From: Ancylobacter sp. Lp-2
GTDB lineage: Bacteria > Pseudomonadota > Alphaproteobacteria > Rhizobiales > Xanthobacteraceae
Direction of reading: 5' to 3'
NCBI RefSeq assembly: GCF_020523795.1
Contig: NZ_JAJALI010000001.1
Span: forward strand, 434,001 to 498,000
DNA length: 64,000 nucleotides
This document shows positions 1 to 64,000 of the stretch, in pieces. Numbering within the stretch: the stretch's first letter is position 1; the number at the start of each line of letters is the position of its first letter. The notes under the pieces are model-generated. The model did not search any database and was not told the origin of the DNA. It saw nothing but the letters and a program-made list of their open reading frames with translations. Position numbers and translations under genes: made by a program.

Positions 1-938
1 AGGCGATCTACATCCAGGGCGAGGACATCCTGCAGTCCGATCCCGACACCAAGCATGTCGCCGCCGGCCTTGCGGCGATGGAGCTGGTGGTGGTGCAGGA
101 CCTGTTCCTGAACGAGACCGCCAACTACGCCCATGTCTTCCTGCCGGGCTGCACCTTCCTCGAGAAGGACGGCACCTTCACCAATGCCGAGCGCCGCATC
201 CAGCTGGTGCGCAAGGTGATGGCGCCGAAGAACGGCTATGGCGACTGGGAAGTGACGCAGATGCTGGCCCGTGCCATTGGCATGGACTGGAACTACACCC
301 ACCCCTCGCAGATCATGGACGAGATCGCCGCGCTCACCCCGACCTTCGCCGGCGTGTCGTTCAAGCGCCTCGACGAGCTCGGTTCGGTGCAGTGGCCCTG
401 CAACGACGCCAATCCCGAAGGTGTGCCGATCATGCACATCGAGACCTTCGCGCGCGGCAAGGGCAAGTTCGTCGTCACCGAATACGTGCCGACCGACGAG
501 CGCTCCGGCGCCCGTTTCCCGCTGCTGCTCACCACCGGCCGTATCCTCAGCCACTACAATGTCGGCGCGCAGACCCGCCGCACCGACAATGTCGCCTGGC
601 ACCCGGAGGACCTGTTGGAGATCCATCCCCACGACGCCGAGCAGCGCGGCGTGCGCGACGGCGACTGGGTGCGCATCGACAGCCGCGCCGGCTCCACCAC
701 GCTGCGCGCGGAGATCACCGACCGCGTGGCGCCGGGCGTCGTCTACACCACCTTCCACCACCCGACGACCCAGGCCAACGTCGTCACCACCGACTTCTCG
801 GACTGGGCGACCAACTGCCCCGAGTTCAAGGTGACGGCGGTGCAGGTCGCGCGCTCCAACGGGCCGTCGCAGTGGCAGGAAGACTATGACGCCTTCGCCC
901 GCCAGAGCCGCCGTATCGCCGTTGAAGCGGCGGAGTGA
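1..938 (+). CDS. fdsA: NAD-dependent formate dehydrogenase alpha subunit, 3' part
   Basis: This is the C-terminal part of the molybdenum/tungsten bis-MGD catalytic subunit of a soluble NAD-linked formate dehydrogenase, which oxidises formate to CO2. The frame is open from base 3 to the stop at 936-938; the start lies left of the window. The visible protein covers the end of the molybdopterin oxidoreductase domain (AFLPGCTFLEKDGTFTN-type segment) and the whole molybdopterin-dinucleotide-binding domain, including LLLTTGRILSHYN and TTFHHPTTQAN, which is typical of FdsA/FdhF-like enzymes. Twelve bases separate it from fdhD and fdsD follows, which is the tail of the fdsGBACD operon order and supports FdsA over a nitrate reductase. 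Confidence 0.93.
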   Translation, partial: AIYIQGEDILQSDPDTKHVAAGLAAMELVVVQDLFLNETANYAHVFLPGCTFLEKDGTFTNAERRIQLVRKVMAPKNGYGDWEVTQMLARAIGMDWNYTHPSQIMDEIAALTPTFAGVSFKRLDELGSVQWPCNDANPEGVPIMHIETFARGKGKFVVTEYVPTDERSGARFPLLLTTGRILSHYNVGAQTRRTDNVAWHPEDLLEIHPHDAEQRGVRDGDWVRIDSRAGSTTLRAEITDRVAPGVVYTTFHHPTTQANVVTTDFSDWATNCPEFKVTAVQVARSNGPSQWQEDYDAFARQSRRIAVEAAE

Positions 939-950
939 TAGCATCGGGCG

Positions 951-1799
951 ATGATCGAGCCGGTTGTCCGCGTTTCCCGTCTGGCCTGCACGCCCCAGGG
1001 CGTGCGGGAAGGCGAGCGCGCGATCCCCGAGGAGACGCCGGTCGCCATCGTCCATAACGGCTCCACCTATGCCGTGATGATGGCGACGCCGGCCGATCTC
1101 GAGGATTTCGGCATCGGCTTCAGCCTCACCGAGGGCGTGATCGGCGCCCGTTCGGACATCGAGGATCTGGAGCTTCTCGAGTTCGACGAGGGCGTCGAGA
1201 TCCGCTTGTGGATCAATGCCGAGCGCGCCGGCCAAATGGTGGCGCGCCGGCGGCAGATCGCCGGGCCGACCGGCTGCGGCCTGTGCGGGGTGGAGAGCCT
1301 CGAACTGGCGGTGAAGCCGGCACGGTCGGTCGGCGAGGGGCGGGTGTTCTCCCCCGCCGACATCGCCCGCGCCATAGCCTCACTCGCCCCGGCGCAGCAT
1401 CTCAACCACGCAACCCGCGCGGTGCATGCCGCCGGCTTCTGGGAGCCGGAGGCCGGGCTGGTGGCGGTGCGCGAGGATGTCGGACGCCACAACGCGCTCG
1501 ACAAGCTGGTCGGTCATCTGGTGCGGCAGGACCGGCAGGCGACCGGTAATTCTGCGGCCGATGGCATCGTGCTGCTGACCAGCCGGGTGTCGATCGAGAT
1601 GGTCCAGAAGACCGCCATGCTCGGCGCCTCGGTGCTGGTGGCGGTCTCCGCGCCCACGGCCTTGGCGGTTCGTACCGCCGAGGCGGCGGGCATCACCCTC
1701 GCGGCGATCGCGCGGGACGATGGATTTGAAGTCTTTACCCATCCGCAGCGCATCGCGACCGGCGGACCCAACACGGAGACCGTTCCCCATGTCGCATGA
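951..1799 (+). CDS. fdhD: Formate dehydrogenase accessory sulfurtransferase FdhD
   Basis: FdhD/FdsC transfers sulfur from a cysteine desulfurase to the bis-MGD cofactor, a step required for formate dehydrogenase activity. The 282-aa product has the family hallmark CGLC (Cys109 and Cys112) within GPTGCGLCGVESLE, the VREDVGRHNALDKL segment and the TSRVSIEMVQKTA region. Length fits the family. It sits directly behind fdsA and its last 11 bases overlap fdsD, so the three are likely co-transcribed and translationally coupled. Confidence 0.95.
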   Translation: MIEPVVRVSRLACTPQGVREGERAIPEETPVAIVHNGSTYAVMMATPADLEDFGIGFSLTEGVIGARSDIEDLELLEFDEGVEIRLWINAERAGQMVARRRQIAGPTGCGLCGVESLELAVKPARSVGEGRVFSPADIARAIASLAPAQHLNHATRAVHAAGFWEPEAGLVAVREDVGRHNALDKLVGHLVRQDRQATGNSAADGIVLLTSRVSIEMVQKTAMLGASVLVAVSAPTALAVRTAEAAGITLAAIARDDGFEVFTHPQRIATGGPNTETVPHVA

Positions 1800-2073
1800 T
1801 TCGCACGACAGCCTGCCGCGGCTGATCTACATGGCGAACCAGATCGGTGCCTTCTTCGCCACCCAGAAGCACGACCGGGCGGTGGTCGGCATCGCCAAGC
1901 ACGTCAAGGATTTCTGGGAGCCGCGCATGCGGGCCAAGATCGAGGACCACATCGCCGAAGGCGGCGAGGGGCTGACGCCGCTGGTCGTCGAATCGCTGAA
2001 GACGCTGCCGCCGGTCAAGCGCACCGATATTCCGGTGGCCCGTGCCGCCGATGGCCTGCCCGCCCATCACTGA
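1789..2073 (+). CDS. fdsD: Formate dehydrogenase delta subunit
   Basis: A small 94-aa protein starting MSHDSHDSLPRLIYMANQIG, matching the FdsD family (NAD-dependent formate dehydrogenase delta subunit). The family acts with FdsC/FdhD in maturation or stability of the soluble FDH complex. The segments LIYMANQIGAFFA and HVKDFWEPRMRAKI are characteristic. The chosen ATG overlaps the 3' end of fdhD by 11 bases; an upstream in-frame start would lie deeper inside fdhD and is unlikely. It is the last gene of the operon, and a terminator follows 35 bases later. Confidence 0.92.
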   Translation: MSHDSHDSLPRLIYMANQIGAFFATQKHDRAVVGIAKHVKDFWEPRMRAKIEDHIAEGGEGLTPLVVESLKTLPPVKRTDIPVARAADGLPAHH

Positions 2074-2107
2074 GGCCGTCGCCGCGTCATTGCCGAGAGC
2101 CTGCCCG

Positions 2108-2139
2108 CGCCCGCATGGTACGCTCATGCGGGCGTTTCC
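2108..2139 (+). terminator. Rho-independent terminator of the fds operon
   Basis: A perfect 10-bp stem (2108-2117 paired with 2125-2134, arm CGCCCGCATG) with a 7-nt loop lies 35 nt after the fdsD stop. It is followed by TTTCCGTGTCGTTTTT, an interrupted U-rich tail. The position fits termination of the formate dehydrogenase operon. Confidence 0.75.
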
Positions 2140-2318
2140 GTGTCGTTTTTCCGGGCGATTCGGCTAGACGTCTTCTGTCCCACCGCGAAAGGTGATCCGA
2201 TGGCGGCGGCGCCTTTCGGCCGCGTCGCGACCATCGTTCCGCCATGGCCGAAGAGCATCGGAACAGCGGGGGCACGAGACCGGGCGCAGCGGCCGGTGGC
2301 GTAGGGGAGAGAGCGGGA

Positions 2319-4157
2319 ATGCACGGGGACGGGTACGGGCTGCTGATCTCGGCGCTGGTCTTCCTGGTGGCGCTGGTGGTGGCGGTCCCCCTTGCCCGAC
2401 GGCTCGGCCTCTCGCCCATCGTCGGCTATCTGGTCGCCGGCATCGCCATCGGGCCTTCCGGGCTCGGCGCCATCCGCGACCCCGAGCGCATCATTACCGT
2501 CGCCGAGATCGGCGTGGTGCTGCTGCTGTTCGTCATCGGGCTGGAGCTCAAGCTGTCGCGGCTGCTGGCGCTGCGGCGGGCGATCTTCGGCATCGGCGCG
2601 GCGCAGCTGCTGTTCACCGGCGGCTGCGTCGCCGTGCTGGCGCATTATGCCGGCAAGGATTTCGACTGGCGCGCCAGTGCCATCGCCGGCCTGGCCCTCG
2701 CCCTCTCCGCCACCTCCATCGCCCTGCAATTGCTGGAGGAGAAGAACGGCCTCGCCCAGCCCTATGGCCAGCGCGCCTTCGCGGTGCTGTTGTTCCAGGA
2801 CATGGCGGTCGTGCCGCTGCTCGCCTTCATGCCGCTGATGGTGCCGGGCACGCATGAGGGCCAGTCGATCCTCGATTCACTGCGCGATGTCGGCATCGTG
2901 CTGGGGGCGGTGGCGGTGGTGATCGGCACCGGGCGCTATCTGCTGCCGCATCTGTTCGAGGTGCTCGCCCGCAGCAATGCCCGCGAGGTGATGACCGGCG
3001 CGGCGCTGCTGGTGGTGCTCGGCGCCGGCGCGCTGATGGCGGCGGTCGGCATGTCGATGGCGATGGGCGCCTTCCTCGCCGGGGTCATGCTGTCGGAATC
3101 GAGCTTCCGCCATGAGCTGGAGGCCAATGTCGACGCGTTTCGCGGCCTGCTGATCGCGCTGTTCTTCATGAGCATCGGCATGTCGATGAATCTCGACATG
3201 GTGCTGGCCAATGCGCCGCTGCTGATCCTGGGCACGCTGCTGGTCACGCTGGTGAAGGCGGTGTCGGTCTGGGCGGTGTTCCATCTGTCCGAGGGGTCGG
3301 AGGCGGATTCGGTGCGTGCCGCCTCGGTGCTCACATCGGCGGGCGAGTTCTCCTTCGTGCTGTTCCCGCTCGGCCTCAGCCTCGGCCTGCTCACCTCGGT
3401 GCAGGCGGATCTTCTCTCGGCCTGCGCGGCGATGACCATGATGCTCGGCCCCCCGGTGGCGATGGTCGGCGAGCGCATCGCCCGCCGGCTGGAGAGCCGC
3501 GACACCACCGTGCCGAAGCCGGACGATTTCTCCGACGCCCACGGCTCGGTACTGGTGGTCGGCTTCGGCCGCTTCGGGCAGATCGTCTCACAGTGCCTGC
3601 TGACCCAGGGGCTGGAGGTGACGATCATCGACAACGATGTCGAGATGATCCAGAGCGCCGGCCGCTTCGGCTTCCGCATCTACTACGGCGACGGCACCCG
3701 GCTGGACGTGCTGCGCGCGGCGGGTGCGGAGCGGGTGCGGGTGGTGGCGGTGTGCGTCGATCGGCGCGAGACCGCCGACCGCATCGTCGAGATACTCAAG
3801 GCCAATGTGCCGCATGTCCGGCTGCATGTGCGGGCCTATGACCGCACCCACAGCCTCTCGCTGCAGGCGAAGGGGGTCGATTACGAGATCCGCGAGACCT
3901 TCGAATCGGCGCTGACCTTCGGCAATGCGACGCTGCGGGCGAACGGCGTGGCCGTCGACGCCGCCCGCAACATCATCTCCGAGGTGCGCGAACTCGACCG
4001 CCAGCGTCTCCAGCGCCAGATGGAGGAGGGCGTCGATTACGGGCCCGGCCGCATGGCCGCCGAGCCGGAGCCGCTGGTGCCGCCGGAGCGCGAGGCGCAT
4101 CCGCTCAACCCCGAGGCGGAAGACGCGCTGCGCCACGAGACGGAGTTCTCCGGCTAG
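2319..4157 (+). CDS. Kef-type K+/H+ antiporter, CPA2 family with TrkA-N domain
   Basis: A 612-aa monovalent cation:proton antiporter of the CPA2/KefB-KefC type. The first ~390 residues are a hydrophobic Na+/H+ exchanger domain of about a dozen membrane segments (starting GYGLLISALVFLVALVVAVPLA; conserved GLELKLSRL). A cytosolic RCK/TrkA-N domain follows at about residues 415-530, with the nucleotide-binding motif GFGRFGQ. The start at 2319 is preceded by GGGGAGAGAGCGGG; an upstream in-frame ATG at 2244 would add a non-membrane Gly/Ala-rich extension and is less likely. No KefF/KefG-type ancillary gene is visible next to it, so glutathione gating is not shown. It converges on the mscS-like gene. 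Confidence 0.9.
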   Translation: MHGDGYGLLISALVFLVALVVAVPLARRLGLSPIVGYLVAGIAIGPSGLGAIRDPERIITVAEIGVVLLLFVIGLELKLSRLLALRRAIFGIGAAQLLFTGGCVAVLAHYAGKDFDWRASAIAGLALALSATSIALQLLEEKNGLAQPYGQRAFAVLLFQDMAVVPLLAFMPLMVPGTHEGQSILDSLRDVGIVLGAVAVVIGTGRYLLPHLFEVLARSNAREVMTGAALLVVLGAGALMAAVGMSMAMGAFLAGVMLSESSFRHELEANVDAFRGLLIALFFMSIGMSMNLDMVLANAPLLILGTLLVTLVKAVSVWAVFHLSEGSEADSVRAASVLTSAGEFSFVLFPLGLSLGLLTSVQADLLSACAAMTMMLGPPVAMVGERIARRLESRDTTVPKPDDFSDAHGSVLVVGFGRFGQIVSQCLLTQGLEVTIIDNDVEMIQSAGRFGFRIYYGDGTRLDVLRAAGAERVRVVAVCVDRRETADRIVEILKANVPHVRLHVRAYDRTHSLSLQAKGVDYEIRETFESALTFGNATLRANGVAVDAARNIISEVRELDRQRLQRQMEEGVDYGPGRMAAEPEPLVPPEREAHPLNPEAEDALRHETEFSG

Positions 4158-4223
4158 GGCGGGCTGGCAGCGTCCCGGCGGGATCGACCGGCGCACGGCG
4201 CGGCATAGGCTGGCGGGATCGCC

Positions 4224-6509
4224 TCAGCCGGTGGCGACTTCGGCCGCTATTTTCTCCGCGAGATCGTTGGCCACCTTGCGGCTCGCCGCGGCGCCGGCCG
4301 CCGGATCGCCGCTGGTCATGGACTGCACCGAAACGGTGTTGTTGGCGAATTCGATGCCCTGCTGCGGCAGGATGCGGATCATCCGCTTCACCGCCTCGCG
4401 CTGGATCACCGTCGGGCGGGTCGGCTTCACGGTGAATTTGAACCGCACGATCAGCGCATTGTCGGCGATATCGGCGACGCCCTGCATCTTCAGCGGCATC
4501 AGGAAGTCCTCCTTGTATTCGGGGTCTTCCAGCAGCTCGATGCCGATCTTCTTCACCGTCTTGCGCAGCTTCTCGATATCGGTGTCGCGGGTGAAGCGCA
4601 GGTTGAACTTCAGCGTCGACCAGTCGCGGCTGAAATTGGTGATCTGGCCGAGCTGGCCGAAGGGGATGGTGTGCACCATGCCGTTCTGGTGGCGCAGCTT
4701 CAGTGAGCGCAGGGTGAAGCCCTCGACCGTTCCCTTGGCCTTGCCGCAATCGATGTACTCGCCGACCCGGAAGGCGTCGTCGACGAGGTAGAACACGCCG
4801 GAGACGATGTCCTTCACCAGCGTCTGGCTGCCGAAGGAGATGGCGAGGCCGACGATGGAGGCGCCGGCGATCAGCGGCGTGATGTTGATGCCGAGCTGCG
4901 ACAGCACGGTCAGCGCGGCCATGACGACGATGGCGAGCAGCAGGGTGACCCGCAGGAGCGGCATCAGCGTGCTCATGCGCGAGGCGGTGGTCGGCGCGAC
5001 GGCGTCCTCGGAATCCTGGTGGCCGGGCATCCCTGAGGCGGCGGGGGCGGCATGGAGCTTGGTGAAGTATTCCACCACCTGCCAGGCACAATAGGCGCCG
5101 AGCAGGATGGCGCCGGCCGGCAGGGCGGCGGCCGCCAATGCATTGTAGCCGCTCATGTCCATCATGCCGACGCCGTGCACCGCCCAGATGCGGAACAGCA
5201 GCGACAGCGCCGCCAGCAGGATCGCCACCCGCACGCAGCGCATCAGCGCCTCGATCGCCCGTTCCCGCTTCGGGTGGTTGTGCGCCTGGGCCTCCTCGCG
5301 CTGCATCAGGCGGCAGACCTTGTCCATGAAGGATTCCAGCACCAAAAGGCCGATCAGCACGTTCATCGTCATCCCGATCGCCTCCTGCACACCGATGGCG
5401 GTGGTGAGGGCGCCGTAGACGCGGGCCATGCCGAGCACCAGGAAGAACGGGATGGCGATGATCAGCCAGAAGCGGGCGATGCTGGCGACCAACGGTCCCG
5501 GCTTGCCGCCCTGGCTGAGGCCGTGGAACCACTTGCCCATCGGCTCGCGGATCGCGACCGAGCCGGCGATGAGCAGGCTGGTGAGTATGAGGGTATTGAT
5601 CAGCATGGCGCAGGCGACCACCAGCGTCGGTGCCTGTATGCCCTCGAGGACGCGGCGGAAATCGGCGAGGGCGATCGCCACCAGGATCAGCACCGCGGTC
5701 CAGCGATAGATCTTCAGCGCCCCGGCATCGTCGACCTCGGCGAGCCGCGCCTGCGGCAGGTTCGGCCGCAGGGCGATGCGGAACACCACCAGATAGAGCC
5801 GCCAGTAGAACAGGCTGGTGAGCACGAGATAGCCGAGCCGGGCCTGCGGTACCCCGTTCTCGAAGAAGCCGACGATCATCGCATGCGTCGCCAGCCATAG
5901 GCCGGCGAGGATCAGCACGTCGATGCTGATCAGTGCCGTGAGCGCCCACAGCGAGGCGACGCCGCTCACCCGGTTGGCGAGGCGTTTCCGCAGCGGCCGC
6001 AGCGCGAAGCGCAGCAGCTTCTCGATGCCGAGCGCCGCGACGACGCAGGCGGCGAGCAGCAGCAGGAAGCGGCCAGGTTCGCGGCCATTATTCAGCTCGG
6101 CGCCGAAAATGTGCGGCAGGCGGCTGCCCTGCTCGATCAGCGCCGGCAGTTCCGCCAGCACGTCGTCGCTGCGGTCGAGCACCTCGATGAGCTTCTCGCT
6201 CATCGGTTCCTCGCCCGCCATGCTCATCATGGGCGCCGGGGCCGGCTCGGAGGCCGGCACGGCACCGGCGGCTTCTCCCGGAGGCGTTGCGACGGATGGG
6301 CCGGCAGCGGACGGGCTTGCGGCCGGCGGGGTCGCGGCTGGCGTGGCGGCGCCGTTCTTCAGCCGCTCCGCCACCGCCTTGCTGAGCGAATCCACCAATT
6401 GGTCGAATTGCTGCTGGCTGAGCGGCGCGGGAGCGGGGGTCTGGGCGGAGACCGGGGCTGCGGACAGCAGCAGGAGAAGGGCGAGAACGACGCGACGCAG
6501 ACGGTTCAT
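4224..6509 (-). CDS. Large mechanosensitive ion channel, MscS family
   Basis: A 761-aa inner-membrane protein. It begins with a cleavable-type signal sequence (MNRLRRVVLALLLLLSAAPVSAQ), then a Pro/Ala-rich periplasmic stretch, then about ten hydrophobic segments and a C-terminal MscS module at roughly residues 530-750. The pore-helix/beta-domain sequence GASIVGLAISFGSQTLVKDIVSGVFYLVDDAFRVGEYI is diagnostic. Such multi-helix MscS proteins (YbdG/MscK-like class) release osmolytes on hypo-osmotic shock. An alternative in-frame ATG 18 bases upstream (6527) is possible; 6509 places the signal peptide at the N terminus. It is convergent with the Kef gene, another envelope ion-homeostasis protein. 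Confidence 0.9.
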   Translation of the reverse strand: MNRLRRVVLALLLLLSAAPVSAQTPAPAPLSQQQFDQLVDSLSKAVAERLKNGAATPAATPPAASPSAAGPSVATPPGEAAGAVPASEPAPAPMMSMAGEEPMSEKLIEVLDRSDDVLAELPALIEQGSRLPHIFGAELNNGREPGRFLLLLAACVVAALGIEKLLRFALRPLRKRLANRVSGVASLWALTALISIDVLILAGLWLATHAMIVGFFENGVPQARLGYLVLTSLFYWRLYLVVFRIALRPNLPQARLAEVDDAGALKIYRWTAVLILVAIALADFRRVLEGIQAPTLVVACAMLINTLILTSLLIAGSVAIREPMGKWFHGLSQGGKPGPLVASIARFWLIIAIPFFLVLGMARVYGALTTAIGVQEAIGMTMNVLIGLLVLESFMDKVCRLMQREEAQAHNHPKRERAIEALMRCVRVAILLAALSLLFRIWAVHGVGMMDMSGYNALAAAALPAGAILLGAYCAWQVVEYFTKLHAAPAASGMPGHQDSEDAVAPTTASRMSTLMPLLRVTLLLAIVVMAALTVLSQLGINITPLIAGASIVGLAISFGSQTLVKDIVSGVFYLVDDAFRVGEYIDCGKAKGTVEGFTLRSLKLRHQNGMVHTIPFGQLGQITNFSRDWSTLKFNLRFTRDTDIEKLRKTVKKIGIELLEDPEYKEDFLMPLKMQGVADIADNALIVRFKFTVKPTRPTVIQREAVKRMIRILPQQGIEFANNTVSVQSMTSGDPAAGAAASRKVANDLAEKIAAEVATG

Positions 6510-6710
6510 GGAGCCTTGGCCGGACAATCGACCGCCGGTCCAGACGCTGGGGCCGGATGGCGGCCCGGGCGGAGTGCCACGGGCAGTGCCCCGAATTCAG
6601 CGGGTCGCTTCGAGGCGGTCATAATCGGCGCGACCCTTGCACTATCGGTCGCGCCGCTCCGGCTGTCCATTGGGAAATCAGTGCCGCCACCGCTCTCTGG
6701 CGGTGGGGAA

Positions 6711-6733
6711 GCCACCCGCCGGGGGCGGGTGGC
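6711..6733 (-). terminator. Hairpin downstream of glcB
   Basis: A perfect 10-bp inverted repeat (6711-6720 with 6724-6733, arm GCCACCCGCC, 3-nt loop) lies 33 bases beyond the glcB stop, next to a second smaller stem (CCACCGC/GCGGTGG at about 6688-6707). There is no clear U-tract, so this is a terminator-like hairpin only. The 3' end of glcB also has a 12-bp direct duplication (TCATCAGGCAGC twice). Confidence 0.45.
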
Positions 6734-6765
6734 GTCGTCAGGCTCCGGTCATCAGGCAGCGATCA

Positions 6766-8928
6766 TCAGGCAGCCTTGGCCTCGCGGCGGCGGCGGTGGA
6801 GGATGAACTCGGTATAGCCGTTGGGCTGGGTGCGGCCTTCGAGGACCAGCTCGCGCGCGGCCTTGAAGGCGAAGCCGTCATAGGACGGCGCCATCGGCAC
6901 ATAGGCCGGGTCGCCTTCGTTCTGCGCGTCCACCACCTTGGCCATGCGCTTGAGCGTCTCTTCCACCTGCTCGGGGGTGCAGACGCCGTGCAGCAGCCAG
7001 TTGGCGACGTGCTGCGAGGAGATGCGCAGGGTGGCGCGGTCTTCCATCAGCCCGACATCGTGGATATCCGGCACCTTGGAGCAGCCCACCCCCTGGTCGA
7101 CCCAGCGCACGACATAGCCGAGGATGCCCTGGATGTTGTTGTCCAGCTCCTCCTGCACCGCCGCCGGCTCCCAATTGCCGCGATCGACCACCGGGATCGT
7201 CAGGATGTCGCGCCGCGCCGCCGGCTTGCGGTGGCGCAGCTCGGCCTGCCGGGCGAAGACGTCGACCTTGTGGTAGTGCAAGGCGTGCAGCGTCGCCGCC
7301 GTCGGGGAGGGCACCCAGGCGGTGTTGGCGCCGGCGAGCGGATGGGCGATCTTCTGCACCAGCATGTCGGCCATGCGGTCCGGCATCGCCCACATGCCCT
7401 TGCCGATCTGGCCCTTGCCGTCGAGATGCGCCTTCAGGCCCACATCGACATTGTTGTCCTCATAGGCCTTGATCCAGACCTGCGACTTCATCTCGTTCTT
7501 GCGGACCATCGGGCCGGCCTCGATCGAGGTGTGGATCTCGTCGCCGGTGCGGTCGAGGAAGCCGGTATTGATGAACACCACCCGCTCGCGCGCCTCGTGG
7601 ATGGCGGCGGCGAGATTGGCGCTGGTGCGGCGCTCCTCGTCCATGATGCCGATCTTCAGCGTGGTCGGCGTCATGCCGAGCAGCGCCTCGACGCGGGCGA
7701 ACAGCTCGACGGCGAAGGCGACCTCCTCCGGCCCGTGCATCTTCGGTTTGACGATGTAGACCGAGCCGGTGCGGCTGTTGCGCAGCGCGCCCGAGCCCTT
7801 GAGGTCGTGCAGGGCGATTAGCGAGGTGACGGCGGCGTCGAGGATCGTCTCGGGAATTTCCGCGCCATCGGTGCCGCGCACGGCGTCGGTCATCATGTGA
7901 TGGCCGACATTGCGCACCAGCATCAGGCTGCGGCCGTGCAGCACCTTCTCGTTGCCGTCCGGCGCGGTGTAGATGCGGTCGGTGGCGAGGTGGCGCTCCA
8001 CCGTCGAGCCGCCCTTGTCGAAATGGGCGCTGAGCGTGCCCTTCATCAGGCCGAGCCAGTTGCGGTAGACGAGGATCTTGTCGGCGGCGTCCACCGCCGC
8101 GACGCTGTCCTCGCAGTCGATGATGGTGGTGACGGCGGCCTCGACGATCACGTCGGCGATGCCGGCGGCATCGGTCGCGCCGATGCGGCTCGTACGGTCG
8201 ATCTTCAGTTCGACATGCAGGCCGTGATTGGCGAGCAGCACCGCGGTCGGCGCGGCGCCGGTGCCGGTGAAGCCGGCGAACTGGGCGGCGTTGGCGAGGC
8301 CGGCGACGTCACCGGAGGCCAGCGTCACCTTGAGCGCGCCGGTCTCGACGACATAGCCGGTGGCGTCGCGGTGCGAGCCCTCGGTCAGCGGGAAGGCCTC
8401 GTCGAGGAAGTCGCGCACCTTGGCGACCACCAGCGCGGCGCGCACCGGGTTGAAGCCGCCCGAGCGGCCGGCAGTGCCCTCTTCCGGCAGCGCGTCGGTG
8501 CCGTAGAGCGCGTCGTACAGGCTGTTCCAGCGCGCATTGGCGGCGTTCAGCGCGTAGCGGGCATTGGTGATCGGCACCACCAGCTGCGGGCCCGGAATGC
8601 GCGCGAGCTCGTCGTCGACATTGTCGGTCGTCACCGTCACCGCGTCGGGCTCGGGGAGCAGGTAGCCGATGTCGCTGAGGAAGGTCTCGTATTCCGCCGG
8701 GTCGATGGTCCGGCCCTTATGGCTGCGGTGCCAGTCGTCGAGCACCGTCTGCAGCGCGTCGCGCTTGGCGAGCAGCGTGCCGTTGCGCGGCGAGAACTCG
8801 CCGACGATCTCGGCGAAGCCCTTCCAGAAGGCGGCGGGGTCGATCCCGGTGCCGGGAATGGCCTCGTCGTTCACGAAGGCATAGAGGGCGGCATCGATGC
8901 GCAGGCCGGCGATGTCAACGGTGCTCAT
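6766..8928 (-). CDS. glcB: Malate synthase G
   Basis: Condenses glyoxylate with acetyl-CoA to give malate (glyoxylate shunt and glycolate use; cytoplasm). At 720 aa it matches the monomeric isoform G (about 720-730 aa) rather than isoform A. Family segments include [48 protein letters not shown] and [14 protein letters not shown] near the C terminus. The start [18 protein letters not shown] (8928) matches the family N terminus; an upstream in-frame ATG at 9018 is inside untranslated sequence. It is transcribed alone, with about 200 bases of leader/promoter sequence between it and macB. Confidence 0.97.
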
Positions 8929-9136
8929 GATTTGGCGTACTCCGAGCATTTGGCCGGCGCCCACGCCGGCAGAGGCTGTCCATTTTTTGCTATGCAGCGA
9001 TAAAGGAGTGCAATGCAATATCGCATATAGTCGGGTATGGACCGGCCGCCAGGTCGCCGGGACGGGCTGCGTTTTCCGCTAAAGTCCTGGAATCGCGGGA
9101 AGTTCCATTCTTCCTCTGCGTAAGCGACTCGCCAGG

Positions 9137-11095
9137 TCAGTCGCGCGCCAGCGCCGCCACCGGATCGAGCCGCGAGGCATTCCGTGCCGGTAGGAAGCCG
9201 AAGGCGATGCCGATGAAGCTAGAGCACAGCACCGCCGCGACGATGGAGGCGGTCGAGTAGATGAAACTGAAGCCGGAGCCGAATGCGCCGGCGAGCGCGC
9301 CCAGCCCGAGCGCCGCGCCGATGCCGAGCACGCCGCCGATGAGGCACACCAGCACCGCCTCGATGAGGAACTGCTGCAGGATGTCGGCGCGCCGCGCCCC
9401 CACCGCCATGCGCACGCCGATCTCGCCGACCCGCTCGGACACCGACACCAGCATGATGTTCATCACCCCGATGCCGCCGACCACCAGCGAGATCACCGCG
9501 ATGGCGGCGATCAGCAAGGCGAGCGTCTGGGTGGTGGCGGTGATGGTCTTGCGGATGTCGTCGGTGTTGAGGATGAAGAAGTCCTTGGTGCCGTGGCGCT
9601 GGGTGAGCAGCCGGGTGACCGCCTGCTCGGCGAGGTCGGTCGGCACGTCGTCGGCCACCCGCACGGTGATCGAGCGCAGCGAGCTGGAGCCGATCACCCG
9701 CGCCTGCACGGTGGTGTAGGGCAGGTAGAGCGACAGGTTCTGGCTGGAGCCGAAGCCGCCCTGCTGCGGGGCGGTGACGCCGATCACCCGCGCCGGCACC
9801 TTGCCGATGAACACCACCTCGCCGATCGGGCTGCCGGCGAGGTCGCCGAACAGCGTCTTGCGGGTGTTCTCGTCGATGACGACGTCCTGGGCGAGGGTGT
9901 GCACGCTGGTGGCGTCGAACAGCCGCCCCTCGGCGAGGCGGGTGCCCTTGGCGGCGAAATATTGCGCGCCGACGCCGTTCACCAGCGCATTGGCTTCCTT
10001 GGAGCCGTAGCGCACCGTGGAGGAGGTCGACACGGTGGGCGTCACCGCCGCCACATAGGGCTGGCCGGCCAGAGCGTTGGCATCGGCCACCACCAGCGTC
10101 GTCACCCGGCCGGAGCGGGTGTCGCCGAAATCCTTGCCGGCGAAGATCTCCAGCGTGTTGGTGCCGAGGCTGGAGATGTTGGCGAGCACGCGCTGCTGCG
10201 AGCCCTGGCCGAGCGCCACCACGCTCACCACCGAGGCGATGCCGATGATGATGCCGAGCATGGTGAGGAAGGTGCGCAGCCCATGCGCCCGCATCGCCAG
10301 CAGCGCCATGAAGAAGGCTTCGCGGAAGCGGTCGGCGAAGGCCCCGAGCCTGCCGCGCACCGGCGATGCCGACGTCTCGGCGGCCGGTGCCTCCGGCTGC
10401 GGCGTCAGGCGGCGGTCCGAGAGGATCTCGCCGTCGCTGATCTCGATGATGCGGTTGGTGCGGTTCGCCACCTGCATGTCGTGGGTGACGATGACGATGG
10501 TGCGGCCCTCGGCGTTGAGCTCGGCGAGGATGCGCAGCACCTCCTCGCCGCTGTGCTTGTCGAGCGCGCCGGTCGGCTCGTCGGCGAGGATCACGTTGGC
10601 GTTGTTCATCAGCGCGCGGGCGATGGAGACGCGCTGCTGCTGGCCGCCGGAGAGCTGGCCGGGCCGGTGGCCGGTGCGATCGCCCATGCCGAGACGGCCG
10701 AGCAGCGCGGCGGCGCGGGTACGGCGTGCCCCGGGCGTCTGGCCGGCATAGATGGCGGGAATCTCGACATTGCCGAGCGCGGTCAATTCGGCCAGCAGGT
10801 GGTAGCGCTGGAAGATGAAGCCGAAATGCTCGCGCCGCAGCGCCGCCAGCTCGTCGGCGTCGAGCGCGGCGACATCGCGGCCGGCGACGCGGTAGGTGCC
10901 GGACGTCGCGCGGTCGAGGCAGCCGAGAATGTTCATCAGCGTCGACTTGCCGGAGCCGGAGGCGCCGACGATCGCCACCATCTCGCCCGCCTCGATGGTG
11001 AGGTCGACGCCCTTCAGTACCGTGATGCTGCGCTCGCCGGAGGGGAACTCGCGGCGGAGGTCGCGGATCTCGATGAGCGGCTGGCCCATCCTCAC
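9137..11095 (-). CDS. macB: MacB-type ABC transporter, fused ATPase-permease
   Basis: A 652-aa half-transporter of a tripartite efflux pump. The N-terminal ABC domain (residues ~5-225) has Walker [10 protein letters not shown], signature [14 protein letters not shown] and Walker [13 protein letters not shown]. The C-terminal MacB_PCD and FtsX domains form four membrane helices with a large periplasmic domain between the first and second. MacB drives export of macrolides, lipopeptides or haem-like substrates from the periplasm through MacA and an outer-membrane channel. Its start overlaps the macA stop by 4 bases, and the adaptor and outer-membrane factor genes lie upstream in the same operon. 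The substrate cannot be told from sequence. Confidence 0.93.
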
Positions 11096-12312
11096 AGCCC
11101 CATCGGCGGGCCGGGCGGACGCGAGGACGCGGTCGCGGTCTGGCCGGTCGCCTGGTCGATGACCACGCGTTCGCCCTCTTCGAGGCCGGACAGCACCTGG
11201 GCGGTGATCTTGTTGTTAAGGCCGATCTCGACCGGGCGCGTCGACACGCTGCCATTGGCGTTGGCGATCCGCACCTGGTAACGGCCCTCGCCGTCGCGCG
11301 CGCCCAGCGCCGCGGCGGGAATGGTGAGGGTGCTCTTGGCGCTGCCGAGCACGATGCGCACCTCGGCGGTCATGTAGGTGCGCAGGCGCCCCTCCGGGTT
11401 CGGCACGTCGAACACGCCATTGTAGTAGATCGCCTCCGACGAGGAGGACGAGGAGCTGCTGCTCGAACTGGTGGTGGTCGAGGTGGAGAAGCTGGAATCG
11501 CTGCGGATCGATTCCGGCGCCGGCTCGATGAAGCCGAGCGTGGCGTCGTAGCGCCGGTCCGGTTCGCCCAGCACGGTGAAGTAGAGCGGCTGGCCCGGCT
11601 TCACCCGCACGATGTCGGCCTCGGAGATCTCGGTGCGCACCGTCATGGTGTCGAGATTGCCGAGGATGACGATGGTGGGCGCCGATTGCACGGCGTTCAC
11701 CGTCTGGCCCTGCTGGCTGACGATGGACAGCACGGTGCCGTCGGTCGGCGCGGTGATGCGGGTATAGCCGAGATTGGCGCGGGCGGTGTCGACCGCCACC
11801 TGCGCCTCGATGATCTGTGCCGACAGCGCGTCGATCTGCGCGAGGGTGATGTCGACATTGGCTTCGGCCGTGTCGAAATCGGCGCGCGACACTGCGTTCT
11901 GGTCGACCATGCGCTTCTGGCGGGCCAGCGTCGTTTCGTTCAGCCGCAGCGTCGCCTGCTTCTCGGCTCGCTGGGCGGTGACATTGGCGAGCGAGGCCTC
12001 GGCGGTGCGCAGGTCATTTTGTTGCGTCACCGAATCGATCTCGGCGAGCAGGTCGCCGGCATGCACGGTGTCGCCCAGCTTGACGTTCACCGCGGTGATG
12101 CGGCCGGAGGCCTGGGCGCCGACGGCCACCAGCTTCACCGGCTTCAGCGTACCGGTGGCGAGCACGGTCTCCTCGATGTCGCCGCGCGTCACCGGCGCGG
12201 TGATCAGCGTCGGCGTCGCGGCGTCGGTGCGGCGCTGCCAGACATAGCCGCCGCCGGCGGCGAGCACGGCCAGCAGCAGGCCGGCGCCGAGAACGCGGGT
12301 GCCCTTGCTCAC
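11092..12312 (-). CDS. macA: MacA-type periplasmic adaptor (HlyD/RND MFP family)
   Basis: A 406-aa membrane-fusion protein linking MacB to the outer-membrane channel. It has an N-terminal membrane anchor ([19 protein letters not shown]), a lipoyl half-motif ([19 protein letters not shown]), an alpha-hairpin (about residues 95-165), the second lipoyl half ([18 protein letters not shown]) and beta-barrel/MP domains. Oddly, about 20 residues near positions 272-291 are almost only Ser and Thr (bases about 11440-11500), inserted just before [18 protein letters not shown]. That is a flexible linker inside the adaptor's beta region. It overlaps macB by 4 bases. Confidence 0.92.
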
Positions 12313-12373
12313 CGGCCATACTCCAGGGGCTCCGCCGGACGCGGGCGGCCGGGCCGGCTCATGACATGGCAGC

Positions 12374-13888
12374 TCATGGGGCGTTGGGCGACGGCTGGCG
12401 CGGCGAGGGGGCGGTGGCGAAGTGCGGGCCGGTATTGCGGTCCACTACCTCCGGCTTCGAGCTGTTGACCGTGCCGTCCCAGCCGCCGCCCAGCGCCTTG
12501 TTGAGGGCGATGTAGTCGGTGGCGATGGCGGCGCGGCTCTCGATCAGCGAATCCTCCGCCGAATACAGCGAGCGTTCGGAATCCAGCACGTCGAGGAAGC
12601 TCGATGAGCCCGACTGGTACAGCGCCCGCGACAGCCGCGTCGCCTCGCGATAATGCTGCACCGAGGTCGAGAGCGTGCCCTGGCGGATCCGCTCCTGGCC
12701 CAGCGAGACGATGGCGTTCTCCACATCCTCCAGCGCGGTCAGCACCGAGGCGCGGTAGGCGATGAAGGACTGGTCGCGTTGCGCCTCGGTCACGTCGACC
12801 GCGGCGCGCAGCTGGCCGCCATTGAAGATAGGCACCGTCAGCGACGGGCCGATCGACCAGCTGATCGACGAGCTCTTGGCGAGGTCGCCGAGCTTGGTGC
12901 CGGTGGAGCTGACCGAGCCGGTGAGGCTGATGCTCGGATAGAGCGCCGCTTCCGCCTCGCCGATCAGCGCGGTAGACTGGGCGTATTGCCGTTCGGCGAC
13001 GCGTACGTCCGGCCGTGCCAGCAGGATGTCGGCGGGGATGCCGGTGGGCATCGGCAGGCGCGGGGTTGGGATCGGCCGGCCCGCCTTCATCCGTGTCGTC
13101 AACGCGGAGGGCGGCTGGCCGGTGAGCACGGAAAGCCGGTGCACGGCCTCGGCAAAGGCCGCCTCGTAGGTCGGGATGTTGGCCTCGGTGCTCGCCGCCT
13201 GGCCGGAGGCGTTGGCGACGTCGACTCCGGAGGCCGACCCGGCATTGTACTGCGTGCGGGTGAGCGCGGCCGTCTCGCGCTGCGAGGCGGCGGTGCGGCG
13301 GGCGAGATCGGCGCGGGCCTGCGCCGAGCGCGCCTGGACGTAATAATTGGCGACGTCGCCGACCAGGGTCAGCAGCGTGGCGCGCAGGTCTTCCTCGGCG
13401 GCGTCGAGCCCGTAGCGGGCCGCCTCGACGGCGCGCCGGTTGGCGCCGAACAGGTCGACCTCCCAGCTGGCGTCGAGGCCGGCCTGGTACTGGGTGAACG
13501 GGCCGGCGACGGTGACGTCGCCGCCGCTGGACACGTTGGAGCCGTTGTCGCTACGAGTAAGCGAGGCCGAGCCGTCGACCCCCGGCAGCAGCGTGCCGAC
13601 CGCCTGGCGGTAGGAGGCACGGGCCTCGCGGATCTTCGCCTTGGCGGTGGCGACGTCGAGATTGCCGGCGACCGCCTCGTCGATGAGGCCGTCGAGCACC
13701 GGGTCGCGCAGCCGCTTCCACCACTGCGCCAGTTCGGGCGGACGCGGCGTGGCCTTTGGTTTCTTGGAGCCCCAATGCGCGGGCATGTCGAGCTGCGGCG
13801 TCTTGTAGTCGGGGCCGACGGCGCAGCCGGCCAGCAGGAGGGAGACGAACAGCAATGTGGCCGGACGGCCGAAAGCGAGCGGCGGCAC
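12374..13888 (-). CDS. Outer-membrane efflux lipoprotein, NodT/OprM family
   Basis: A 504-aa TolC-like outer-membrane factor. It has a signal sequence ending in the lipobox LLAGC, followed by AVGPDYKTPQLDMPAHW, the usual NodT/CusC N terminus. Two OEP repeats follow, with coiled-coil segments such as AKIREARASYRQAVGTLLPGVDGSASLTRS in repeat one and the DVTEAQRDQSFIAYRASVLTALEDVENA segment in repeat two. It should form the exit duct for MacAB, encoded 61 bases downstream on the same strand. A TetR gene is divergent and is the probable regulator. Confidence 0.92.
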   Translation of the reverse strand: MPPLAFGRPATLLFVSLLLAGCAVGPDYKTPQLDMPAHWGSKKPKATPRPPELAQWWKRLRDPVLDGLIDEAVAGNLDVATAKAKIREARASYRQAVGTLLPGVDGSASLTRSDNGSNVSSGGDVTVAGPFTQYQAGLDASWEVDLFGANRRAVEAARYGLDAAEEDLRATLLTLVGDVANYYVQARSAQARADLARRTAASQRETAALTRTQYNAGSASGVDVANASGQAASTEANIPTYEAAFAEAVHRLSVLTGQPPSALTTRMKAGRPIPTPRLPMPTGIPADILLARPDVRVAERQYAQSTALIGEAEAALYPSISLTGSVSSTGTKLGDLAKSSSISWSIGPSLTVPIFNGGQLRAAVDVTEAQRDQSFIAYRASVLTALEDVENAIVSLGQERIRQGTLSTSVQHYREATRLSRALYQSGSSSFLDVLDSERSLYSAEDSLIESRAAIATDYIALNKALGGGWDGTVNSSKPEVVDRNTGPHFATAPSPRQPSPNAP

Positions 13889-13995
13889 GATGGATCAGCT
13901 CCGCGTTGTCATCGCACCGGCCCGAGGCGCCAGAGCGAATGCGGACAGGCTGATCATGCGGCAGGAAAAGGGAAGCGACACCCAGTCGATCCTTA

Positions 13996-14022
13996 TTTAC
14001 AAAACTTTAGCGTTTCTATAAT
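13996..14022 (+). promoter_or_regulatory. Probable sigma-70 promoter for the TetR gene
   Basis: In the AT-rich divergent spacer, TTTACA (13996-14001) is followed after 15 bp by a perfect TATAAT (14017-14022). These point toward the tetR gene, whose likely starts lie 72-108 bases downstream. The spacer is shorter than the usual 17 bp. The same region should carry the efflux-operon promoter on the other strand and a TetR operator; only weak dyad symmetry (AGAAAC/GTTTTG around 14000-14016) is visible. Confidence 0.5.
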
Positions 14023-14093
14023 TGATCGATTTGCTACATGTCAATTCACGCAACGGCGATTCCGGCCCACCGGTGCTGCGACGCAACAGGTCG

Positions 14094-14771
14094 ATGACGA
14101 TGTTGGAGACGATATCGAAGAGCGGATCGATGGAAGCGGATGCGAGCCTGCCGAAACGCGGACGCGGGCGGCCCAAGGCGCGTTCCGACGCCGAGCAGGC
14201 GGCGGAGATCGTGACGCAGGCGCGCGCCCTGTTCGTGGCCGGCGGCTATGGCCGCACCACCATGGACGAGATCGCCGCCGAGTGCCGGATTTCCAAGCGT
14301 ACGCTCTACCGGTTGTTCCCCGCCAAGATCGATCTGTTCGCGGCGATCATCGAGCAGCACCGCTTCGCGATGCTGGCGCTGCCCGGCGATTACGACCATC
14401 TGTCGCTCGTCGACGCCATCGCCGCCATCTTCCGGGTCGACATCGACGACGCGGAGCATCAGGAGCGCATGGCCATGGTCAGCATGGTGCTGGCGGAGCT
14501 GCGGCACTTTCCCGAGCTCGGCAATGTCGTGCGCGTCCACGGTGCCGATCCCTCGCGGGCCGAGCTCACCGCCTGGCTGGCGCGTGAGGCGGCGCGCGGC
14601 CGCATCCGCATCGGCAGCCCGGAATATACCGCGCGCATGCTGATGGACCTGATCTTCGGCGCGGTGCCGCTGAAGCTGCCGGAACTGCCGGACTGGCCGG
14701 AGGAGGCGGACCGCCGCACCTATCTGCGCGAGGCGATCCGGCTGATGGTCGAGGGCATGGTGCCGCGCTGA
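14094..14771 (+). CDS. TetR/AcrR family transcriptional regulator
   Basis: A ~225-aa repressor with an N-terminal TetR helix-turn-helix (IVTQARALFVAGGYGRTTMDEIAAECRISKRTLYRLFPAKIDLF) preceded by a basic RGRGRPKAR arm, and a C-terminal ligand domain of the AcrR_C/TetR_C type. It is divergent from the NodT-macA-macB operon across a 205-bp AT-rich spacer, the usual layout for a local efflux repressor. The start is uncertain: in-frame ATGs at 14094, 14100 and 14130 all precede the HTH without a strong ribosome-binding site. The inducer is unknown. Confidence 0.88.
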   Translation: MTMLETISKSGSMEADASLPKRGRGRPKARSDAEQAAEIVTQARALFVAGGYGRTTMDEIAAECRISKRTLYRLFPAKIDLFAAIIEQHRFAMLALPGDYDHLSLVDAIAAIFRVDIDDAEHQERMAMVSMVLAELRHFPELGNVVRVHGADPSRAELTAWLAREAARGRIRIGSPEYTARMLMDLIFGAVPLKLPELPDWPEEADRRTYLREAIRLMVEGMVPR

Positions 14772-14807
14772 CGCCATCGTGCCGAGGGCGGCGGGCCGGT
14801 CGGCCCG

Positions 14808-15545
14808 TCAGGCGGCGCTGCCGAAGAAGATGCGGGCGAGGCCGCGCGTCGCCACTTCCATCGCATGCGCCGAGCTCAGGGTGATGTGCTGCTCGATCAG
14901 CGCCGCGCCGGCCGCCGCGTCGCGCCGGCGCAGCGCGTCGATGATGGCGGCGTGTTCCTGATAGGTCTTGGCGCGCTGCGGCAGCGCCTCCAGCGCGATG
15001 CGGCGGAAGAAGCGCAGCCGCGAGGCCACCGATTCCAGTGCCAGCGCCAGCTGCTCGTTCTGCGACAATCGCGTCAGCGCCATGTGGAAGGCTTCGTCCG
15101 CCAGCGCGATCTTCGCCCACGAGCCTTCCTCGGCGAGGCTGTTATGGCGCTCCCAGGCGGCGATGGTCGCTTCCATGTCGCGCTCGGAGGCGCGCTGGCA
15201 GGCCAGCACGAAGGCGGCGCGCTCGACGGCGGCGCGCAGCTCGTAGAGGTCGCGCAGGGCGTCCGGCGTGATCTCGCGGGCATGGAAGCCCTTATTGGGC
15301 ACCGTCAGCACGAAGCCGTCGCGCTCCAGCCGGTTCAGCGCCGCCCGCACCGGGGTGCGGCTGACTGACAGCTGGGCGGCCAGCTCGGCCTCGTTGATCT
15401 TCTGCCCCGGGCGAAACCGGTACTCGATCGCCAGTTCCTTGATGATCGCATAGACGCGCTCGACGCTGTCGGCGGCCCGTCCCCGGCGCTCGGCTGCGGC
15501 GTCGCCGGGCGCGTGGCCGGCCTGCTCGGTCTTGCTGCGTGCCAT
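14808..15545 (-). CDS. GntR family regulator, FadR/FCD subfamily
   Basis: A 245-aa regulator with an N-terminal winged HTH (residues ~28-95; KINEAELAAQLSVSRTPVRAALNRLERDGFV) and a C-terminal all-helical FCD domain (about 105-235). FCD domains bind metal and organic acids or amino acids; the metal-ligand type residues D and H are seen in LADEAFHMAL and EQHITLSSAHAMEV. It is divergent from the D-amino-acid dehydrogenase gene and probably controls that locus through the inverted repeats in the spacer. Confidence 0.9.
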   Translation of the reverse strand: MARSKTEQAGHAPGDAAAERRGRAADSVERVYAIIKELAIEYRFRPGQKINEAELAAQLSVSRTPVRAALNRLERDGFVLTVPNKGFHAREITPDALRDLYELRAAVERAAFVLACQRASERDMEATIAAWERHNSLAEEGSWAKIALADEAFHMALTRLSQNEQLALALESVASRLRFFRRIALEALPQRAKTYQEHAAIIDALRRRDAAAGAALIEQHITLSSAHAMEVATRGLARIFFGSAA

Positions 15546-15672
15546 GCGGGTCGCGCCCTCCTGTCCTGCTTATAGGGATTTCGGCCCGGATCGGAAACGG
15601 GTCGCGGCGCGGCGGATCCGCTGCGCGATGCCCAGCGATTGGGCGCCGCGTGCCCAACATTTGGAATTGTGC

Positions 15673-15710
15673 ATTCATAACTGAATTCTAAAGTGTATTC
15701 ACTTATGAAT
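15673..15710. promoter_or_regulatory. Inverted repeats, candidate GntR operator
   Basis: In the otherwise GC-rich spacer between gntR and dadA, an AT-rich patch holds ATTCATAA (15673-15680) mirrored by TTATGAAT (15703-15710). Nested inside is AAGTG/CACTT (15691-15695 with 15700-15704). The layout fits binding of a dimeric FadR-type regulator controlling both divergent genes. No experimental motif is known to me for this exact subfamily. Confidence 0.5.
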
Positions 15711-15771
15711 TTGACCATCCGCAGGGTGGCCGGGCGTCGTCCCGCGCGCCGTGCCGGCCATCGGGGACGCT

Positions 15772-17022
15772 ATGAGGATCATCGTGCTGGGCGGCGGGGT
15801 TGTCGGCGTCACCACGGCCTATCAGCTGCAGCGGGACGGCCACGACGTCGTGCTGATCGAGCGCAACGCCGAGGTCGCCGACGAGACCAGCTGGGGCAAT
15901 GCCGGCATGGTCGCGCCCGGCCATTCCTTCGTCTGGTCGTCGCCGAAGGCGCCGATGACGCTGCTGAAATCGCTGGTGCTGAAGGACCAGGCGCTGCGTT
16001 TCCGGCTGTCCGCCGATCCGCGGCTCTATGCCTGGTCATGGCAGTTCCTCATGGAATGCACCGCCGCCAAGGCGCGGCGCAACACCCTGCTCAAGCACCG
16101 GCTGGCCGCCTATTCGCAGCAGGTGCTGCACGAGGTGATCGGCGGCGAGGAACTCGCCTACGACCGCAACGACCGCGGCATCCTGTATTTCCACCGCAGC
16201 CAGCAGGCGCTGGAGGCCGGCATCGCCAATATGCGGCTGTTGGAATCCGACGGGCAGCAGATCCGGGTGCTGAACCGCGAGCAGGTGGTCGGTCTCGACC
16301 CGGCACTTGGCCATGTCGGCGACAGGATCGCCGGGGCCATCTGGTGCCCGACCGACGAGACCGGCGATCCCGCCAAGTTCACCCGTGCGCTCGCCGCGCT
16401 GGTGGCCCGGCGCGGCGGCGAGATCCGCACCGGCACCACCATCACCGGCTTCGAGACGGCCGGCGACCGGCTGGCCGGCGTCGCCACCGACCGCGGCACG
16501 GTGACGGGCGACGCCTATGTGCTGGCGACCGGCACCGCCAGCGCCGCCCTCGGCCGCCGTCTCGGCCTGTCGCTGCCCATCTACCCGATCAAGGGCTATT
16601 CGCTGACCATTCCAATCGGCAACCGGCCGAAGCCGCCGGCGCTGGCGGCGGTCGACGAGCACAACCTCGTCGCCATCTCCCGTTTTGGCGACCGCCTCCG
16701 CGTCACCGCCACCGCCGAGTTCGCCGGATACGACAAGAGCCACAGGCCGTCCGACTTCGCCTTCATGAAGCGGGTGACGCAGGAGCTCTACCCCGAGGGA
16801 GCCGATTACGACCGCGCCGAAATGTGGGCCGGACTGCGGCCGATGACCCCGACCAACCTGCCGTTCTTCGGCCGCCGGCACCTGCGCAACCTCTACCTGA
16901 ACACCGGGCATGGCCATATCGGCTGGACCATGTCGCACGGCTCGGCGCGCATCACCGCCGATCTCATCGCCGGCCGTACCCCGGCCATCCCGCTCGACGG
17001 GCTGGTCGCCGGATCAGCCTGA
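15772..17022 (+). CDS. D-amino acid dehydrogenase-like FAD oxidoreductase (DadA family)
   Basis: A 416-aa DAO-family flavoenzyme. The N-terminal Rossmann motif GGGVVGVTTAYQLQRDGHDVVLIER binds FAD, followed by SWGNAGMVAPGHSFVWSSP and, near the C terminus, AGLRPMTPTNLPFFG and NTGHGHIGWTMSHGSA, all typical of DadA small subunits. It would oxidatively deaminate D-amino acids to 2-oxo acids and pass electrons to the respiratory chain. The start at 15772 follows GGGGAC; an in-frame ATG 21 bases upstream is possible. The neighbour is a racemase-superfamily enzyme, not alr/dadX, so the natural substrate may be an unusual amino acid. Confidence 0.88.
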   Translation: MRIIVLGGGVVGVTTAYQLQRDGHDVVLIERNAEVADETSWGNAGMVAPGHSFVWSSPKAPMTLLKSLVLKDQALRFRLSADPRLYAWSWQFLMECTAAKARRNTLLKHRLAAYSQQVLHEVIGGEELAYDRNDRGILYFHRSQQALEAGIANMRLLESDGQQIRVLNREQVVGLDPALGHVGDRIAGAIWCPTDETGDPAKFTRALAALVARRGGEIRTGTTITGFETAGDRLAGVATDRGTVTGDAYVLATGTASAALGRRLGLSLPIYPIKGYSLTIPIGNRPKPPALAAVDEHNLVAISRFGDRLRVTATAEFAGYDKSHRPSDFAFMKRVTQELYPEGADYDRAEMWAGLRPMTPTNLPFFGRRHLRNLYLNTGHGHIGWTMSHGSARITADLIAGRTPAIPLDGLVAGSA

Positions 17023-17050
17023 CATCGGACCTCTCGCCCCGGATGCCCCC

Positions 17051-17875
17051 ATGGTGAATCCCATGCCGCTGTCCCCCGCCATTTCCCCGACCCCGCCGGC
17101 CACCGCCCCGGCGGATCTGGGAATCCTGCCTTCCGACCTCGCGCCGCGTCTCGGCGAGCGGGCGAATATCGGGCTGGTGGTGCTGGCGACCGACCAGACC
17201 ATCGAATACGAGTTCCGCCACCTGCTTGCTGCTCCGGGGGTGGGGCTCTACCAGGCGCGCGTCGCCAGCGACGTCGACATCACTCCGGAAACCCTGCGCG
17301 CCATCGGCCCCCGCATCGCCCCCACCACCGACCTCATCCTGCCGGGGCTGTCGCTCGACGTGGTCGCCTTCGGCTGCACCTCGGCGACCATGGTGATGGG
17401 CGAGGAGCAGGTGTTCGGAGAAATTCGCAAGGCACGCCAAGGTGTTGCCTGCACCACCCCGGTCACTGCCGCATTGGCGGCGTTCAGGGCGCTCGGCGCC
17501 GCGCGTATCGCCATGCTCACGCCCTACACGCCAGGGATCACCGCCGGAATGGCCGACTACTTCGCCGGGCGCGGCGTCGATGTGGCGGCCTATGCTACCT
17601 TCAACCGGCAGGACGACCGCGAGGCGGCGCGCATTTCCGTCGCCTCCATCGAGGCGGCGGCGGAGCGGCTGGCGGAGCGGACGCCGGGCGTCGAGGCGAT
17701 CTTCGTCTCCTGCACCAGCCTGCGCGTCGCCGAGGCGGTGGCGCGCATCGAGGCGCGCACCGGCCTGCCGGTGACCTCGTCCAACCACGCCATGGCCTGG
17801 CATGCGCTGCGGCTCGCCGGCATCGACGATGCCGTGCCGGGCGCCGGCCGCCTGTTCACCTGCGGCCTCGCCTGA
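17051..17875 (+). CDS. Asp/Glu racemase superfamily enzyme (maleate isomerase / arylmalonate decarboxylase / EutA-like)
   Basis: A 274-aa protein of the two-cysteine Asp/Glu/hydantoin racemase superfamily. The first catalytic Cys lies in VVAFGCTSATMVMGEE and the second in AIFVSCTSLRVAEAV, and the glycine-rich LVVLATDQTIEYEF segment is at the N terminus. The CTSAT pattern is closest, from memory, to the maleate cis-trans isomerase / EutA branch rather than true glutamate racemase. It starts 28 bases after dadA, so the two are probably co-transcribed, suggesting an isomerase feeding or clearing a substrate of the dehydrogenase. Start choice between 17051 and 17063 is open. Confidence 0.8.
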   Translation: MVNPMPLSPAISPTPPATAPADLGILPSDLAPRLGERANIGLVVLATDQTIEYEFRHLLAAPGVGLYQARVASDVDITPETLRAIGPRIAPTTDLILPGLSLDVVAFGCTSATMVMGEEQVFGEIRKARQGVACTTPVTAALAAFRALGAARIAMLTPYTPGITAGMADYFAGRGVDVAAYATFNRQDDREAARISVASIEAAAERLAERTPGVEAIFVSCTSLRVAEAVARIEARTGLPVTSSNHAMAWHALRLAGIDDAVPGAGRLFTCGLA

Positions 17876-17948
17876 AGCAGGTCGTTCACAGTCGAAGGAT
17901 TGCCGCGAGCCGGGTCCGCGTAGGAGCCCGGCGGCGGTGCGATCCGGC

Positions 17949-17977
17949 GCGGCACGGGAGCCGATCCCCCGTGCCGC
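17949..17977. terminator. Hairpin between convergent racemase and sulfatase genes
   Basis: A perfect 10-bp stem (17949-17958 with 17968-17977, arm GCGGCACGGG) with a 9-nt loop lies between two converging genes. It has no U-tract on either strand, so it is called only as a terminator-like hairpin serving one or both transcripts. Confidence 0.45.
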
Positions 17978-17999
17978 CTCGTTGCGGTCCAGCCGCCGC

Positions 18000-19640
18000 C
18001 TAGCGCGGCGCCAGCTGCTCCAGCTCCTGCAGCCGCTTCATCGCCGCCTGCTGGCGCAGCAGCCCGTAATTGATGCCGCTGGCGTTCAGCGTGCTGCCTT
18101 CCTGGTAGGGGAAGTCATTGAAGTCGGCGAAGAACGCCTTGATCTTCCCCTGGATCGGTACCAGCAGCCACATGTTGCGGGCGAGGAACTCGATGGCTCC
18201 GCCGCCTTCCTTCATGCCGCGCTCATAGGGGTCCATCCGGAGATTGGCGATCACCGCCCAGCTGGGCGTTTCGCGCAGCGCGGTGGCGATGTTGCCCTCG
18301 CTGGCGACGGCGAAGCTCAGCTTCCAGTCGTTCCAGCGTATGGCGTTCAGGTTGCCGCCCTGGTCGAAATAGTACATCGCGTCGCGCGGCGGCGTCTTGG
18401 CGGTGCCCTTCAAGAGCTCCGTCAGGTCGTAGCCGTCGAGATGCACCTTGAAGGTCTTGGATCCCGCCTGGAAGCCGGTCTTCATCTTCTCCTTCAGGTC
18501 CGGCAGCCCCGCCGCGGCGGCGAAGGTGGGCATCCAGTCCATCAGCGTGACGATGTCGGTGATCTGCGAGCCCGGCTTCACCACGCCCGGCCAGCGCACC
18601 ATCATCGGGATGCGCATGCCGCCTTCCCAGGTGGTGCCCTTCTCGCCGTGGAACGGGGTCATCGCGCCGTCCGGCCACAGCGCGAGCTCGGCGCCGTTGT
18701 CGGTGGTGTAGAGCACGATGGTGTCGTCGGCGATGCCGAGATCGTCGAGCTGCTTCAGCAGCTGGCCGACATGCCCGTCATGCTCGACCATGCCGTCGGC
18801 ATGGATGCCCTTGCCGGTCTTGCCGTTGCTGTCCGGCTTCAGGTGGGTGAAGATGTGCATGCGGGTCGAGTTGAACCAGACGAAGAACGGCTTGTCCGCC
18901 TTGTGCTGGCGGTCGATGAAGTCCTTGGCCGCGCCGAGGAACTCCTCGTCGACCGTCTCCATGCGCTTGGTGTTGAGCGGGCCGGTGTCCTCGATGCGCC
19001 CGTCGGCATAGGAGTGGATCACCCCGCGCGGGCCGAACTTCTTCCGGAATTCCGGGTCCTTCGGGTAGAAATAGCCCTCCGGCTCCTCCTCAGCATTGAG
19101 GTGGTAGAGGTTGCCGAAGAATTCGTCGAAGCCATGCGCGGTCGGCAGGTGCTGGTCCTGGTCGCCGAGATGGTTCTTGCCGAACTGGCCGGTGGCGTAG
19201 CCGCGGGTCTTCATCACGTCGGCGATGGTCGGCATCCAGTCGGTGATGCCGTGCGGGTCGCCGGGCATGCCGATGGTGAGCAGCCCGGTGCGGAACGGCT
19301 CCTGCCCGAGAATGAAGGAGGCGCGGCCGGCGGTGCAGCTCTGCTGGCCGTAGGAATCGGTGAAGATCGCGCCTTCCTTGGCGATGCGGTCGATATTGGG
19401 CGTGCGGTAGCCCATCAGCCCCATCGTGTAGGCGCTGATCTGGGACTGTCCGATGTCGTCGCCGAAGATGACCAGGATGTTTGGCGGCTTGCCGGAGCCG
19501 GCGGCGGGCTGGGTCTGCGCGCCGGCCTGCGAGGCGGAGCCGATCGCCGCAGCGGCCGCGACCAGCGCGGTCGAACCCGCCAGCAGCGAGCGACGGCTCA
19601 TCGTGCCGTTCGCGGGCGAGCCAGTGCTATCCGTAGACAT
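18000..19640 (-). CDS. Arylsulfatase, Cys-type, Tat-exported
   Basis: A 546-aa sulfatase hydrolysing sulfate esters, predicted periplasmic. The N terminus has a twin-arginine signal (MSRRSLLAGSTALVAAAAAIG). The catalytic core shows metal-binding Asp61-Asp62 in VIFGDDIGQ, the sulfatase motif CTAGR (Cys102-Arg106, matching C-x-[PA]-x-R recognised by formylglycine-generating enzyme) and TTDNGAE for the distal metal site. A formylglycine-generating enzyme is the first gene of the same operon, 8 kb upstream. AGGAGAGAAACC precedes the ATG at 19640. It is the last gene of the ten-gene unit, 76 bases after the BatD-like gene. The natural substrate is unknown. Confidence 0.93.
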   Translation of the reverse strand: MSTDSTGSPANGTMSRRSLLAGSTALVAAAAAIGSASQAGAQTQPAAGSGKPPNILVIFGDDIGQSQISAYTMGLMGYRTPNIDRIAKEGAIFTDSYGQQSCTAGRASFILGQEPFRTGLLTIGMPGDPHGITDWMPTIADVMKTRGYATGQFGKNHLGDQDQHLPTAHGFDEFFGNLYHLNAEEEPEGYFYPKDPEFRKKFGPRGVIHSYADGRIEDTGPLNTKRMETVDEEFLGAAKDFIDRQHKADKPFFVWFNSTRMHIFTHLKPDSNGKTGKGIHADGMVEHDGHVGQLLKQLDDLGIADDTIVLYTTDNGAELALWPDGAMTPFHGEKGTTWEGGMRIPMMVRWPGVVKPGSQITDIVTLMDWMPTFAAAAGLPDLKEKMKTGFQAGSKTFKVHLDGYDLTELLKGTAKTPPRDAMYYFDQGGNLNAIRWNDWKLSFAVASEGNIATALRETPSWAVIANLRMDPYERGMKEGGGAIEFLARNMWLLVPIQGKIKAFFADFNDFPYQEGSTLNASGINYGLLRQQAAMKRLQELEQLAPR

Positions 19641-19716
19641 TGGTTTCTCTCCTTCGTGTTCTACGTGATCTGCGACAATTTCTTGTTCTTGAAGGCACGT
19701 GCCTTCCGCCCGGTCC

Positions 19717-20988
19717 CTAGGGAGCCGGTGCGGCGGGATTGAGCGGCGGCAGCGCCGCCGGCGCGCCGGCCGGCCGATGTCGGCGGCGCAACGCATCGAG
19801 ACCGGCGAGCAGCCGGCGCGAATCGTCCGGGGTCCATGATTCCGGGCCGGCGGCGAACAGCGCCGCCTGCAGCGTAGCCGCTTCCCGGACTACCACCGCG
19901 TGTTGCTGCGGCGGCAGTTGCCTCATCCAGGCGGACAGGCAGCGATACACCTCGCGGGCATCGCTGCCGGCACAGGCGCGCCGCAGCGCGGCGAAGGCGG
20001 CGCGCTCGGGATCGGCGTGCCGTGCCCGCAATCGACGTTCCGCCTGCCATGCCAGCAGGGACAGTCCGACCAACACGGCGAGGCCGCCGGCCGGCCAGGC
20101 GAGATCGTGTGGCGTCCAGTGTCTCAGGCCGCCGGCCGCCGGCGCGGCGCCGGCTTCCACCGCCACCGCCACCGTCACCGCCGGCGCCGTGGCGTTGTTC
20201 AGCCGCCGCGCGCCGAGGTCCCACCAGGGCTGCGTCACAGCCGGCAGGGTGAAGGACCCGCCGCGCTCGAACACATAGGTGACGCGGTCGGTGCGCCGGC
20301 CGGTGACGACGCCGCGATTGCTGTGGTCCTGGATGTCCGGCGGATCGGCATAGACCCGCACGCCCTCGGGCGCGGGAAAGGCGAGGTCGCGCATGGCGAG
20401 GCCCGGCACGTCCTCGGCGCTGCGGGTGAGGGTGCGCACTACCGCGTCGCCCGCCTTGAAGCGCCCGGTCGGCACCGGGTCCCATTGCTCGCCCAGCGTC
20501 AGCCGGTGGGTGGCGACCACCGGCTGCGAGACGTCGACGCCCGGCGGCACCGTCACCTCGAGGCGGACCGCCTGCCCCTGCGCGCTTCCCGTGTCACCGC
20601 CCGCGCGGTCGAGCAGGGTCACCGCGGCCGGCGGAACCTCGAACGCGCCGCCGCGCCGCGCATAGAGCGCGAATTCGAAGCGCTGGCCGGCATAGGCCGC
20701 GCCGTCGATGGTCTCGCTCATGGTCAAGCCCTGCGTCTCGAAGCGAAAGATCTGCAGGCCGGGCACGTCGGGCACGCTCACGCGTGGCGGATGCGGCATC
20801 GCGCCGGGGAACAGCACGTCGACATAGACGGCGACATGCTGGCCGACCACCGCTCCGCTGGCGGGATCGACACTCTGGCGTACCACGATGGCCGGAGTGG
20901 CGGGAGACGCGGCCGGCGGGGCGCTCTCCTGCGCGGCGAGCGGCACGCCGAGGCCGACAAGAACGAGCAGCGCCGCGACCCACCTCAT
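19717..20988 (-). CDS. BatD-like membrane protein
   Basis: A 423-aa protein with an N-terminal signal (MRWVAALLVLVGLGVPLAAQ), a periplasmic beta-rich region of about 270 residues with repeated Ig-like strands (QHVAVYVDVLFPG, GQRFEFALYARRGG, DRVTYVFERGGSFTLPA) as in BatD/BamD-like Oxygen-tolerance proteins, one membrane helix (LAWPAGGLAVLVGLSLLAW) and a helical cytoplasmic tail. In Bat operons BatD acts with MoxR and VWA proteins at the membrane. Its start overlaps the TPR gene stop by 4 bases. Function is inferred only from family and context. Confidence 0.75.
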   Translation of the reverse strand: MRWVAALLVLVGLGVPLAAQESAPPAASPATPAIVVRQSVDPASGAVVGQHVAVYVDVLFPGAMPHPPRVSVPDVPGLQIFRFETQGLTMSETIDGAAYAGQRFEFALYARRGGAFEVPPAAVTLLDRAGGDTGSAQGQAVRLEVTVPPGVDVSQPVVATHRLTLGEQWDPVPTGRFKAGDAVVRTLTRSAEDVPGLAMRDLAFPAPEGVRVYADPPDIQDHSNRGVVTGRRTDRVTYVFERGGSFTLPAVTQPWWDLGARRLNNATAPAVTVAVAVEAGAAPAAGGLRHWTPHDLAWPAGGLAVLVGLSLLAWQAERRLRARHADPERAAFAALRRACAGSDAREVYRCLSAWMRQLPPQQHAVVVREAATLQAALFAAGPESWTPDDSRRLLAGLDALRRRHRPAGAPAALPPLNPAAPAP

Positions 20989-21638
20989 GGCTGTGCCCCC
21001 TCGGAGGGTGCCGCCCCCGCCGACGCCTGCTGCGCCTGCAGCTGCCAGGCGAAGCGCGCGCGCAAAAAGTCCGCCGGCTCGGTGCGTACCCGCTTCAGCC
21101 AGAGGGCGCGCACCGCCTCGTCGTCCATCGGCGCGCCGGCGGTCTGGGTCTCCTGGCCTTCCGGGTTCTTGGCGTCCTTGTCGTAGACGATCTGGTCGGC
21201 GCCCTCGCGCTGGTCGCCGGCATCGGCGCCGGGCGCCTTCAGCCTCTCGGCACGCACTCGCGCGATCTCGCGATTGGCCTGCGCCTGCGGCCAGCCCGGC
21301 CGCTTTTCCAGCGCGTGGTCGTAGCGCTTCACCGCCTCGTCATATTTGCCGAGCATCACCAGTGCGTTGGCCTGGTTGTAGGCACCCTCGGCGGTGTCGA
21401 TGCCGGCGAAGGAGACCTCCGCCGCCTTGAAGTCGCCGCCGCGCATCTGCGCCACGCCGCGCCACATCGGGTCGCGGAAGGCGCTCGCGGCATCCGCCCA
21501 GCGTTCGTGCTCGAACAGATAGCGCCCGCGCTGGTCGGGGCTCGCCCAGAGCTGCCGCCAGCCGACCACCCAGCTGCCGGCGGCGAGGCCGGCCGCCAGC
21601 GCGAGACCGATAAGGGCGAAGCCGCGTCCCGTCCTCAT
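20985..21638 (-). CDS. TPR-repeat membrane protein, BatC-like
   Basis: A 217-aa protein with one N-terminal membrane segment (FALIGLALAAGLAAGSWVVGW) and two to three TPR motifs (RYLFEHERWADAASAFRDPMWRGVAQMRGGDF, AYNQANALVMLGKYDEAVKRYDHALEKRPGWPQA), followed by a charged tail. The ATG at 21638 overlaps the upstream TGA as ATGA, which decides the start. TPR proteins in this position (BatC, or the TPR part of BatB/BatE fusions) are thought to scaffold the MoxR-VWA assembly. Confidence 0.8.
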   Translation of the reverse strand: MRTGRGFALIGLALAAGLAAGSWVVGWRQLWASPDQRGRYLFEHERWADAASAFRDPMWRGVAQMRGGDFKAAEVSFAGIDTAEGAYNQANALVMLGKYDEAVKRYDHALEKRPGWPQAQANREIARVRAERLKAPGADAGDQREGADQIVYDKDAKNPEGQETQTAGAPMDDEAVRALWLKRVRTEPADFLRARFAWQLQAQQASAGAAPSEGAQP

Positions 21639-22543
21639 GCCAGCACCCATCCGCGACGGAACCAGAGCAGCGCGAACAAAGCGAGCAGCGGCGTCAGCCA
21701 GTATCCCGCCTCCTCCCAGCGCACGCCCTCCCCCGGTGCCGGCGGCGGCGGCCCGGCGGTGGCGAGGATATGCGCGAGATCCCCGACATCCGCGTCATCC
21801 AGCGTCAGATCGACGACATGGGCATGCAGCACGGCCGCCGCCGCCGCGATCGACGGGTCGGCCGCGCGCGACGGCGGATTGAGGGCGTACAGCGTCACCG
21901 GCGCTCCCACCGTGGCCTCGTCCAGTGCCGGCGCCGCATCGGCGAAGACCAGCACGGAGCCGCCCTGCCCTCCGCGCCGCAGCGCGTCGGCAGCGAGCGT
22001 CACCGCGTCGGCGAGCGCATCGCCCTGGCGCGGCATGAGCTCCGGCGCCAGCGCCCCGGCCATGGTGGTCAGCGCTGCGGCGTCCGGCGTCGGCGGCAGC
22101 ACCAGATGCGCCGAGCCAGCATAGGCGATCAGCCCGGTCGGTGCGCCCTCGCGCAGCTTGAGCAGGTCGGCCATCTTCTGCCGGGCACGGTCGAGGCGGG
22201 TCGGGGCGAGGTCGCGCTCCAGCATGGAGGGCGTCACCTTGACGACGAACATCGCCGGCCGCGCCGCCTGCGCGAAGGGCGAGGGCAATTGCCGCCAGGT
22301 CGGCCCGGCCACGGCGAGGAGGCCGAGGGCCCACAGCACCAGCAGCAGGTTCTCCGGGCCGAGCCAGCGGCGCCGGTCGCCGCCTATGGTGAGATGGCGC
22401 AGCAGCACGGGGTCGATCACCCGGCGCCAGCGCGCCGTGGTGTCGGCCTCGCGCCGCTGCAACCACCACAGGCCGAGCGCCGGCAGCGCCAGCACCAGCC
22501 ACCACGGGCGCAGGAAATGGAACTGCGCGAGTTCCCCCATCAT
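21635..22543 (-). CDS. VWA-domain membrane protein with degenerate MIDAS
   Basis: A 302-aa BatA/BatB-like protein: two N-terminal membrane helices (PWWLVLALPALGLWWL and NLLLVLWALGLLAVAGP), a VWA domain (about residues 97-230) and a C-terminal helix (YWLTPLLALFALLWF). The metal-ion-dependent adhesion site normally reads D-x-S-x-S, but here it is K102-V-T104-P-S106, so the key aspartate is a lysine and metal binding is probably lost. The upstream paralogue keeps the motif. The ATG overlaps the upstream stop (ATGA). Confidence 0.85.
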   Translation of the reverse strand: MMGELAQFHFLRPWWLVLALPALGLWWLQRREADTTARWRRVIDPVLLRHLTIGGDRRRWLGPENLLLVLWALGLLAVAGPTWRQLPSPFAQAARPAMFVVKVTPSMLERDLAPTRLDRARQKMADLLKLREGAPTGLIAYAGSAHLVLPPTPDAAALTTMAGALAPELMPRQGDALADAVTLAADALRRGGQGGSVLVFADAAPALDEATVGAPVTLYALNPPSRAADPSIAAAAAVLHAHVVDLTLDDADVGDLAHILATAGPPPPAPGEGVRWEEAGYWLTPLLALFALLWFRRGWVLA

Positions 22544-23544
22544 CGCGCCGCCTCCGAAGGCGACACCGCCCGCCGGCGCGGCCAGCGCAGCAGCCGCAGC
22601 GCCTGCGCCAGCATGGAGAGCAGCGTGAGCCCGGCCAGCGGCAGCCAGAACAGCTCGACCTTGGGCTGGAACGAGACGGTGTCGACCTTGCGCGCCTCGA
22701 TCTGGTCCAGCCGCGTATAGATCTGCGCCAGCTGGTCGCGGTCGAGCGCGCGGTAGAAGCCGCCGCCGGTCGCCTCGGCCACCTGCTTCAACGCGGCTTC
22801 GTCGAGCTTCTCCTCGCCCGCCGCCGCCGGGTCGCCCACCGCCACGGTGTGGATGACGATGCCCTTGTCATGCGCCACCCGCGCCGCCTCGGCCGGCGGC
22901 ACCTGGCTCGCCGTGTCGTTGCCGTCGGTCAGCGCGATGATGGTCTTGGCCGGCACGGTGGAAGCGGCGAACAGGTTGATGCCTAGACCGATGGCGTCGC
23001 CGAAGGCGGTGCGCGGCCCGGCCATGCCCACCTGCATCTCGCCCGTCAGCTGCCGGGCGAGGTCGAGATCGGGAGTGAACGGTACCAGAGCGAAGGGCGC
23101 GTTGCCGAACACCGCGACGCCGACGCGGTCGCCCTGCCGGCGGGCGAGGAAATCGTCCAGCACCTGCTTCACCGCCACGAGTCGGCTTACCTTGTTGCCG
23201 GCCGCGTCGGTGAAGTCCGGCGTGTCCATCGACGCCGACAGGTCGACCAGCAGCAAAAGGTCGCGCGCCGGCTTGTCCTGATGGATCGGCGGCAGCACCC
23301 ATTGCGGGCGCGCCAGCGCGGCGAGCACCAGCAGCCAGCACAGCACCAGCGCGATGAGCCGCCACAGGCCGCGCCGGCTGATGCTCGCCCCCTCGCGCGG
23401 CTCCGCCCCGGTCAGCTGCGCCAGCGCGGCGAAGAACGGCACCCGCACCGCCGGGCGCCGGGTCTCGTGCGCCGGCAGCAGCCAGTAGACCAGCAGCGGC
23501 GCCGGCAGCAGCACGGCAATCCAGGGATAGGCGAAGGACAGCAT
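22540..23544 (-). CDS. VWA-domain membrane protein, BatA-like
   Basis: A 334-aa protein with two N-terminal membrane segments (FAYPWIAVLLPAPLLVYWLL; WRLIALVLCWLLVLAAL), a VWA domain with an intact MIDAS (D101-L-S103-A-S105, Thr in RTAFGDAIG, and LTDGNDTASQVPP), and a C-terminal helix (LFWLPLAGLTLLSMLAQAL). VWA proteins encoded beside MoxR ATPases serve as substrate-recognition partners of the AAA+ ring. The start at 23544 is 2 bases after the DUF4381 stop; earlier in-frame starts would lie inside that gene. Confidence 0.9.
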   Translation of the reverse strand: MLSFAYPWIAVLLPAPLLVYWLLPAHETRRPAVRVPFFAALAQLTGAEPREGASISRRGLWRLIALVLCWLLVLAALARPQWVLPPIHQDKPARDLLLLVDLSASMDTPDFTDAAGNKVSRLVAVKQVLDDFLARRQGDRVGVAVFGNAPFALVPFTPDLDLARQLTGEMQVGMAGPRTAFGDAIGLGINLFAASTVPAKTIIALTDGNDTASQVPPAEAARVAHDKGIVIHTVAVGDPAAAGEEKLDEAALKQVAEATGGGFYRALDRDQLAQIYTRLDQIEARKVDTVSFQPKVELFWLPLAGLTLLSMLAQALRLLRWPRRRAVSPSEAAR

Positions 23545-23546
23545 GG

Positions 23547-24005
23547 CTAGCCCTCCACCCGATGATGCGTCACCCAGCGCCGCGCCGCCGCCAGCAGCGC
23601 CGTGCCGTCGCCGGCGGGGGCGCCGGATGTCGCCCCCGCGAGACCCCCGCCGCGGGTGAATGCATCGGTGCCGGAGGTCCGGTCGAGGAAGGAGAGCCAC
23701 GCCCGGCCGGTCAGCGAGGCCACTTGCTCACGCGGATAGGCGGCGAGCGCGGTGCGCTTCAGCACCGCCGAGACCGCCGCGATGCCCGCCGCGTCGGAGG
23801 CCGGGCCGAGCCGGTCGAGCGCCGCCAGTGCCTCCCGCCGATAGGCGTCGCGCCGCCAGCGCCGTACCGTCGCGACGAGCAGGATGGCGAGACCGGCGAG
23901 GAGGGCGGCGAGCAGCATCCACCAGCCGGGCGCCGGCGGCCACCACGCCACCGGCGGCGGCACCACGATATCGGCCAGACGCGACAGATCGGCCTGATCG
24001 GTCAT
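23547..24005 (-). CDS. DUF4381 domain membrane protein
   Basis: A 152-aa protein with a Pro-rich N terminus (DIVVPPPVAWWPPAPGWW), one membrane helix (MLLAALLAGLAILLVATV), then a cytoplasmic helical region (AVLKRTALAAYPREQVASLTGRAWLSFLDRTSG). This is the DUF4381 pattern always found between the DUF58 and VWA genes of MoxR operons. It overlaps the DUF58 stop by 4 bases. Molecular role is unknown. Confidence 0.85.
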   Translation of the reverse strand: MTDQADLSRLADIVVPPPVAWWPPAPGWWMLLAALLAGLAILLVATVRRWRRDAYRREALAALDRLGPASDAAGIAAVSAVLKRTALAAYPREQVASLTGRAWLSFLDRTSGTDAFTRGGGLAGATSGAPAGDGTALLAAARRWVTHHRVEG

Positions 24006-25024
24006 CTCACTGCACTCATCGGACGCCCCGGCGTCGCCGTGCGGGCCAGCCGTCGGCCGAGCAATTCGCGGAACTGGTCGGCGGTGTCGCGCCCGGTCGA
24101 GAGCGGCAGCACCGGAATGGCGCGGCGGCGGGAAAACCCCTCGATCGCCTCCCGCCGCTCGGCGAAGCTGGCGGCGAAGCCCCGTCGCAAACCGCTGGCG
24201 GAACTGTCGATTTCGATCTGCCGCCCGGCATCGGCGACGACAGTGCGACCGATATCCGGCAGCTCGGCCTCCAGTGGGTCGAAGACGAAGACGGTCAGCA
24301 CGTCGTTATGCGCGGTGATCTCCGTCACCAGCCGCACCGTCTCGGCATCGGCGCCGGCGGCGTCGGTGATCAGGGTGAGCAGCCCGTCATGCGGCAGCAG
24401 ACGCGGCACGCGGGCGAGCGCGGCGTTGAGCAGCGACGGGTCGGAGGGGCGCGGATCCTCGGCCCGAAGCTCGCCATTGCGGCGGATGATGGCCTCGAAT
24501 AGCGGCCCGATGGCGGCTTGCCGCGCGTGCGGGCGCACCTCGTCCATGCCGTTCTCGGAGAACACCAGCCCGCCGATGCGGTCGCCGAGCGAGGTCACCC
24601 GCCACGCCGCCAGCGCCGCCGCCTCGGCCGCGACCACCGATTTCATCGCGCCCCGGCTGCCGAAGAACATCGACAGCCGCTGGTCGACGAGCAGCAGCAC
24701 CGGCCGGTCGCGTTCCTCGGTGTAGACCCGCAATTGCGGCTCGCCGAGCCGGGCGGTGGCGCGCCAGTCGATGGCGCGCACGTCGTCGCCCTCGTAATAG
24801 TGACGCAGTTCCTCGAATTCGAGCCCGCGCCCGCGCAGCCGCGAGGCATGCCGCCCGGCCAGCAGCGAATGCACCGGCTGCTTCGGCAGGAAGCTGAAGC
24901 CCTTGGCGCGGTGGTTCAGCCGCAACAGATCATCGAGCGTGACGTAGGCCCGCGCTTCGTTGGCGCGCGCCCCCTGGTCGCGGGCTGCGGGGTCACGGGC
25001 CTTTGGCTGGAGGATCCGTGCCAT
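24002..25024 (-). CDS. DUF58 domain protein (MoxR partner)
   Basis: A 340-aa soluble protein of the DUF58/YeaD2 family. The family core GRGLEFEELRHYYEGDDVRAIDWRATARLGEPQLRVYTEERDRPVLLLVD is followed by a VWA-like fold (LVDQRLSMFFGSRG). DUF58 proteins are almost always encoded next to MoxR ATPases. The start at 25024 follows GAGGGGGCGGCG and is 10 bases after the moxR stop; an in-frame ATG at 25051 lies inside moxR. Confidence 0.9.
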   Translation of the reverse strand: MARILQPKARDPAARDQGARANEARAYVTLDDLLRLNHRAKGFSFLPKQPVHSLLAGRHASRLRGRGLEFEELRHYYEGDDVRAIDWRATARLGEPQLRVYTEERDRPVLLLVDQRLSMFFGSRGAMKSVVAAEAAALAAWRVTSLGDRIGGLVFSENGMDEVRPHARQAAIGPLFEAIIRRNGELRAEDPRPSDPSLLNAALARVPRLLPHDGLLTLITDAAGADAETVRLVTEITAHNDVLTVFVFDPLEAELPDIGRTVVADAGRQIEIDSSASGLRRGFAASFAERREAIEGFSRRRAIPVLPLSTGRDTADQFRELLGRRLARTATPGRPMSAVR

Positions 25025-25034
25025 CGCCGCCCCC

Positions 25035-26006
25035 TCACACCGCGACCGCAACCTGGCGGATCAGCTCGTCAATCACGTCATCGGCGTGCTTGCCGTCGGC
25101 GCTCGCCTCATAGGTGAGCGAGACGCGGTGGCGCAGGCAGTCATGCGCCACGCTTTGCACGTCCTCGGGCGTCACATAGTCCCGCCCCTGCAGCCAGGCA
25201 TGGGCGCGCGAGGCGCGGTCGAGCGCCAGCGTGCCGCGCGGGCTGGCGCCGATGCCGATCCACTCCTTCAGCTGGTCGCCGAACTCGGCCGGGCGGCGGG
25301 TGGCGGCGATGAGCGACACGATGTAGCTCTCCACCGCCTCGACCATCTTCACCGCGTCGATCTCCTTGCGGGCGTCGAAGACGGTGCTCTGGGCGATCTT
25401 CGGCGGTGGCGCCTCGGCGGTGCCGGCCTGCTCGGCGCGCACCAGCCGCAGCACCTTCGCCTCGTCGGCGTCGCTGGGGTAGCCGATGGTGACGTGCATC
25501 AGGAAGCGGTCCATCTGCGCCTCGGGCAGCGGATAGGTGCCCTCCTGTTCGATGGGGTTCTGCGTCGCCAGCACCATGAACAGGTCCGGCATCGCGTAGC
25601 GCGTGCCGGAGACCGTCACCTGCCGTTCCTCCATCGCCTCCAAGAGCGCCGACTGCACCTTGGCCGGAGCGCGGTTGATCTCGTCCGCCAGCACGAGATT
25701 GCCGAAGATCGGCCCCTTGCGGAACTCGAAGCTGCCCGTCCCCTGCGCGTCGGTGCGGTAGATCTCGCCGCCGGTGACGTCGGAGGGCAAGAGGTCGGGG
25801 GTGAACTGGATGCGGCTGAACTCGCTCTCCAGCGCCTCCGACAGGCTCTTGATGGCACGGGTCTTGGCGAGGCCCGGCAGGCCCTCCAGCAGGATATTGC
25901 CATTGGCGAGCAGGGCGATGACCAGCCGCTCCACCACCCGTTCCTGTCCGATGACGGCACGGTTCACACGGGACTGGATCTCGAGGACGGATTCGCGCGC
26001 GCTCAT
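25035..26006 (-). CDS. MoxR family AAA+ ATPase
   Basis: A 323-aa AAA+ ATPase with Walker A GLPGLAKT (residues 42-49), Walker B LVLADE (104-109), sensor-1 region MVLATQNPIEQEGTYPLPEAQMDRF and a C-terminal lid domain. MoxR proteins are chaperone-like ATPases that mature or insert cofactors into partner enzymes, for example methanol dehydrogenase, together with VWA proteins. The operon context (DUF58, DUF4381, two VWA, TPR and BatD proteins downstream; HAD and FGE upstream) suggests the clients are the sulfatase or another enzyme of the locus. That role is inferred. Confidence 0.95.
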   Translation of the reverse strand: MSARESVLEIQSRVNRAVIGQERVVERLVIALLANGNILLEGLPGLAKTRAIKSLSEALESEFSRIQFTPDLLPSDVTGGEIYRTDAQGTGSFEFRKGPIFGNLVLADEINRAPAKVQSALLEAMEERQVTVSGTRYAMPDLFMVLATQNPIEQEGTYPLPEAQMDRFLMHVTIGYPSDADEAKVLRLVRAEQAGTAEAPPPKIAQSTVFDARKEIDAVKMVEAVESYIVSLIAATRRPAEFGDQLKEWIGIGASPRGTLALDRASRAHAWLQGRDYVTPEDVQSVAHDCLRHRVSLTYEASADGKHADDVIDELIRQVAVAV

Positions 26007-26007
26007 G

Positions 26008-27042
26008 TCACTTCTTCTCGAACGGGTAGATGACGTTCCAGTCGTTCTTCATGTCGACGACCAGCCAGCCGCGCGCCGGCGCCTCGTCGAGCGCCTTGTC
26101 GAGCCTGCCGACCGGCGAGTTCCGGTCATAGGCCCATTCCCGCACCGCATCCGTGTGGTGCACGATCAGGCCGAAGCGCGCGCCGGTGTTCATCGTGGTC
26201 CATTGCAGCATCTGCTCGTCGCCGTCGGAATTGCCGGCGGCGAACAACGGACGGCGGCCGATGAAGCGGTTGATGCCGACCGGCTTGCCGGGGCCGTCGT
26301 CGATGAACTCGACCTCCGGCAGCTTGCGCAGCACCGGTGTGTCGCCGTCGAGCGCGAACTCGGTCTTGCCGGAGGAGCCGACCACCTGCTCGGGCGGGAT
26401 GCCGTACACCGGCTCCGTGAAGGCCCGCATGAACTCGACGCCGCCGCCCGACACGATGAAGGTCTTGAAGTCGTTGGCCCGGAGATAGGCGAGCAGCTCC
26501 AGCATCGGCTGGAAGACGAGCTCGGTATAGGGCCGGTCGAAGCGCGGATGCCTTGCGGTCTTCAGCCAGTCGCGCACCAACGCGTTGAACTCCGTGACGG
26601 TAATCCCCGAATGGGTGAGCGCCACGATCTGCAACAGCCCCTTCTCGCCGAGCGCGGCGAGCGCCTTCGGGTCGCCCGACAGCGCCGATTTGTAGGGCTC
26701 CTGCCCGGCAAGCGCCGGATTGGCCTTCGCCAGCTCCTTCAGCCGGTCGAGGGCGAACATGAACTGGAAATAGACCGGCTTCTCCGACCATAGCGTGCCG
26801 TCATTGTCGAACACCGCGACGCGCTCGGCGACCGGCACGAAATCGGGCGCCCCCTCGCGCGTGACCCGTTCCACGAAGGCGCGAATCTGCTGCTTGGCCG
26901 CGCCCTCGTTCCAGGACGGCAGCGGGTCGGCCGCCTGGGCGAACAGCGCCGTCGGGGCGGAAAGCGCGACCAGGGCCAGCAGCGCCGCAGCGAGGACGCC
27001 GCGCCGCGTGGCGCCCACGCCGGTCTTCATCAAGGACGTCAC
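26008..27042 (-). CDS. Secreted HAD-superfamily hydrolase
   Basis: A ~344-aa HAD phosphatase. A signal peptide (RRGVLAAALLALVALSAPTALFAQ) is followed by HAD motif I at Asp79-Asp81 in VFDNDGTLW, motif II FKTFIVSGGG and motif IV region LFAAGNSDGDEQML. It resembles periplasmic phosphoserine-phosphatase-like HADs. GTG at 27042 is preferred because AGGAG lies 7 bases upstream and the start overlaps the FGE stop as GTGA; ATG at 27030 is the alternative. The substrate is unknown, but sulfatase operon membership suggests removal of phosphate from a related organic ester. Confidence 0.85.
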   Translation of the reverse strand: MTSLMKTGVGATRRGVLAAALLALVALSAPTALFAQAADPLPSWNEGAAKQQIRAFVERVTREGAPDFVPVAERVAVFDNDGTLWSEKPVYFQFMFALDRLKELAKANPALAGQEPYKSALSGDPKALAALGEKGLLQIVALTHSGITVTEFNALVRDWLKTARHPRFDRPYTELVFQPMLELLAYLRANDFKTFIVSGGGVEFMRAFTEPVYGIPPEQVVGSSGKTEFALDGDTPVLRKLPEVEFIDDGPGKPVGINRFIGRRPLFAAGNSDGDEQMLQWTTMNTGARFGLIVHHTDAVREWAYDRNSPVGRLDKALDEAPARGWLVVDMKNDWNVIYPFEKK

Positions 27043-28022
27043 GATGGGTCTCCTGCCTTGGGCCGCCGCACGCAGCGAAAGCCGATATGGCTCATCGAGC
27101 TGTCGACCGGCTCGGCGTGGCGGGCCGCCGGCCGGTAGCGCCGGCAATAGCTCGGCGCGCACAGATGCGAGCCGCCCTTCACCACCCGGCGCGGGATGCG
27201 GATCGTCGGCTGGCCGGGATCGTAGCTGGCCTCCTCCGGCCCGCCGCGCGGGTTCTGCGGGACGCAGCAGGCCTTCGCCGCCTCCTCGGGGTGGCGGGTG
27301 GTCCAGAAATCGGCGGTCCATTCCCAGACATTGCCGATCATGTCATGGAGGCCGTAGCCGTTCGGCGGGTAGGACTTCACCGGCGAGGTACGCTCGAAGC
27401 CGTCGAGGGCGAGATTCTGGAACGGGAACTCGCCCTGCCAGGTATTGGCCATCTGCCGACCGTCCGGGGTGAACTCCTCGCCCCAGGCATATTCAGCGCC
27501 GTCGAGCCCGCCGCGCGCGGCGAATTCCCATTCCGCTTCGCTTGGCAATTCCTTGCCGGCCCACTGCGCATAGGCCAGCGCGTCGGCATAGGCGACGTGA
27601 ACGACGGGATGGTCGTCCAGCCCCTTCAGCGAGGAGCCCGGCCCATAGGGCTTGCGCCAGCTGGCGCGGAAGCGGAACGCCCACCATTGCTGCCAGTTGC
27701 GCAGATCGACCGGATGCGGCGGCGGGGTGAACACCAGCGAGCCGGCCTTGAGCATCTCCGGCCGGGCGCCGGGATAGTCCTTCGGGTCGGGGGCGATCTC
27801 CGCCACGGTGACATGGCCGGTCGCCTCGACGAAGGCGCGGAACTGCGCGTTGGTCACCGGCGTCGCATCGATGAAGAAGCCGGCGACGCTCACGCGATGG
27901 GCCGGCTTTTCTTCCGGGTAGTGGTGGTCCGAGCCCATGCGGAACGTGCCACCCTCGATCCACACCATCTCGTCCGCGAGCGGCATTGTCTGCGGGGAGC
28001 GCTGGCGATGATGTCGGTTCAT
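27039..28022 (-). CDS. Formylglycine-generating enzyme (SUMF1/FGE family)
   Basis: A 327-aa FGE-sulfatase-fold protein that oxidises the sulfatase active-site Cys (C-x-[PA]-x-R) to formylglycine. It begins MVWIEGGTFRMGSDHHYPEEKPAHRVSV and contains VTNAQFRAFVEATG and WEFAARGG. Near the C terminus GGSHLCAPSYCRRYRPAARH carries the catalytic cysteine pair (Cys288 and Cys293) of genuine aerobic, copper-dependent FGEs, which EgtB/PvdO paralogues lack. It has no signal peptide, so it should act in the cytoplasm before Tat export of the sulfatase. It is the first gene of the ten-gene operon. ATG 27986 is an alternative start. Confidence 0.92.
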   Translation of the reverse strand: MNRHHRQRSPQTMPLADEMVWIEGGTFRMGSDHHYPEEKPAHRVSVAGFFIDATPVTNAQFRAFVEATGHVTVAEIAPDPKDYPGARPEMLKAGSLVFTPPPHPVDLRNWQQWWAFRFRASWRKPYGPGSSLKGLDDHPVVHVAYADALAYAQWAGKELPSEAEWEFAARGGLDGAEYAWGEEFTPDGRQMANTWQGEFPFQNLALDGFERTSPVKSYPPNGYGLHDMIGNVWEWTADFWTTRHPEEAAKACCVPQNPRGGPEEASYDPGQPTIRIPRRVVKGGSHLCAPSYCRRYRPAARHAEPVDSSMSHIGFRCVRRPKAGDPS

Positions 28023-28098
28023 GGCGTCCTCGTCACTCGATGATGGACAAGGGAAAGACCAGGGTAGGGTATCCGGCCCTGCTCTCCAACCGGTCTGA

Positions 28099-28116
28099 CG
28101 TCTCGACCGGGAGACG
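28099..28116. promoter_or_regulatory. Dyad-symmetric site upstream of the FGE/MoxR/sulfatase operon
   Basis: CGTCTC (28099-28104) and GAGACG (28111-28116) flank a 6-base spacer, 77 bases before the first gene of the operon. A 15-base core of this site (starting CGTCTCGACCGG) recurs near 30573-30587 before the tRNA gene. It could be an operator or a hairpin terminating the YibH/YibI-like transcript. Confidence 0.3.
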
Positions 28117-28193
28117 AGGCTGCGGCCGGGGCGATGCCGGCACCGCCCGGCTGGCGGTGCGCCCGCTTCGGCCTCGGGTCGAGCGCCGGCATA

Positions 28194-29135
28194 TCAGAAG
28201 GGTACCACATAGTTCACGATCGCCTGCTGCCGCAGCACCACCTGCCGGATGATATGGCTGGCGGCAACGTGGTCGGTGTAGATGGCGGCGGTGCCGGTGC
28301 TGCCGGCCGGCAGGCGCTCGCCGAGCCGCGCATCGTCGAGCGTCACCCGCACGACGAACGGCGCCGTTGCGATCGTCTCCGGCGCCACGGCCATGCCCGA
28401 AGGCGTTGCCTGTCCGGTGTCGACGGCCTGAAGTACGGCGGCCACCCGGCCGGTGAACACCTCACCGGGCAGAAATTTGAAGGTGAGTTCCACTTTCTGG
28501 CCGGGCGCGATGTAGCGGGCATAGATCTGCGCTACCTGGACGACCGTCAGCGTTTCGGAGGTGTCGATAAAGGCCATCACCGGAGCGAGGGACAGGTTGG
28601 ACACCCGTGCGCCCTTGCGCAGCGCGAGATTGGTGACATAGCCGTCGGCCGGCGCGCGCACGGTGGTCTTGTCGAGATTCCAGCGGGCGCCGTCGACCTG
28701 CGCGCGGAGCTGGTCGACCTCCGCCTGGCGCTGCTCGACGTTGAACTCCGGCGAGGCCTGCTTCCGCGCCAGCTCGGTCATCTGGGCGAGCCGGGTTTCG
28801 GCCAGGCCGAGCTGGGCCTGGAGTGTGCGCAATTGCGCCTCGTAGGGGGTCGGATCGATCCGAAACAGCACGTCTCCGGCCTTGAGCGGCGTATTCGGCT
28901 GGACCGGAACCTCGATCACCTCGCCGGCCACATCCGGCACGATCTGCACCGACTGCCGCCCGATGATGGCGGCGCCGGCCGGCGCTCCCCAACCCATCGG
29001 GATGAACAGCCCGACCAGCAGCAGCAATAGCGCCAGCAGGGGCGACAGCTTCCAGAACAGATTGGCGGGAACCACCTTGAGCCAGATCAGCGCCACCAGG
29101 ATCGCGATATAGGCGTTGAGCAGGAAGACGATCAC
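28194..29135 (-). CDS. HlyD-family secretion protein, YibH-like
   Basis: A 313-aa inner-membrane adaptor. It has two N-terminal membrane helices (LNAYIAILVALIWLKVV and LLALLLLLVGLFIPMGW), a biotinyl-lipoyl-like domain (VPDVAGEVIEVPVQPNTPLKAGDVLFRIDPTPY), a coiled-coil hairpin (about residues 98-155) and a second half-lipoyl region (RAPADGYVTNLALRKGARV). It overlaps the upstream DUF3302 gene by 4 bases, exactly the yibI-yibH arrangement of enterobacteria. Such adaptors normally pair with an efflux transporter, but none is adjacent. Confidence 0.85.
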   Translation of the reverse strand: MIVFLLNAYIAILVALIWLKVVPANLFWKLSPLLALLLLLVGLFIPMGWGAPAGAAIIGRQSVQIVPDVAGEVIEVPVQPNTPLKAGDVLFRIDPTPYEAQLRTLQAQLGLAETRLAQMTELARKQASPEFNVEQRQAEVDQLRAQVDGARWNLDKTTVRAPADGYVTNLALRKGARVSNLSLAPVMAFIDTSETLTVVQVAQIYARYIAPGQKVELTFKFLPGEVFTGRVAAVLQAVDTGQATPSGMAVAPETIATAPFVVRVTLDDARLGERLPAGSTGTAAIYTDHVAASHIIRQVVLRQQAIVNYVVPF

Positions 29136-29383
29136 GCCTCTGTCTCCCGCTTCTCGGCCGGGCGGGCGGGGATGTCGACATAGGCCCAGACGAAAGCGAG
29201 GGGCCAGAGCACGAAACCGAAGATCAGCGTCACCCAGCCGGCGACGGCGACGGCTTGCGCCCAGGGGTGACCGCGCTTGCGAGCGACATGGCCGGGAGCC
29301 GCCCCGATGATGAGCAGCACGCCGATGGCGGAAGCAACCGCCACCACGAGCACAATGGCTGAGAAAACATCGATGAAAGCCAC
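29132..29383 (-). CDS. DUF3302 inner-membrane protein, YibI-like
   Basis: An 83-aa protein with two membrane helices (FSAIVLVVAVASAIGVLLIIGAA and VAGWVTLIFGFVLWPLAFVWAYV) joined by the loop PGHVARKRGHPWAQA, matching DUF3302. It is the partner of the HlyD-like protein encoded with a 4-base overlap. Function is unknown. A perfect palindrome lies 66 bases upstream of its start. Confidence 0.85.
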   Translation of the reverse strand: MAFIDVFSAIVLVVAVASAIGVLLIIGAAPGHVARKRGHPWAQAVAVAGWVTLIFGFVLWPLAFVWAYVDIPARPAEKRETEA

Positions 29384-29746
29384 GGCCTGCTCCTCGGAGC
29401 CGGCAATGTAGATGAAGCGGGCAGGAAATAAACAGAAATGAATGTCAGGATTTATGAAGCATAAATCATTCCATTTTTTCAGCTATTTCGCAAAGCTTCG
29501 CGTCAATGCCCTAGGGGAATGTGGCGCGGACGCCGCAGGACGAGGATGTAGAAGGCCGGGGCGACCGGTTCTGTTCTCCACCCGATCCGGGCATGTGGGC
29601 TGCCCGGCCGCTACGACCATGGAGGACGGCAGCGGCTGCCTTCCGGCATCGACGGCGGTGCGTGCAGGGCGCGCATGGGGCGGGACGCATGGGCCGGGCT
29701 GGGCGGAGGTTCCCGGCGGCGATCACCGGCGTCGCGCCGAGGTCGG
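29384..29746. other. Non-coding spacer upstream of the YibI/YibH pair
   Basis: No convincing gene is present. The left third is AT-rich and holds the palindrome described separately and probably the promoter of the minus-strand pair. The right two thirds are GC-rich with only low-quality open frames that lack ribosome-binding sites. Confidence 0.6.
29449..29467. promoter_or_regulatory. Perfect palindrome, candidate operator
   Basis: GATTTATG (29449-29456), spacer AAG, CATAAATC (29460-29467): 8-bp arms with perfect symmetry in an AT-rich patch, 66 bases upstream of the DUF3302 gene. Size and symmetry fit a dimeric repressor site (MarR/TetR/GntR class). No regulator gene is adjacent. Confidence 0.45.
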
Positions 29747-30256
29747 CTAGTTGCCGTCGCCGCGCGGATACAGGGACACGATCTGCCCGGCGATGAAGCC
29801 CTCGGCGTTCCGCCACGCCTCGTCACTGTCACCGCGGAACGTATAGAGGCGTTCAAGCACCTTCTTGTCCGTCTTGAGGTCGATCAGGGCAACCTTGGCC
29901 CACTGCACCAGCGTGCTCATCTTCTGGATGCCGCCCACCAGCAGGAGATCGGCGCCCGCCTGCCGTGCCGCTTCGGTCAGTTCCGGCGCGTTGGCATCGG
30001 TCAGGGCGCAGGGCTGGCAGGCGAGCGCGACGACGCGGAACTGGTCGCTGGCGGCGACCTCCTGTCGCAAGCCGCTCATGAACCTCTTCAGGCGGGCCTG
30101 ATGATCGGCCGTCTGGTCGCGAACCTCTCCCGAGGTGTCGAGGTACTGAAAATCCATGATCGCCACGGCGGCGGGCGGGACGGGCTCGGCGGCCCCCATT
30201 CCGGTGAGCGACAGCACGAGGCCGGTGGCCAGGAAGGCGAGGGAGAGCAGGCGCAT
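29747..30256 (-). CDS. Secreted protein of unknown function (DUF2380/DUF3280-like)
   Basis: A 169-aa protein with a signal peptide (MRLLSLAFLATGLVLSLTGMGAAE). The mature part reads VAIMDFQYLDTSGEV, then RFRVVALACQPCALTDANAPELTEAARQAGADLLLVGGIQKMSTL and a C-terminal GDSDEAWRNAEGFIAGQI. This pattern (MDF..DTSGE, later GAD..LVGGIQK) is that of small alphaproteobacterial periplasmic proteins labelled DUF2380 or DUF3280; I cannot decide which. It resembles the fold used to compute dose-type outputs in TolB-like proteins, but no function is claimed. AGGAG lies upstream of the ATG at 30256. Confidence 0.75.
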   Translation of the reverse strand: MRLLSLAFLATGLVLSLTGMGAAEPVPPAAVAIMDFQYLDTSGEVRDQTADHQARLKRFMSGLRQEVAASDQFRVVALACQPCALTDANAPELTEAARQAGADLLLVGGIQKMSTLVQWAKVALIDLKTDKKVLERLYTFRGDSDEAWRNAEGFIAGQIVSLYPRGDGN

Positions 30257-30596
30257 GCCGATCCGCTCCTGTGGGTCGTGTGTGGTGGCGCTACGATCGG
30301 CGGCGGTGGACGGATCTCCGGTGGCCAATCCGCGAGCGCGACCAGTGTGCGCCTGATTCTGGGGTCGATTGGTGCGTTCGCGCAAGATGGGGCGTCCTGT
30401 CGGACGTGCGGCAGGTTGTTGCTTTTGGGCCGCGAGGCGGGGGGCCGATGACCGCGTCATAGGTCGAGCCGCGCAAAGTCATGCAGGGTTTTGAAGAGCG
30501 CACATGCCCTGCGGCATGATGCAGCCGTCGAAAATCTGGGGAATGGTAGGAAGTTCCGATACCGGGAAATTAGCGTCTCGACCGGGAGCGGAAAAT
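30257..30596. other. Spacer between DUF2380-like gene and tRNA-Ala
   Basis: No gene is supported. It contains a short perfect hairpin CATGCC-CTGC-GGCATG around 30504-30519 and the second copy of the CGTCTCGACCGGGAG core (about 30573-30587). Promoter sequences of the secreted-protein gene are presumably near 30260-30320. Confidence 0.5.
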
Positions 30597-30672
<76 letters not shown>

Positions 30673-30770
30673 ACCGGGGGCGTCGGGCGTGCGAGCATCA
30701 CGAATGCGGCTCGCTTGGGGATCACCCGACTTGTCGCGGCGGCGTCAACCGCTGCGGTGCGCTCGTAAAG

Positions 30771-30814
30771 CACAGGGCGAAGGAGACTGCAAGTCTCGAT
30801 TTCTCCGCCCTGTG
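30771..30814 (-). terminator. Nested hairpin downstream of the FYDLN gene
   Basis: A 9-bp outer stem (CACAGGGCG 30771-30779 with 30806-30814) encloses an inner 5-bp stem (GAGAC 30783-30787 with GTCTC 30793-30797). It lies 10 bases after the stop of the FYDLN gene and before the tRNA gene on the same strand. The U-tract is weak, so this is a terminator-like structure. Confidence 0.5.
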
Positions 30815-30824
30815 GATTTCGTCG

Positions 30825-33381
<2,557 letters not shown>

Positions 33382-33432
33382 GGGAGGCCGCGGTATGGTG
33401 AGGTGTACGATCCGGCCGAAAGGCGCGCGGCA

Positions 33433-33846
33433 ATGACCGATGCGACCGATGGGGATCGCCTGTCGCGCGGACGGGCGCGGCTCGCCGAGATCACCGGCCG
33501 TTCCGGGCAGGACGTGATGGCGGCGCTCGCCGACATCGCCCCCGATTTCGCCCGCTATATTTTCGAGTTCGGCTATGGCGACATCTATTCCCGCCCCGGA
33601 CTCGATCTGCGCACCCGCATGCTGGCCACCGTCGCCGGGCTGGTCGCCCTCGGCCATGCCGAGCGGGAGCTGGAGGTGCATATCGGCTCGGCGCTGAACT
33701 GCGGCGCCTCCCGCGACGAGGTGGTGGAGACCATCATGCAGATGGCGCTCTATGCCGGCTTCCCTGCCGCGCTCGACGCGCTGTTCGTGGCCAAGCGGGT
33801 GTTCGCGTCGCGGGGGGATATCGCGCCCGCCCCGGCGCCGGAATGA
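33433..33846 (+). CDS. Carboxymuconolactone decarboxylase family protein
   Basis: A 137-aa CMD/AhpD-fold protein: LRTRMLATVAGLVALGHAERELEVHIGSALNCGASRDEVVETIMQMALYAGFPAALDAL is the typical helical core. It has one Cys and ends in the usual EVVETIMQMALYAGFPAA helix, closer to PcaC than to AhpD, since the AhpD CxxC pair is absent. The role may be lactone decarboxylation or an uncharacterised reaction. It overlaps cobF by 4 bases, so the two are co-translated, which has no obvious pathway explanation. Confidence 0.85.
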   Translation: MTDATDGDRLSRGRARLAEITGRSGQDVMAALADIAPDFARYIFEFGYGDIYSRPGLDLRTRMLATVAGLVALGHAERELEVHIGSALNCGASRDEVVETIMQMALYAGFPAALDALFVAKRVFASRGDIAPAPAPE

Positions 33847-34634
33847 GCCGGCGCGTCCTCGTCATCGGCATCGGCATGGGCGATCCGGCGTCGCTGACGC
33901 TGAAGGCCGTCGCGGCGATCAACCGGGCCGATATCTTCTTCCTGCTCGACAAGGGGGAGGCATCGGCCGAGCTGATCCATCTGCGCGAGGCGATCCTCGA
34001 GACCCATCGGGCCGCGCCGTGGCGTACCGCGACGGTGCCGAGCCCGCCGCGGGGGCAGGAAGGGCGCGAGACCCCGGGCGGCTACCGCGCCGGCGTCCAG
34101 GCCTGGCACGCCGGGCGGGCCGAACGGCTGGCGCGGGCGATCGCGGCGGAACTGCCGGAGGGCGGCACCGGGGCACTGCTCGTCTGGGGCGACCCGATGC
34201 TCTACGATTCCACCCTGCGGGTGCTGGAACGTGCCGCCGGCATGGGCGTGCCCTTCGACATCGAGGTGGTGCCCGGCATCTCCGCCATCCAGGCGCTGTG
34301 CGCGGCGCACCGCATCCCGCTCAACGGCATCGGCGAGAAGGTGGAGGTGACCACCGGCCGGCTGGTGGCGCAGGCGACGCCCGACGCGCCGGCCTTCGTG
34401 GCGCTGCTCGACGACGGCTCCGGCCTCGCGGCGCTGATGGCGCGCGGCTTCGACGGCCAGCTGTGGTGGGGCGCCTATCTCGGCACCCCCGACGAGATGC
34501 TGGTGGCGGGGCGGCTCACAGAGGTGGGCGAGGAGATATTGCGCCTTCGTGCCGAGGCGCGGGCGCGAAAAGGCTGGGTCATGGATGTGTGGCTCGCCCG
34601 GGGCGCCGGGGCGGCCGGCGGCCGGACGCCCTAG
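33843..34634 (+). CDS. cobF: Precorrin-6A synthase (deacetylating)
   Basis: An S-adenosylmethionine-dependent methyltransferase of the aerobic cobalamin pathway, converting precorrin-5 to precorrin-6A with loss of acetate. The 263-aa protein starts MSRRVLVIGIGMGDPASLTLKAVAAINRADIFF and has LLVWGDPMLYDSTLRVLE, VVPGISAIQALCAAHRIPLNGIGEKVEVTTGRL and WGAYLGTPDEMLVAGRL, matching CobF. No other cob gene is in the window, so this is a detached cobalamin gene. The overlap with the CMD gene gives the start. Confidence 0.93.
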   Translation: MSRRVLVIGIGMGDPASLTLKAVAAINRADIFFLLDKGEASAELIHLREAILETHRAAPWRTATVPSPPRGQEGRETPGGYRAGVQAWHAGRAERLARAIAAELPEGGTGALLVWGDPMLYDSTLRVLERAAGMGVPFDIEVVPGISAIQALCAAHRIPLNGIGEKVEVTTGRLVAQATPDAPAFVALLDDGSGLAALMARGFDGQLWWGAYLGTPDEMLVAGRLTEVGEEILRLRAEARARKGWVMDVWLARGAGAAGGRTP

Positions 34635-34869
34635 GACGCCGCGCCCGGACGGGCGACGCCGGGCGGTGGCATGTGCCGGGGGATGTGCCGGGTCACGGAG
34701 ACGGTGCCGCACTTCCGTACCGGCAGATATTGCCGCATGATCGGCCGAGGCGGGCACGCCCCGGCGTGTCGACCGCTTGCCGCCCGGCATCGCTGCTGCC
34801 TGCCGGTGGCATCTGTCGTCCGTGCCGCTTTCCGTCCGTGCCGTCGCCTGTCCTCCCCGGAGACCGATC

Positions 34870-35088
34870 ATGGCCGACAACCTTCCCGCCACGCGTTCCG
34901 ACATCGAGGCCAGCTACGTGCCGGCCCACCCGGAAGAGATCCACGGCGCCTACGACCTCAGGATCGGCAACCTGTTCCGGCTGCAGGGCACCGGACGCGT
35001 CACCCCGGCCGGGCTGATCTGCGGCTGCCTCGGCGCCGCCGCCGTGCTGCTGGCCACGGCGGTGGTGGTGCGGGCGGTGCGGAGGTAA
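34870..35088 (+). CDS. Small tail-anchored membrane protein, unknown function
   Basis: A 72-aa hypothetical protein. The N-terminal 45 residues are soluble (MADNLPATRSDIEASYVPAH, then AYDLRIGNLFRLQGTGRVT) and the C terminus is one membrane helix (GLICGCLGAAAVLLATAVVV) ending in VRAVRR, a positive-inside tail. CGGAGA lies 7 bases before the ATG, and base composition fits the host. It is the last host-like gene before the AT-rich island. I do not recognise the family. Confidence 0.6.
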   Translation: MADNLPATRSDIEASYVPAHPEEIHGAYDLRIGNLFRLQGTGRVTPAGLICGCLGAAAVLLATAVVVRAVRR

Positions 35089-35148
35089 TTGATAGCTTGA
35101 TGCGGTTGGCACCGGACAAATAATGATTCAGCGAAGGTTAGTCAGTTT

Positions 35149-35763
35149 TTATATTGCATGAGATGAGGCAAAATCTAGAGTTTTATCGCTTATTTCATCT
35201 ATGAGCTCAATTGATTTTTCGTGCCAGGCTAGGCAATCGGAAATATAATCTACAGTTATATTTTCTCCATGGGCGATTTGATCTCGCTTTGTCTTTAATG
35301 AGTGGTAAAATAATTTATATTTTACATGATCTAGGTCAATCTGGAGAACCCATTCAGACATGAAACGTAGTCTGCCGTATTTAAAATTTCCTCCATCAAT
35401 AACCTCCTTATGAGAAAGTTCTTTAATACGAGTCGATTTTGATGCTTCGGAGGCATCTTTGCACAACAGATATCTTTTATCTGAATTGTGTTGAACGGAT
35501 TCTTTTCCATAAAAAGCAAACCATGCCATCTGATAGTCGTAATTTTGTCGTGGATTTGATGATAAATAAAGTAAATAATTTTTAGATAGTTCTTTAATTA
35601 ATTGATCGCAATGAGCATATATGATCATCGTCCAGGCACGGCAAAGATATGCCTCTTCAGAGCGGCCAGAATAGTTTTCAGCCAAACTGCGAGCGCTAGA
35701 CAGTTCTAGCTTTCTCCACGCTCTTGACTGATCGAGCGAGCTCTGAAATTCGAGGAGATCCAT
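35149..35763 (-). CDS. HEPN-domain protein, MAE_28990/MAE_18760-like putative RNase
   Basis: A 204-aa AT-rich gene product, mostly helical. The segment KTKRDQIAHGE (Arg160 to His165, an R-x4-H motif) is the signature of HEPN ribonucleases, and the surrounding pattern (MDLLEFQSSLDQSRAWRKLEL, then AYLCRAWTMIIYAHCDQLIKEL) fits the MAE_28990/MAE_18760 HEPN group. It overlaps the preceding frame by one base (TGATG), or four if GTG at 35766 is used. Such HEPN proteins are commonly encoded after a DUF262 protein, as here, and are predicted toxins of defence modules. Target RNA is unknown. Confidence 0.8.
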   Translation of the reverse strand: MDLLEFQSSLDQSRAWRKLELSSARSLAENYSGRSEEAYLCRAWTMIIYAHCDQLIKELSKNYLLYLSSNPRQNYDYQMAWFAFYGKESVQHNSDKRYLLCKDASEASKSTRIKELSHKEVIDGGNFKYGRLRFMSEWVLQIDLDHVKYKLFYHSLKTKRDQIAHGENITVDYISDCLAWHEKSIELIDEISDKTLDFASSHAI

Positions 35764-36089
35764 CACTTGGGCTCGAATAGTTGCTTTCCGAGTTTGACGA
35801 GCTCTGGAATACGACGACTTGCATTCTTGCCACTGCCAGAGGCAGCACGAAAGCGTGCATTCCTACCAATTCCATCTATTATTTTCTTTATTTCCTTGTC
35901 TGTCGGCAAGGATTGTATATTTTGTGCTATGCCCAACGCCACAGTTTCAAAAAATGAAACTGAAAATTTACCAGTACCTGGGCTGGTTTTAAATTTCAAA
36001 GCATTGTCACCCCAGCATCTAAAAATCGTATCAAATGTTTTTTTGAATAAATCTTCAATAGTACTTGTATTTAAAATTATTGTCATCAA
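35763..36089 (-). CDS. C-terminal part of DUF262 protein, separated by a frameshift
   Basis: A 108-aa frame (from NTSTIEDLFKKTFDTIF to KLGKQLFEPK) that looks like the C-terminal domain of the DUF262 protein rather than an independent gene. It lies in the +1 frame relative to the upstream frame and overlaps it by 35 bases. Removing one T from the TTTT run at about 36073-36076 would give a single continuous protein of about 366 residues, the normal size. The ATGATG at 36089 is available as an internal start, so it might be made separately. No strong ribosome-binding site is seen. Confidence 0.65.
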   Translation of the reverse strand: MMTIILNTSTIEDLFKKTFDTIFRCWGDNALKFKTSPGTGKFSVSFFETVALGIAQNIQSLPTDKEIKKIIDGIGRNARFRAASGSGKNASRRIPELVKLGKQLFEPK

Positions 36090-36864
36090 GTATTTCGCGG
36101 AGCGCGCCGGTCAAAAATACGTCGACAGATTTGGCATTTTGGAGGGTAGATATTTTGGGGGAAAGAAAAACAATAAACCTCAAAACAAGTTCGACATCCA
36201 TCCGTACAGATTTGTCGCGATCCGCAAGTCCACATACCTTTGAGAAATTTTCGTATACAGAAATAGATTCAAACCACTTAAGTACTTTTGGATCTTTTCC
36301 TGCAATGATTGCGTTGCGCAACTCTTGACCAGAAATTGAGGTGCCACCAGAATTCAGGCGCTGAAACAGCTCAAATTTGGCATCTGGGCCCGTTTCGCGT
36401 AATAGTATTGTAAGTTGAATTTTTGTTCGCCGAAAATCAAGTTGAATTCGGCGAGTCAGTTGATTCCAAGCTTTTCCTTGGAATTTTTCAATATAAAATA
36501 AATCGTCTGACAGTTCATTGAATGGTTGATAATAAGGATTCGCCTTTGACTCTTCCGAAAGGACTCCCATATAGTCAAATATCGTAGAAACTCGTTGCAT
36601 TCCATCAACTACCTCCCAGTTTCCGTCCTCGTCTTGTGCGACAAAAACAGATGGAAGAGGTAGGCCAATAAGTATTGATTCAATCAATTTTGTCTTTTGA
36701 TCGTCAGTCCATCTAAAATATCTTTGATACTCAGGGCGTAATATTATTTCGCCCTTTTCATACATACCGGCAAGCTCTCCAATTGACATTGGGTAAGAGT
36801 CGGTTTTGACAATTTTCCGAGCACTGTCTAGGGCTGCTTCAAGGATTTCGTCATCGCGCGACAT
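36055..36864 (-). CDS. DUF262 domain protein (ParB/Srx-like), N-terminal part
   Basis: A 269-aa product. DUF262 block: MSIGELAGMYEKGEI, RPEYQR (43-48) FRWTDDQKTKLIESILIGLPLP and the ParB-like signature DGMQR (87-91). DUF262 proteins (GmrS/SspE/DndB-related ParB-like NTPase fold) recur in phage-defence modules. The frame ends prematurely in KYKYY and the expected C-terminal domain continues in the next frame. Base composition is far more AT-rich than all flanking genes, indicating horizontal acquisition. A putative -10 TAAAAT (36877-36882, minus strand) lies only 12 bases before the ATG. Confidence 0.8.
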   Translation of the reverse strand: MSRDDEILEAALDSARKIVKTDSYPMSIGELAGMYEKGEIILRPEYQRYFRWTDDQKTKLIESILIGLPLPSVFVAQDEDGNWEVVDGMQRVSTIFDYMGVLSEESKANPYYQPFNELSDDLFYIEKFQGKAWNQLTRRIQLDFRRTKIQLTILLRETGPDAKFELFQRLNSGGTSISGQELRNAIIAGKDPKVLKWFESISVYENFSKVCGLADRDKSVRMDVELVLRFIVFLSPKISTLQNAKSVDVFLTGALREILDDNNFKYKYY

Positions 36865-37297
36865 TGTTGACCTGATATTTTAGCTAAGGAATCCCATTCT
36901 TTAGACTCGCACCGGCAGGTGAGGTGCGTCAATGGGGATGGGCAGTTAACATTGCGTTGCATCGCTTTGACGGCTCTCTAGCATCCCCCAACACCCCCCT
37001 CGCCTTTCTCCCCCTCTTGCACTATATAGCCCCCGCCGGACGGCTCCGCCCCGGACCTCCCCGCGCCCACGCGCGTGAGTGAGGCCCGTGCGAGGCTACC
37101 GGCCATGGCCGTGCGGTTCCGGGTTCTGCCCGCGGGCCGGCGCGGCCTTTAGGCGTATCTACGCCCACTCCGCCACGGCCAGAGCGCCGGGCCCCCGGCT
37201 CACCCCGGAGGCCGCATCGGGATCGCCAGACCCGGTGCCCGTGACGGGAAGGGCGCCCAAAACCCCGTCCGGCGCAATCCCCTGGCTAGGAGCTTCT
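36865..37297. other. Spacer between DUF262 gene and rpsA; rpsA leader
   Basis: There is no supported gene. The left ~60 bases are AT-rich and belong to the island, including its promoter. From about 36930 the composition returns to host type. A TATATA box near 37023-37028, in a pyrimidine-rich context, is a candidate -10 for rpsA, which would give a long (~260-nt) leader. A reading frame continuing rpsA upstream to 37079 is judged to be leader, because S1 begins MSATQTALASRDDFAAML. Confidence 0.5.
36884..36904 (-). promoter_or_regulatory. Near-perfect palindrome over the DUF262 promoter
   Basis: CTAAGGAAT (36884-36892), spacer CCC, ATTCTTTAG (36896-36904): nine-base arms with one mismatch. 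It starts just upstream of the putative -10 (36877-36882) and covers the spacer and -35 region, an ideal repressor site. The DUF262 (ParB-like) protein itself, or an unlinked factor, could bind here. Confidence 0.4.
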
Positions 37298-39004
37298 ATG
37301 TCCGCTACTCAAACCGCACTGGCGTCCCGCGACGATTTCGCCGCGATGCTCGAAGAGAGCTTCTCCGTCGCCGAACCCGCCGAAGGCTCGGTGGTCAAGG
37401 GCGTCGTCGTCGCCATCGAGAAGGACCTTGCCATCATCGACATCGGTCTGAAGACCGAAGGCCGCGTGGCGCTGCGTGAATTTGCCGGCCCCGGCCGCGA
37501 CCAGCAGATCAAGGTCGGCGACGAGGTCGAAGTCTATCTGGAGCGCGTCGAGAACGCGCTCGGCGAAGCCGTCCTGTCGCGCGACAAGGCCCGCCGCGAA
37601 GAGAGCTGGGTCCGCCTCGAAAAGGCGTTCAACGACCAGCTGAAGGTCACCGGCGTGATCTTCAACCAGGTGAAGGGCGGCTTCACCGTCGATCTCGACG
37701 GCGCCGTGGCCTTCCTGCCGCGCTCGCAGGTCGACATCCGTCCGATCCGCGACGTCGGCCCGCTGATGCACAACCCGCAGCCGTTCCAGATCCTCAAGAT
37801 GGATCGTCGCCGCGGCAACATCGTGGTCTCGCGCCGCACGGTTCTCGAAGAGACCCGCGCCGAGCAGCGTCACGAGCTGGTGCAGAACCTCGAAGAGGGT
37901 CAGGTCATCGACGGCGTGGTCAAGAACATCACCGATTACGGTGCGTTCGTCGACCTCGGCGGCATTGACGGCCTGCTGCACGTCACCGACATCGCCTGGC
38001 GCCGCGTGAATCACCCGACCGAGGTGCTGAACATCGGCCAGACGGTCAAGGTGAAGATCATCAAGATCAACCACGAGACCCACCGCATCTCGCTCGGCAT
38101 GAAGCAGCTGCTCGGCGATCCGTGGGAGGGCATCGAGGCCAAGTACCCGGTCGAGGCCCGCTTCAAGGGTCGCGTCACCAACATCACCGACTACGGCGCG
38201 TTCGTCGAGCTGGAGCCGGGGATCGAGGGCCTCATCCACGTCTCCGAGATGAGCTGGACCAAGAAGAACGTCCACCCCGGCAAGATCGTCTCCACTTCGC
38301 AGGAAGTGGAAGTGGCGATCCTCGAGGTGGATCCGGTCAAGCGCCGCATCTCGCTCGGCCTCAAGCAGACCCTGCAGAACCCCTGGGACGCCTTCGCCGA
38401 CAAGTATCCGGCCGGCGCCGTGGTGGAAGGCGAGGTCAAGAACAAGACCGAGTTCGGCCTCTTCCTCGGCCTCGACGGCGACGTCGACGGCATGGTGCAT
38501 CTGTCGGACCTGGACTGGAACCGTCCGGGCGAGCAGGTCATCGACGAGTTCAAGAAGGGCGACGTGATCAAGGCGGTCGTTCTCGACGTCGACGTCGACA
38601 AGGAGCGCATCTCGCTCGGCGTGAAGCAGCTGGCCGGCGACCCCTTCGCCGATGCCGGCGAGCTGAAGAAGGGCGCGATCATCACCTGCGAAGTCACCGA
38701 CGTGAAGGACGGCGGCGTCGAGGTGAAGATCGTCGGCACGGACATGTCGACCTTCGTGAAGCGCTCGGAACTGGCCCGCGACCGCGGCGACCAGCGTCCG
38801 GACCGCTTCGCGGTCGGCGAGAAGTTCGATGCCCGCGTCACCCTGTTCGACCGCAAGGCGCGCAAGGTGCAGGTCTCGATCAAGGCGCTGGAAATCGCCG
38901 AGGAGAAGGAAGCCGTGGCCCAGTTCGGCTCGCAGGATTCCGGCGCCTCGCTGGGCGACATCCTCGGCGCCGCGCTGAAGAAGGCCAACGAGAAGGCCGA
39001 CTGA
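37298..39004 (+). CDS. rpsA: 30S ribosomal protein S1
   Basis: A 568-aa S1 protein, which recruits mRNA to the 30S subunit. Six S1 RNA-binding repeats are visible, for example GSVVKGVVVAIEKDLAIIDIGLKTEG, GQVIDGVVKNITDYGAFVDLGGIDGLLHVTDIAW and ARFKGRVTNITDYGAFVELEPGIEGLIHVSEMSW. Length is normal for proteobacteria. The ATG at 37298 is preceded by TAGGAGCTTCT. Codon use is optimised (GTC, AAG, GAG, CGC), as expected for a highly expressed gene. A strong terminator follows. The usual upstream neighbour cmk is displaced by 3.9 kb. Confidence 0.98.
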   Translation: MSATQTALASRDDFAAMLEESFSVAEPAEGSVVKGVVVAIEKDLAIIDIGLKTEGRVALREFAGPGRDQQIKVGDEVEVYLERVENALGEAVLSRDKARREESWVRLEKAFNDQLKVTGVIFNQVKGGFTVDLDGAVAFLPRSQVDIRPIRDVGPLMHNPQPFQILKMDRRRGNIVVSRRTVLEETRAEQRHELVQNLEEGQVIDGVVKNITDYGAFVDLGGIDGLLHVTDIAWRRVNHPTEVLNIGQTVKVKIIKINHETHRISLGMKQLLGDPWEGIEAKYPVEARFKGRVTNITDYGAFVELEPGIEGLIHVSEMSWTKKNVHPGKIVSTSQEVEVAILEVDPVKRRISLGLKQTLQNPWDAFADKYPAGAVVEGEVKNKTEFGLFLGLDGDVDGMVHLSDLDWNRPGEQVIDEFKKGDVIKAVVLDVDVDKERISLGVKQLAGDPFADAGELKKGAIITCEVTDVKDGGVEVKIVGTDMSTFVKRSELARDRGDQRPDRFAVGEKFDARVTLFDRKARKVQVSIKALEIAEEKEAVAQFGSQDSGASLGDILGAALKKANEKAD

Positions 39005-39043
39005 TCGGCCTCGCCTCGTTCGCCTGACCGGCGGAAAAGAATG

Positions 39044-39079
39044 ACGGCCGGCGCCTTCGGGTGCCGGCCGTTTTCTTTT
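39044..39079 (+). terminator. Strong rho-independent terminator of rpsA
   Basis: A 12-bp stem (39044-39055 with 39060-39071, one G-U pair) closed by the stable TTCG tetraloop, then TTTTCTTTT. It starts 40 bases after the rpsA stop. Confidence 0.95.
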
Positions 39080-39091
39080 GGGCCGTCCGGT

Positions 39092-39364
39092 TCAAATGAT
39101 CGGCGGCTCGGCCGGCGGCGGCAGGCTGTCGGGTGGTAGTTCCGGCGGCACGTTGCCGGGCCTTATGTCCGGTTCGCCGCGTCCCGGCGGGGGAATGTCC
39201 GGGCCGGGATCGGGCAGGTCGGGATCCTCCACCGGCGAGGCCGGGCTATCCGGGCTCTCGGCCGGGGCGGGGATGTCCGGCCCGCCGGGCGAAGGCGGAC
39301 GCGGCGGCTCCGGCAGGTCCGGGGCCGGCGGTGTCGGAAGGTCGGGGATGTGCGGGTCCGCCAT
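39092..39364 (-). CDS. Small Pro/Asp-rich protein with PDxP repeats
   Basis: A 90-aa product starting MADPHIPDLPTPPAPDLPEPP and ending EPPII, made largely of Pro, Asp, Glu, Gly and Ser with recurring PD[IL]P units (PDLP, PDIP, DPDLPDPGPDIPPP). No signal peptide or membrane helix is present. GAGGA lies 7 bases upstream of the ATG, which supports translation despite the low complexity. It is 65 bases upstream-to-downstream from the DMT transporter on the same strand. It is probably an extended polyproline-type acidic peptide; function unknown, and the opposite strand is also open. Confidence 0.55.
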   Translation of the reverse strand: MADPHIPDLPTPPAPDLPEPPRPPSPGGPDIPAPAESPDSPASPVEDPDLPDPGPDIPPPGRGEPDIRPGNVPPELPPDSLPPPAEPPII

Positions 39365-39429
39365 GCGCGTGTCCTCCTCGGCTGTCGAGGAGAACGGGGC
39401 GGGCGCCGCCGTGGTTCCGCCGCCGCCTC

Positions 39430-40428
39430 TCACCTTCGCGACGGCAGCGTCATCGCCACCACGCCGGCCAGCACGCCGGCGAGGCCGAGCCAGGCGGTCG
39501 GCGCCAGGCTCTCGCCGAGGAAGACCATGCCGATGGCGACGCCGATCGGCACCCGCAGATAGGCCTGCGCGGTGGCGCCGACCGAGCCGAGCGTCTGCAT
39601 CAATCGGAAGAACAGCACCAGTGCCAGCGCGGTGGAGAACAGGCTGAGCGCCAGCAGCGCCGCCAGCGAGGCGGCCGAGGGCGTGAGCGTCCACGGCCGG
39701 TCGACGACGAGGCTTGCCGGCACCAGCAGCGCCGCGCCGCAGATGAGCGAACCGGCAGCCGGCAGCATCGGGTCGAGCCCCTTGAAGCGGGCGCCGAAGA
39801 TGGCGGCGCCGGCATAGCACAGCGTCGCCGCCAGCACCGCCAGCTGCGGCAGCAGCGCATCGCCGAGGCCGTGCAGCGCGCCGACGCCGACGATGAGGCA
39901 GACGCCGACCAGCCCGCTCGCCACCCCGAACAGCTTGCGCGCCGACACCGCCTCGTGGCGCACCAGCAGCGCGGTGAGCAGGAAGGCGAAGATCGGGGTC
40001 ATCGAATTGAGGATCGCCGCCAGCCCCGCCTCGATGTGGGTTTCCGCCCAGGCGATGAGGGTGAAGGGCAGCGCACTGTTGAGGCAGGCCTGGACGAGGA
40101 AGCCGCGCCAGAGCGCCGGATCGCGCGGCAGGGGGATGCCTCGGATCCGCAGCACTGCCAGCAGCACGCTGCCGGCGATGAGGGTGCGCGCGGCGATGAA
40201 GGTGACCGGCGGAATGGTGTCGACGCCGATCTTGATGAAGCTGTACGAGGCCCCCCACAGGGTGGCGAGAAGCAGCAGCAGAGCGAGTTCGCCGGCGAGC
40301 GGGCGCGCCGCTGGGTGCGGTGTCGGGCGGGTGCCGGCAGCGCCGGAGGAGGTCGTCCCGGTGGGGGCGGTCCCGGTAGGTGAAACCTCGGCGGACATGA
40401 TCTCGGCAGTCCTCGTCTCGGCAGGCAT
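39430..40428 (-). CDS. EamA/DMT-superfamily transporter
   Basis: A ~332-aa drug/metabolite transporter with ten hydrophobic segments in two EamA repeats (LALLLLLATLWGASYSFIKIGVDTIPPVTF begins repeat one; AVLAATLCYAGAAIFGARF begins repeat two). It ends with GMVFLGESLAPTAWLGLAGVLAGVVAMTL, the usual EamA tail. The N-terminal ~40 residues are soluble and Thr/Ala/Pro-rich. The start is uncertain between ATG 40428 and ATG 40398, neither with an ideal ribosome-binding site. The substrate is unknown. Upstream lie the large tandem repeats. Confidence 0.88.
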   Translation of the reverse strand: MPAETRTAEIMSAEVSPTGTAPTGTTSSGAAGTRPTPHPAARPLAGELALLLLLATLWGASYSFIKIGVDTIPPVTFIAARTLIAGSVLLAVLRIRGIPLPRDPALWRGFLVQACLNSALPFTLIAWAETHIEAGLAAILNSMTPIFAFLLTALLVRHEAVSARKLFGVASGLVGVCLIVGVGALHGLGDALLPQLAVLAATLCYAGAAIFGARFKGLDPMLPAAGSLICGAALLVPASLVVDRPWTLTPSAASLAALLALSLFSTALALVLFFRLMQTLGSVGATAQAYLRVPIGVAIGMVFLGESLAPTAWLGLAGVLAGVVAMTLPSRR

Positions 40429-40518
40429 GGCGGTGGCGTCCCTGAAGCGGCGGGCGAAGGCTGGTCCATCGGCGCGCGAGCCGCGACGCGTCGGCGAGCG
40501 CCATGGCCGTTCTAAGGC

Positions 40519-41212
40519 ACGGCGCCGGCCTGACGCTTCGGCCACGGCCGAAAGGTTGGCGACTGACACGGTGCCGGGCCGGCTGGTAGATTTGCCGTCC
40601 CGGCCATTGGCGGGCGGGTGCCGCCAGAAGAGTCCACCGAGGGAACCCGTGAGGGGAACCTGCCAAGGAGCCGGCCAAGAGGGTACGGCGCCGGCCTGAC
40701 GCTTCGGCTACGGCCGAAAGGTCGGCGGCTGACACGGTGGCGAACTGGCTGGTAGATTTGCCGTCCCGGCCATTGGCGGGCGGGTGCCGGCGCGGGCGCC
40801 GCCAGAAGAGACCACCGAGGGAACCCGCGAAGGGAACCTGCCAAGGAGCCGGCCAAGAGGGCACGGCGCCGGCCTGACGCTTCGGCTACGGCCGAAAGGT
40901 CGGCGGCTGACACGGTGGCGGACTGGCTGGTAGATTTGCCGTCCCGGCTATTGGCGGGCGGGTGCCGCCAGAAGAGTCCACCGAGGGAACCCGTGAGGGG
41001 AACCTGCCAAAGGAACCCGCCAAGAGGGCACGGCACCGGCCTGACGCTTCGGCTACGGCCGAAAGGTCGGCGGCTGACACGGTGGCGGGCCGGCTGGTAG
41101 ATTTGCCGTCCCGGCCATCGGCGGGCGGGTGCCGGGCGGCCGCCGCCAGAAGAGACCACCGAGGGAACCCGCGAAGGGAGCCCGCCAGACGAACCCGCCG
41201 GAGGAGCCCGTC
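40519..41212. repeat. Four tandem imperfect repeats of 166-183 bp
   Basis: The block begins four times with AC-GGC[GA]CCGGCCTGACG: at 40519, 40685, 40863 and 41030 (unit lengths 166, 178, 167 and about 183). Each unit holds TTCGGC-TACG-GCCGAA (hairpin), GACACGGTG, CTGGTAGATTTGCCGTCCCGG, GGCGGGCGGGTGCC and AAGAG[TA]CCACCGAGGGAACCCG. Units 1 and 3 share AAGAGTCCACC and CCGTGAGGGG, while units 2 and 4 share a ~12-base insert after GGTGCCGG, AAGAGACCACC and CGCGAAGGGA. A ~344-bp dimer therefore appears duplicated. Unit lengths are not multiples of three, so the array is non-coding. It fills the spacer between the divergent DMT and ArsR genes. Confidence 0.95.
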
Positions 41213-41944
41213 ATGTCCGATGCCGTCTCGGGAAGCGACCTTGCCCGCCTTGCCGCGCTGATCGGCGACCCGGCGCGGGCCAACATGCTGCTGGCGCTGA
41301 TGGGCGGCCGGGCGCTGACTGCCGGCGAACTCGCCGCGCAGGCCGGCGTCGCTGCCCCGACCGCCAGTGGCCACCTCGCCCGCCTCGCCGAGGGCAGGCT
41401 GGTCGCCGTCGAGCGGCAGGGCCGGCACCGCTATTACCGGCTGGCCGGGCCGGAGGTCGCCGAGCTGGTGCACCAGTTGATGGGCGCCGCCGCGCTGGGG
41501 CCGCGCCGCTACCGCCCGCCCGGGCCGCGCGACGCGGCGCTCCGGCTGGCGCGCTCGTGCTACGACCATCTCGCCGGCCGGCTGGCGCTGGCGCTCGTCG
41601 ATGCGCTGGTGGCGCAGGACCGGCTTGCCATGAGCGCCGGAAACTTCACGCTTACCGGGACCGGACGGGCTTTTTTCGAGACTCTGGGCGTCGCTCTCGA
41701 CGCGGCGCCGGGCACGAGACGGCCGCTGTGCCGCGCCTGCCTCGACTGGAGCGAGCGTCGGCCGCATCTCGCCGGCCGACTGGGCACGGCGCTGCACCAC
41801 CGCCTGATCGCGCAGCGATGGCTGGAGCCGGTGCCGGGCAGCCGCGCGCTCAGGATCACCCACGTCGGCGAGACCGGTCTCGTCGCGGCATTCGGCCTGC
41901 CGCGTGACTGGCGCTGCGAGGAGGCGCGCCCTGACGCCGCCTGA
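41213..41944 (+). CDS. ArsR-family winged-helix regulator
   Basis: A 243-aa regulator: N-terminal ArsR/SmtB winged HTH (LARLAALIGDPARANMLLALMGGRALTAGELAAQAGVAAPTASGHLARLAEGRLVAVERQGRHRYYRL), then about 150 residues with Cys in RRPLCRACLDWSERRPHL. This longer form is common in regulators next to DMT transporters. The ATG at 41213 follows GGAGGAGCCC. The tandem repeats lie immediately upstream, their last unit running into the ribosome-binding site. It likely represses the divergent transporter. Confidence 0.9.
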   Translation: MSDAVSGSDLARLAALIGDPARANMLLALMGGRALTAGELAAQAGVAAPTASGHLARLAEGRLVAVERQGRHRYYRLAGPEVAELVHQLMGAAALGPRRYRPPGPRDAALRLARSCYDHLAGRLALALVDALVAQDRLAMSAGNFTLTGTGRAFFETLGVALDAAPGTRRPLCRACLDWSERRPHLAGRLGTALHHRLIAQRWLEPVPGSRALRITHVGETGLVAAFGLPRDWRCEEARPDAA

Positions 41945-42000
41945 GGCGGGTACGGGGTCTCGTCACGGGCTTCAGGGGGGACACCCTGGGCGGAGCGTGT

Positions 42001-42037
42001 GGGCGGTTGTGTCGCCGCTTCGGCAGCGGCGCCGCCC
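42001..42037. terminator. Hairpin between convergent arsR and maa-like genes
   Basis: A 7-bp stem CGCCGCT (42013-42019) / AGCGGCG (42025-42031) with 5-nt loop sits inside a 6-bp outer pair GGGCGG (42001-42006) / CCGCCC (42032-42037). It lies just before the maltose-acetyltransferase-like stop. No U-tract is seen. Confidence 0.4.
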
Positions 42038-42042
42038 GAACG

Positions 42043-42630
42043 CTACTCCCGCACCCGCGCCGGGTTGCCGAGTGCCTTGGCGCCGGCCGGCACGTCCTTG
42101 GTCACCACGGCGCCGGCGCCGATCAGCGCGTCGTCGCCGATGGTGATGCCGGGCAGGATGATCGCGCCGGCGCCGATCCAGACATGGCGGCCGATGGTTA
42201 CCGGCCGGCCGAATTCGAGGCCGCCGCGCCGCTCGGCCGCATCGCGCGGATGGTCGGCGGTGAGGATCTGCACCCCTGGGCCGATCTGGGTGCCGTCGCC
42301 GATGCGCACCTCGACGACGTCGAGGATGACGCAGTTGAAGTTCAGGAACACCCCGGCGCCGAGCCGGATGTTGAAGCCGTAGTCGCAATGGAAGGGCGGG
42401 CGCACCACCGTGCCGGCGCCGACCTTGCCGAGCCGCTGGCGGAGCAATTCGCCGCGCGCCGCCTCGGACAGGCCGAGCGAGGCGTTGTAGCGCGCCATCC
42501 ACGCGAAGGCGGCGGCGGCGCAGGCCTGGATTTCCGGATCTGCGGCGCTGTAGAGCTCGCCGGCCAGCATCTTCTCGAATTCGCTCGGGGGCATGGTGTC
42601 GTCGTAAAGCTTGAACGCGGGTTGCGCCAT
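42043..42630 (-). CDS. Sugar O-acetyltransferase, maltose acetyltransferase/NodL family
   Basis: A 195-aa left-handed beta-helix acetyltransferase. It has an N-terminal Mac domain (PPSEFEKMLAGELYSAADPEIQA), then hexapeptide repeats (VVRPPFHCDYGFNIRLGAGVFLNFNCVILDVVEVRIGDGTQIGPGVQI), the catalytic His region TADHP and the end [24 protein letters not shown]. It acetylates sugars such as maltose, galactoside or chitooligosaccharide from acetyl-CoA; the actual acceptor is unknown. Confidence 0.9.
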   Translation of the reverse strand: MAQPAFKLYDDTMPPSEFEKMLAGELYSAADPEIQACAAAAFAWMARYNASLGLSEAARGELLRQRLGKVGAGTVVRPPFHCDYGFNIRLGAGVFLNFNCVILDVVEVRIGDGTQIGPGVQILTADHPRDAAERRGGLEFGRPVTIGRHVWIGAGAIILPGITIGDDALIGAGAVVTKDVPAGAKALGNPARVRE

Positions 42631-42782
42631 CGGGGGTCGTCCATCGTGAGGAGGCCCGATTAGCGAAGATCTGACCCGCCCGGAAGCGCCGCCGCCATCA
42701 CGTTTGGCGGCGCTCTGAATCGTGGGGATGACGGGGATTGCCGGCGGATTTTCTCACCTCCGCCGCGATCGGGGCGGCGGGG

Positions 42783-43643
42783 TCAGAATTCGACGTCGAG
42801 CTCTTCCATCTCGTCGGGCTCCTCGCGCGCCGCCGCGCTCCATTCCTGCATGGCGGGAAAGGCCAGCATGGTGGCGCAGTAGCCGGCGCTGAGCGGATCG
42901 AGCGGCACGTCATAGGTGGTGAAGCGCGAGCACACCGGGGCGTACATCGCGTCCGCCATCGTCGGGGCGGCGCCGAACAGATACGGCCCGCCATAGGCCT
43001 TCAGGCACTCGTTCCAGATGGCGACGATGCGGGCGATGTCGGCCTGCGCCCCGGTCCACACCTTGAAGCCGGGATGGTGCGCCTTGATGTTCATCGGCAG
43101 CGCCGAGCGCAGATTGGCGAAGCCGGAATGCATCTCGCCGCTGATCGAGCGGCAATGCGCGCGGGCGGCCCGATCCTTGGGCAGTAGGCCGGCTTCTGGC
43201 GCGATTTCGTGCAGGTATTCGCCGATGCCGAGGGTGTCCCAGATGCGCAGCCCGTCATGGTCGAGCCGGGGCACCAGGAAGGAGGAGGATTGCAGCAGCA
43301 GCTCGGCGCGGATCGAGGGGTCGTCGGCGGAAACCCGCGCCTCGGCGAAATCCAGCCCGGCCATGCGGCACAGCAGGAAGCCGCGCAGCGACCATGAGGA
43401 ATAGTTCTTGCTACTGATGGTGAGCAAGGTCTTCGGGCGGCGGGTGGAGCGTTTGGTGGATTCGAGGCTGGACGGGGCCGATGTGCCGGCGGGCGACGCG
43501 CTTTCCGGGGTCTTTCCGGCGGACGCCTTTTCGGAGGGCGCCTTGCTCGCAGGCTTCCTGCCGGTCGGTGCTTTCGACGGCCGCTCGGCGCCTGCCGGCT
43601 CGGAGGCGGTCGGAGGCGCGGCGCGGCGTTTCGGGGCAGGCAT
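42783..43643 (-). CDS. Glutathione S-transferase family protein with basic N-terminal extension
   Basis: A ~286-aa protein. From about residue 70 it is a GST: thioredoxin-like N domain KTLLTISSKNYSSWSLRGFLLCRMAGLDF, then an all-helical domain with YGGPYLFGAAPTMADAMYAPVCSRF. The first ~70 residues are a Lys/Ala/Pro/Ser-rich tail (APKRRAAPPT, GRKPASKAPSEKASAGK) resembling the disordered arms of histone H1-like proteins. The start is uncertain (43643 or upstream 43724, neither with a good ribosome-binding site); the tail may be overestimated if translation starts later. Confidence 0.82.
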   Translation of the reverse strand: MPAPKRRAAPPTASEPAGAERPSKAPTGRKPASKAPSEKASAGKTPESASPAGTSAPSSLESTKRSTRRPKTLLTISSKNYSSWSLRGFLLCRMAGLDFAEARVSADDPSIRAELLLQSSSFLVPRLDHDGLRIWDTLGIGEYLHEIAPEAGLLPKDRAARAHCRSISGEMHSGFANLRSALPMNIKAHHPGFKVWTGAQADIARIVAIWNECLKAYGGPYLFGAAPTMADAMYAPVCSRFTTYDVPLDPLSAGYCATMLAFPAMQEWSAAAREEPDEMEELDVEF

Positions 43644-43880
43644 GGCGGATGGTCCTGTGATGAAGCCGGAGGGCTTGGGCCAAAGAAGCTTGGGCGATCC
43701 GGATGTAATCATAACTCGTGCCATCGCGAATGACGTGCGCGATCTGCCGCACGGTCAACGCCGTTCGTCGTATCGTGCCCGGCGTCGCTTTGCTCTAGCG
43801 TGGCCTTTGGACCGGGTTGCGGCATCTCGCCTTGCGACGTCTCCGGCCGCTCCGACGTGCCGTCCGGGAGCCCGCCGCGC

Positions 43881-45152
43881 ATGATCTACGCCGCCTACCA
43901 GGCCCAGGCCGATCTGCTCGATCCGCTGCGCACCATGGCGCGGCTGTCGCGCCGGATGATCGAGACCTCCATGGGCGGGGCCGCGCTGCCCGGCCTGTCG
44001 CTGTCAGGATTGGCGGCGCCGGGATTCGCGGGATTCGGCGCCGGGGCGATGATGCGCAACATGATCGCGGCGCTGGAGATGTTCGAGCGCTTCAGCCTCA
44101 GCCACCAGCGCCCGGCCTTCGGCATCGACACGGTGAGCGTCGGCAATCGTGAGGTCGAGGTGACTGAGGAGGTGGTCGCCCGCCTGCCCTTCGGCTCGCT
44201 GCTGCATTTCAAGAAGGACACCGACCAGCCGCAGCCGCGCATCCTGGTGGTGGCGCCGCTCTCCGGCCATTTCGCCACCCTGCTGCACGGCACGGTGAAG
44301 ACGCTGCTGCCGGAGAACGACGTCTACATCACCGACTGGCACAATGCCCGCGACGTGCCGCTGGAGGCCGGGCGGTTCGGCTTCGACGACTATGTCGAGC
44401 ACGTCATCCGCTTCCTGGAGATCGTCGGCCCCGGCGCGCACGCGCTCGCCGTGTGCCAGCCCTGCGTGCAGGTGCTGGTGGCCGCCGCGGTGATGGGGCG
44501 CGACGCCAACCCGGCGACGCCGCATTCCATCACCCTGATGGCCGGGCCGGTCGACACCCGCATCAGCCCGACCAAGGTGAACGAGCTCGCCATATCGAAG
44601 CCGCTCGACTGGTTCGAGAGCAATCTGATCGCCACCGTGCCGCCGGGCTTCGCCGGCTCGGGCCGCAAGGTCTATCCCGGCTTCGTGCAGGTCGGCGCCT
44701 TCATGGCGATGAACATGGACCGGCATGTGAAGGCGCATGTCGAGCTGTTCGAGAACCTCGCCATGGGCGAGCACGAAAAGGCGACGACCGCCAAGACCTT
44801 CTATGACGAGTATTTCGCCGTGCTCGACCTCGCCGCCGAGTTCTACCTGGAGACCATCCGCATCGTGTTCCAGGAGCACGAGCTGCCGCGCGGCGTGCTG
44901 ACCTATCGCGGCGAGCCGGTCGATCTGCGCGCCATCCGACGCACCGCGCTGCTCACCGTGGAGGGCGAGCGCGACGACATCTGCGCCGTCGGCCAGACCG
45001 TGGCGGCGCAGGATCTGTGCACCAGCCTGCGCCCGCACCAGCGGCGCCACCACATGCAGGCCGGCGTCGGCCATTACGGCGTGTTCTCCGGCCGGCGCTG
45101 GCAGAGCCAGGTCTACCCGCTGGTGCGCGGCCACATATTGGCGGCGGACTGA
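43881..45152 (+). CDS. phaZ: Intracellular polyhydroxyalkanoate depolymerase
   Basis: A 423-aa PhaZ-type depolymerase that mobilises stored poly(3-hydroxybutyrate). It starts MIYAAYQAQADLLDPLRTMAR; the nucleophile is Cys192 in ALAVCQPCVQVLVAAAV, the family's replacement of the serine in the lipase box. PVDTRISPTKVNELA and a C-terminal GVGHYGVFSGRRWQSQVYPLVR with the catalytic His complete the pattern. Length fits the family (about 400-425). It is followed 79 bases later by ada on the same strand, with no functional link known. Confidence 0.94.
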   Translation: MIYAAYQAQADLLDPLRTMARLSRRMIETSMGGAALPGLSLSGLAAPGFAGFGAGAMMRNMIAALEMFERFSLSHQRPAFGIDTVSVGNREVEVTEEVVARLPFGSLLHFKKDTDQPQPRILVVAPLSGHFATLLHGTVKTLLPENDVYITDWHNARDVPLEAGRFGFDDYVEHVIRFLEIVGPGAHALAVCQPCVQVLVAAAVMGRDANPATPHSITLMAGPVDTRISPTKVNELAISKPLDWFESNLIATVPPGFAGSGRKVYPGFVQVGAFMAMNMDRHVKAHVELFENLAMGEHEKATTAKTFYDEYFAVLDLAAEFYLETIRIVFQEHELPRGVLTYRGEPVDLRAIRRTALLTVEGERDDICAVGQTVAAQDLCTSLRPHQRRHHMQAGVGHYGVFSGRRWQSQVYPLVRGHILAAD

Positions 45153-45231
45153 CGCGGAGGCTGGCGGCGGCACTCGAAATAGACGCCCGATTTGCGGCGG
45201 CGGCGCCGGCGCGGGCTGCTAGACTGATCGC

Positions 45232-46299
45232 ATGCTGTTCGATCTGCCCGATCATCCCACGCTCTACCGCGCGCTTCTCGACCGCGACGACCGCTATGAG
45301 GGTCGCGCCTTCGTCTGCGTCGCCACCACCGGCGTGTTCTGCCGGCTGACCTGCCCGGCCCGCAAGCCGCTCAGTGAGAATTGCAGCTTCCACGCCACCA
45401 TCGGCGAATGCATCGAGGCCGGCTTCCGCCCGTGCAAGCGCTGCCATCCGCTGCAGCCGGCCGCCGAGGCCGATCCGATCATCGCCGCGCTCCTGAAGGC
45501 GCTGGACGAACGGCCGGAGCGGCGCTGGAGCGAGGGCGACGTCGCGCGCATGGGCTTCGACCTCTCCACCGTGCGGCGCAGCTTCAAGCGGCATTTCGGC
45601 ATGACATTCATCGAGATGGCGCGCCAGCGCCGGCTGCGCGAGGGCTTCGAGACGCTGGCGCTGGGTGGCTCGGTGATCGCCGCGCAGCAGGAGGCCGGCT
45701 TCTCCTCGCCGAGCGCCTTCCGCGCCGCCTTCGCCCGGCTGATCGGCCGGGCGCCGGGCGAGCTCACCGGGCGCGGCCTCTTGCTCGCCGACTGGATTGC
45801 CACCCCGATCGGCGACATGATCGCACTGGCGAGCGCCTCGCAGCTGCATCTTCTCGAATTCGTCGACCGCAAGGCGCTGCCGACCGAACTCAGCAAGCTT
45901 TCCGCGCTCGCCAAGGGCGAGATCGGCATCGGCACTTACGCGCCGACCGAGCAGATCCGCGCCGAGCTCGGGCGATTCTTTGCCGGCGAATCAGCGGCGT
46001 TTTCCACCCCGCTCGCCCAGCACGGTAGCGCCTTCACCCGCGCGGTGTGGGCCGAGCTGCGGCAGATCCCGCCGGGCGAGACGCGCTCTTATGGCGAGAT
46101 CGCCCGCCATATCGGCCAGCCGGCGGCGGTGCGCGCGGTGGCGCGGGCGAACGGCGCCAACCAGCTCGCTTTGATCATCCCCTGCCACCGGGTGATCGGC
46201 GCCGACGGCTCGCTCACCGGCTATGGCGGCGGGCTGTGGCGCAAGCAGAAGCTCTTGGAGATCGAGCGGCAATATGCCCGCGCCGCGCCGGCGGCGTGA
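45232..46299 (+). CDS. ada: Ada-type O6-methylguanine-DNA methyltransferase and transcription regulator
   Basis: A 355-aa bifunctional DNA-alkylation repair protein. The zinc site is Cys37, Cys41, Cys68 and Cys71 (FCRLTCPA and PCKRCHP), where the first Cys accepts methyl groups from phosphotriesters. An AraC HTH follows (VARMGFDLSTVRRSFKRHFGMTFIEMARQRRL; AAQQEAGFSSPSAFRAAFARL). The C-terminal methyltransferase has the active-site IPCHRVIG. Methylation of the first domain would turn it into an activator of its own gene, as in E. coli Ada. It is full length with all key residues. Confidence 0.96.
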   Translation: MLFDLPDHPTLYRALLDRDDRYEGRAFVCVATTGVFCRLTCPARKPLSENCSFHATIGECIEAGFRPCKRCHPLQPAAEADPIIAALLKALDERPERRWSEGDVARMGFDLSTVRRSFKRHFGMTFIEMARQRRLREGFETLALGGSVIAAQQEAGFSSPSAFRAAFARLIGRAPGELTGRGLLLADWIATPIGDMIALASASQLHLLEFVDRKALPTELSKLSALAKGEIGIGTYAPTEQIRAELGRFFAGESAAFSTPLAQHGSAFTRAVWAELRQIPPGETRSYGEIARHIGQPAAVRAVARANGANQLALIIPCHRVIGADGSLTGYGGGLWRKQKLLEIERQYARAAPAA

Positions 46300-46718
46300 G
46301 AGCCGGATAGTCGGCCTTGCTCTCTCTTCCCGCATCGAACTCGACTGTTGCCCAATTCCATGCGGCTGCCGAGTTCGAGGGATGGGGCCGGGGTGAGGGG
46401 CGTTCGACGCCTCCCGATGGTGTCTCCCCTCACCGACTTGTCGCGCGGGCCACCTCTCCGTCGAAACCGGATGCATCCGGTTTCGACCTTGCCGGAATCG
46501 GACCCGGCAAGGTCGGCTCCGGGCGGGGAGAGGGGGAAGGAAAGCAAGTTGTCCGGCGCGCCGACGATGTCCCTCGAACGACCGGAGGCCTGCTCGTCAT
46601 TCCGGACGACCGAAGGACGATCCGGGATCGACCGGCGTTGCAAGGACGATCCCGCCCCTTCGCTACGCCCCGGCCGGGCTGATGTCGCTCGGGGAGGTTC
46701 GGCCGCCGGAATGCGGCC
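46300..46718. repeat. Composite palindromic intergenic element between ada and hemH
   Basis: No gene is supported in this convergent spacer. It contains a chain of inverted repeats: GGTGAGGGG (46392-46400) with CCCCTCACC (46426-46434); a perfect 28-bp palindrome with no spacer at 46460-46487 (half-site GTCGAAACCGGATG); and CCTTGCCGG (46487-46495) with CCGGCAAGG (46504-46512). CCACCTCTCC (46450-46459) also pairs with GGGGAGAGG (about 46519-46527) around them. This resembles the mosaic REP/RIME-like elements seen between alphaproteobacterial genes, and it may also end transcription from both sides. Confidence 0.75.
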
Positions 46719-47762
46719 TCAGCCCAGATCCACCCAGCCGGCGAGCTCGCGGCGGATCACCGTCTCCAGCACGTCGAGGCCGGGCTCCGAGTCGTTCAGG
46801 CACGGGATGAAGTGGAACTGCTCGCCGCCATTGTGGTGGAAGATCTCGGCATTCTCGCCAGCGATCTCCTCCAGCGTCTCCAGGCAATCGGCGACGAAGC
46901 CGGGGGTGATCACCGCGAGCCGCTTCACGCCGGACTTCGCTAGCGCTTCCACCGTCTTGTCGGTGTAGGGCTGCAGCCATTCCGCCTTGCCGAAGCGCGA
47001 CTGGAAGGTGAGCTTCAGCTTCGCCTCCGGCCAGCCGAGCCGGGCGCGCAGCGCCCGCACGGTCTTCTCGCATTCGCCGGGATAGGGGTCTCCCTTGTCG
47101 GCATAGTCCTTCGGGATGCCGTGGAAGGAGGCGAGCACCAGCTCCGGCTCGAAATCCAGCCCGGCGAGCGAGGTCTCGATCGAAGAGGCGATCGCCTCGA
47201 TATAGGCCGGCTCCTCCGGCCAGGGCGGGGCGACGCGCAGCACCGGCTGGAAGCGCAGCTTCTTCAGCGCGTCGAAGGCGGCGTCGCAGACGGTGGCGGA
47301 GGTCGCCGCGGCATATTGCGGATAGAGCGGCACCAGGAGGATGCGGTCGCAGCCCCGGTCCTTCAGCGCCTCGATGCGGGAGGCGATGGACGGATTGCCG
47401 TAGCGCATCGCCCAGTCGAAGACGAGGCGCGCGTCCCGGCCGCCAAGCCGGGCCGCCAGCTTGTCCGACTGGGCGCGGGTGATGGTGCGCAGCGGGCCCT
47501 CGTTGCGCTCCTTGTTCCAGACCGTCTCGTAATCCTTGCCCTTGGCCTGCGGGCGCTTGGACAGGATGATCACGTTGAGCAGGAACCACCACCAGACGCG
47601 GTTCACCTCGATGACGCGCGGATCGGAGAGGAACTCGCCGAGATAGCGCCGCATCGACCAGTAATCGGTACCGTCCGGCGTGCCGAGATTGACGATGAGC
47701 ACGCCGATCTTGCCGGATGTCACCGACGAATGGGGCTTGGGCGGCGTCACGGTCTGGTTCAT
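46719..47762 (-). CDS. hemH: Ferrochelatase
   Basis: Inserts Fe2+ into protoporphyrin IX, the last step of haem synthesis. The 347-aa protein has KIGVLIVNLGTPDGTDYWSMRRYLGEFLSDPRVIE at the N terminus, the catalytic-His strand VLASFHGIPKDYADKGDPY with the family LSFHG[IL]P pattern, and VITPGFVADCLETLEEIA with the conserved glutamates. No iron-sulfur cysteine tail is present. Monocistronic, convergent with ada across the palindromic element. Confidence 0.96.
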   Translation of the reverse strand: MNQTVTPPKPHSSVTSGKIGVLIVNLGTPDGTDYWSMRRYLGEFLSDPRVIEVNRVWWWFLLNVIILSKRPQAKGKDYETVWNKERNEGPLRTITRAQSDKLAARLGGRDARLVFDWAMRYGNPSIASRIEALKDRGCDRILLVPLYPQYAAATSATVCDAAFDALKKLRFQPVLRVAPPWPEEPAYIEAIASSIETSLAGLDFEPELVLASFHGIPKDYADKGDPYPGECEKTVRALRARLGWPEAKLKLTFQSRFGKAEWLQPYTDKTVEALAKSGVKRLAVITPGFVADCLETLEEIAGENAEIFHHNGGEQFHFIPCLNDSEPGLDVLETVIRRELAGWVDLG

Positions 47763-47889
47763 CGAGGGTCCTTGCGGGTCCTTGTCGCTCCCGCCCGCTT
47801 ATAGGCGAAATGAGCGGGGCTGCCACCACGCCGGGGCCGGCGTGGCGGCGTGTCACATCCGAGCGCGGGGCGTCGGATCGGCGGCGGGA

Positions 47890-48594
47890 TCACGGGCGCG
47901 GCGGGATCTCCAGCCCGCGCTGCACCGCCGGGCGGGCGAGCCCGCGCTCCAGCCAGGCCGGCACGTTCTTCAGTTCGTCATAGGCGACCAGCTCGGCGGC
48001 GCCGTAGAAGCCGATGAGGTTGCGCACCCAGCCGAGCGAGGCGATGTCGGCGATGGTGTAGTCGTCGCCCATGATCCAGTCGCGGCCCTCGAGCCGGGTC
48101 TCCAGCACGCGGATGAGCCGGGCGCTCTCCTTAGCGTAGCGGTCGCGCGGGCGCTTGTCCTCATACTCGCGGCCGGCGAATTTATGGAAGAAGCCGAGCT
48201 GGCCGAACATCGGCCCGAGCCCGCCCATCTGCCACATCACCCACTGCACGGTCTCGTAGCGGCCGGCGGCATCGGTGGGCAGGAGCTTGCCGGTCTTCTC
48301 GGCGAGATAGAGGAGGATGGCGCCGGATTCGAACAGCGCCAGCGGCTGGCCGCCGGGACCGTTCGGATCGAGGATCGCCGGGATCTTGCCATTGGGGTTC
48401 AGCGACAGGAATTCCGGCGTCCAGCTCTCGTCCTTGCCGATATTGATGGTGTGCGCCTCATAGGGCAGGCCGATTTCCTCCAGCATGATCGACACCTTCA
48501 CCCCGTTGGGGGTGGGCAGCGAATAGAGCTGGAGGCGGTCGGGATGCTCAGCGGGCCAGCGGGCGGTGATCGGGAAGGCCGAGAGATCGGTCAC
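47890..48594 (-). CDS. Glutathione S-transferase, YfcG/Ure2p-like
   Basis: A 234-aa GST of the Nu/YfcG type. The N-terminal thioredoxin-like domain has LYSLPTPNGVKVSIMLEEIGLPYEAH with the Thr-Pro-Asn-Gly active-site pattern of disulfide-bond reductases, then LNPNGKIPAILDP and LFESGAILLYLAEKTG. The C-terminal domain contains GDDYTIADIASLGWV. YfcG-type enzymes reduce disulfides with glutathione and lack classical GST activity. Transcribed alone, between hemH and hss. Confidence 0.9.
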   Translation of the reverse strand: MTDLSAFPITARWPAEHPDRLQLYSLPTPNGVKVSIMLEEIGLPYEAHTINIGKDESWTPEFLSLNPNGKIPAILDPNGPGGQPLALFESGAILLYLAEKTGKLLPTDAAGRYETVQWVMWQMGGLGPMFGQLGFFHKFAGREYEDKRPRDRYAKESARLIRVLETRLEGRDWIMGDDYTIADIASLGWVRNLIGFYGAAELVAYDELKNVPAWLERGLARPAVQRGLEIPPRP

Positions 48595-48686
48595 ATGAGG
48601 CTCCGATTTGGGACGGGATGTCGGAGCCTTACTTATGCACGCGGCGGGCGGATGCCAGCCGGGCGCGGTCGTCGTGCTAAATGAAA

Positions 48687-48710
48687 ATGGCCGGGCCGCG
48701 GCCCAGCCAT
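48687..48710 (-). terminator. Rho-independent terminator of homospermidine synthase gene
   Basis: On the minus strand an 11-base stem (48700-48710 with 48687-48697, one U-G wobble) is followed by TTTCATTT, 31 bases beyond the hss stop. Confidence 0.8.
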
Positions 48711-48740
48711 CTCCTCATTCCTCGCCCGTGCGGAAAACCC

Positions 48741-50168
48741 TCACCGCACCAGGATGTTGCGGAACTGCCAGGGGTCGCTGGTGTCGATGTCCTCGGGGAA
48801 CAGGCCGGGGCGGCCGTCGAGCGGCGTCCAGTCGGTGTAGTAGCCCTTCAAGGTGCCGAGATAAGGCCGCTGGATCTCCAGGCAGCGCTTGTAGTCCATC
48901 TCGTCGGTCTCGACGATGCCGGCCTCCGGGTTCTCCAGCGCCCACACCATGCCGGCGAGCACGGCGGAGGTCACCTGCAGGCCGGTGGCGGTCTGGTAGG
49001 GCGCGAGGTCGCGGGCTTCCTCGATGGTGAGCTGCGAGCCGTACCAGTAGGCGTTCTTTGCGTGGCCGAACAGCAGCACGCCGAGCTCGTCGCGGCCGTC
49101 GACGATCTCGTGCTCGCTGAGGATGGTCCACTCGTCCTGGAACTTGCCCTCATTGCCGAGCATCTCGTGCCACGACAGCACCGCGTCGTTGCAGGGATGA
49201 TAGGCGTAGTGGCAGGTCGGGCGGTAGGCGACGCCGGCGCCCTCGCGCACCGTGAGATAGTCGGCGATCGAGATCGACTCGTTATGCGTCACCAGGAAGC
49301 CGTGCTGGGCGCCGAGCGAGGGGCACCAGGTGCGCACCTTGGTGGCGGCGCCGGCCTGCATCAGGTAGATCGCCGCGCCGGAGCCCTGATTGTGCGAGCG
49401 GGCGGTCTCCGGCTGCCACTTCTCATGCGTGCCCCAGCCGAGCTCGGCCGGCTGCAGGCCCTCGGAGACGAAGCCCTCTACCGACCAGGTGTTGATGAAA
49501 TGGCCGAACGGGCGCGGCGCGCTCGCGCGCTGGGTGTCGCGCTCGGCGATGTGGATGCCCTTGACGCCGAGCGTCTGGGCGAGCGCCGCCCAGCCCTCGC
49601 GCGAAGTGGGCTCCTTGAAGGCGGTGCCGGTGTCGGTGGCGATGTCGACCAGCGCCTGCTTGACGAACCACGACACCATGCCGGGATTGGCGCCGCAGCA
49701 GGAGACCGCGGTCGGCCCGCCCGGATTGGCGCGCTTGGCCTTCAGCATGCTCTCGCGCAGCGCGTAGTTGGAGCGGCTGGCCGGGGTGGCGTCCTTGTCG
49801 AAGTAGAAGCCGAGCCAAGGCTCCACCACCGTGTCGATGTAGAGCGCGCCGCATTCGCGGGCGAGCGCCATCATGTCGACCGAGCCGGTGTCGACCGACA
49901 GGTTGATGACGAAGCCGCGCCCGCCGGTGCTGAGCAGCGGCACGAGGATGTCGCGGTAGTTCTCCCGGGTGATCGCCTGCTGGACGAAGGTGATGCCGCG
50001 CTCGTCGAGCAGATGGCGGTTGTCGTCCTTGGGATCGATGACGGTGAGACGGTCCTTGTCGAAGTCGAAGTGCCGCTCCAGCAGCGGCAAGGTACCACGC
50101 CCGATCGAGCCGAAGCCGATCATCACGATGGGACCGTCGATTTTTCCATAGACCGGCCAGACCGACAT
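48741..50168 (-). CDS. hss: Homospermidine synthase
   Basis: NAD-dependent enzyme joining two putrescine units (or putrescine and spermidine) to sym-homospermidine. The 475-aa protein starts MSVWPVYGKIDGPIVMIGFGSIGRGTLPLLERHF, with the NAD-binding GFGSIGRG; VSCCGANPGMVSWFVKQAL and WSVEGFVSEGLQPAELGWGTHE are typical of bacterial HSS. Length matches the Blastochloris/Rhizobium enzymes. The substrate putrescine is made by the ornithine decarboxylase encoded 1.2 kb upstream on the same strand. Confidence 0.96.
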   Translation of the reverse strand: MSVWPVYGKIDGPIVMIGFGSIGRGTLPLLERHFDFDKDRLTVIDPKDDNRHLLDERGITFVQQAITRENYRDILVPLLSTGGRGFVINLSVDTGSVDMMALARECGALYIDTVVEPWLGFYFDKDATPASRSNYALRESMLKAKRANPGGPTAVSCCGANPGMVSWFVKQALVDIATDTGTAFKEPTSREGWAALAQTLGVKGIHIAERDTQRASAPRPFGHFINTWSVEGFVSEGLQPAELGWGTHEKWQPETARSHNQGSGAAIYLMQAGAATKVRTWCPSLGAQHGFLVTHNESISIADYLTVREGAGVAYRPTCHYAYHPCNDAVLSWHEMLGNEGKFQDEWTILSEHEIVDGRDELGVLLFGHAKNAYWYGSQLTIEEARDLAPYQTATGLQVTSAVLAGMVWALENPEAGIVETDEMDYKRCLEIQRPYLGTLKGYYTDWTPLDGRPGLFPEDIDTSDPWQFRNILVR

Positions 50169-50505
50169 TCTCAGGGGAACTCCTTTGGTTGCCTCAATAC
50201 TTTAAGGTGCGGGGCACCATGGTGGGGCGGGGAGGCGGCGTCAATAGCGGCGCCGCACGGGACAAGCGAGCCTGCCGCGCCTTTGACGACGCGCGCATGA
50301 CATCGCGACGAGGGGGAAGGCGGGCGCCGCCCCGGGGGACCGCAGGCGAGCGGCCTCCACATCGGGGCGGCGCCGGAACATGTCCCGCACGGGACCGGCC
50401 GCGTGGCAACACCACAGGGCCGACCGGCGGGACATGCTTAACCCGTCGAACCGAAACGCCTCCCTGCCGGCCGGGACCTTAGCCCGAGGGGAAGGCGCTC
50501 GTGCC
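50169..50505. other. Leader/spacer upstream of homospermidine synthase gene
   Basis: No gene is supported. A 10-bp inverted repeat CATGTCCCGC (50379-50388) / GCGGGACATG (50427-50436) with a 38-base spacer lies about 210 bases before the hss start. It could form a leader stem or a terminator of the GNAT transcript. CACCATGGTG near 50216-50225 is a short perfect palindrome. Confidence 0.45.
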
Positions 50506-51147
50506 TCAGGCCGAGCGTTTCATGTCGGCGGGCACGGATTCGCGGGCAATCAGCTCGCTGAGGCTGGGGGCGGCGAGGAGATCGCCGGTCGGGCTGACCA
50601 GGCCACGCGCGCCCTTCAGCGCGCCGGACTTCAGCTCGAGGCCGAGGAAGCGCGAGCGCTCGAAGGCGCCGGGCAGCCACAGGCCCTCGGTGAGCGCCAC
50701 CTCGAAACCGAAGCGGGCGTAATAGGGCGCGTCGCCGACCAAGAGGATGGCGCCATGGCCGAGGCGGGTCGCCTCGCAGATCGCGGTGACCATCATCGCC
50801 TTGCCGAGGCCGCGATCGCGGAACCACGGATGCACCGCCAGCGGGCCGAGCAGCAGCGCCGGGCGCGACGGGCCGGCCGTGACGTGCCACAGGCGCAGCG
50901 TGCCGACCACCCGGCCATCAGCGCCATGGGCGGCGAAGGCGAGGCCGTCCGCCGGCTTGCGGCCCTCGCGCAGGCGCTCCGACGTCTTGCCGAAGCGGGC
51001 GGCGCGGCCGAAGGCGAGGTCGAGCAGCGCCTCGCGCTGGGCGATATCGGCCGGGCGCTCCAGCGAGATCGCGGGCGCGGGACCGGTGAAGTCGGCGGGA
51101 GCCGGAATCGCGGCGACGGCGGTGAACTCGGTGACGGCACGTTCCAT
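50506..51147 (-). CDS. GNAT-family N-acetyltransferase, YhbS-like
   Basis: A 213-aa acetyltransferase: ALLDLAFGRAARFGKTSERLREGRKPADGLAFAAHGADGRVVGTLRLW, the acetyl-CoA loop GPLAVHPWFRDRGLGKAMMVTAI (the R/Q-x-x-G-x-G/A pattern) and ILLVGDAPYYARFGFE. This is the YhbS/PA4866-like group, often found between the ornithine decarboxylase and homospermidine synthase genes of rhizobia and relatives, suggesting a role in polyamine N-acetylation (inferred). GGAGG precedes the ATG at 51147. Confidence 0.88.
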   Translation of the reverse strand: MERAVTEFTAVAAIPAPADFTGPAPAISLERPADIAQREALLDLAFGRAARFGKTSERLREGRKPADGLAFAAHGADGRVVGTLRLWHVTAGPSRPALLLGPLAVHPWFRDRGLGKAMMVTAICEATRLGHGAILLVGDAPYYARFGFEVALTEGLWLPGAFERSRFLGLELKSGALKGARGLVSPTGDLLAAPSLSELIARESVPADMKRSA

Positions 51148-51355
51148 TGACGGCCTCCAACACCCGGTTCTCCCGGGCAAAGAGGTGAAAAGGAATTGTG
51201 AAAGTCCGGTGCGGCGGGGTGGTTCCGCTGCGGCGGCTTGATTCCGCCCGACACGAGGCCCGGATGGGTATCCGGGACGCTCCCGTCGCCGCGACCGATT
51301 GCGGCCGGCGCGGCAGACGTCGCGACCGGACGAGCCGGCCGCGGGAGCCTTGGTA

Positions 51356-51373
51356 AGCCGGCTTTTGCCGGCT
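51356..51373 (-). terminator. Short hairpin at the odc stop codon
   Basis: AGCCGGC (51356-51362) / GCCGGCT (51367-51373) with a 4-base A/T loop overlaps the odc stop codon. No U-tract follows. It may attenuate read-through into the GNAT gene. Confidence 0.35.
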
Positions 51374-52503
51374 CAGATCACGTAGGAGCGCAGCGGATCG
51401 AAGCCGTTGAACGCCACCGCCGAATAGGTGGTGGTGTAGGCGCCGGTGGCCTCGATCAGCACCTTGTCGCCGATGGCGAGCGAGATCGGCAGCTCGATCG
51501 GGGTCTTCTCGTAGAGCACGTCGGCCGAATCGCAGGTCGGGCCGGCCAGCACGCAGGGCTCGGTCGCGTCGCCGTCCCGCTCGGTGCGGATCGGGTAGCG
51601 GATCGCCTCGTCCATCGTCTCGGCGAGGCCGCCGAACTTGCCGATGTCGAGATAGACCCAGCGCATGGTGTCGGTCTCGGACTTCTTCGAGATCAGCACC
51701 ACCTCGGCCTCGATCAGGCCGGCGGCGCCGACCATGCCGCGACCCGGCTCGATGATGGTCTGCGGGATGGCGTTGCCGAAGTGACGCGACAGGGCGCAGA
51801 AGATCGCCTCGCCATAGGCCTCGGCGGCCGGGACGTCCTGCAGGTACTTAGTCGGGAAACCACCGCCGAGATTGACCAGCGACAGGGTGAAGCCGCGCTC
51901 GGCGCACTCGGCGAAGATCGACGAGGCGGAGGCGAGAGCGGCGTCCCACGCTTCGACGTTCTTCTGCTGCGAGCCGACATGGAAGGAGACGCCGTGCGCC
52001 TCCAGCCCGAGGCGATGGGCGTGCTCGAGCACGTCGACGGCCATTTCCGGCTCGCAGCCGAACTTGCGCGACAGCGGCCATTCGGCGCCGGCGCCGTCGC
52101 ACAGGATGCGGCAGAACACCTTGGAGCCGGCGGCGACGCGGGCGACCTTCTCCACCTCGACCTGGCAGTCGACCGAGAACAGGCGCACGCCCAGCTCGAA
52201 GGCGCGGGCGATGTCGCGCTCCTTCTTGATGGTGTTGCCATAGGAGACGCGGTCCGGCGTGGCACCGGCGGCGAGCGCCATCTCGATCTCGGCGACCGAG
52301 GCGCAATCGAACGAGGAGCCGAGCTCGGCGAGCAAGCTGAGCACTTCCGGCGCCGGGTTGGCCTTCACCGCGTAGAAGACGCGGGTGTCCGGCAGCGCAC
52401 GGGCGAAGGCGCCATAGTTGGCGCGCACGACGTCGAGATCGACGACGACGCAGGGACCTTCCTCACGTCGGTTGCGGAGGAACTCGCGAATACGGTCGGT
52501 CAT
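51373..52503 (-). CDS. Ornithine (or lysine/ornithine) decarboxylase, fold-III PLP
   Basis: Converts L-ornithine to putrescine (eukaryotic-like fold-III family). The 376-aa protein has the PLP lysine in VFYAVKANPAPEVL, GVSFHVGSQQKN, LVNLGGGFPTKY, EPGRGMVG for phosphate binding, and the second-subunit catalytic Cys in GPTCDSADVLYEK. Length and motifs fit alphaproteobacterial ODC/LODC; substrate preference between ornithine and lysine cannot be read with certainty. It heads the odc / GNAT / hss polyamine locus and has a 636-base upstream spacer. Confidence 0.95.
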   Translation of the reverse strand: MTDRIREFLRNRREEGPCVVVDLDVVRANYGAFARALPDTRVFYAVKANPAPEVLSLLAELGSSFDCASVAEIEMALAAGATPDRVSYGNTIKKERDIARAFELGVRLFSVDCQVEVEKVARVAAGSKVFCRILCDGAGAEWPLSRKFGCEPEMAVDVLEHAHRLGLEAHGVSFHVGSQQKNVEAWDAALASASSIFAECAERGFTLSLVNLGGGFPTKYLQDVPAAEAYGEAIFCALSRHFGNAIPQTIIEPGRGMVGAAGLIEAEVVLISKKSETDTMRWVYLDIGKFGGLAETMDEAIRYPIRTERDGDATEPCVLAGPTCDSADVLYEKTPIELPISLAIGDKVLIEATGAYTTTYSAVAFNGFDPLRSYVI

Positions 52504-53139
52504 GGCGCTCTCCCAGTGACCCGAAGCTTCGACCCATGGAGACGTTCCCTCGCCCGCGCGGCGTCAATGAGCCGCGTCGGTGGCGAGAATGCGCCTCCGT
52601 TCGCCGGCCGCACGGTTTTTGCCGCAAGGCCGGATGAAATGGAGCCGTGGCACGGACACGTTCGCGAGCGCATGTGGAGAGCGCTCTCGTTCGGCCGATG
52701 CCTTCGCTTGGTACGGGAAACCCGACCGCACGCCCGGCAAGAAGTAGTGCCTCTTCAGTTTCCCGACCTTTGGAGGGCCGACAGAGACCAAAAAAGCCCG
52801 CTACGTCGTTGCTTCAAGTCACGTTCCCAGCTGAGAGCTGAGTGCGCCGGTTTCGCCTCCGGCTACCGATCTGACTGGCGACTTTCCGGCCTCTTGTCCG
52901 GACTTCCGCCGATCGGCACGCGACCACAGGCACGTGCGAATATTGGGCGAGGCGTGATGTAGGGATATTCACCGTCACATGCAAGCGGGTTTTCTGCGAT
53001 TTTTGCGCGAGGCGGACGGCGGCGCGAAAGGCGGGCGCGGCATGCCCGCCTGGGACGTCGGCACGGGGTGCTCCGCCCTTGCCAAGCGGGGAGCGATGCC
53101 GTTCCGTTCCGCTCGGGCCAAACCGACCTGGAGATCGCA
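52504..53139 (-). promoter_or_regulatory. Long spacer upstream of ornithine decarboxylase; possible speF-type leader
   Basis: No conventional gene is evident in 636 bases. Alphaproteobacterial ODC genes often carry the conserved speF leader RNA, so this is where to expect it. On the minus strand a TTG-initiated 75-codon frame (52564-52791) begins MVSVGPPKVGKLKRHYFLPG and runs to within 60 bases of odc; it may be a leader peptide or chance. GCGGGCTTTTTT at about 52790-52801 on the minus strand resembles a U-tract. No complete leader structure could be proven by eye. Confidence 0.3.
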
Positions 53140-53550
53140 ATGCCGCTTCAGCCCGCCCTGCATATCGGCATCGGCATCGCGCGCCGCTATGAGGAGGTGC
53201 GCGGCTTCCTTTCCGAGCCGGCGAACTTCGCGCTGTGGGCGGAAGGGCTCGGCGCGGGGATGGTGCCGCTGGGCGGCGCCGACTGGCGGGTGGAGACGCC
53301 GCTCGGGCCGATGCGCGTGCGCTTCACGCCGCCGAACGAATACGGCGTGCTCGACCACACGCTGATTCCCGAGCAGGGCGCGCCGATGCGCAACCCGATG
53401 CGGGTCGTCGCCAACGGCGACGGCTGCGAGGTGATCTTCACGCTGTTCCGGCGGGAGGAGATGAGCGAGGCGGCCTTTGCCGCCGACGCCGACTGGGTAC
53501 GGCGCGACCTCGACCGGCTCAAGGCGCTGATGGAGGCCCGGCCGGCGTGA
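53140..53550 (+). CDS. SRPBCC-fold (polyketide cyclase/dehydrase-like) protein
   Basis: A 136-aa START/SRPBCC-type protein with an N-terminal helix and strand pattern HIGIGIARRYEEVRGFLSEPANFALWAEGLG, a beta core GADWRVETPLGPMRVRFTPPNEYGVLDHTLIP and a C-terminal helix DADWVRRDLDRLKALMEARPA. It probably binds a small hydrophobic ligand; no reaction can be assigned. GGAG precedes the ATG at 53140. Confidence 0.75.
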   Translation: MPLQPALHIGIGIARRYEEVRGFLSEPANFALWAEGLGAGMVPLGGADWRVETPLGPMRVRFTPPNEYGVLDHTLIPEQGAPMRNPMRVVANGDGCEVIFTLFRREEMSEAAFAADADWVRRDLDRLKALMEARPA

Positions 53551-53591
53551 GCGGCACGCGATTCGTCGGCGCCCGGCGGTGTCGACGGGTC

Positions 53592-53831
53592 TCAGCCCTC
53601 GACGAAGGGCTCGACGCTCTTGGCCTTCACGATGAAGCGGTAGATGCCGTAGATGGCGAGCAGGCCGAAGGCGCCCTCGAAGATCAGCTCCGTCACCCAG
53701 CCGGCATTGAACAGGGCGGCGACCGCCCAGCCGGCGGCGAGGCCGGCGCCGATCAATTCCGCGCCCAGCAGAATGGCGGCGCTTACCACCGTGCTGACAT
53801 GGTCCCAGCGGATGCGACGGCCCGTGCTCAT
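53592..53831 (-). CDS. Small two-helix membrane protein, unknown function
   Basis: A 79-aa protein with a basic N terminus (MSTGRRIRWDHVS) and two hydrophobic segments (TVVSAAILLGAELIGAGLAAGWAVAALF and TELIFEGAFGLLAIYGIYRFIV), ending AKSVEPFVEG. It is convergent with the SRPBCC gene (41 bases apart) and divergent from the GGT-family gene. Codon use is host-like. I do not recognise the family. Confidence 0.7.
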   Translation of the reverse strand: MSTGRRIRWDHVSTVVSAAILLGAELIGAGLAAGWAVAALFNAGWVTELIFEGAFGLLAIYGIYRFIVKAKSVEPFVEG

Positions 53832-53952
53832 CAGTCTTCCCAGTGCTGTCTTCCTGCCTTAATCGGCGGCGCGCAACCTGCTATGCCCGGCCGCGCCGGT
53901 CAAGTCGCCCCACGGGAGCGTGATTCGCGGCGTGGATTCGGGAGGGCAGGAG

Positions 53953-55575
53953 ATGGACCGCTTCACCGCACATGAGAGCCGCCACGGCGGGCGCGGGGTG
54001 ATCGCGGCGCCGCATCGCCTCGCCGCGCTGGCCGGCCGTGCCGTGCTGGAGGAGGGCGGCAACGCGGTGGAGGCGATGCTGGCCGCCGCCGCCACCATCG
54101 CCGTGGTCTATCCGCACATGAACCAATTGGGCGGCGACGGCTTTTGGCTGATCCGCGGCCCGTCCGGCCGGGTCGCCTATATCGAGGCGGCCGGCTATGC
54201 GGGTGCCGGGGCGACGCGCGCCTTCTACCGCGATGCCGGCTACGATGCCGTGCCCGCGCGGGGCCCCTTGGCGGCGCTCACCGTGCCCGGCCAGATCGGC
54301 GGCTGGATGCTGGCCATGGAGATGGCGAAGGGGCTGGGCGGCCGCATGCCGCTGAAGCGGCTGCTGGAGGACGCCATCCATCAGGCCCGCGCCGGCTATC
54401 CGGTCTCGGCCTCGCAGGCGCGGCTGACCGCCGAGAAGCTCGCCGAGCTGAAGGACGTGCCGGGATTCGCGAGCGCCTATCTCGCGGATGGAGGCAAGGA
54501 TGGTGGCAAGCCGCCGGCCGAGGGCACGACGCAGCGTGCGGCGCGGATCGCCGACACGCTGGAGCAGCTCGCCGGCGCCGGGCTCGCCGATTACTATCGC
54601 GGCGATGTCGGGCGCGAGCTCGCCGCCGATCTGGAGCGCGCCGGCTCGCCGGTGACGCGGGCCGACCTCGAATCCTACAGGGCGATGGAGCGCAAGCCGC
54701 TCGCCGCGACGCTGCGCGGCATGAAGCTGTGGAGCTCGCCGCCGCCGACGCAGGGGCTGGCCAGCCTGATGATCCTCGGCGTGTTCGACCAGCTCGGCGT
54801 CGCCGAGCCGGAAGGCTTCGCCCATATTCACGGCCTCGTCGAGGCGACCAAGCGCGCCTTCCTGGTGCGCGACCGCGTGGTGACCGACCATGACCGGCTG
54901 ACCGCCGACCCGGCGTCCTTCCTCACGCCGGCGGCGTTGGAGCGCGAGGCGGCGGCGATCGAGAAGCGCCGCGCCGCGCCCTGGCCGCAAAAGGCGGCGC
55001 GCGGCGACACGGTGTGGCTGGGAGCGACCGACAAGAGTGGCATCTCGGTGTCCTATATCCAGTCGATCTACTGGGAGTTCGGCTCGGGGCTGGTGTCGCC
55101 CTCGACCGGCATCCTGATGCAGAATCGCGGCGCTTCCTTCTCGCTCGATCCCAGGGCGACGAACCCGCTGGAGCCGGGTCGGCGGCCGTTCCACACGCTG
55201 AACCCCTGCATGGCCGAGCTGGCGGATGGGCGATTCGTCGCCTTCGGCTCGATGGGCGGCGAAGGCCAGCCGCAGACCAACGCGGCGGTGATGAGCCGCT
55301 ACGGCATGTTCGGCGTGCCGCTCGGCCAGGCGGTGGCGCGGCCACGCTGGCTGCTCGGGCGCACCTGGGGCGACGACACCATCGGGCTGCGGGTCGAGGG
55401 CGCCTTCGATTCGCGCGTCGCCGACGACCTGCTGCGCGCCGGCCACGAGCTGAGCGCGCTGCCGGAGGATTACAGCGACGTGATGGGTCATGCCGGGGCG
55501 GTGGTGCTGCACCCGAAGGGGCAGGTCGAGGGCACGCATGACCCGCGCTCCGACGGCGACGCCGAGGCGGTGTGA
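53953..55575 (+). CDS. Gamma-glutamyltransferase-family N-terminal-nucleophile hydrolase (HpxW-like)
   Basis: A 540-aa self-cleaving Ntn hydrolase of the GGT family, lacking a signal peptide. The autocleavage/nucleophile site reads GDT353VWLGATDKSGISVSYIQS: the nucleophilic Thr is kept, but the usual T-H that follows it in true GGTs is V-W. That V-W pattern is what I recall for oxamate amidohydrolase (HpxW), so glutathione may not be the substrate. The C-terminal SMGGEGQPQTNA loop is conserved. GGGAGGGCAGGAG precedes the ATG at 53953. An uncharacterised amidohydrolase is equally possible. Confidence 0.8.
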   Translation: MDRFTAHESRHGGRGVIAAPHRLAALAGRAVLEEGGNAVEAMLAAAATIAVVYPHMNQLGGDGFWLIRGPSGRVAYIEAAGYAGAGATRAFYRDAGYDAVPARGPLAALTVPGQIGGWMLAMEMAKGLGGRMPLKRLLEDAIHQARAGYPVSASQARLTAEKLAELKDVPGFASAYLADGGKDGGKPPAEGTTQRAARIADTLEQLAGAGLADYYRGDVGRELAADLERAGSPVTRADLESYRAMERKPLAATLRGMKLWSSPPPTQGLASLMILGVFDQLGVAEPEGFAHIHGLVEATKRAFLVRDRVVTDHDRLTADPASFLTPAALEREAAAIEKRRAAPWPQKAARGDTVWLGATDKSGISVSYIQSIYWEFGSGLVSPSTGILMQNRGASFSLDPRATNPLEPGRRPFHTLNPCMAELADGRFVAFGSMGGEGQPQTNAAVMSRYGMFGVPLGQAVARPRWLLGRTWGDDTIGLRVEGAFDSRVADDLLRAGHELSALPEDYSDVMGHAGAVVLHPKGQVEGTHDPRSDGDAEAV

Positions 55576-55694
55576 GCCGCGCCGGGCGGGCGAGCGGGAG
55601 CGGGCGGCGTAGTGCGGAGTGCGGAGTGCTTGCGCGAAAAGGGTTTCGCGCGGGTTCATCGAATGGTCACGGCAACATGCGAGACGCGCGGCCC

Positions 55695-56834
55695 ATGGAA
55701 ACGATTCTCACCAATGCCCGACTCGTTCTCGACGATGCCGTCGTCGAGGGCACGCTGGTCGTCGAGGGCGGCGACATCCGCGCCGTCGACGAGGGCCGCT
55801 CGCACCTGCCGCAGGCGGTGGATCTCGCCGGCGCCTATCTGGCACCCGGCCTGATCGACCTGCACACCGACGCGCTGGAAGGCCATTTCGTGCCGCGCCC
55901 GAAGGTGATCTGGCCGGACGCCCGCGCCGCCGCGCTGGCGCATGACGCGCAGATGGCCGGCTCCGGCGTCACCACCGTGTTCGACGCCATCTGCGCCGGC
56001 GGCTTCGACCAGTCCAAGGCCGACCGCCGGGCGCTGTACACAGTGATGCTCGACGCGGTCGACGAGGGGATGGCGCGCGGCATGTTCCGCGTCGAGCACC
56101 GGCTGCATCTGCGCTGCGAGCTTACCGACCCGACGCTGGAGGCGCTGGTGGCGCAGGCCGAGGGGCGGCCGAGCCTGTCGCTGGCCTCGCTCATGGACCA
56201 CACGCCCGGCGCGCGGCAATGGCGCAATGTCGAGCACCTGAAGACCTATCTCTCCGGCATCGGCAAGACCGCCGAGGAGATGGACCGCGAACTGGGCGAG
56301 CGCGCCGCGCGCGGCCGGGCGGCGGTGCCGGGCAATTTCGCCCGCATGGTCGACCTGTTCGCCGGCTCCGGCATCGTGCTGGCCAGCCATGACGACACCA
56401 CGCCGGAGCATGTCGCCGACGCCAAGGCGGCCGGCTGCACCATCTCCGAATTCCCCACCACGCCGGAAGCGGCCAGCGCCGCCCGCGCGGCCGGGCTCGC
56501 CACCATCGGCGGCGCGCCGAACGCGGTGCGCGGCGGCTCGCATTCCGGCGGCGTGTCGATGCGGGCGCTGGCGGCCGAGGGGCTGATCGACGCGCTCGCC
56601 TCCGACTACGTGCCGGCGAGCCTGCTGCAGGCCGCGCTGGCGCTGACCCGCGACCCCGGCCTGACGCTGCCGGCGGCGCTGGCGCTCGTCTCCTCGCGGC
56701 CGGCGGCGCTGGCCGGCCTCGCCGACCGTGGCCGGCTGGCGCCGGGCCTACGGGCCGACCTGATGATCTTCGACGTGATCGACGACACGCCGGTGGTGAG
56801 GGAAGTGTTCCTCGCCGGCCGGCGCATCTTCTGA
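55695..56834 (+). CDS. phnM: Alpha-D-ribose 1-methylphosphonate 5-triphosphate diphosphatase
   Basis: A 379-aa amidohydrolase-superfamily enzyme that removes pyrophosphate from RPnTP in the C-P lyase pathway. It has METILTNARLVLDDAVVEGTLVVEGGDI at the N terminus, metal ligands in LIDLHTDALEGHFVPRPKV, HDAQMAGSGVTTVFDA, SLMDHTPGARQW and SHDDTTPEH, matching PhnM. The start at 55695 agrees with family N termini; ATG 55677 is an alternative. Two other phosphonate-associated genes follow, but no phnGHIJKL core is in the window. Confidence 0.95.
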   Translation: METILTNARLVLDDAVVEGTLVVEGGDIRAVDEGRSHLPQAVDLAGAYLAPGLIDLHTDALEGHFVPRPKVIWPDARAAALAHDAQMAGSGVTTVFDAICAGGFDQSKADRRALYTVMLDAVDEGMARGMFRVEHRLHLRCELTDPTLEALVAQAEGRPSLSLASLMDHTPGARQWRNVEHLKTYLSGIGKTAEEMDRELGERAARGRAAVPGNFARMVDLFAGSGIVLASHDDTTPEHVADAKAAGCTISEFPTTPEAASAARAAGLATIGGAPNAVRGGSHSGGVSMRALAAEGLIDALASDYVPASLLQAALALTRDPGLTLPAALALVSSRPAALAGLADRGRLAPGLRADLMIFDVIDDTPVVREVFLAGRRIF

Positions 56835-56877
56835 ACGACGGGACTTCGCGCAGGCGAAGCTGTTCTCGGGAGGACGC

Positions 56878-57681
56878 ATGACGACGATACTGAACGATGT
56901 CCGGCCGACCGATGCCGGCCGCATCGACACACTGGCCATCGAGCCGGCGGAGCCCCGTCGGTCGGAGACCCGGCCGAGCGACCCGCGCTACGCCATCTAT
57001 TTCGCCCCGCCGGCCAAGAGCCCGCTCTGGCGCTTCGGCTCCTCGGTGATCGGCTACGACGCCGAGACCGGGCGGGAGGCGCCGCTGCCGGCGCTGTCGC
57101 GCTTCACGCCGGAGCGCTGGCGCGACCTCACCGCCGAGCCGCGCCGCTATGGTTTCCATGGCACGCTGAAGGCGCCGTTCCGCCTCGCGCCCGGCAAGGA
57201 CGAGGCGGACTTGCGCGCGGTGTGCGCCCGCTTCGCCGCCGACCGGGCGAGCTTCGCCTGCGCCGGGGTGATGCTGGCCTCGATCGGCCGCTTCTTCGCG
57301 CTGAAGACGGTGTCGACCTGCTCGGCGCTGAACCGGCTCGCCGCCGGCGCGGTGGCGGCCTTCGACGATTTCCGCGCCCCGATGACCGAGGCGGAGCGCG
57401 AGCGCCGGTTGCGCGCGCCGCTGACCGAGCGGCAGAAGGACTATCTCGGGCGCTGGGGCTATCCCTATGTGCTCGACGATTTCCGCTTCCACATGACGCT
57501 GACCGGCCCGCTCGACGACGCCGACCGCGCCGCCGCCGAGGAAGAACTGGCGCAGCTCTTCGCACAGAGCGGCGCCGACGGGCCGCTGATCGTCGGCGGC
57601 ATCGCGCTGTACCGCCAGGACGGGCGGGCGGATGGCGGCGAGCGCTTCCGGCTGATCGAACGCTATGCCTTCGGGAGCTGA
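56878..57681 (+). CDS. DUF1045 protein, 2H-phosphodiesterase-like, phosphonate-associated
   Basis: A 267-aa protein with two HxT motifs (RYGFHGTLKAPFRL and DFRFHMTLTGPLDD), the hallmark of 2H phosphodiesterases. The overall pattern RYAIYFAPPAKSPLWRFGSSVIGYDAETG belongs to DUF1045/TIGR03223, the family encoded in phn operons. It probably acts on a cyclic phosphate intermediate of ribose such as the 1,2-cyclic phosphate made by C-P lyase; this activity is inferred. It lies 43 bases after phnM and 3 bases before the next gene. Confidence 0.9.
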   Translation: MTTILNDVRPTDAGRIDTLAIEPAEPRRSETRPSDPRYAIYFAPPAKSPLWRFGSSVIGYDAETGREAPLPALSRFTPERWRDLTAEPRRYGFHGTLKAPFRLAPGKDEADLRAVCARFAADRASFACAGVMLASIGRFFALKTVSTCSALNRLAAGAVAAFDDFRAPMTEAERERRLRAPLTERQKDYLGRWGYPYVLDDFRFHMTLTGPLDDADRAAAEEELAQLFAQSGADGPLIVGGIALYRQDGRADGGERFRLIERYAFGS

Positions 57682-57684
57682 GGC

Positions 57685-58299
57685 GTGACCAAGCTGGGCC
57701 CGGCGCCCCTCGTCGACGCTACCGCCGAGCTGCACGCCTCGCGGCTCGGCCGCTACACGGAGGTCGGCGAGCGCACCCGGCTCGTCGAGGTCGAGCTCGG
57801 CGACTATTCCTATGTGGTGAACGACAGCGACATCGCCTACGCCACCATCGGCAAGTTCACCTCCATCGCCGCGATGACCCGCATCAATCCCGGCAACCAC
57901 CCGATGGAGCGGGCCAGCCAGTCGCATTTCACCTATCGCGCCGGCGACTATTTCGACGGCGAGGCGAATGAGAAAGGCTTCTTCGACCGCCGCCGGGCGC
58001 AATGGGTGACCATCGGCCACGATGTGTGGATCGGCCACGGCGCCATCGTGCTGCCCGGCCGAAGCATCGGCGACGGCGCGGTGGTGGCGGCCGGCGCGGT
58101 GGTCACAAAGGATGTGCCGCCCTACACCATCGTCGGCGGCAATCCGGCGCGGCCGATCCGCGCCCGTTTTCCCGCCGGGATCGGCGAGCGGCTGCAGGCG
58201 CTCGGCTGGTGGCACTGGGACCACACGCGGCTGCATGCCGCGCTTCAGGATTTCCGTGCCCTGCCGGTCGAGGCGTTCCTGGAGAAGCACGGCGGCTGA
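57685..58299 (+). CDS. Hexapeptide-repeat acyltransferase, phosphonate-associated (TIGR03308-like)
   Basis: A 204-aa left-handed beta-helix transferase starting at GTG (57685), 3 bases after the DUF1045 stop. [49 protein letters not shown] and [53 protein letters not shown] are the repeats. Such transferases accompany phn genes as putative acetyltransferases acting on aminophosphonates or ribosyl intermediates. The acceptor is unknown. Confidence 0.9.
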
Positions 58300-58397
58300 A
58301 CGCAGCCTCCTGTCGCGTTTCCGGTTGCTGCCTTGCGTCCGCCGAACTTGCGCCCTACGTCAGAGGCGCATTTTTCAAGACGGAGCGGCCGCAACCG

Positions 58398-59375
58398 ATG
58401 CTCGGCACTGCGATGGACGTCGATTCCCTGATCGAGCGCCGGCGGCTGCGTCGCAAGCTCACCTTCTGGCGGGTGGCGGTGCTGCTGGTGCTCGCCGCCG
58501 GCGCCGCTCTGGCGGCGCTGTGGTGGAGCGATGGCGGGTTCACCCCGCGCGCGGCGCCGCATGTGGCGCGGGTGAGCATTGGCGGCATCATCCGCAACGA
58601 CCGCGAGCGGCTGGAGATGTTCGACGACATCGCCCGCTCCGGCGCCCGCGCGGTGATCATCGCCATCGACAGCCCCGGCGGCACGGTGGTCGGCTCGCAG
58701 CAGCTCTATGACGGGCTGCGCCGCCTCGCCGGCAAGCTGCCGGTGGTGGCGGTGGTCGACGGCATGGCCGCCTCCGGCGCCTATATCGCCGCCATGGGGG
58801 CGGACCATATCGTGGCGCCGCGCAACGCCATGGTCGGCTCGATCGGGGTGATCTTCCAGTACCCGAACTTCACCGACCTGATGAAGACGGTGGGCGTCGC
58901 CTACGAGACCATCAAGTCGAGCCCGCTCAAGGCGGTGCCGAACGGCTTCGAGCCGACCAGCCCGGAGGCGCGGGCGGCGGTGATGTCGCTGGTCACCGAC
59001 AGCTATGACTGGTTCCGCGGCCTGGTCGCCGAGCGGCGGGCGCTCTCCGGCGAGAAGCTGAACCTCGTCGCCGACGGCCGGGTGTTCACCGCGCATCAGG
59101 GCCTGCCGCTCAACCTGGTCGACGAGCTCGGCGACGAGCGCACCGCCCGCGCATATCTGGCGCGCGAGCGCAACGTGGCCGAGAATCTGCCGGTGCGGGT
59201 CTGGCGCACCGGGCGTTCCGGCGAGGAATTCGGCTGGCTGCGCGCGGCCAGCGCGCGGCTGATGGGGCTGCTTGGGCTCGATGACGTCGCGGACCTGGTG
59301 ATCGGCCCGGCTTTCGACGCCGCGGCGCAGTCTCGCCTTGACGGTCTCTTGGCCCTCTGGCACCCTCGCGATTAG
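58398..59375 (+). CDS. sppA: Signal peptide peptidase SppA (S49 family)
   Basis: A 325-aa membrane-anchored serine protease that degrades cleaved signal peptides. One N-terminal helix (FWRVAVLLVLAAGAALAALWW) is followed by the S49 domain with catalytic Ser126 in DGMAASGAYIAAMGAD and general-base Lys178 in SSPLKAVP; IDSPGGTVVGSQQLYDGL is also typical. The start is either 58398 or 58413, both just before MDVDSLIERRRLRRKL. In many relatives this gene follows rpsA; here it is 19 kb away, followed by ihfB and lapA in the standard order. Confidence 0.94.
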   Translation: MLGTAMDVDSLIERRRLRRKLTFWRVAVLLVLAAGAALAALWWSDGGFTPRAAPHVARVSIGGIIRNDRERLEMFDDIARSGARAVIIAIDSPGGTVVGSQQLYDGLRRLAGKLPVVAVVDGMAASGAYIAAMGADHIVAPRNAMVGSIGVIFQYPNFTDLMKTVGVAYETIKSSPLKAVPNGFEPTSPEARAAVMSLVTDSYDWFRGLVAERRALSGEKLNLVADGRVFTAHQGLPLNLVDELGDERTARAYLARERNVAENLPVRVWRTGRSGEEFGWLRAASARLMGLLGLDDVADLVIGPAFDAAAQSRLDGLLALWHPRD

Positions 59376-59459
59376 GCTTTGGGGGGAGCCAACAGTTTCG
59401 AGAATAAAGTGTTTTCGGATTTACGACGAGCCGAAGACGAAAAAGGGGCCGGGGCGTCG

Positions 59460-59753
59460 ATGATCAAGTCGGAACTAGTCCAGCGTATCGCGGAAGCCAA
59501 TCCGCATCTCTATCAGCGCGACGTCGAGAACATCGTGAATGCGATCCTCGACGAGATCGTCGGCGCGCTCGCCCGGGGGGACCGGGTGGAATTGCGCGGC
59601 TTCGGTGCCTTCTCGGTAAAGGCGCGCCCGGCGCGCACCGGGCGCAACCCGCGCACCGGCGCGCATGTGGCGGTCGACGGCAAGGCCGTGCCCTATTTCA
59701 AGACCGGCAAGGAGATGCGCGAGCGCCTGAACGGCGGCGTGGATCTCGAATAG
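59460..59753 (+). CDS. ihfB: Integration host factor beta subunit
   Basis: A 97-aa DNA-bending protein: [58 protein letters not shown] with the Pro-containing beta arm, and [14 protein letters not shown]. It heterodimerises with IhfA at specific sites in DNA. Start MIKSELV is universal in IhfB; a longer in-frame extension to 59379 is leader sequence. Confidence 0.97.
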
Positions 59754-59780
59754 CTGGCCTGAGCAAGCGGGAGTGAAGGC

Positions 59781-60170
59781 GTGCTGTTGCGTCGCATCCT
59801 AACCATCGTGCTGATCCTGCCGGTCTCCATCGGCCTCATCATGCTGGCGGTGGCAAACCGCCATCCGGTGACGCTGGTGCTGGATCCCTTTGCCGGCGCC
59901 TTGTCGGCGGAGCTGCCGCTCTTCGTGGTGGTGCTGGCGAGCCTCGTCATCGGCGTGGTGCTGGGCGGGGTCGCGGTGTGGCTGCGGCAGGGCCGCTATC
60001 GCCGGGCGGCGCGCAGCGCCGGCCGCGAGGCGCGCCGGGCCAATGCGCAGGTGGACAGCCTGCGCGCGGCGATGTCGGAGCGCGCCCCCCGTGTTCCGCT
60101 GGCGCCGGGCGGTGCCATGGGCCCGATCGGCCCGGCGGCGCTGCCGGACCATCGGCGCAACGCGGCCTAG
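59781..60170 (+). CDS. LapA-domain inner-membrane protein
   Basis: A 129-aa protein with two membrane helices (ILTIVLILPVSIGLIMLAVAN and LFVVVLASLVIGVVLGGVAVWL) joined by RHPVTLVLDPFAGALSAE, then a basic coiled region and a Pro/Gly-rich tail. This is the LapA/DUF1049 (YciS-like) pattern, linked to lipopolysaccharide assembly, and the gene commonly follows ihfB. GTG start with GGGAG upstream. Confidence 0.88.
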   Translation: MLLRRILTIVLILPVSIGLIMLAVANRHPVTLVLDPFAGALSAELPLFVVVLASLVIGVVLGGVAVWLRQGRYRRAARSAGREARRANAQVDSLRAAMSERAPRVPLAPGGAMGPIGPAALPDHRRNAA

Positions 60171-60682
60171 GCGGCCTTCGGCGGCGCGCGTCGAACTGCG
60201 CCGACCCGCCGGGTGCGGCAGGGCGGTCGACCCGACTGTTTGCCCGGAACCGGCGCTGGCCGCGATGTCGCCTGCGGTCGCTTATGCACGTGCTCGCAGC
60301 GACCGGCGTGGGTCGACTCCGGCCGACGACGATGCCTGCCGGAAGGCCCGTGGGCGATCATGTCGTGAACGGCCCTGGGTGCTTGCCGGCCGGCGACGGA
60401 GACGTGCCTTCGGGCCGCCTTTCCCGTGAAAGCCTTTTGCTCGCGGCGTTGCCGGGGCGTGCGACGGGCGCGCCTGCCGATGGAGCAACGCGTCCTGCCC
60501 TGAGCGGTGGATCGTCGCGCGGGGCGTTCGTCTGTCATTCCGCGTCTGCGGTTCGCGTCCCCGGACTCGCGCCTTCCGACCCGGGCTCCCGGGAACGGCG
60601 ACGCCGATAGGGCGGGGGGATCGGCCGGGACGGGCGGGTGCCGGCCCGGCGTGAAACCGGGCCGAGCCGTCCCGCTACGGCG
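60171..60682. other. Spacer between lapA and ohr
   Basis: 512 bases with no supported gene; open frames here have poor codon patterns and no ribosome-binding sites. A perfect 8-bp stem CGGCCCGG (60642-60649) / CCGGGCCG (60657-60664) lies 19 bases beyond the ohr stop and may be its terminator, although no U-tract is present. Confidence 0.5.
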
Positions 60683-61099
60683 TCACTCCACCGCCAGCTC
60701 GACCGGGATGTTGCCGCGCGTCGCCTTGGAATAGGGGCACATCTGGTGCGCCGCCTCGATCACCTCCTGCGCCTGCTCCCTGGTCAGCGCCGGCGCCTTG
60801 AGGGTGAGCTTCACCGCCAGGCTGAAGCCGGTATCGCTCTTCTGCAGCGAGGCGGCCACCGTCACCGAGGCGTCGGACACGTCGAGCTTCTTCTGCCCGC
60901 CGACCGCTTCCACCGCCGAGCCGAAGCAGGCGGCGTAGCCGGTGGCGAACAGGTGCTCCGGCGTGGTTTTGCCCGGTTCCAGCACGCCGTTCTTCGGCAT
61001 GCCCAAATCGACGGACACCGAGCCGTCGCTGGTGGCGGAATGGCCGTGGCGGCCGCCCTTGGCGGTGGCTGTGCCGGTGAACAGCGTGGTCGCGGTCAT
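60683..61099 (-). CDS. ohr: Organic hydroperoxide resistance protein Ohr (OsmC family)
   Basis: A 138-aa thiol peroxidase that reduces organic hydroperoxides. It has MTATTLFTGTATAKGGRHGH, the peroxidatic Cys58 in FATGYAACFGSAVEAV and resolving Cys121 in HQMCPYSKATRGNIPV, matching Ohr rather than OsmC. CAAGGAGT lies upstream of the ATG. An OhrR repressor gene, often adjacent, is not present here. Confidence 0.95.
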   Translation of the reverse strand: MTATTLFTGTATAKGGRHGHSATSDGSVSVDLGMPKNGVLEPGKTTPEHLFATGYAACFGSAVEAVGGQKKLDVSDASVTVAASLQKSDTGFSLAVKLTLKAPALTREQAQEVIEAAHQMCPYSKATRGNIPVELAVE

Positions 61100-61402
61100 C
61101 AGGTACTCCTTGGCTTGCGGATATCGGGCTTGCGGATGTCGGGCTTGCGGATGTCGCCGATCATCGACGGGCGCGATGAAGATAGGGCGACGGTGCCGGC
61201 CGGCAACGCCGTCCAGCGCTGTCGCGCGTGCGAAGCGGCAAGCCGGGCCGTGTTGTGAACAGGGTTGGCCCGGCGCGGCACTGCCAGTGCGGGAGGCAGC
61301 CATACCGCCGGCGGCCTTGTGCCGGGGCGGCCGGCATGGCACTTGCTGGCTCAACTTCGTCGCTCTTCCCATTCCGATCCGCCCGCCGAGGTCGCCCTGC
61401 CC
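61100..61402. other. Spacer between divergent ohr and HAD-IIA genes
   Basis: No gene is supported. It contains a three-copy 15-bp tandem repeat described separately. Promoters of both divergent genes must lie here, but no clear -35/-10 pair is visible. Confidence 0.5.
61113..61157. repeat. Three tandem 15-bp repeats upstream of ohr
   Basis: GCTTGCGGATATCGG, GCTTGCGGATGTCGG, GCTTGCGGATGTCGC at 61113-61127, 61128-61142 and 61143-61157. It starts 14 bases upstream of the ohr ATG, thus within its leader or promoter. Confidence 0.9.
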
Positions 61403-62311
61403 ATGTCGTCTGCGTCGTCTTCGTCTGTGCCGTCTGCGTCCATCTCCGCCGCGATCCCGGTGCTGCCCTTCGCCGAGCTGGCGCCGCGCTACGACGTGAT
61501 CCTGTGCGACGTCTGGGGCGTGCTGCACAACGGCGCCAACGCCTTCGCCGCCGCTTCGGACGCGTTGATCCGGGCCCGCGCCGCCGGCGGCACGGTGATC
61601 CTCGTCTCCAACGCGCCACGGCCGAACGCCGATGTCGGCGTGATCCTCGACCGGTTCGGGGTCCCCCGCACCGCCTATGACGCCATCGTCACCTCTGGCG
61701 ACGTCACCACCGGACTGCTGCGCGCGCGTGGCGCCGGCAAGGTGTGGCATCTCGGGCCGGAGCGCGACCTCGGTATCTACCAGGGCGCCGGCGTCGGGCT
61801 GGTGGAGATGGAGGCCTCCGAGCTGGTGGTCTGCACCGGGCTGTTCGACGACACCACCGAGACCCCCGAGACCTATCGCGACACGCTGGCGGCGATGAAG
61901 GCGCGCGACCTCACCATGATCTGCGCCAATCCCGACATCGTGGTGGAGCGCGGCGGCGAGCTGATCTGGTGCGCCGGCGCGCTCGCCGAGGCCTATCAGG
62001 CGATCGGTGGCGAGGCGATCTGGTGCGGCAAGCCGCACCGGCCGATCTACGAGGCCGCCTTCGCCAAGGCCGCCGAGCTGCGTGGTGCGCCGGCGGAGCC
62101 GGGTCGCTTCCTCGCCATCGGCGACGCGCTGCGCACCGACCTCGCCGGCGCGCTCGGGGTGGGCATCGACTGCCTGTTCATCGCCGGCGGCATCCATGCC
62201 GGCGAATTGGGACTGGAGCGCTCCGGCACCATCGACCCGAAGGCGCTCGCCCGGCTGATCGAGGACGGGCCCGGCCGGCCGGTCGCCGCCGCGCCGCAGC
62301 TGGTCTGGTAG
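61403..62311 (+). CDS. HAD-superfamily class IIA hydrolase (TIGR01459)
   Basis: A 302-aa HAD hydrolase of the NagD/PNPase-like class IIA: motif I RYDVILCDVWGVLHNGANAF, where the nucleophile Asp is in CDVWGV, VILVSNAPRPNADV as motif II, and GKPHRPIYEAAFAKA and FLAIGDALRTDLAGALGVGID for motifs III-IV. TIGR01459 members are frequent beside ribF in alphaproteobacteria, as here, so an FMN- or sugar-phosphate-related phosphatase role is often suggested. The start at 61403 gives a Ser-rich leader. Confidence 0.92.
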   Translation: MSSASSSSVPSASISAAIPVLPFAELAPRYDVILCDVWGVLHNGANAFAAASDALIRARAAGGTVILVSNAPRPNADVGVILDRFGVPRTAYDAIVTSGDVTTGLLRARGAGKVWHLGPERDLGIYQGAGVGLVEMEASELVVCTGLFDDTTETPETYRDTLAAMKARDLTMICANPDIVVERGGELIWCAGALAEAYQAIGGEAIWCGKPHRPIYEAAFAKAAELRGAPAEPGRFLAIGDALRTDLAGALGVGIDCLFIAGGIHAGELGLERSGTIDPKALARLIEDGPGRPVAAAPQLVW

Positions 62312-62533
62312 CCGCGCGCCGGCCGGGCCTTGTCGACCCGATCGAGCGGACCCGTACCCGCCGACCTGATTTGACCGACCCTAGGCGCAGCCTGTCGAGG
62401 CGATAGCTTATTCGTATCGGCGCGCCGGTTTCGCGGGGCGCGGAAAGCGGCTAGGGGTGTGCCGTTGACGTGCCGGCCGCGCCTCTCCAGTTTGCGCGCG
62501 ATCCGTGACGCAGGTTCCGACGGTGTTGCCCCG

Positions 62534-63487
62534 ATGAGCGCTTCCCCCGCCCCCCATCCCTTCATCGTGCTACGCGGCGGCGACGCCGTGCCGGCCACCC
62601 TCGCCCATCCGGTGGTGGCGATCGGCAATTTCGACGGCGTGCATCGCGGCCATCGCGCGGTGATCGGCGAGGCGGTGCGCCGCGCGCATGCCGCCGGCAA
62701 GCCGGCAGTGGCGCTGACCTTCGAGCCGCATCCGCGCGCCTATTTCCGTCCCAACGAGCCGATGTTCCGCCTGACGCCGGAACCGATGAAGCTCGCCCTG
62801 CTCGCCTCGACCGGGCTCGACGGCGCGGCGGTGCTCGCCTTCGACGCGCTGCTGGCGGCCAAGGATGCCGAGAGCTTCGTCACTGAGATCCTCGTCGACT
62901 GGCTCGGCGTCGACTGCGTGGTGGCTGGCTTCGACTTCCATTTCGGCCGCGCGCGCGGCGGCTCGCCGGCCTTCCTGCGCGAGGCGGGCGCGCGCCACGG
63001 CTTTTCGGTGGAGATCGTGCCGCCGTTGCTCGACGACGGCGCGCAGATCTCCTCCAGCGCCATCCGCGCCGCCCTCGCGCAGGGCCGCGTCGAGCAGGCC
63101 GCGCACATGCTGGGCGCGCCCTTCGCCGTCGAGGCGGAGGTGATCCATGGCGACAAGCGCGGCCGCGAGCTCGGCTACCCCACCGCCAATATGCGGCTCG
63201 ACCCGACCATCGAGCTCGCGCACGGCATCTATGCGGTGACGGTGGAGATCGACGGGGTGGCGCGGCCGGCGGTGGCGAGCTTCGGCCGCCGCCCGACCTT
63301 CGACGACGGCGCGCCGCGGCTGGAGACCTTCGTGTTCGATTGGTCCGGCGACCTCTATGGCCGCAAACTGAAGGTAGCGTTCCACGCTTATCTGCGCCCG
63401 GAGCTGAAATTCGACGGCATCGAGCCGCTGATCGTCCAGATGGACGAGGACAGCCGCCGGGCGCGTGCCATCCTCGGCGCCGGCTGA
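62534..63487 (+). CDS. ribF: Bifunctional riboflavin kinase / FAD synthetase
   Basis: Phosphorylates riboflavin to FMN, then adenylates it to FAD. The 317-aa protein has the N-terminal FAD synthetase domain (VVAIGNFDGVHRGHRAVI with the HxGH nucleotidylyltransferase motif, VVAGFDFHFGRARGG, ISSSAIRAAL) and the C-terminal kinase domain (GDKRGRELGYPTANMRL, GIYAVTV, RPTFDDGAPRLETFVFDW). It is standard length. It is followed by ileS, as in many bacteria. Confidence 0.97.
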   Translation: MSASPAPHPFIVLRGGDAVPATLAHPVVAIGNFDGVHRGHRAVIGEAVRRAHAAGKPAVALTFEPHPRAYFRPNEPMFRLTPEPMKLALLASTGLDGAAVLAFDALLAAKDAESFVTEILVDWLGVDCVVAGFDFHFGRARGGSPAFLREAGARHGFSVEIVPPLLDDGAQISSSAIRAALAQGRVEQAAHMLGAPFAVEAEVIHGDKRGRELGYPTANMRLDPTIELAHGIYAVTVEIDGVARPAVASFGRRPTFDDGAPRLETFVFDWSGDLYGRKLKVAFHAYLRPELKFDGIEPLIVQMDEDSRRARAILGAG

Positions 63488-63586
63488 GGCGCCACCTCGC
63501 AGGGAGGCCTCTAAGGGCGGTTGCAAACCCTTGCACCGCCTCGCCGCTGCGCTTACACCGTGCCCGACAGCGTGAGGAGCCGGTCC

Positions 63587-64000
63587 ATGACGAACCGAAA
63601 CAGCGAAGGCCGCGAGCCGAAGACGCCCGACACCGAGGGCGGCGAGGCGCACGACTACTCGTCGACGCTGTTCCTGCCGCAGACCGATTTCCCGATGCGC
63701 GCCGGGTTGCCGCAGCGCGAGCCGGAATTCCTCGCCCGCTGGGAGGCGATCGATCTCTATCGCCGCCAGCGCGAGGCGGGTGCCGGCAAGCCGCGCTTCG
63801 TGCTGCATGACGGCCCGCCCTATGCCAATGGCAACATCCATATCGGCCACGCGCTGAACAAGATCCTCAAGGACGTGGTGGTGCGCTCGCAGGGCGCGCT
63901 CGGCCATGATTCCAACTACGTGCCGGGCTGGGACTGTCACGGCCTGCCGATCGAGTGGAAGATCGAGGAGCAGTACCGCGCCAAGGGCCGCAACAAGGAC
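63587..64000 (+). CDS. ileS: Isoleucyl-tRNA synthetase, 5' part
   Basis: The N-terminal 138 residues of a class I aminoacyl-tRNA synthetase; the gene runs off the right edge. After a ~30-residue leader it reads [26 protein letters not shown] with the HIGH motif, then [23 protein letters not shown], diagnostic of IleRS. AGGAG lies 8 bases before the ATG. It follows ribF by 99 bases. Confidence 0.97.

Follow-up and report, generated by a model that had tools for sequence, protein, structure and literature searches.

A predicted arsR/DMT control region repeated four times in tandem in Ancylobacter sp. Lp-2

What is the function of a four-fold tandem repeat lying between a transporter gene and a divergently oriented arsR-type regulator gene? 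The question is raised by a 64,000-nucleotide stretch (contig C11, 434001–498000) of the 5.59-Mb genome of Ancylobacter sp. Lp-2 (hereafter the window, i.e., the whole stretch analyzed). Overall, we read the array as a tandem amplification, to four copies, of the control region that arsR shares with the DMT gene. Each unit would carry an operator, an arsR-directed promoter and a leader in which purine-rich tracts resemble a Shine-Dalgarno sequence, and we assign this reading a probability of about 80%. The genes and units are as follows:

39430–40428, minus strand: EamA/DMT transporter gene, with its start at 40428 or 40398
40515–40680, plus strand: unit 1, 166 bp, the outermost unit, adjoining the DMT gene
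40681–40858, plus strand: unit 2, 178 bp, carrying a 12-bp insert
40859–41025, plus strand: unit 3, 167 bp
41026–41212, plus strand: unit 4, 187 bp, reaching the arsR start codon
41213–41944, plus strand: arsR, encoding a 243-aa ArsR/SmtB-type regulator (HTH_20, HTH_5; NF033788)

We first consider the anatomy of the array. Tandem Repeats Finder called it at 40516–41187, either with a period of 344 × 2.0 copies (score 1202) or with a period of 178 × 3.3 copies (score 926). Together with the alignment of the units, whose borders were set 22 bases ahead of each palindrome, this bears out the four-unit tandem array suggested earlier from the letters of the DNA, i.e., four head-to-tail units of 166, 178, 167 and 187 bp covering 40515–41212. 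Pairwise unit identity ranged from 91.4 to 95.2%, gap columns excluded. That sequence-only reading had also described two alternating subtypes (units 1/3 and 2/4) and a single duplication of a 344-bp dimer. The alternation is real in the 3′ half of the unit, where it comprises the 12-bp indel, GTCC/GACC and GTGAGG/GCGAAG, but it is confined to that half: the 5′ half instead pairs unit 2 with unit 3 and leaves unit 1 as the most divergent, and over whole units the closest pair is 2/3 (95.2%), followed by 1/3 (94.0%) and 2/4 (93.6%). Because both the 5′ half and the whole units group 2 with 3, one clean dimer duplication is too simple a history. The proposal that the units are non-coding stands, as none of their spacings (166, 178 and 167 bp) is a multiple of three; a coding repeat was discarded on the same grounds, the overlapping open reading frames being expected for DNA of ~70% G+C.

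The protein encoded beyond unit 4 passes the test for an ArsR-family winged helix-turn-helix at curated cut-offs, with scores of 38.3 bits for PF12840 (cut-off 27), 28.6 for PF01022 (22) and 61.2 for NF033788 (55), although MarR_2 (PF12802) also scores above its cut-off (30.8 vs 27). In an alignment of 22 ArsR sequences (one homologue, from locus L037, was left out here and kept in the locus counts), C116 and C176 are invariant and C173 nearly so. The solved ArsR-family structures matched have chains of 98–151 aa, whereas the protein here has 243 aa and a conserved C-terminal CRxCLDWSERR. Repressors of this family commonly repress their own gene and a neighboring efflux gene.

Each unit contains a palindrome, the stem TTCGGCYACGGCCGAA of the earlier description, which ends 10 bp ahead of the −35 hexamer and fits the broader pattern TTCG-N8-CGAA:

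40537–40552, unstranded: predicted operator O1, TTCGGCCACGGCCGAA, a putative ArsR site whose palindrome is conserved upstream of homologues
40703–40718, unstranded: predicted operator O2, TTCGGCTACGGCCGAA, palindrome likewise conserved
40881–40896, unstranded: predicted operator O3, TTCGGCTACGGCCGAA, palindrome likewise conserved
41048–41063, unstranded: predicted operator O4, TTCGGCTACGGCCGAA, palindrome likewise conserved

We evaluated the conservation of this palindrome across 102 ArsR homologue loci. Of these, 22 were drawn from 61 related genomes, and the other 80 are the best among 584 confirmed in a species-representative collection. Loci L018–L039 were taken as the 22 homologues; L040–L046, which are weak matches to other ArsR proteins, were left out, as were two further good matches in one genome (G033), for which no loci were available. 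TTCG-N8-CGAA occurred within 250 nt upstream in 86 of the 102 loci, of which 83 have one site and 3 have two, whereas the other 16 have none. This amounts to 89 sites in 27.4 kb of upstream DNA vs 10 in the remaining 493 kb of the same loci. The narrower form found in the window, TTCGG-N6-CCGAA, was present in 43 loci. In 33 loci a DMT homologue is encoded upstream in the opposite orientation, and 30 of these have the palindrome. From this conservation and from its position, TTCG-N8-CGAA is very likely the operator of the repressor. A few of the counted sites are weaker: the single sites in L082 and L115, near −195, lie far upstream, are doubtful and are probably not operators, and the doubling in L053, one of the three loci with two sites, looks like chance. 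In the other two double loci, L069 and L081 (both Litoreibacter), the arsR homologue is preceded by a pair of similar operators spaced 54 bp apart, so that operator doubling occurs elsewhere too. A second group of 29 loci (e.g., L035, L036, L038, L074, L092 and L113) has a palindrome starting 18 nt before the start codon, where it probably overlaps the −10; 25 of these lack a detected divergent DMT gene. There are, in other words, two operator architectures within one regulator family. For this ArsR subfamily, spread over many Alphaproteobacteria and some other bacteria, the 102 loci provide a predicted operator, TTCG-N8-CGAA, often TTCGG-N6-CCGAA.

Next, we scanned 40400–41300 for promoters and obtained exactly four sigma-70-like sites, each of the form CTGACA-18-TAGATT. 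Every unit has one of them, reading toward arsR and with a TG preceding the −10; shuffled versions gave 0.0 (sd 0.1):

40563–40592, plus strand: predicted promoter P1, CTGACA-18-TAGATT with TG before the −10, from the scan, its layout conserved in relatives
40729–40758, plus strand: predicted promoter P2, from the scan
40907–40936, plus strand: predicted promoter P3, from the scan
41074–41103, plus strand: predicted promoter P4, from the scan

Each sits 10 bp behind its operator. The conserved box GGTAGATTTGCCGTCCCGG, reported earlier without a role, can now be placed: it corresponds to the extended −10 end of the promoter plus the presumed transcription start. For the layout comparison, L064 and L067 were removed because they duplicate L034 and L023. 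Of the 84 loci with a palindrome that remained from the 86, 25 non-identical ones combine an operator at least 45 nt upstream with an upstream DMT homologue in divergent orientation. In 23 of these 25 (all except L048 and L076), TGA[CT]-18..20-TANNNT followed the operator at a constant distance (500 shuffles gave a mean of 0.004 and at most 1), with a promoter spacer of 17 in 20 loci and 18 in 3; the window has 18, whereas 20 of its 25 relatives have 17. Where an operator stood upstream but a divergent DMT gene was not detected, 6 of 25 loci showed the same fixed layout; of the 34 loci with an operator <45 nt from the start of the match, none did. This promoter layout belongs to the divergent-DMT group and is not general in the family. 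With the palindrome upstream of 86/102 homologues and the promoter layout in 23/25 relatives, the earlier suggestion of an amplified operator/leader is well supported.

The transporter side is arranged differently. A single hexamer resembling a −10 was found there:

40509–40514, minus strand: DMT-directed −10-like TAGAAC, 22 nt from O1

TAGAAC occurs at O1 only; beside O2, O3 and O4, TCTTGG takes its place. A −10-like TANN[AC]N on the other strand, 21–23 nt from the operator, was present in 17 of the 25 relatives, vs a mean of 1.2 and at most 4 in shuffled sequences. Since the DMT −10 is absent beside O2–O4, the repeated block consists of operator, arsR promoter and leader without the DMT −10, which predicts four promoters for arsR vs one for the DMT gene. 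The locus displays two characters of an autoregulated ArsR/DMT divergent promoter, namely a conserved palindrome between the genes and, in all four units, a predicted arsR promoter at a fixed distance from it. It resembles the autorepressing ArsR/SmtB divergent control regions, in which, as in the relatives, the regulator and transporter genes diverge and a palindrome separates their promoters, but it differs from them in having four promoter–operator copies vs one in most relatives, and in that arsR-directed promoters outnumber DMT-directed ones. Tandem promoters in series likewise provide several promoters for a single gene; here, however, promoter, operator and leader were duplicated together, head to tail.

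A further difference from the relatives concerns the distance to the arsR start codon, which in the window is occupied by a leader:

41104–41212, plus strand: leader, 109 nt from the −10 of P4 to the start codon, with GGAGGAG at 41200–41206 before the ATG

GGAGGAG stands 6 nt ahead of the arsR ATG. We favor this ATG at 41213 over an in-frame GTG at 41129 because the N-terminus that it gives, MSDAVSG, aligns with MSAIVSG and MSSIVSG of the relatives. In the 25 divergent-DMT relatives the gap from operator to ATG is 45 nt in 17 and 46 nt in 5, and the start codon lies 6–7 nt behind the −10; in L022 and L048 the ATG picked as start overlaps the −10 and is read as a wrong start. With a start codon so close to the −10, the arsR mRNA of the relatives with 45–46-nt gaps is probably leaderless, and the 109-nt leader replaces this near-leaderless arrangement. 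Within the leader, purine-rich, Shine-Dalgarno-like tracts form a weak 13-nt repeat at 41181–41210 (Tandem Repeats Finder, 2.3 copies, score 39).

The gain of 109 nt of leader, against almost none in relatives with a gap of 45 nt (17/25) or 46 nt (5/25), could point to an action at the RNA level, i.e., a structured leader, an attenuator or a small-RNA target. However, the leader folds no better than shuffled sequences (z +1.22; its fold was equalled or bettered by 178 of 200 shuffles), an Rfam search gave no match at the gathering score, and the sole terminator-like site in 40400–41300 lies on the other strand and occurs at the shuffle rate (1 vs 0.7). Moreover, each stem lies upstream of its own unit's promoter, although transcripts from P1–P3 would span the later stems. 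We regard this reading as very improbable, and the small-RNA sites proposed in the sequence-only reading find no support in the fold or in Rfam.

We then evaluated whether the unit is found elsewhere. An intergenic unit carrying a palindrome may suggest a mobile or dispersed intergenic repeat, and many copies scattered through the genome had been named as the finding that would count against a local array. When the genome of Lp-2 was searched with unit 1 (E ≤ 0.001; 40 of 49 first-look candidates scored), no place beyond the four units was found, i.e., there were four places, all within the array; a REP-like or otherwise dispersed intergenic repeat was rejected on this count. The array had no match among 72,556 plasmid records, and a search with unit-length DNA outside the own genome gave short partial matches only, with hits in 9 further genomes in a set of 61 and in 6 further genomes in a set of 30. 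Two of these matches, G020:C1:3832684 and G026:C2:735526, correspond to the operator in front of the arsR orthologue; the remaining short matches in genomes of the genus are probably mostly chance in G+C-rich DNA. The probability left to a mobile repeat is close to negligible. A candidate second operator elsewhere in the genome was also dismissed: TTCGGCNNNNGCCGAA matches one further place, on contig C34 inside a 112-aa open reading frame, and with 5 genome matches in all vs 4 for the reversed-pattern control this site was rejected.

To estimate how unusual the arrangement is, we searched for two strict TTCGG-N6-CCGAA sites 151–181 bp apart, start to start, a pattern that other operator variants or spacings would escape. 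One genome among 391 of the family and one among 397 of the order had such pairs, and each time it was that of Lp-2, with three pairs; the two draws, with one genome per species, overlap and comprise 769 distinct genomes, and reversed-pattern controls gave zero. Across the four units, varying columns numbered 1/16 in the operator, 0/6 in the −35 and 0/9 in the extended −10, vs 4/18 in the spacer, 3/22 ahead of the operator and 14/73 in the later leader (counts given without a statistical test).

These patterns bear on a neutral reading, namely that a tandem duplication of the intergenic region was kept by chance and that regulation proceeds as it would from one unit. The array is restricted to the own genome among those searched, leader columns do vary (14/73), unit 4 by itself supplies all that arsR needs, and common origin could explain the low variation of the promoters. 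Conversely, a unit divergence of 5–9% indicates an array that has persisted, and all four units have identical promoter hexamers, yet both observations are compatible with neutrality too. We consider neutral duplication a possible reading, if not the probable one. It shares its anatomy with the amplified control region favored here and differs from it in effect alone, so the odds of the two are not exclusive.

If the amplified region does have an effect, the following scheme may be proposed. ArsR would bind the palindrome, repress its own gene and the DMT gene, and be released by a ligand. As the palindrome lies at or beside the −35 region on either side, ArsR bound there would block both promoters. 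The four copies would add three operators and three arsR promoters. Upon derepression, more repressor would be made, and the transporter would be held somewhat tighter or shut off faster, while repressor bound at the downstream units would limit read-through from P1–P3. Recombination that gains or loses units could shift this setting.

The main competing effect is a sink for the repressor, in which the extra operators titrate ArsR and thereby raise DMT and arsR expression. Four operators do stand at a single locus, and in a synthetic Escherichia coli system decoy sites raise the expression of an autorepressed gene and its targets (PMC7505660). Such decoy-site (DNA sponge) arrays, or negative single-input modules, share with the present locus several repressor sites per cell and an autoregulated repressor, but differ in that here each extra site is part of the repressor gene's own promoter. 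The sites of a decoy array do not drive the repressor gene, whereas a predicted arsR consensus promoter stands behind every operator here, including each added one. Three extra sites per chromosome would, in addition, hold only three more repressor molecules.

The balance between these effects was explored with a toy steady-state model run over nine parameter sets. Pure decoys changed DMT activity 1.01–2.09 fold, the highest values arising at low repressor number and tight binding. Four promoter–operators with free read-through lowered it to 0.51–0.76 fold, while a complete roadblock by downstream-bound repressor gave 0.85–1.72 fold, in part on the side of a sink. The sign of the effect hence depends on read-through, as the free and blocked cases differ, and the predicted direction reverses under tight binding when read-through is fully blocked by bound repressor. 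Raised repressor dosage is the effect we favor, on general knowledge, because three extra sites per chromosome would sequester little of the repressor and a DNA-bound repressor rarely stops read-through altogether. Titration of ArsR, as put forward in the sequence-only reading, is doubtful and probably not the main effect, with an arsR-directed promoter backing each extra operator and opposing effects in the toy model; overall, we judge the sink unlikely.

More speculatively, the array could act as a promoter–operator copy-number dial: unit number would vary between strains by recombination, setting the repressor dosage and the number of roadblocks before arsR while the DMT promoter stays single. 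This would allow a heritable and reversible tuning of feedback, and would have come with or after the switch from a near-leaderless to a Shine-Dalgarno-led arsR. We offer this as a long shot. Within the amplified control region, the operator and promoter of a presumably autorepressed gene have been multiplied and the promoter of its target has not, which makes the locus a natural experiment on how a feedback loop is wired; the number of decoys and the dosage of promoters would be expected to act against each other, yet rise together here. Titles and abstracts of the open-licence PMC literature, queried without the motif letters, yielded nothing on this ArsR/DMT pair or its operator and no natural tandem array of autorepressor promoter–operators.

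Two further observations were made elsewhere in the window. A low-G+C island at 35000–37000 (38–45% vs about 64–76% in neighboring stretches) looks horizontally acquired and is possibly partial; it holds a restriction-type gene with GmrSD_N (PF03235; 36055–36864, minus strand), adjoining a gene with six S1 domains, probably that of ribosomal protein S1. At 61112–61156, a 15-bp unit is present in three copies with 96% matches, and since 15 bp is a multiple of three, this repeat may be coding.
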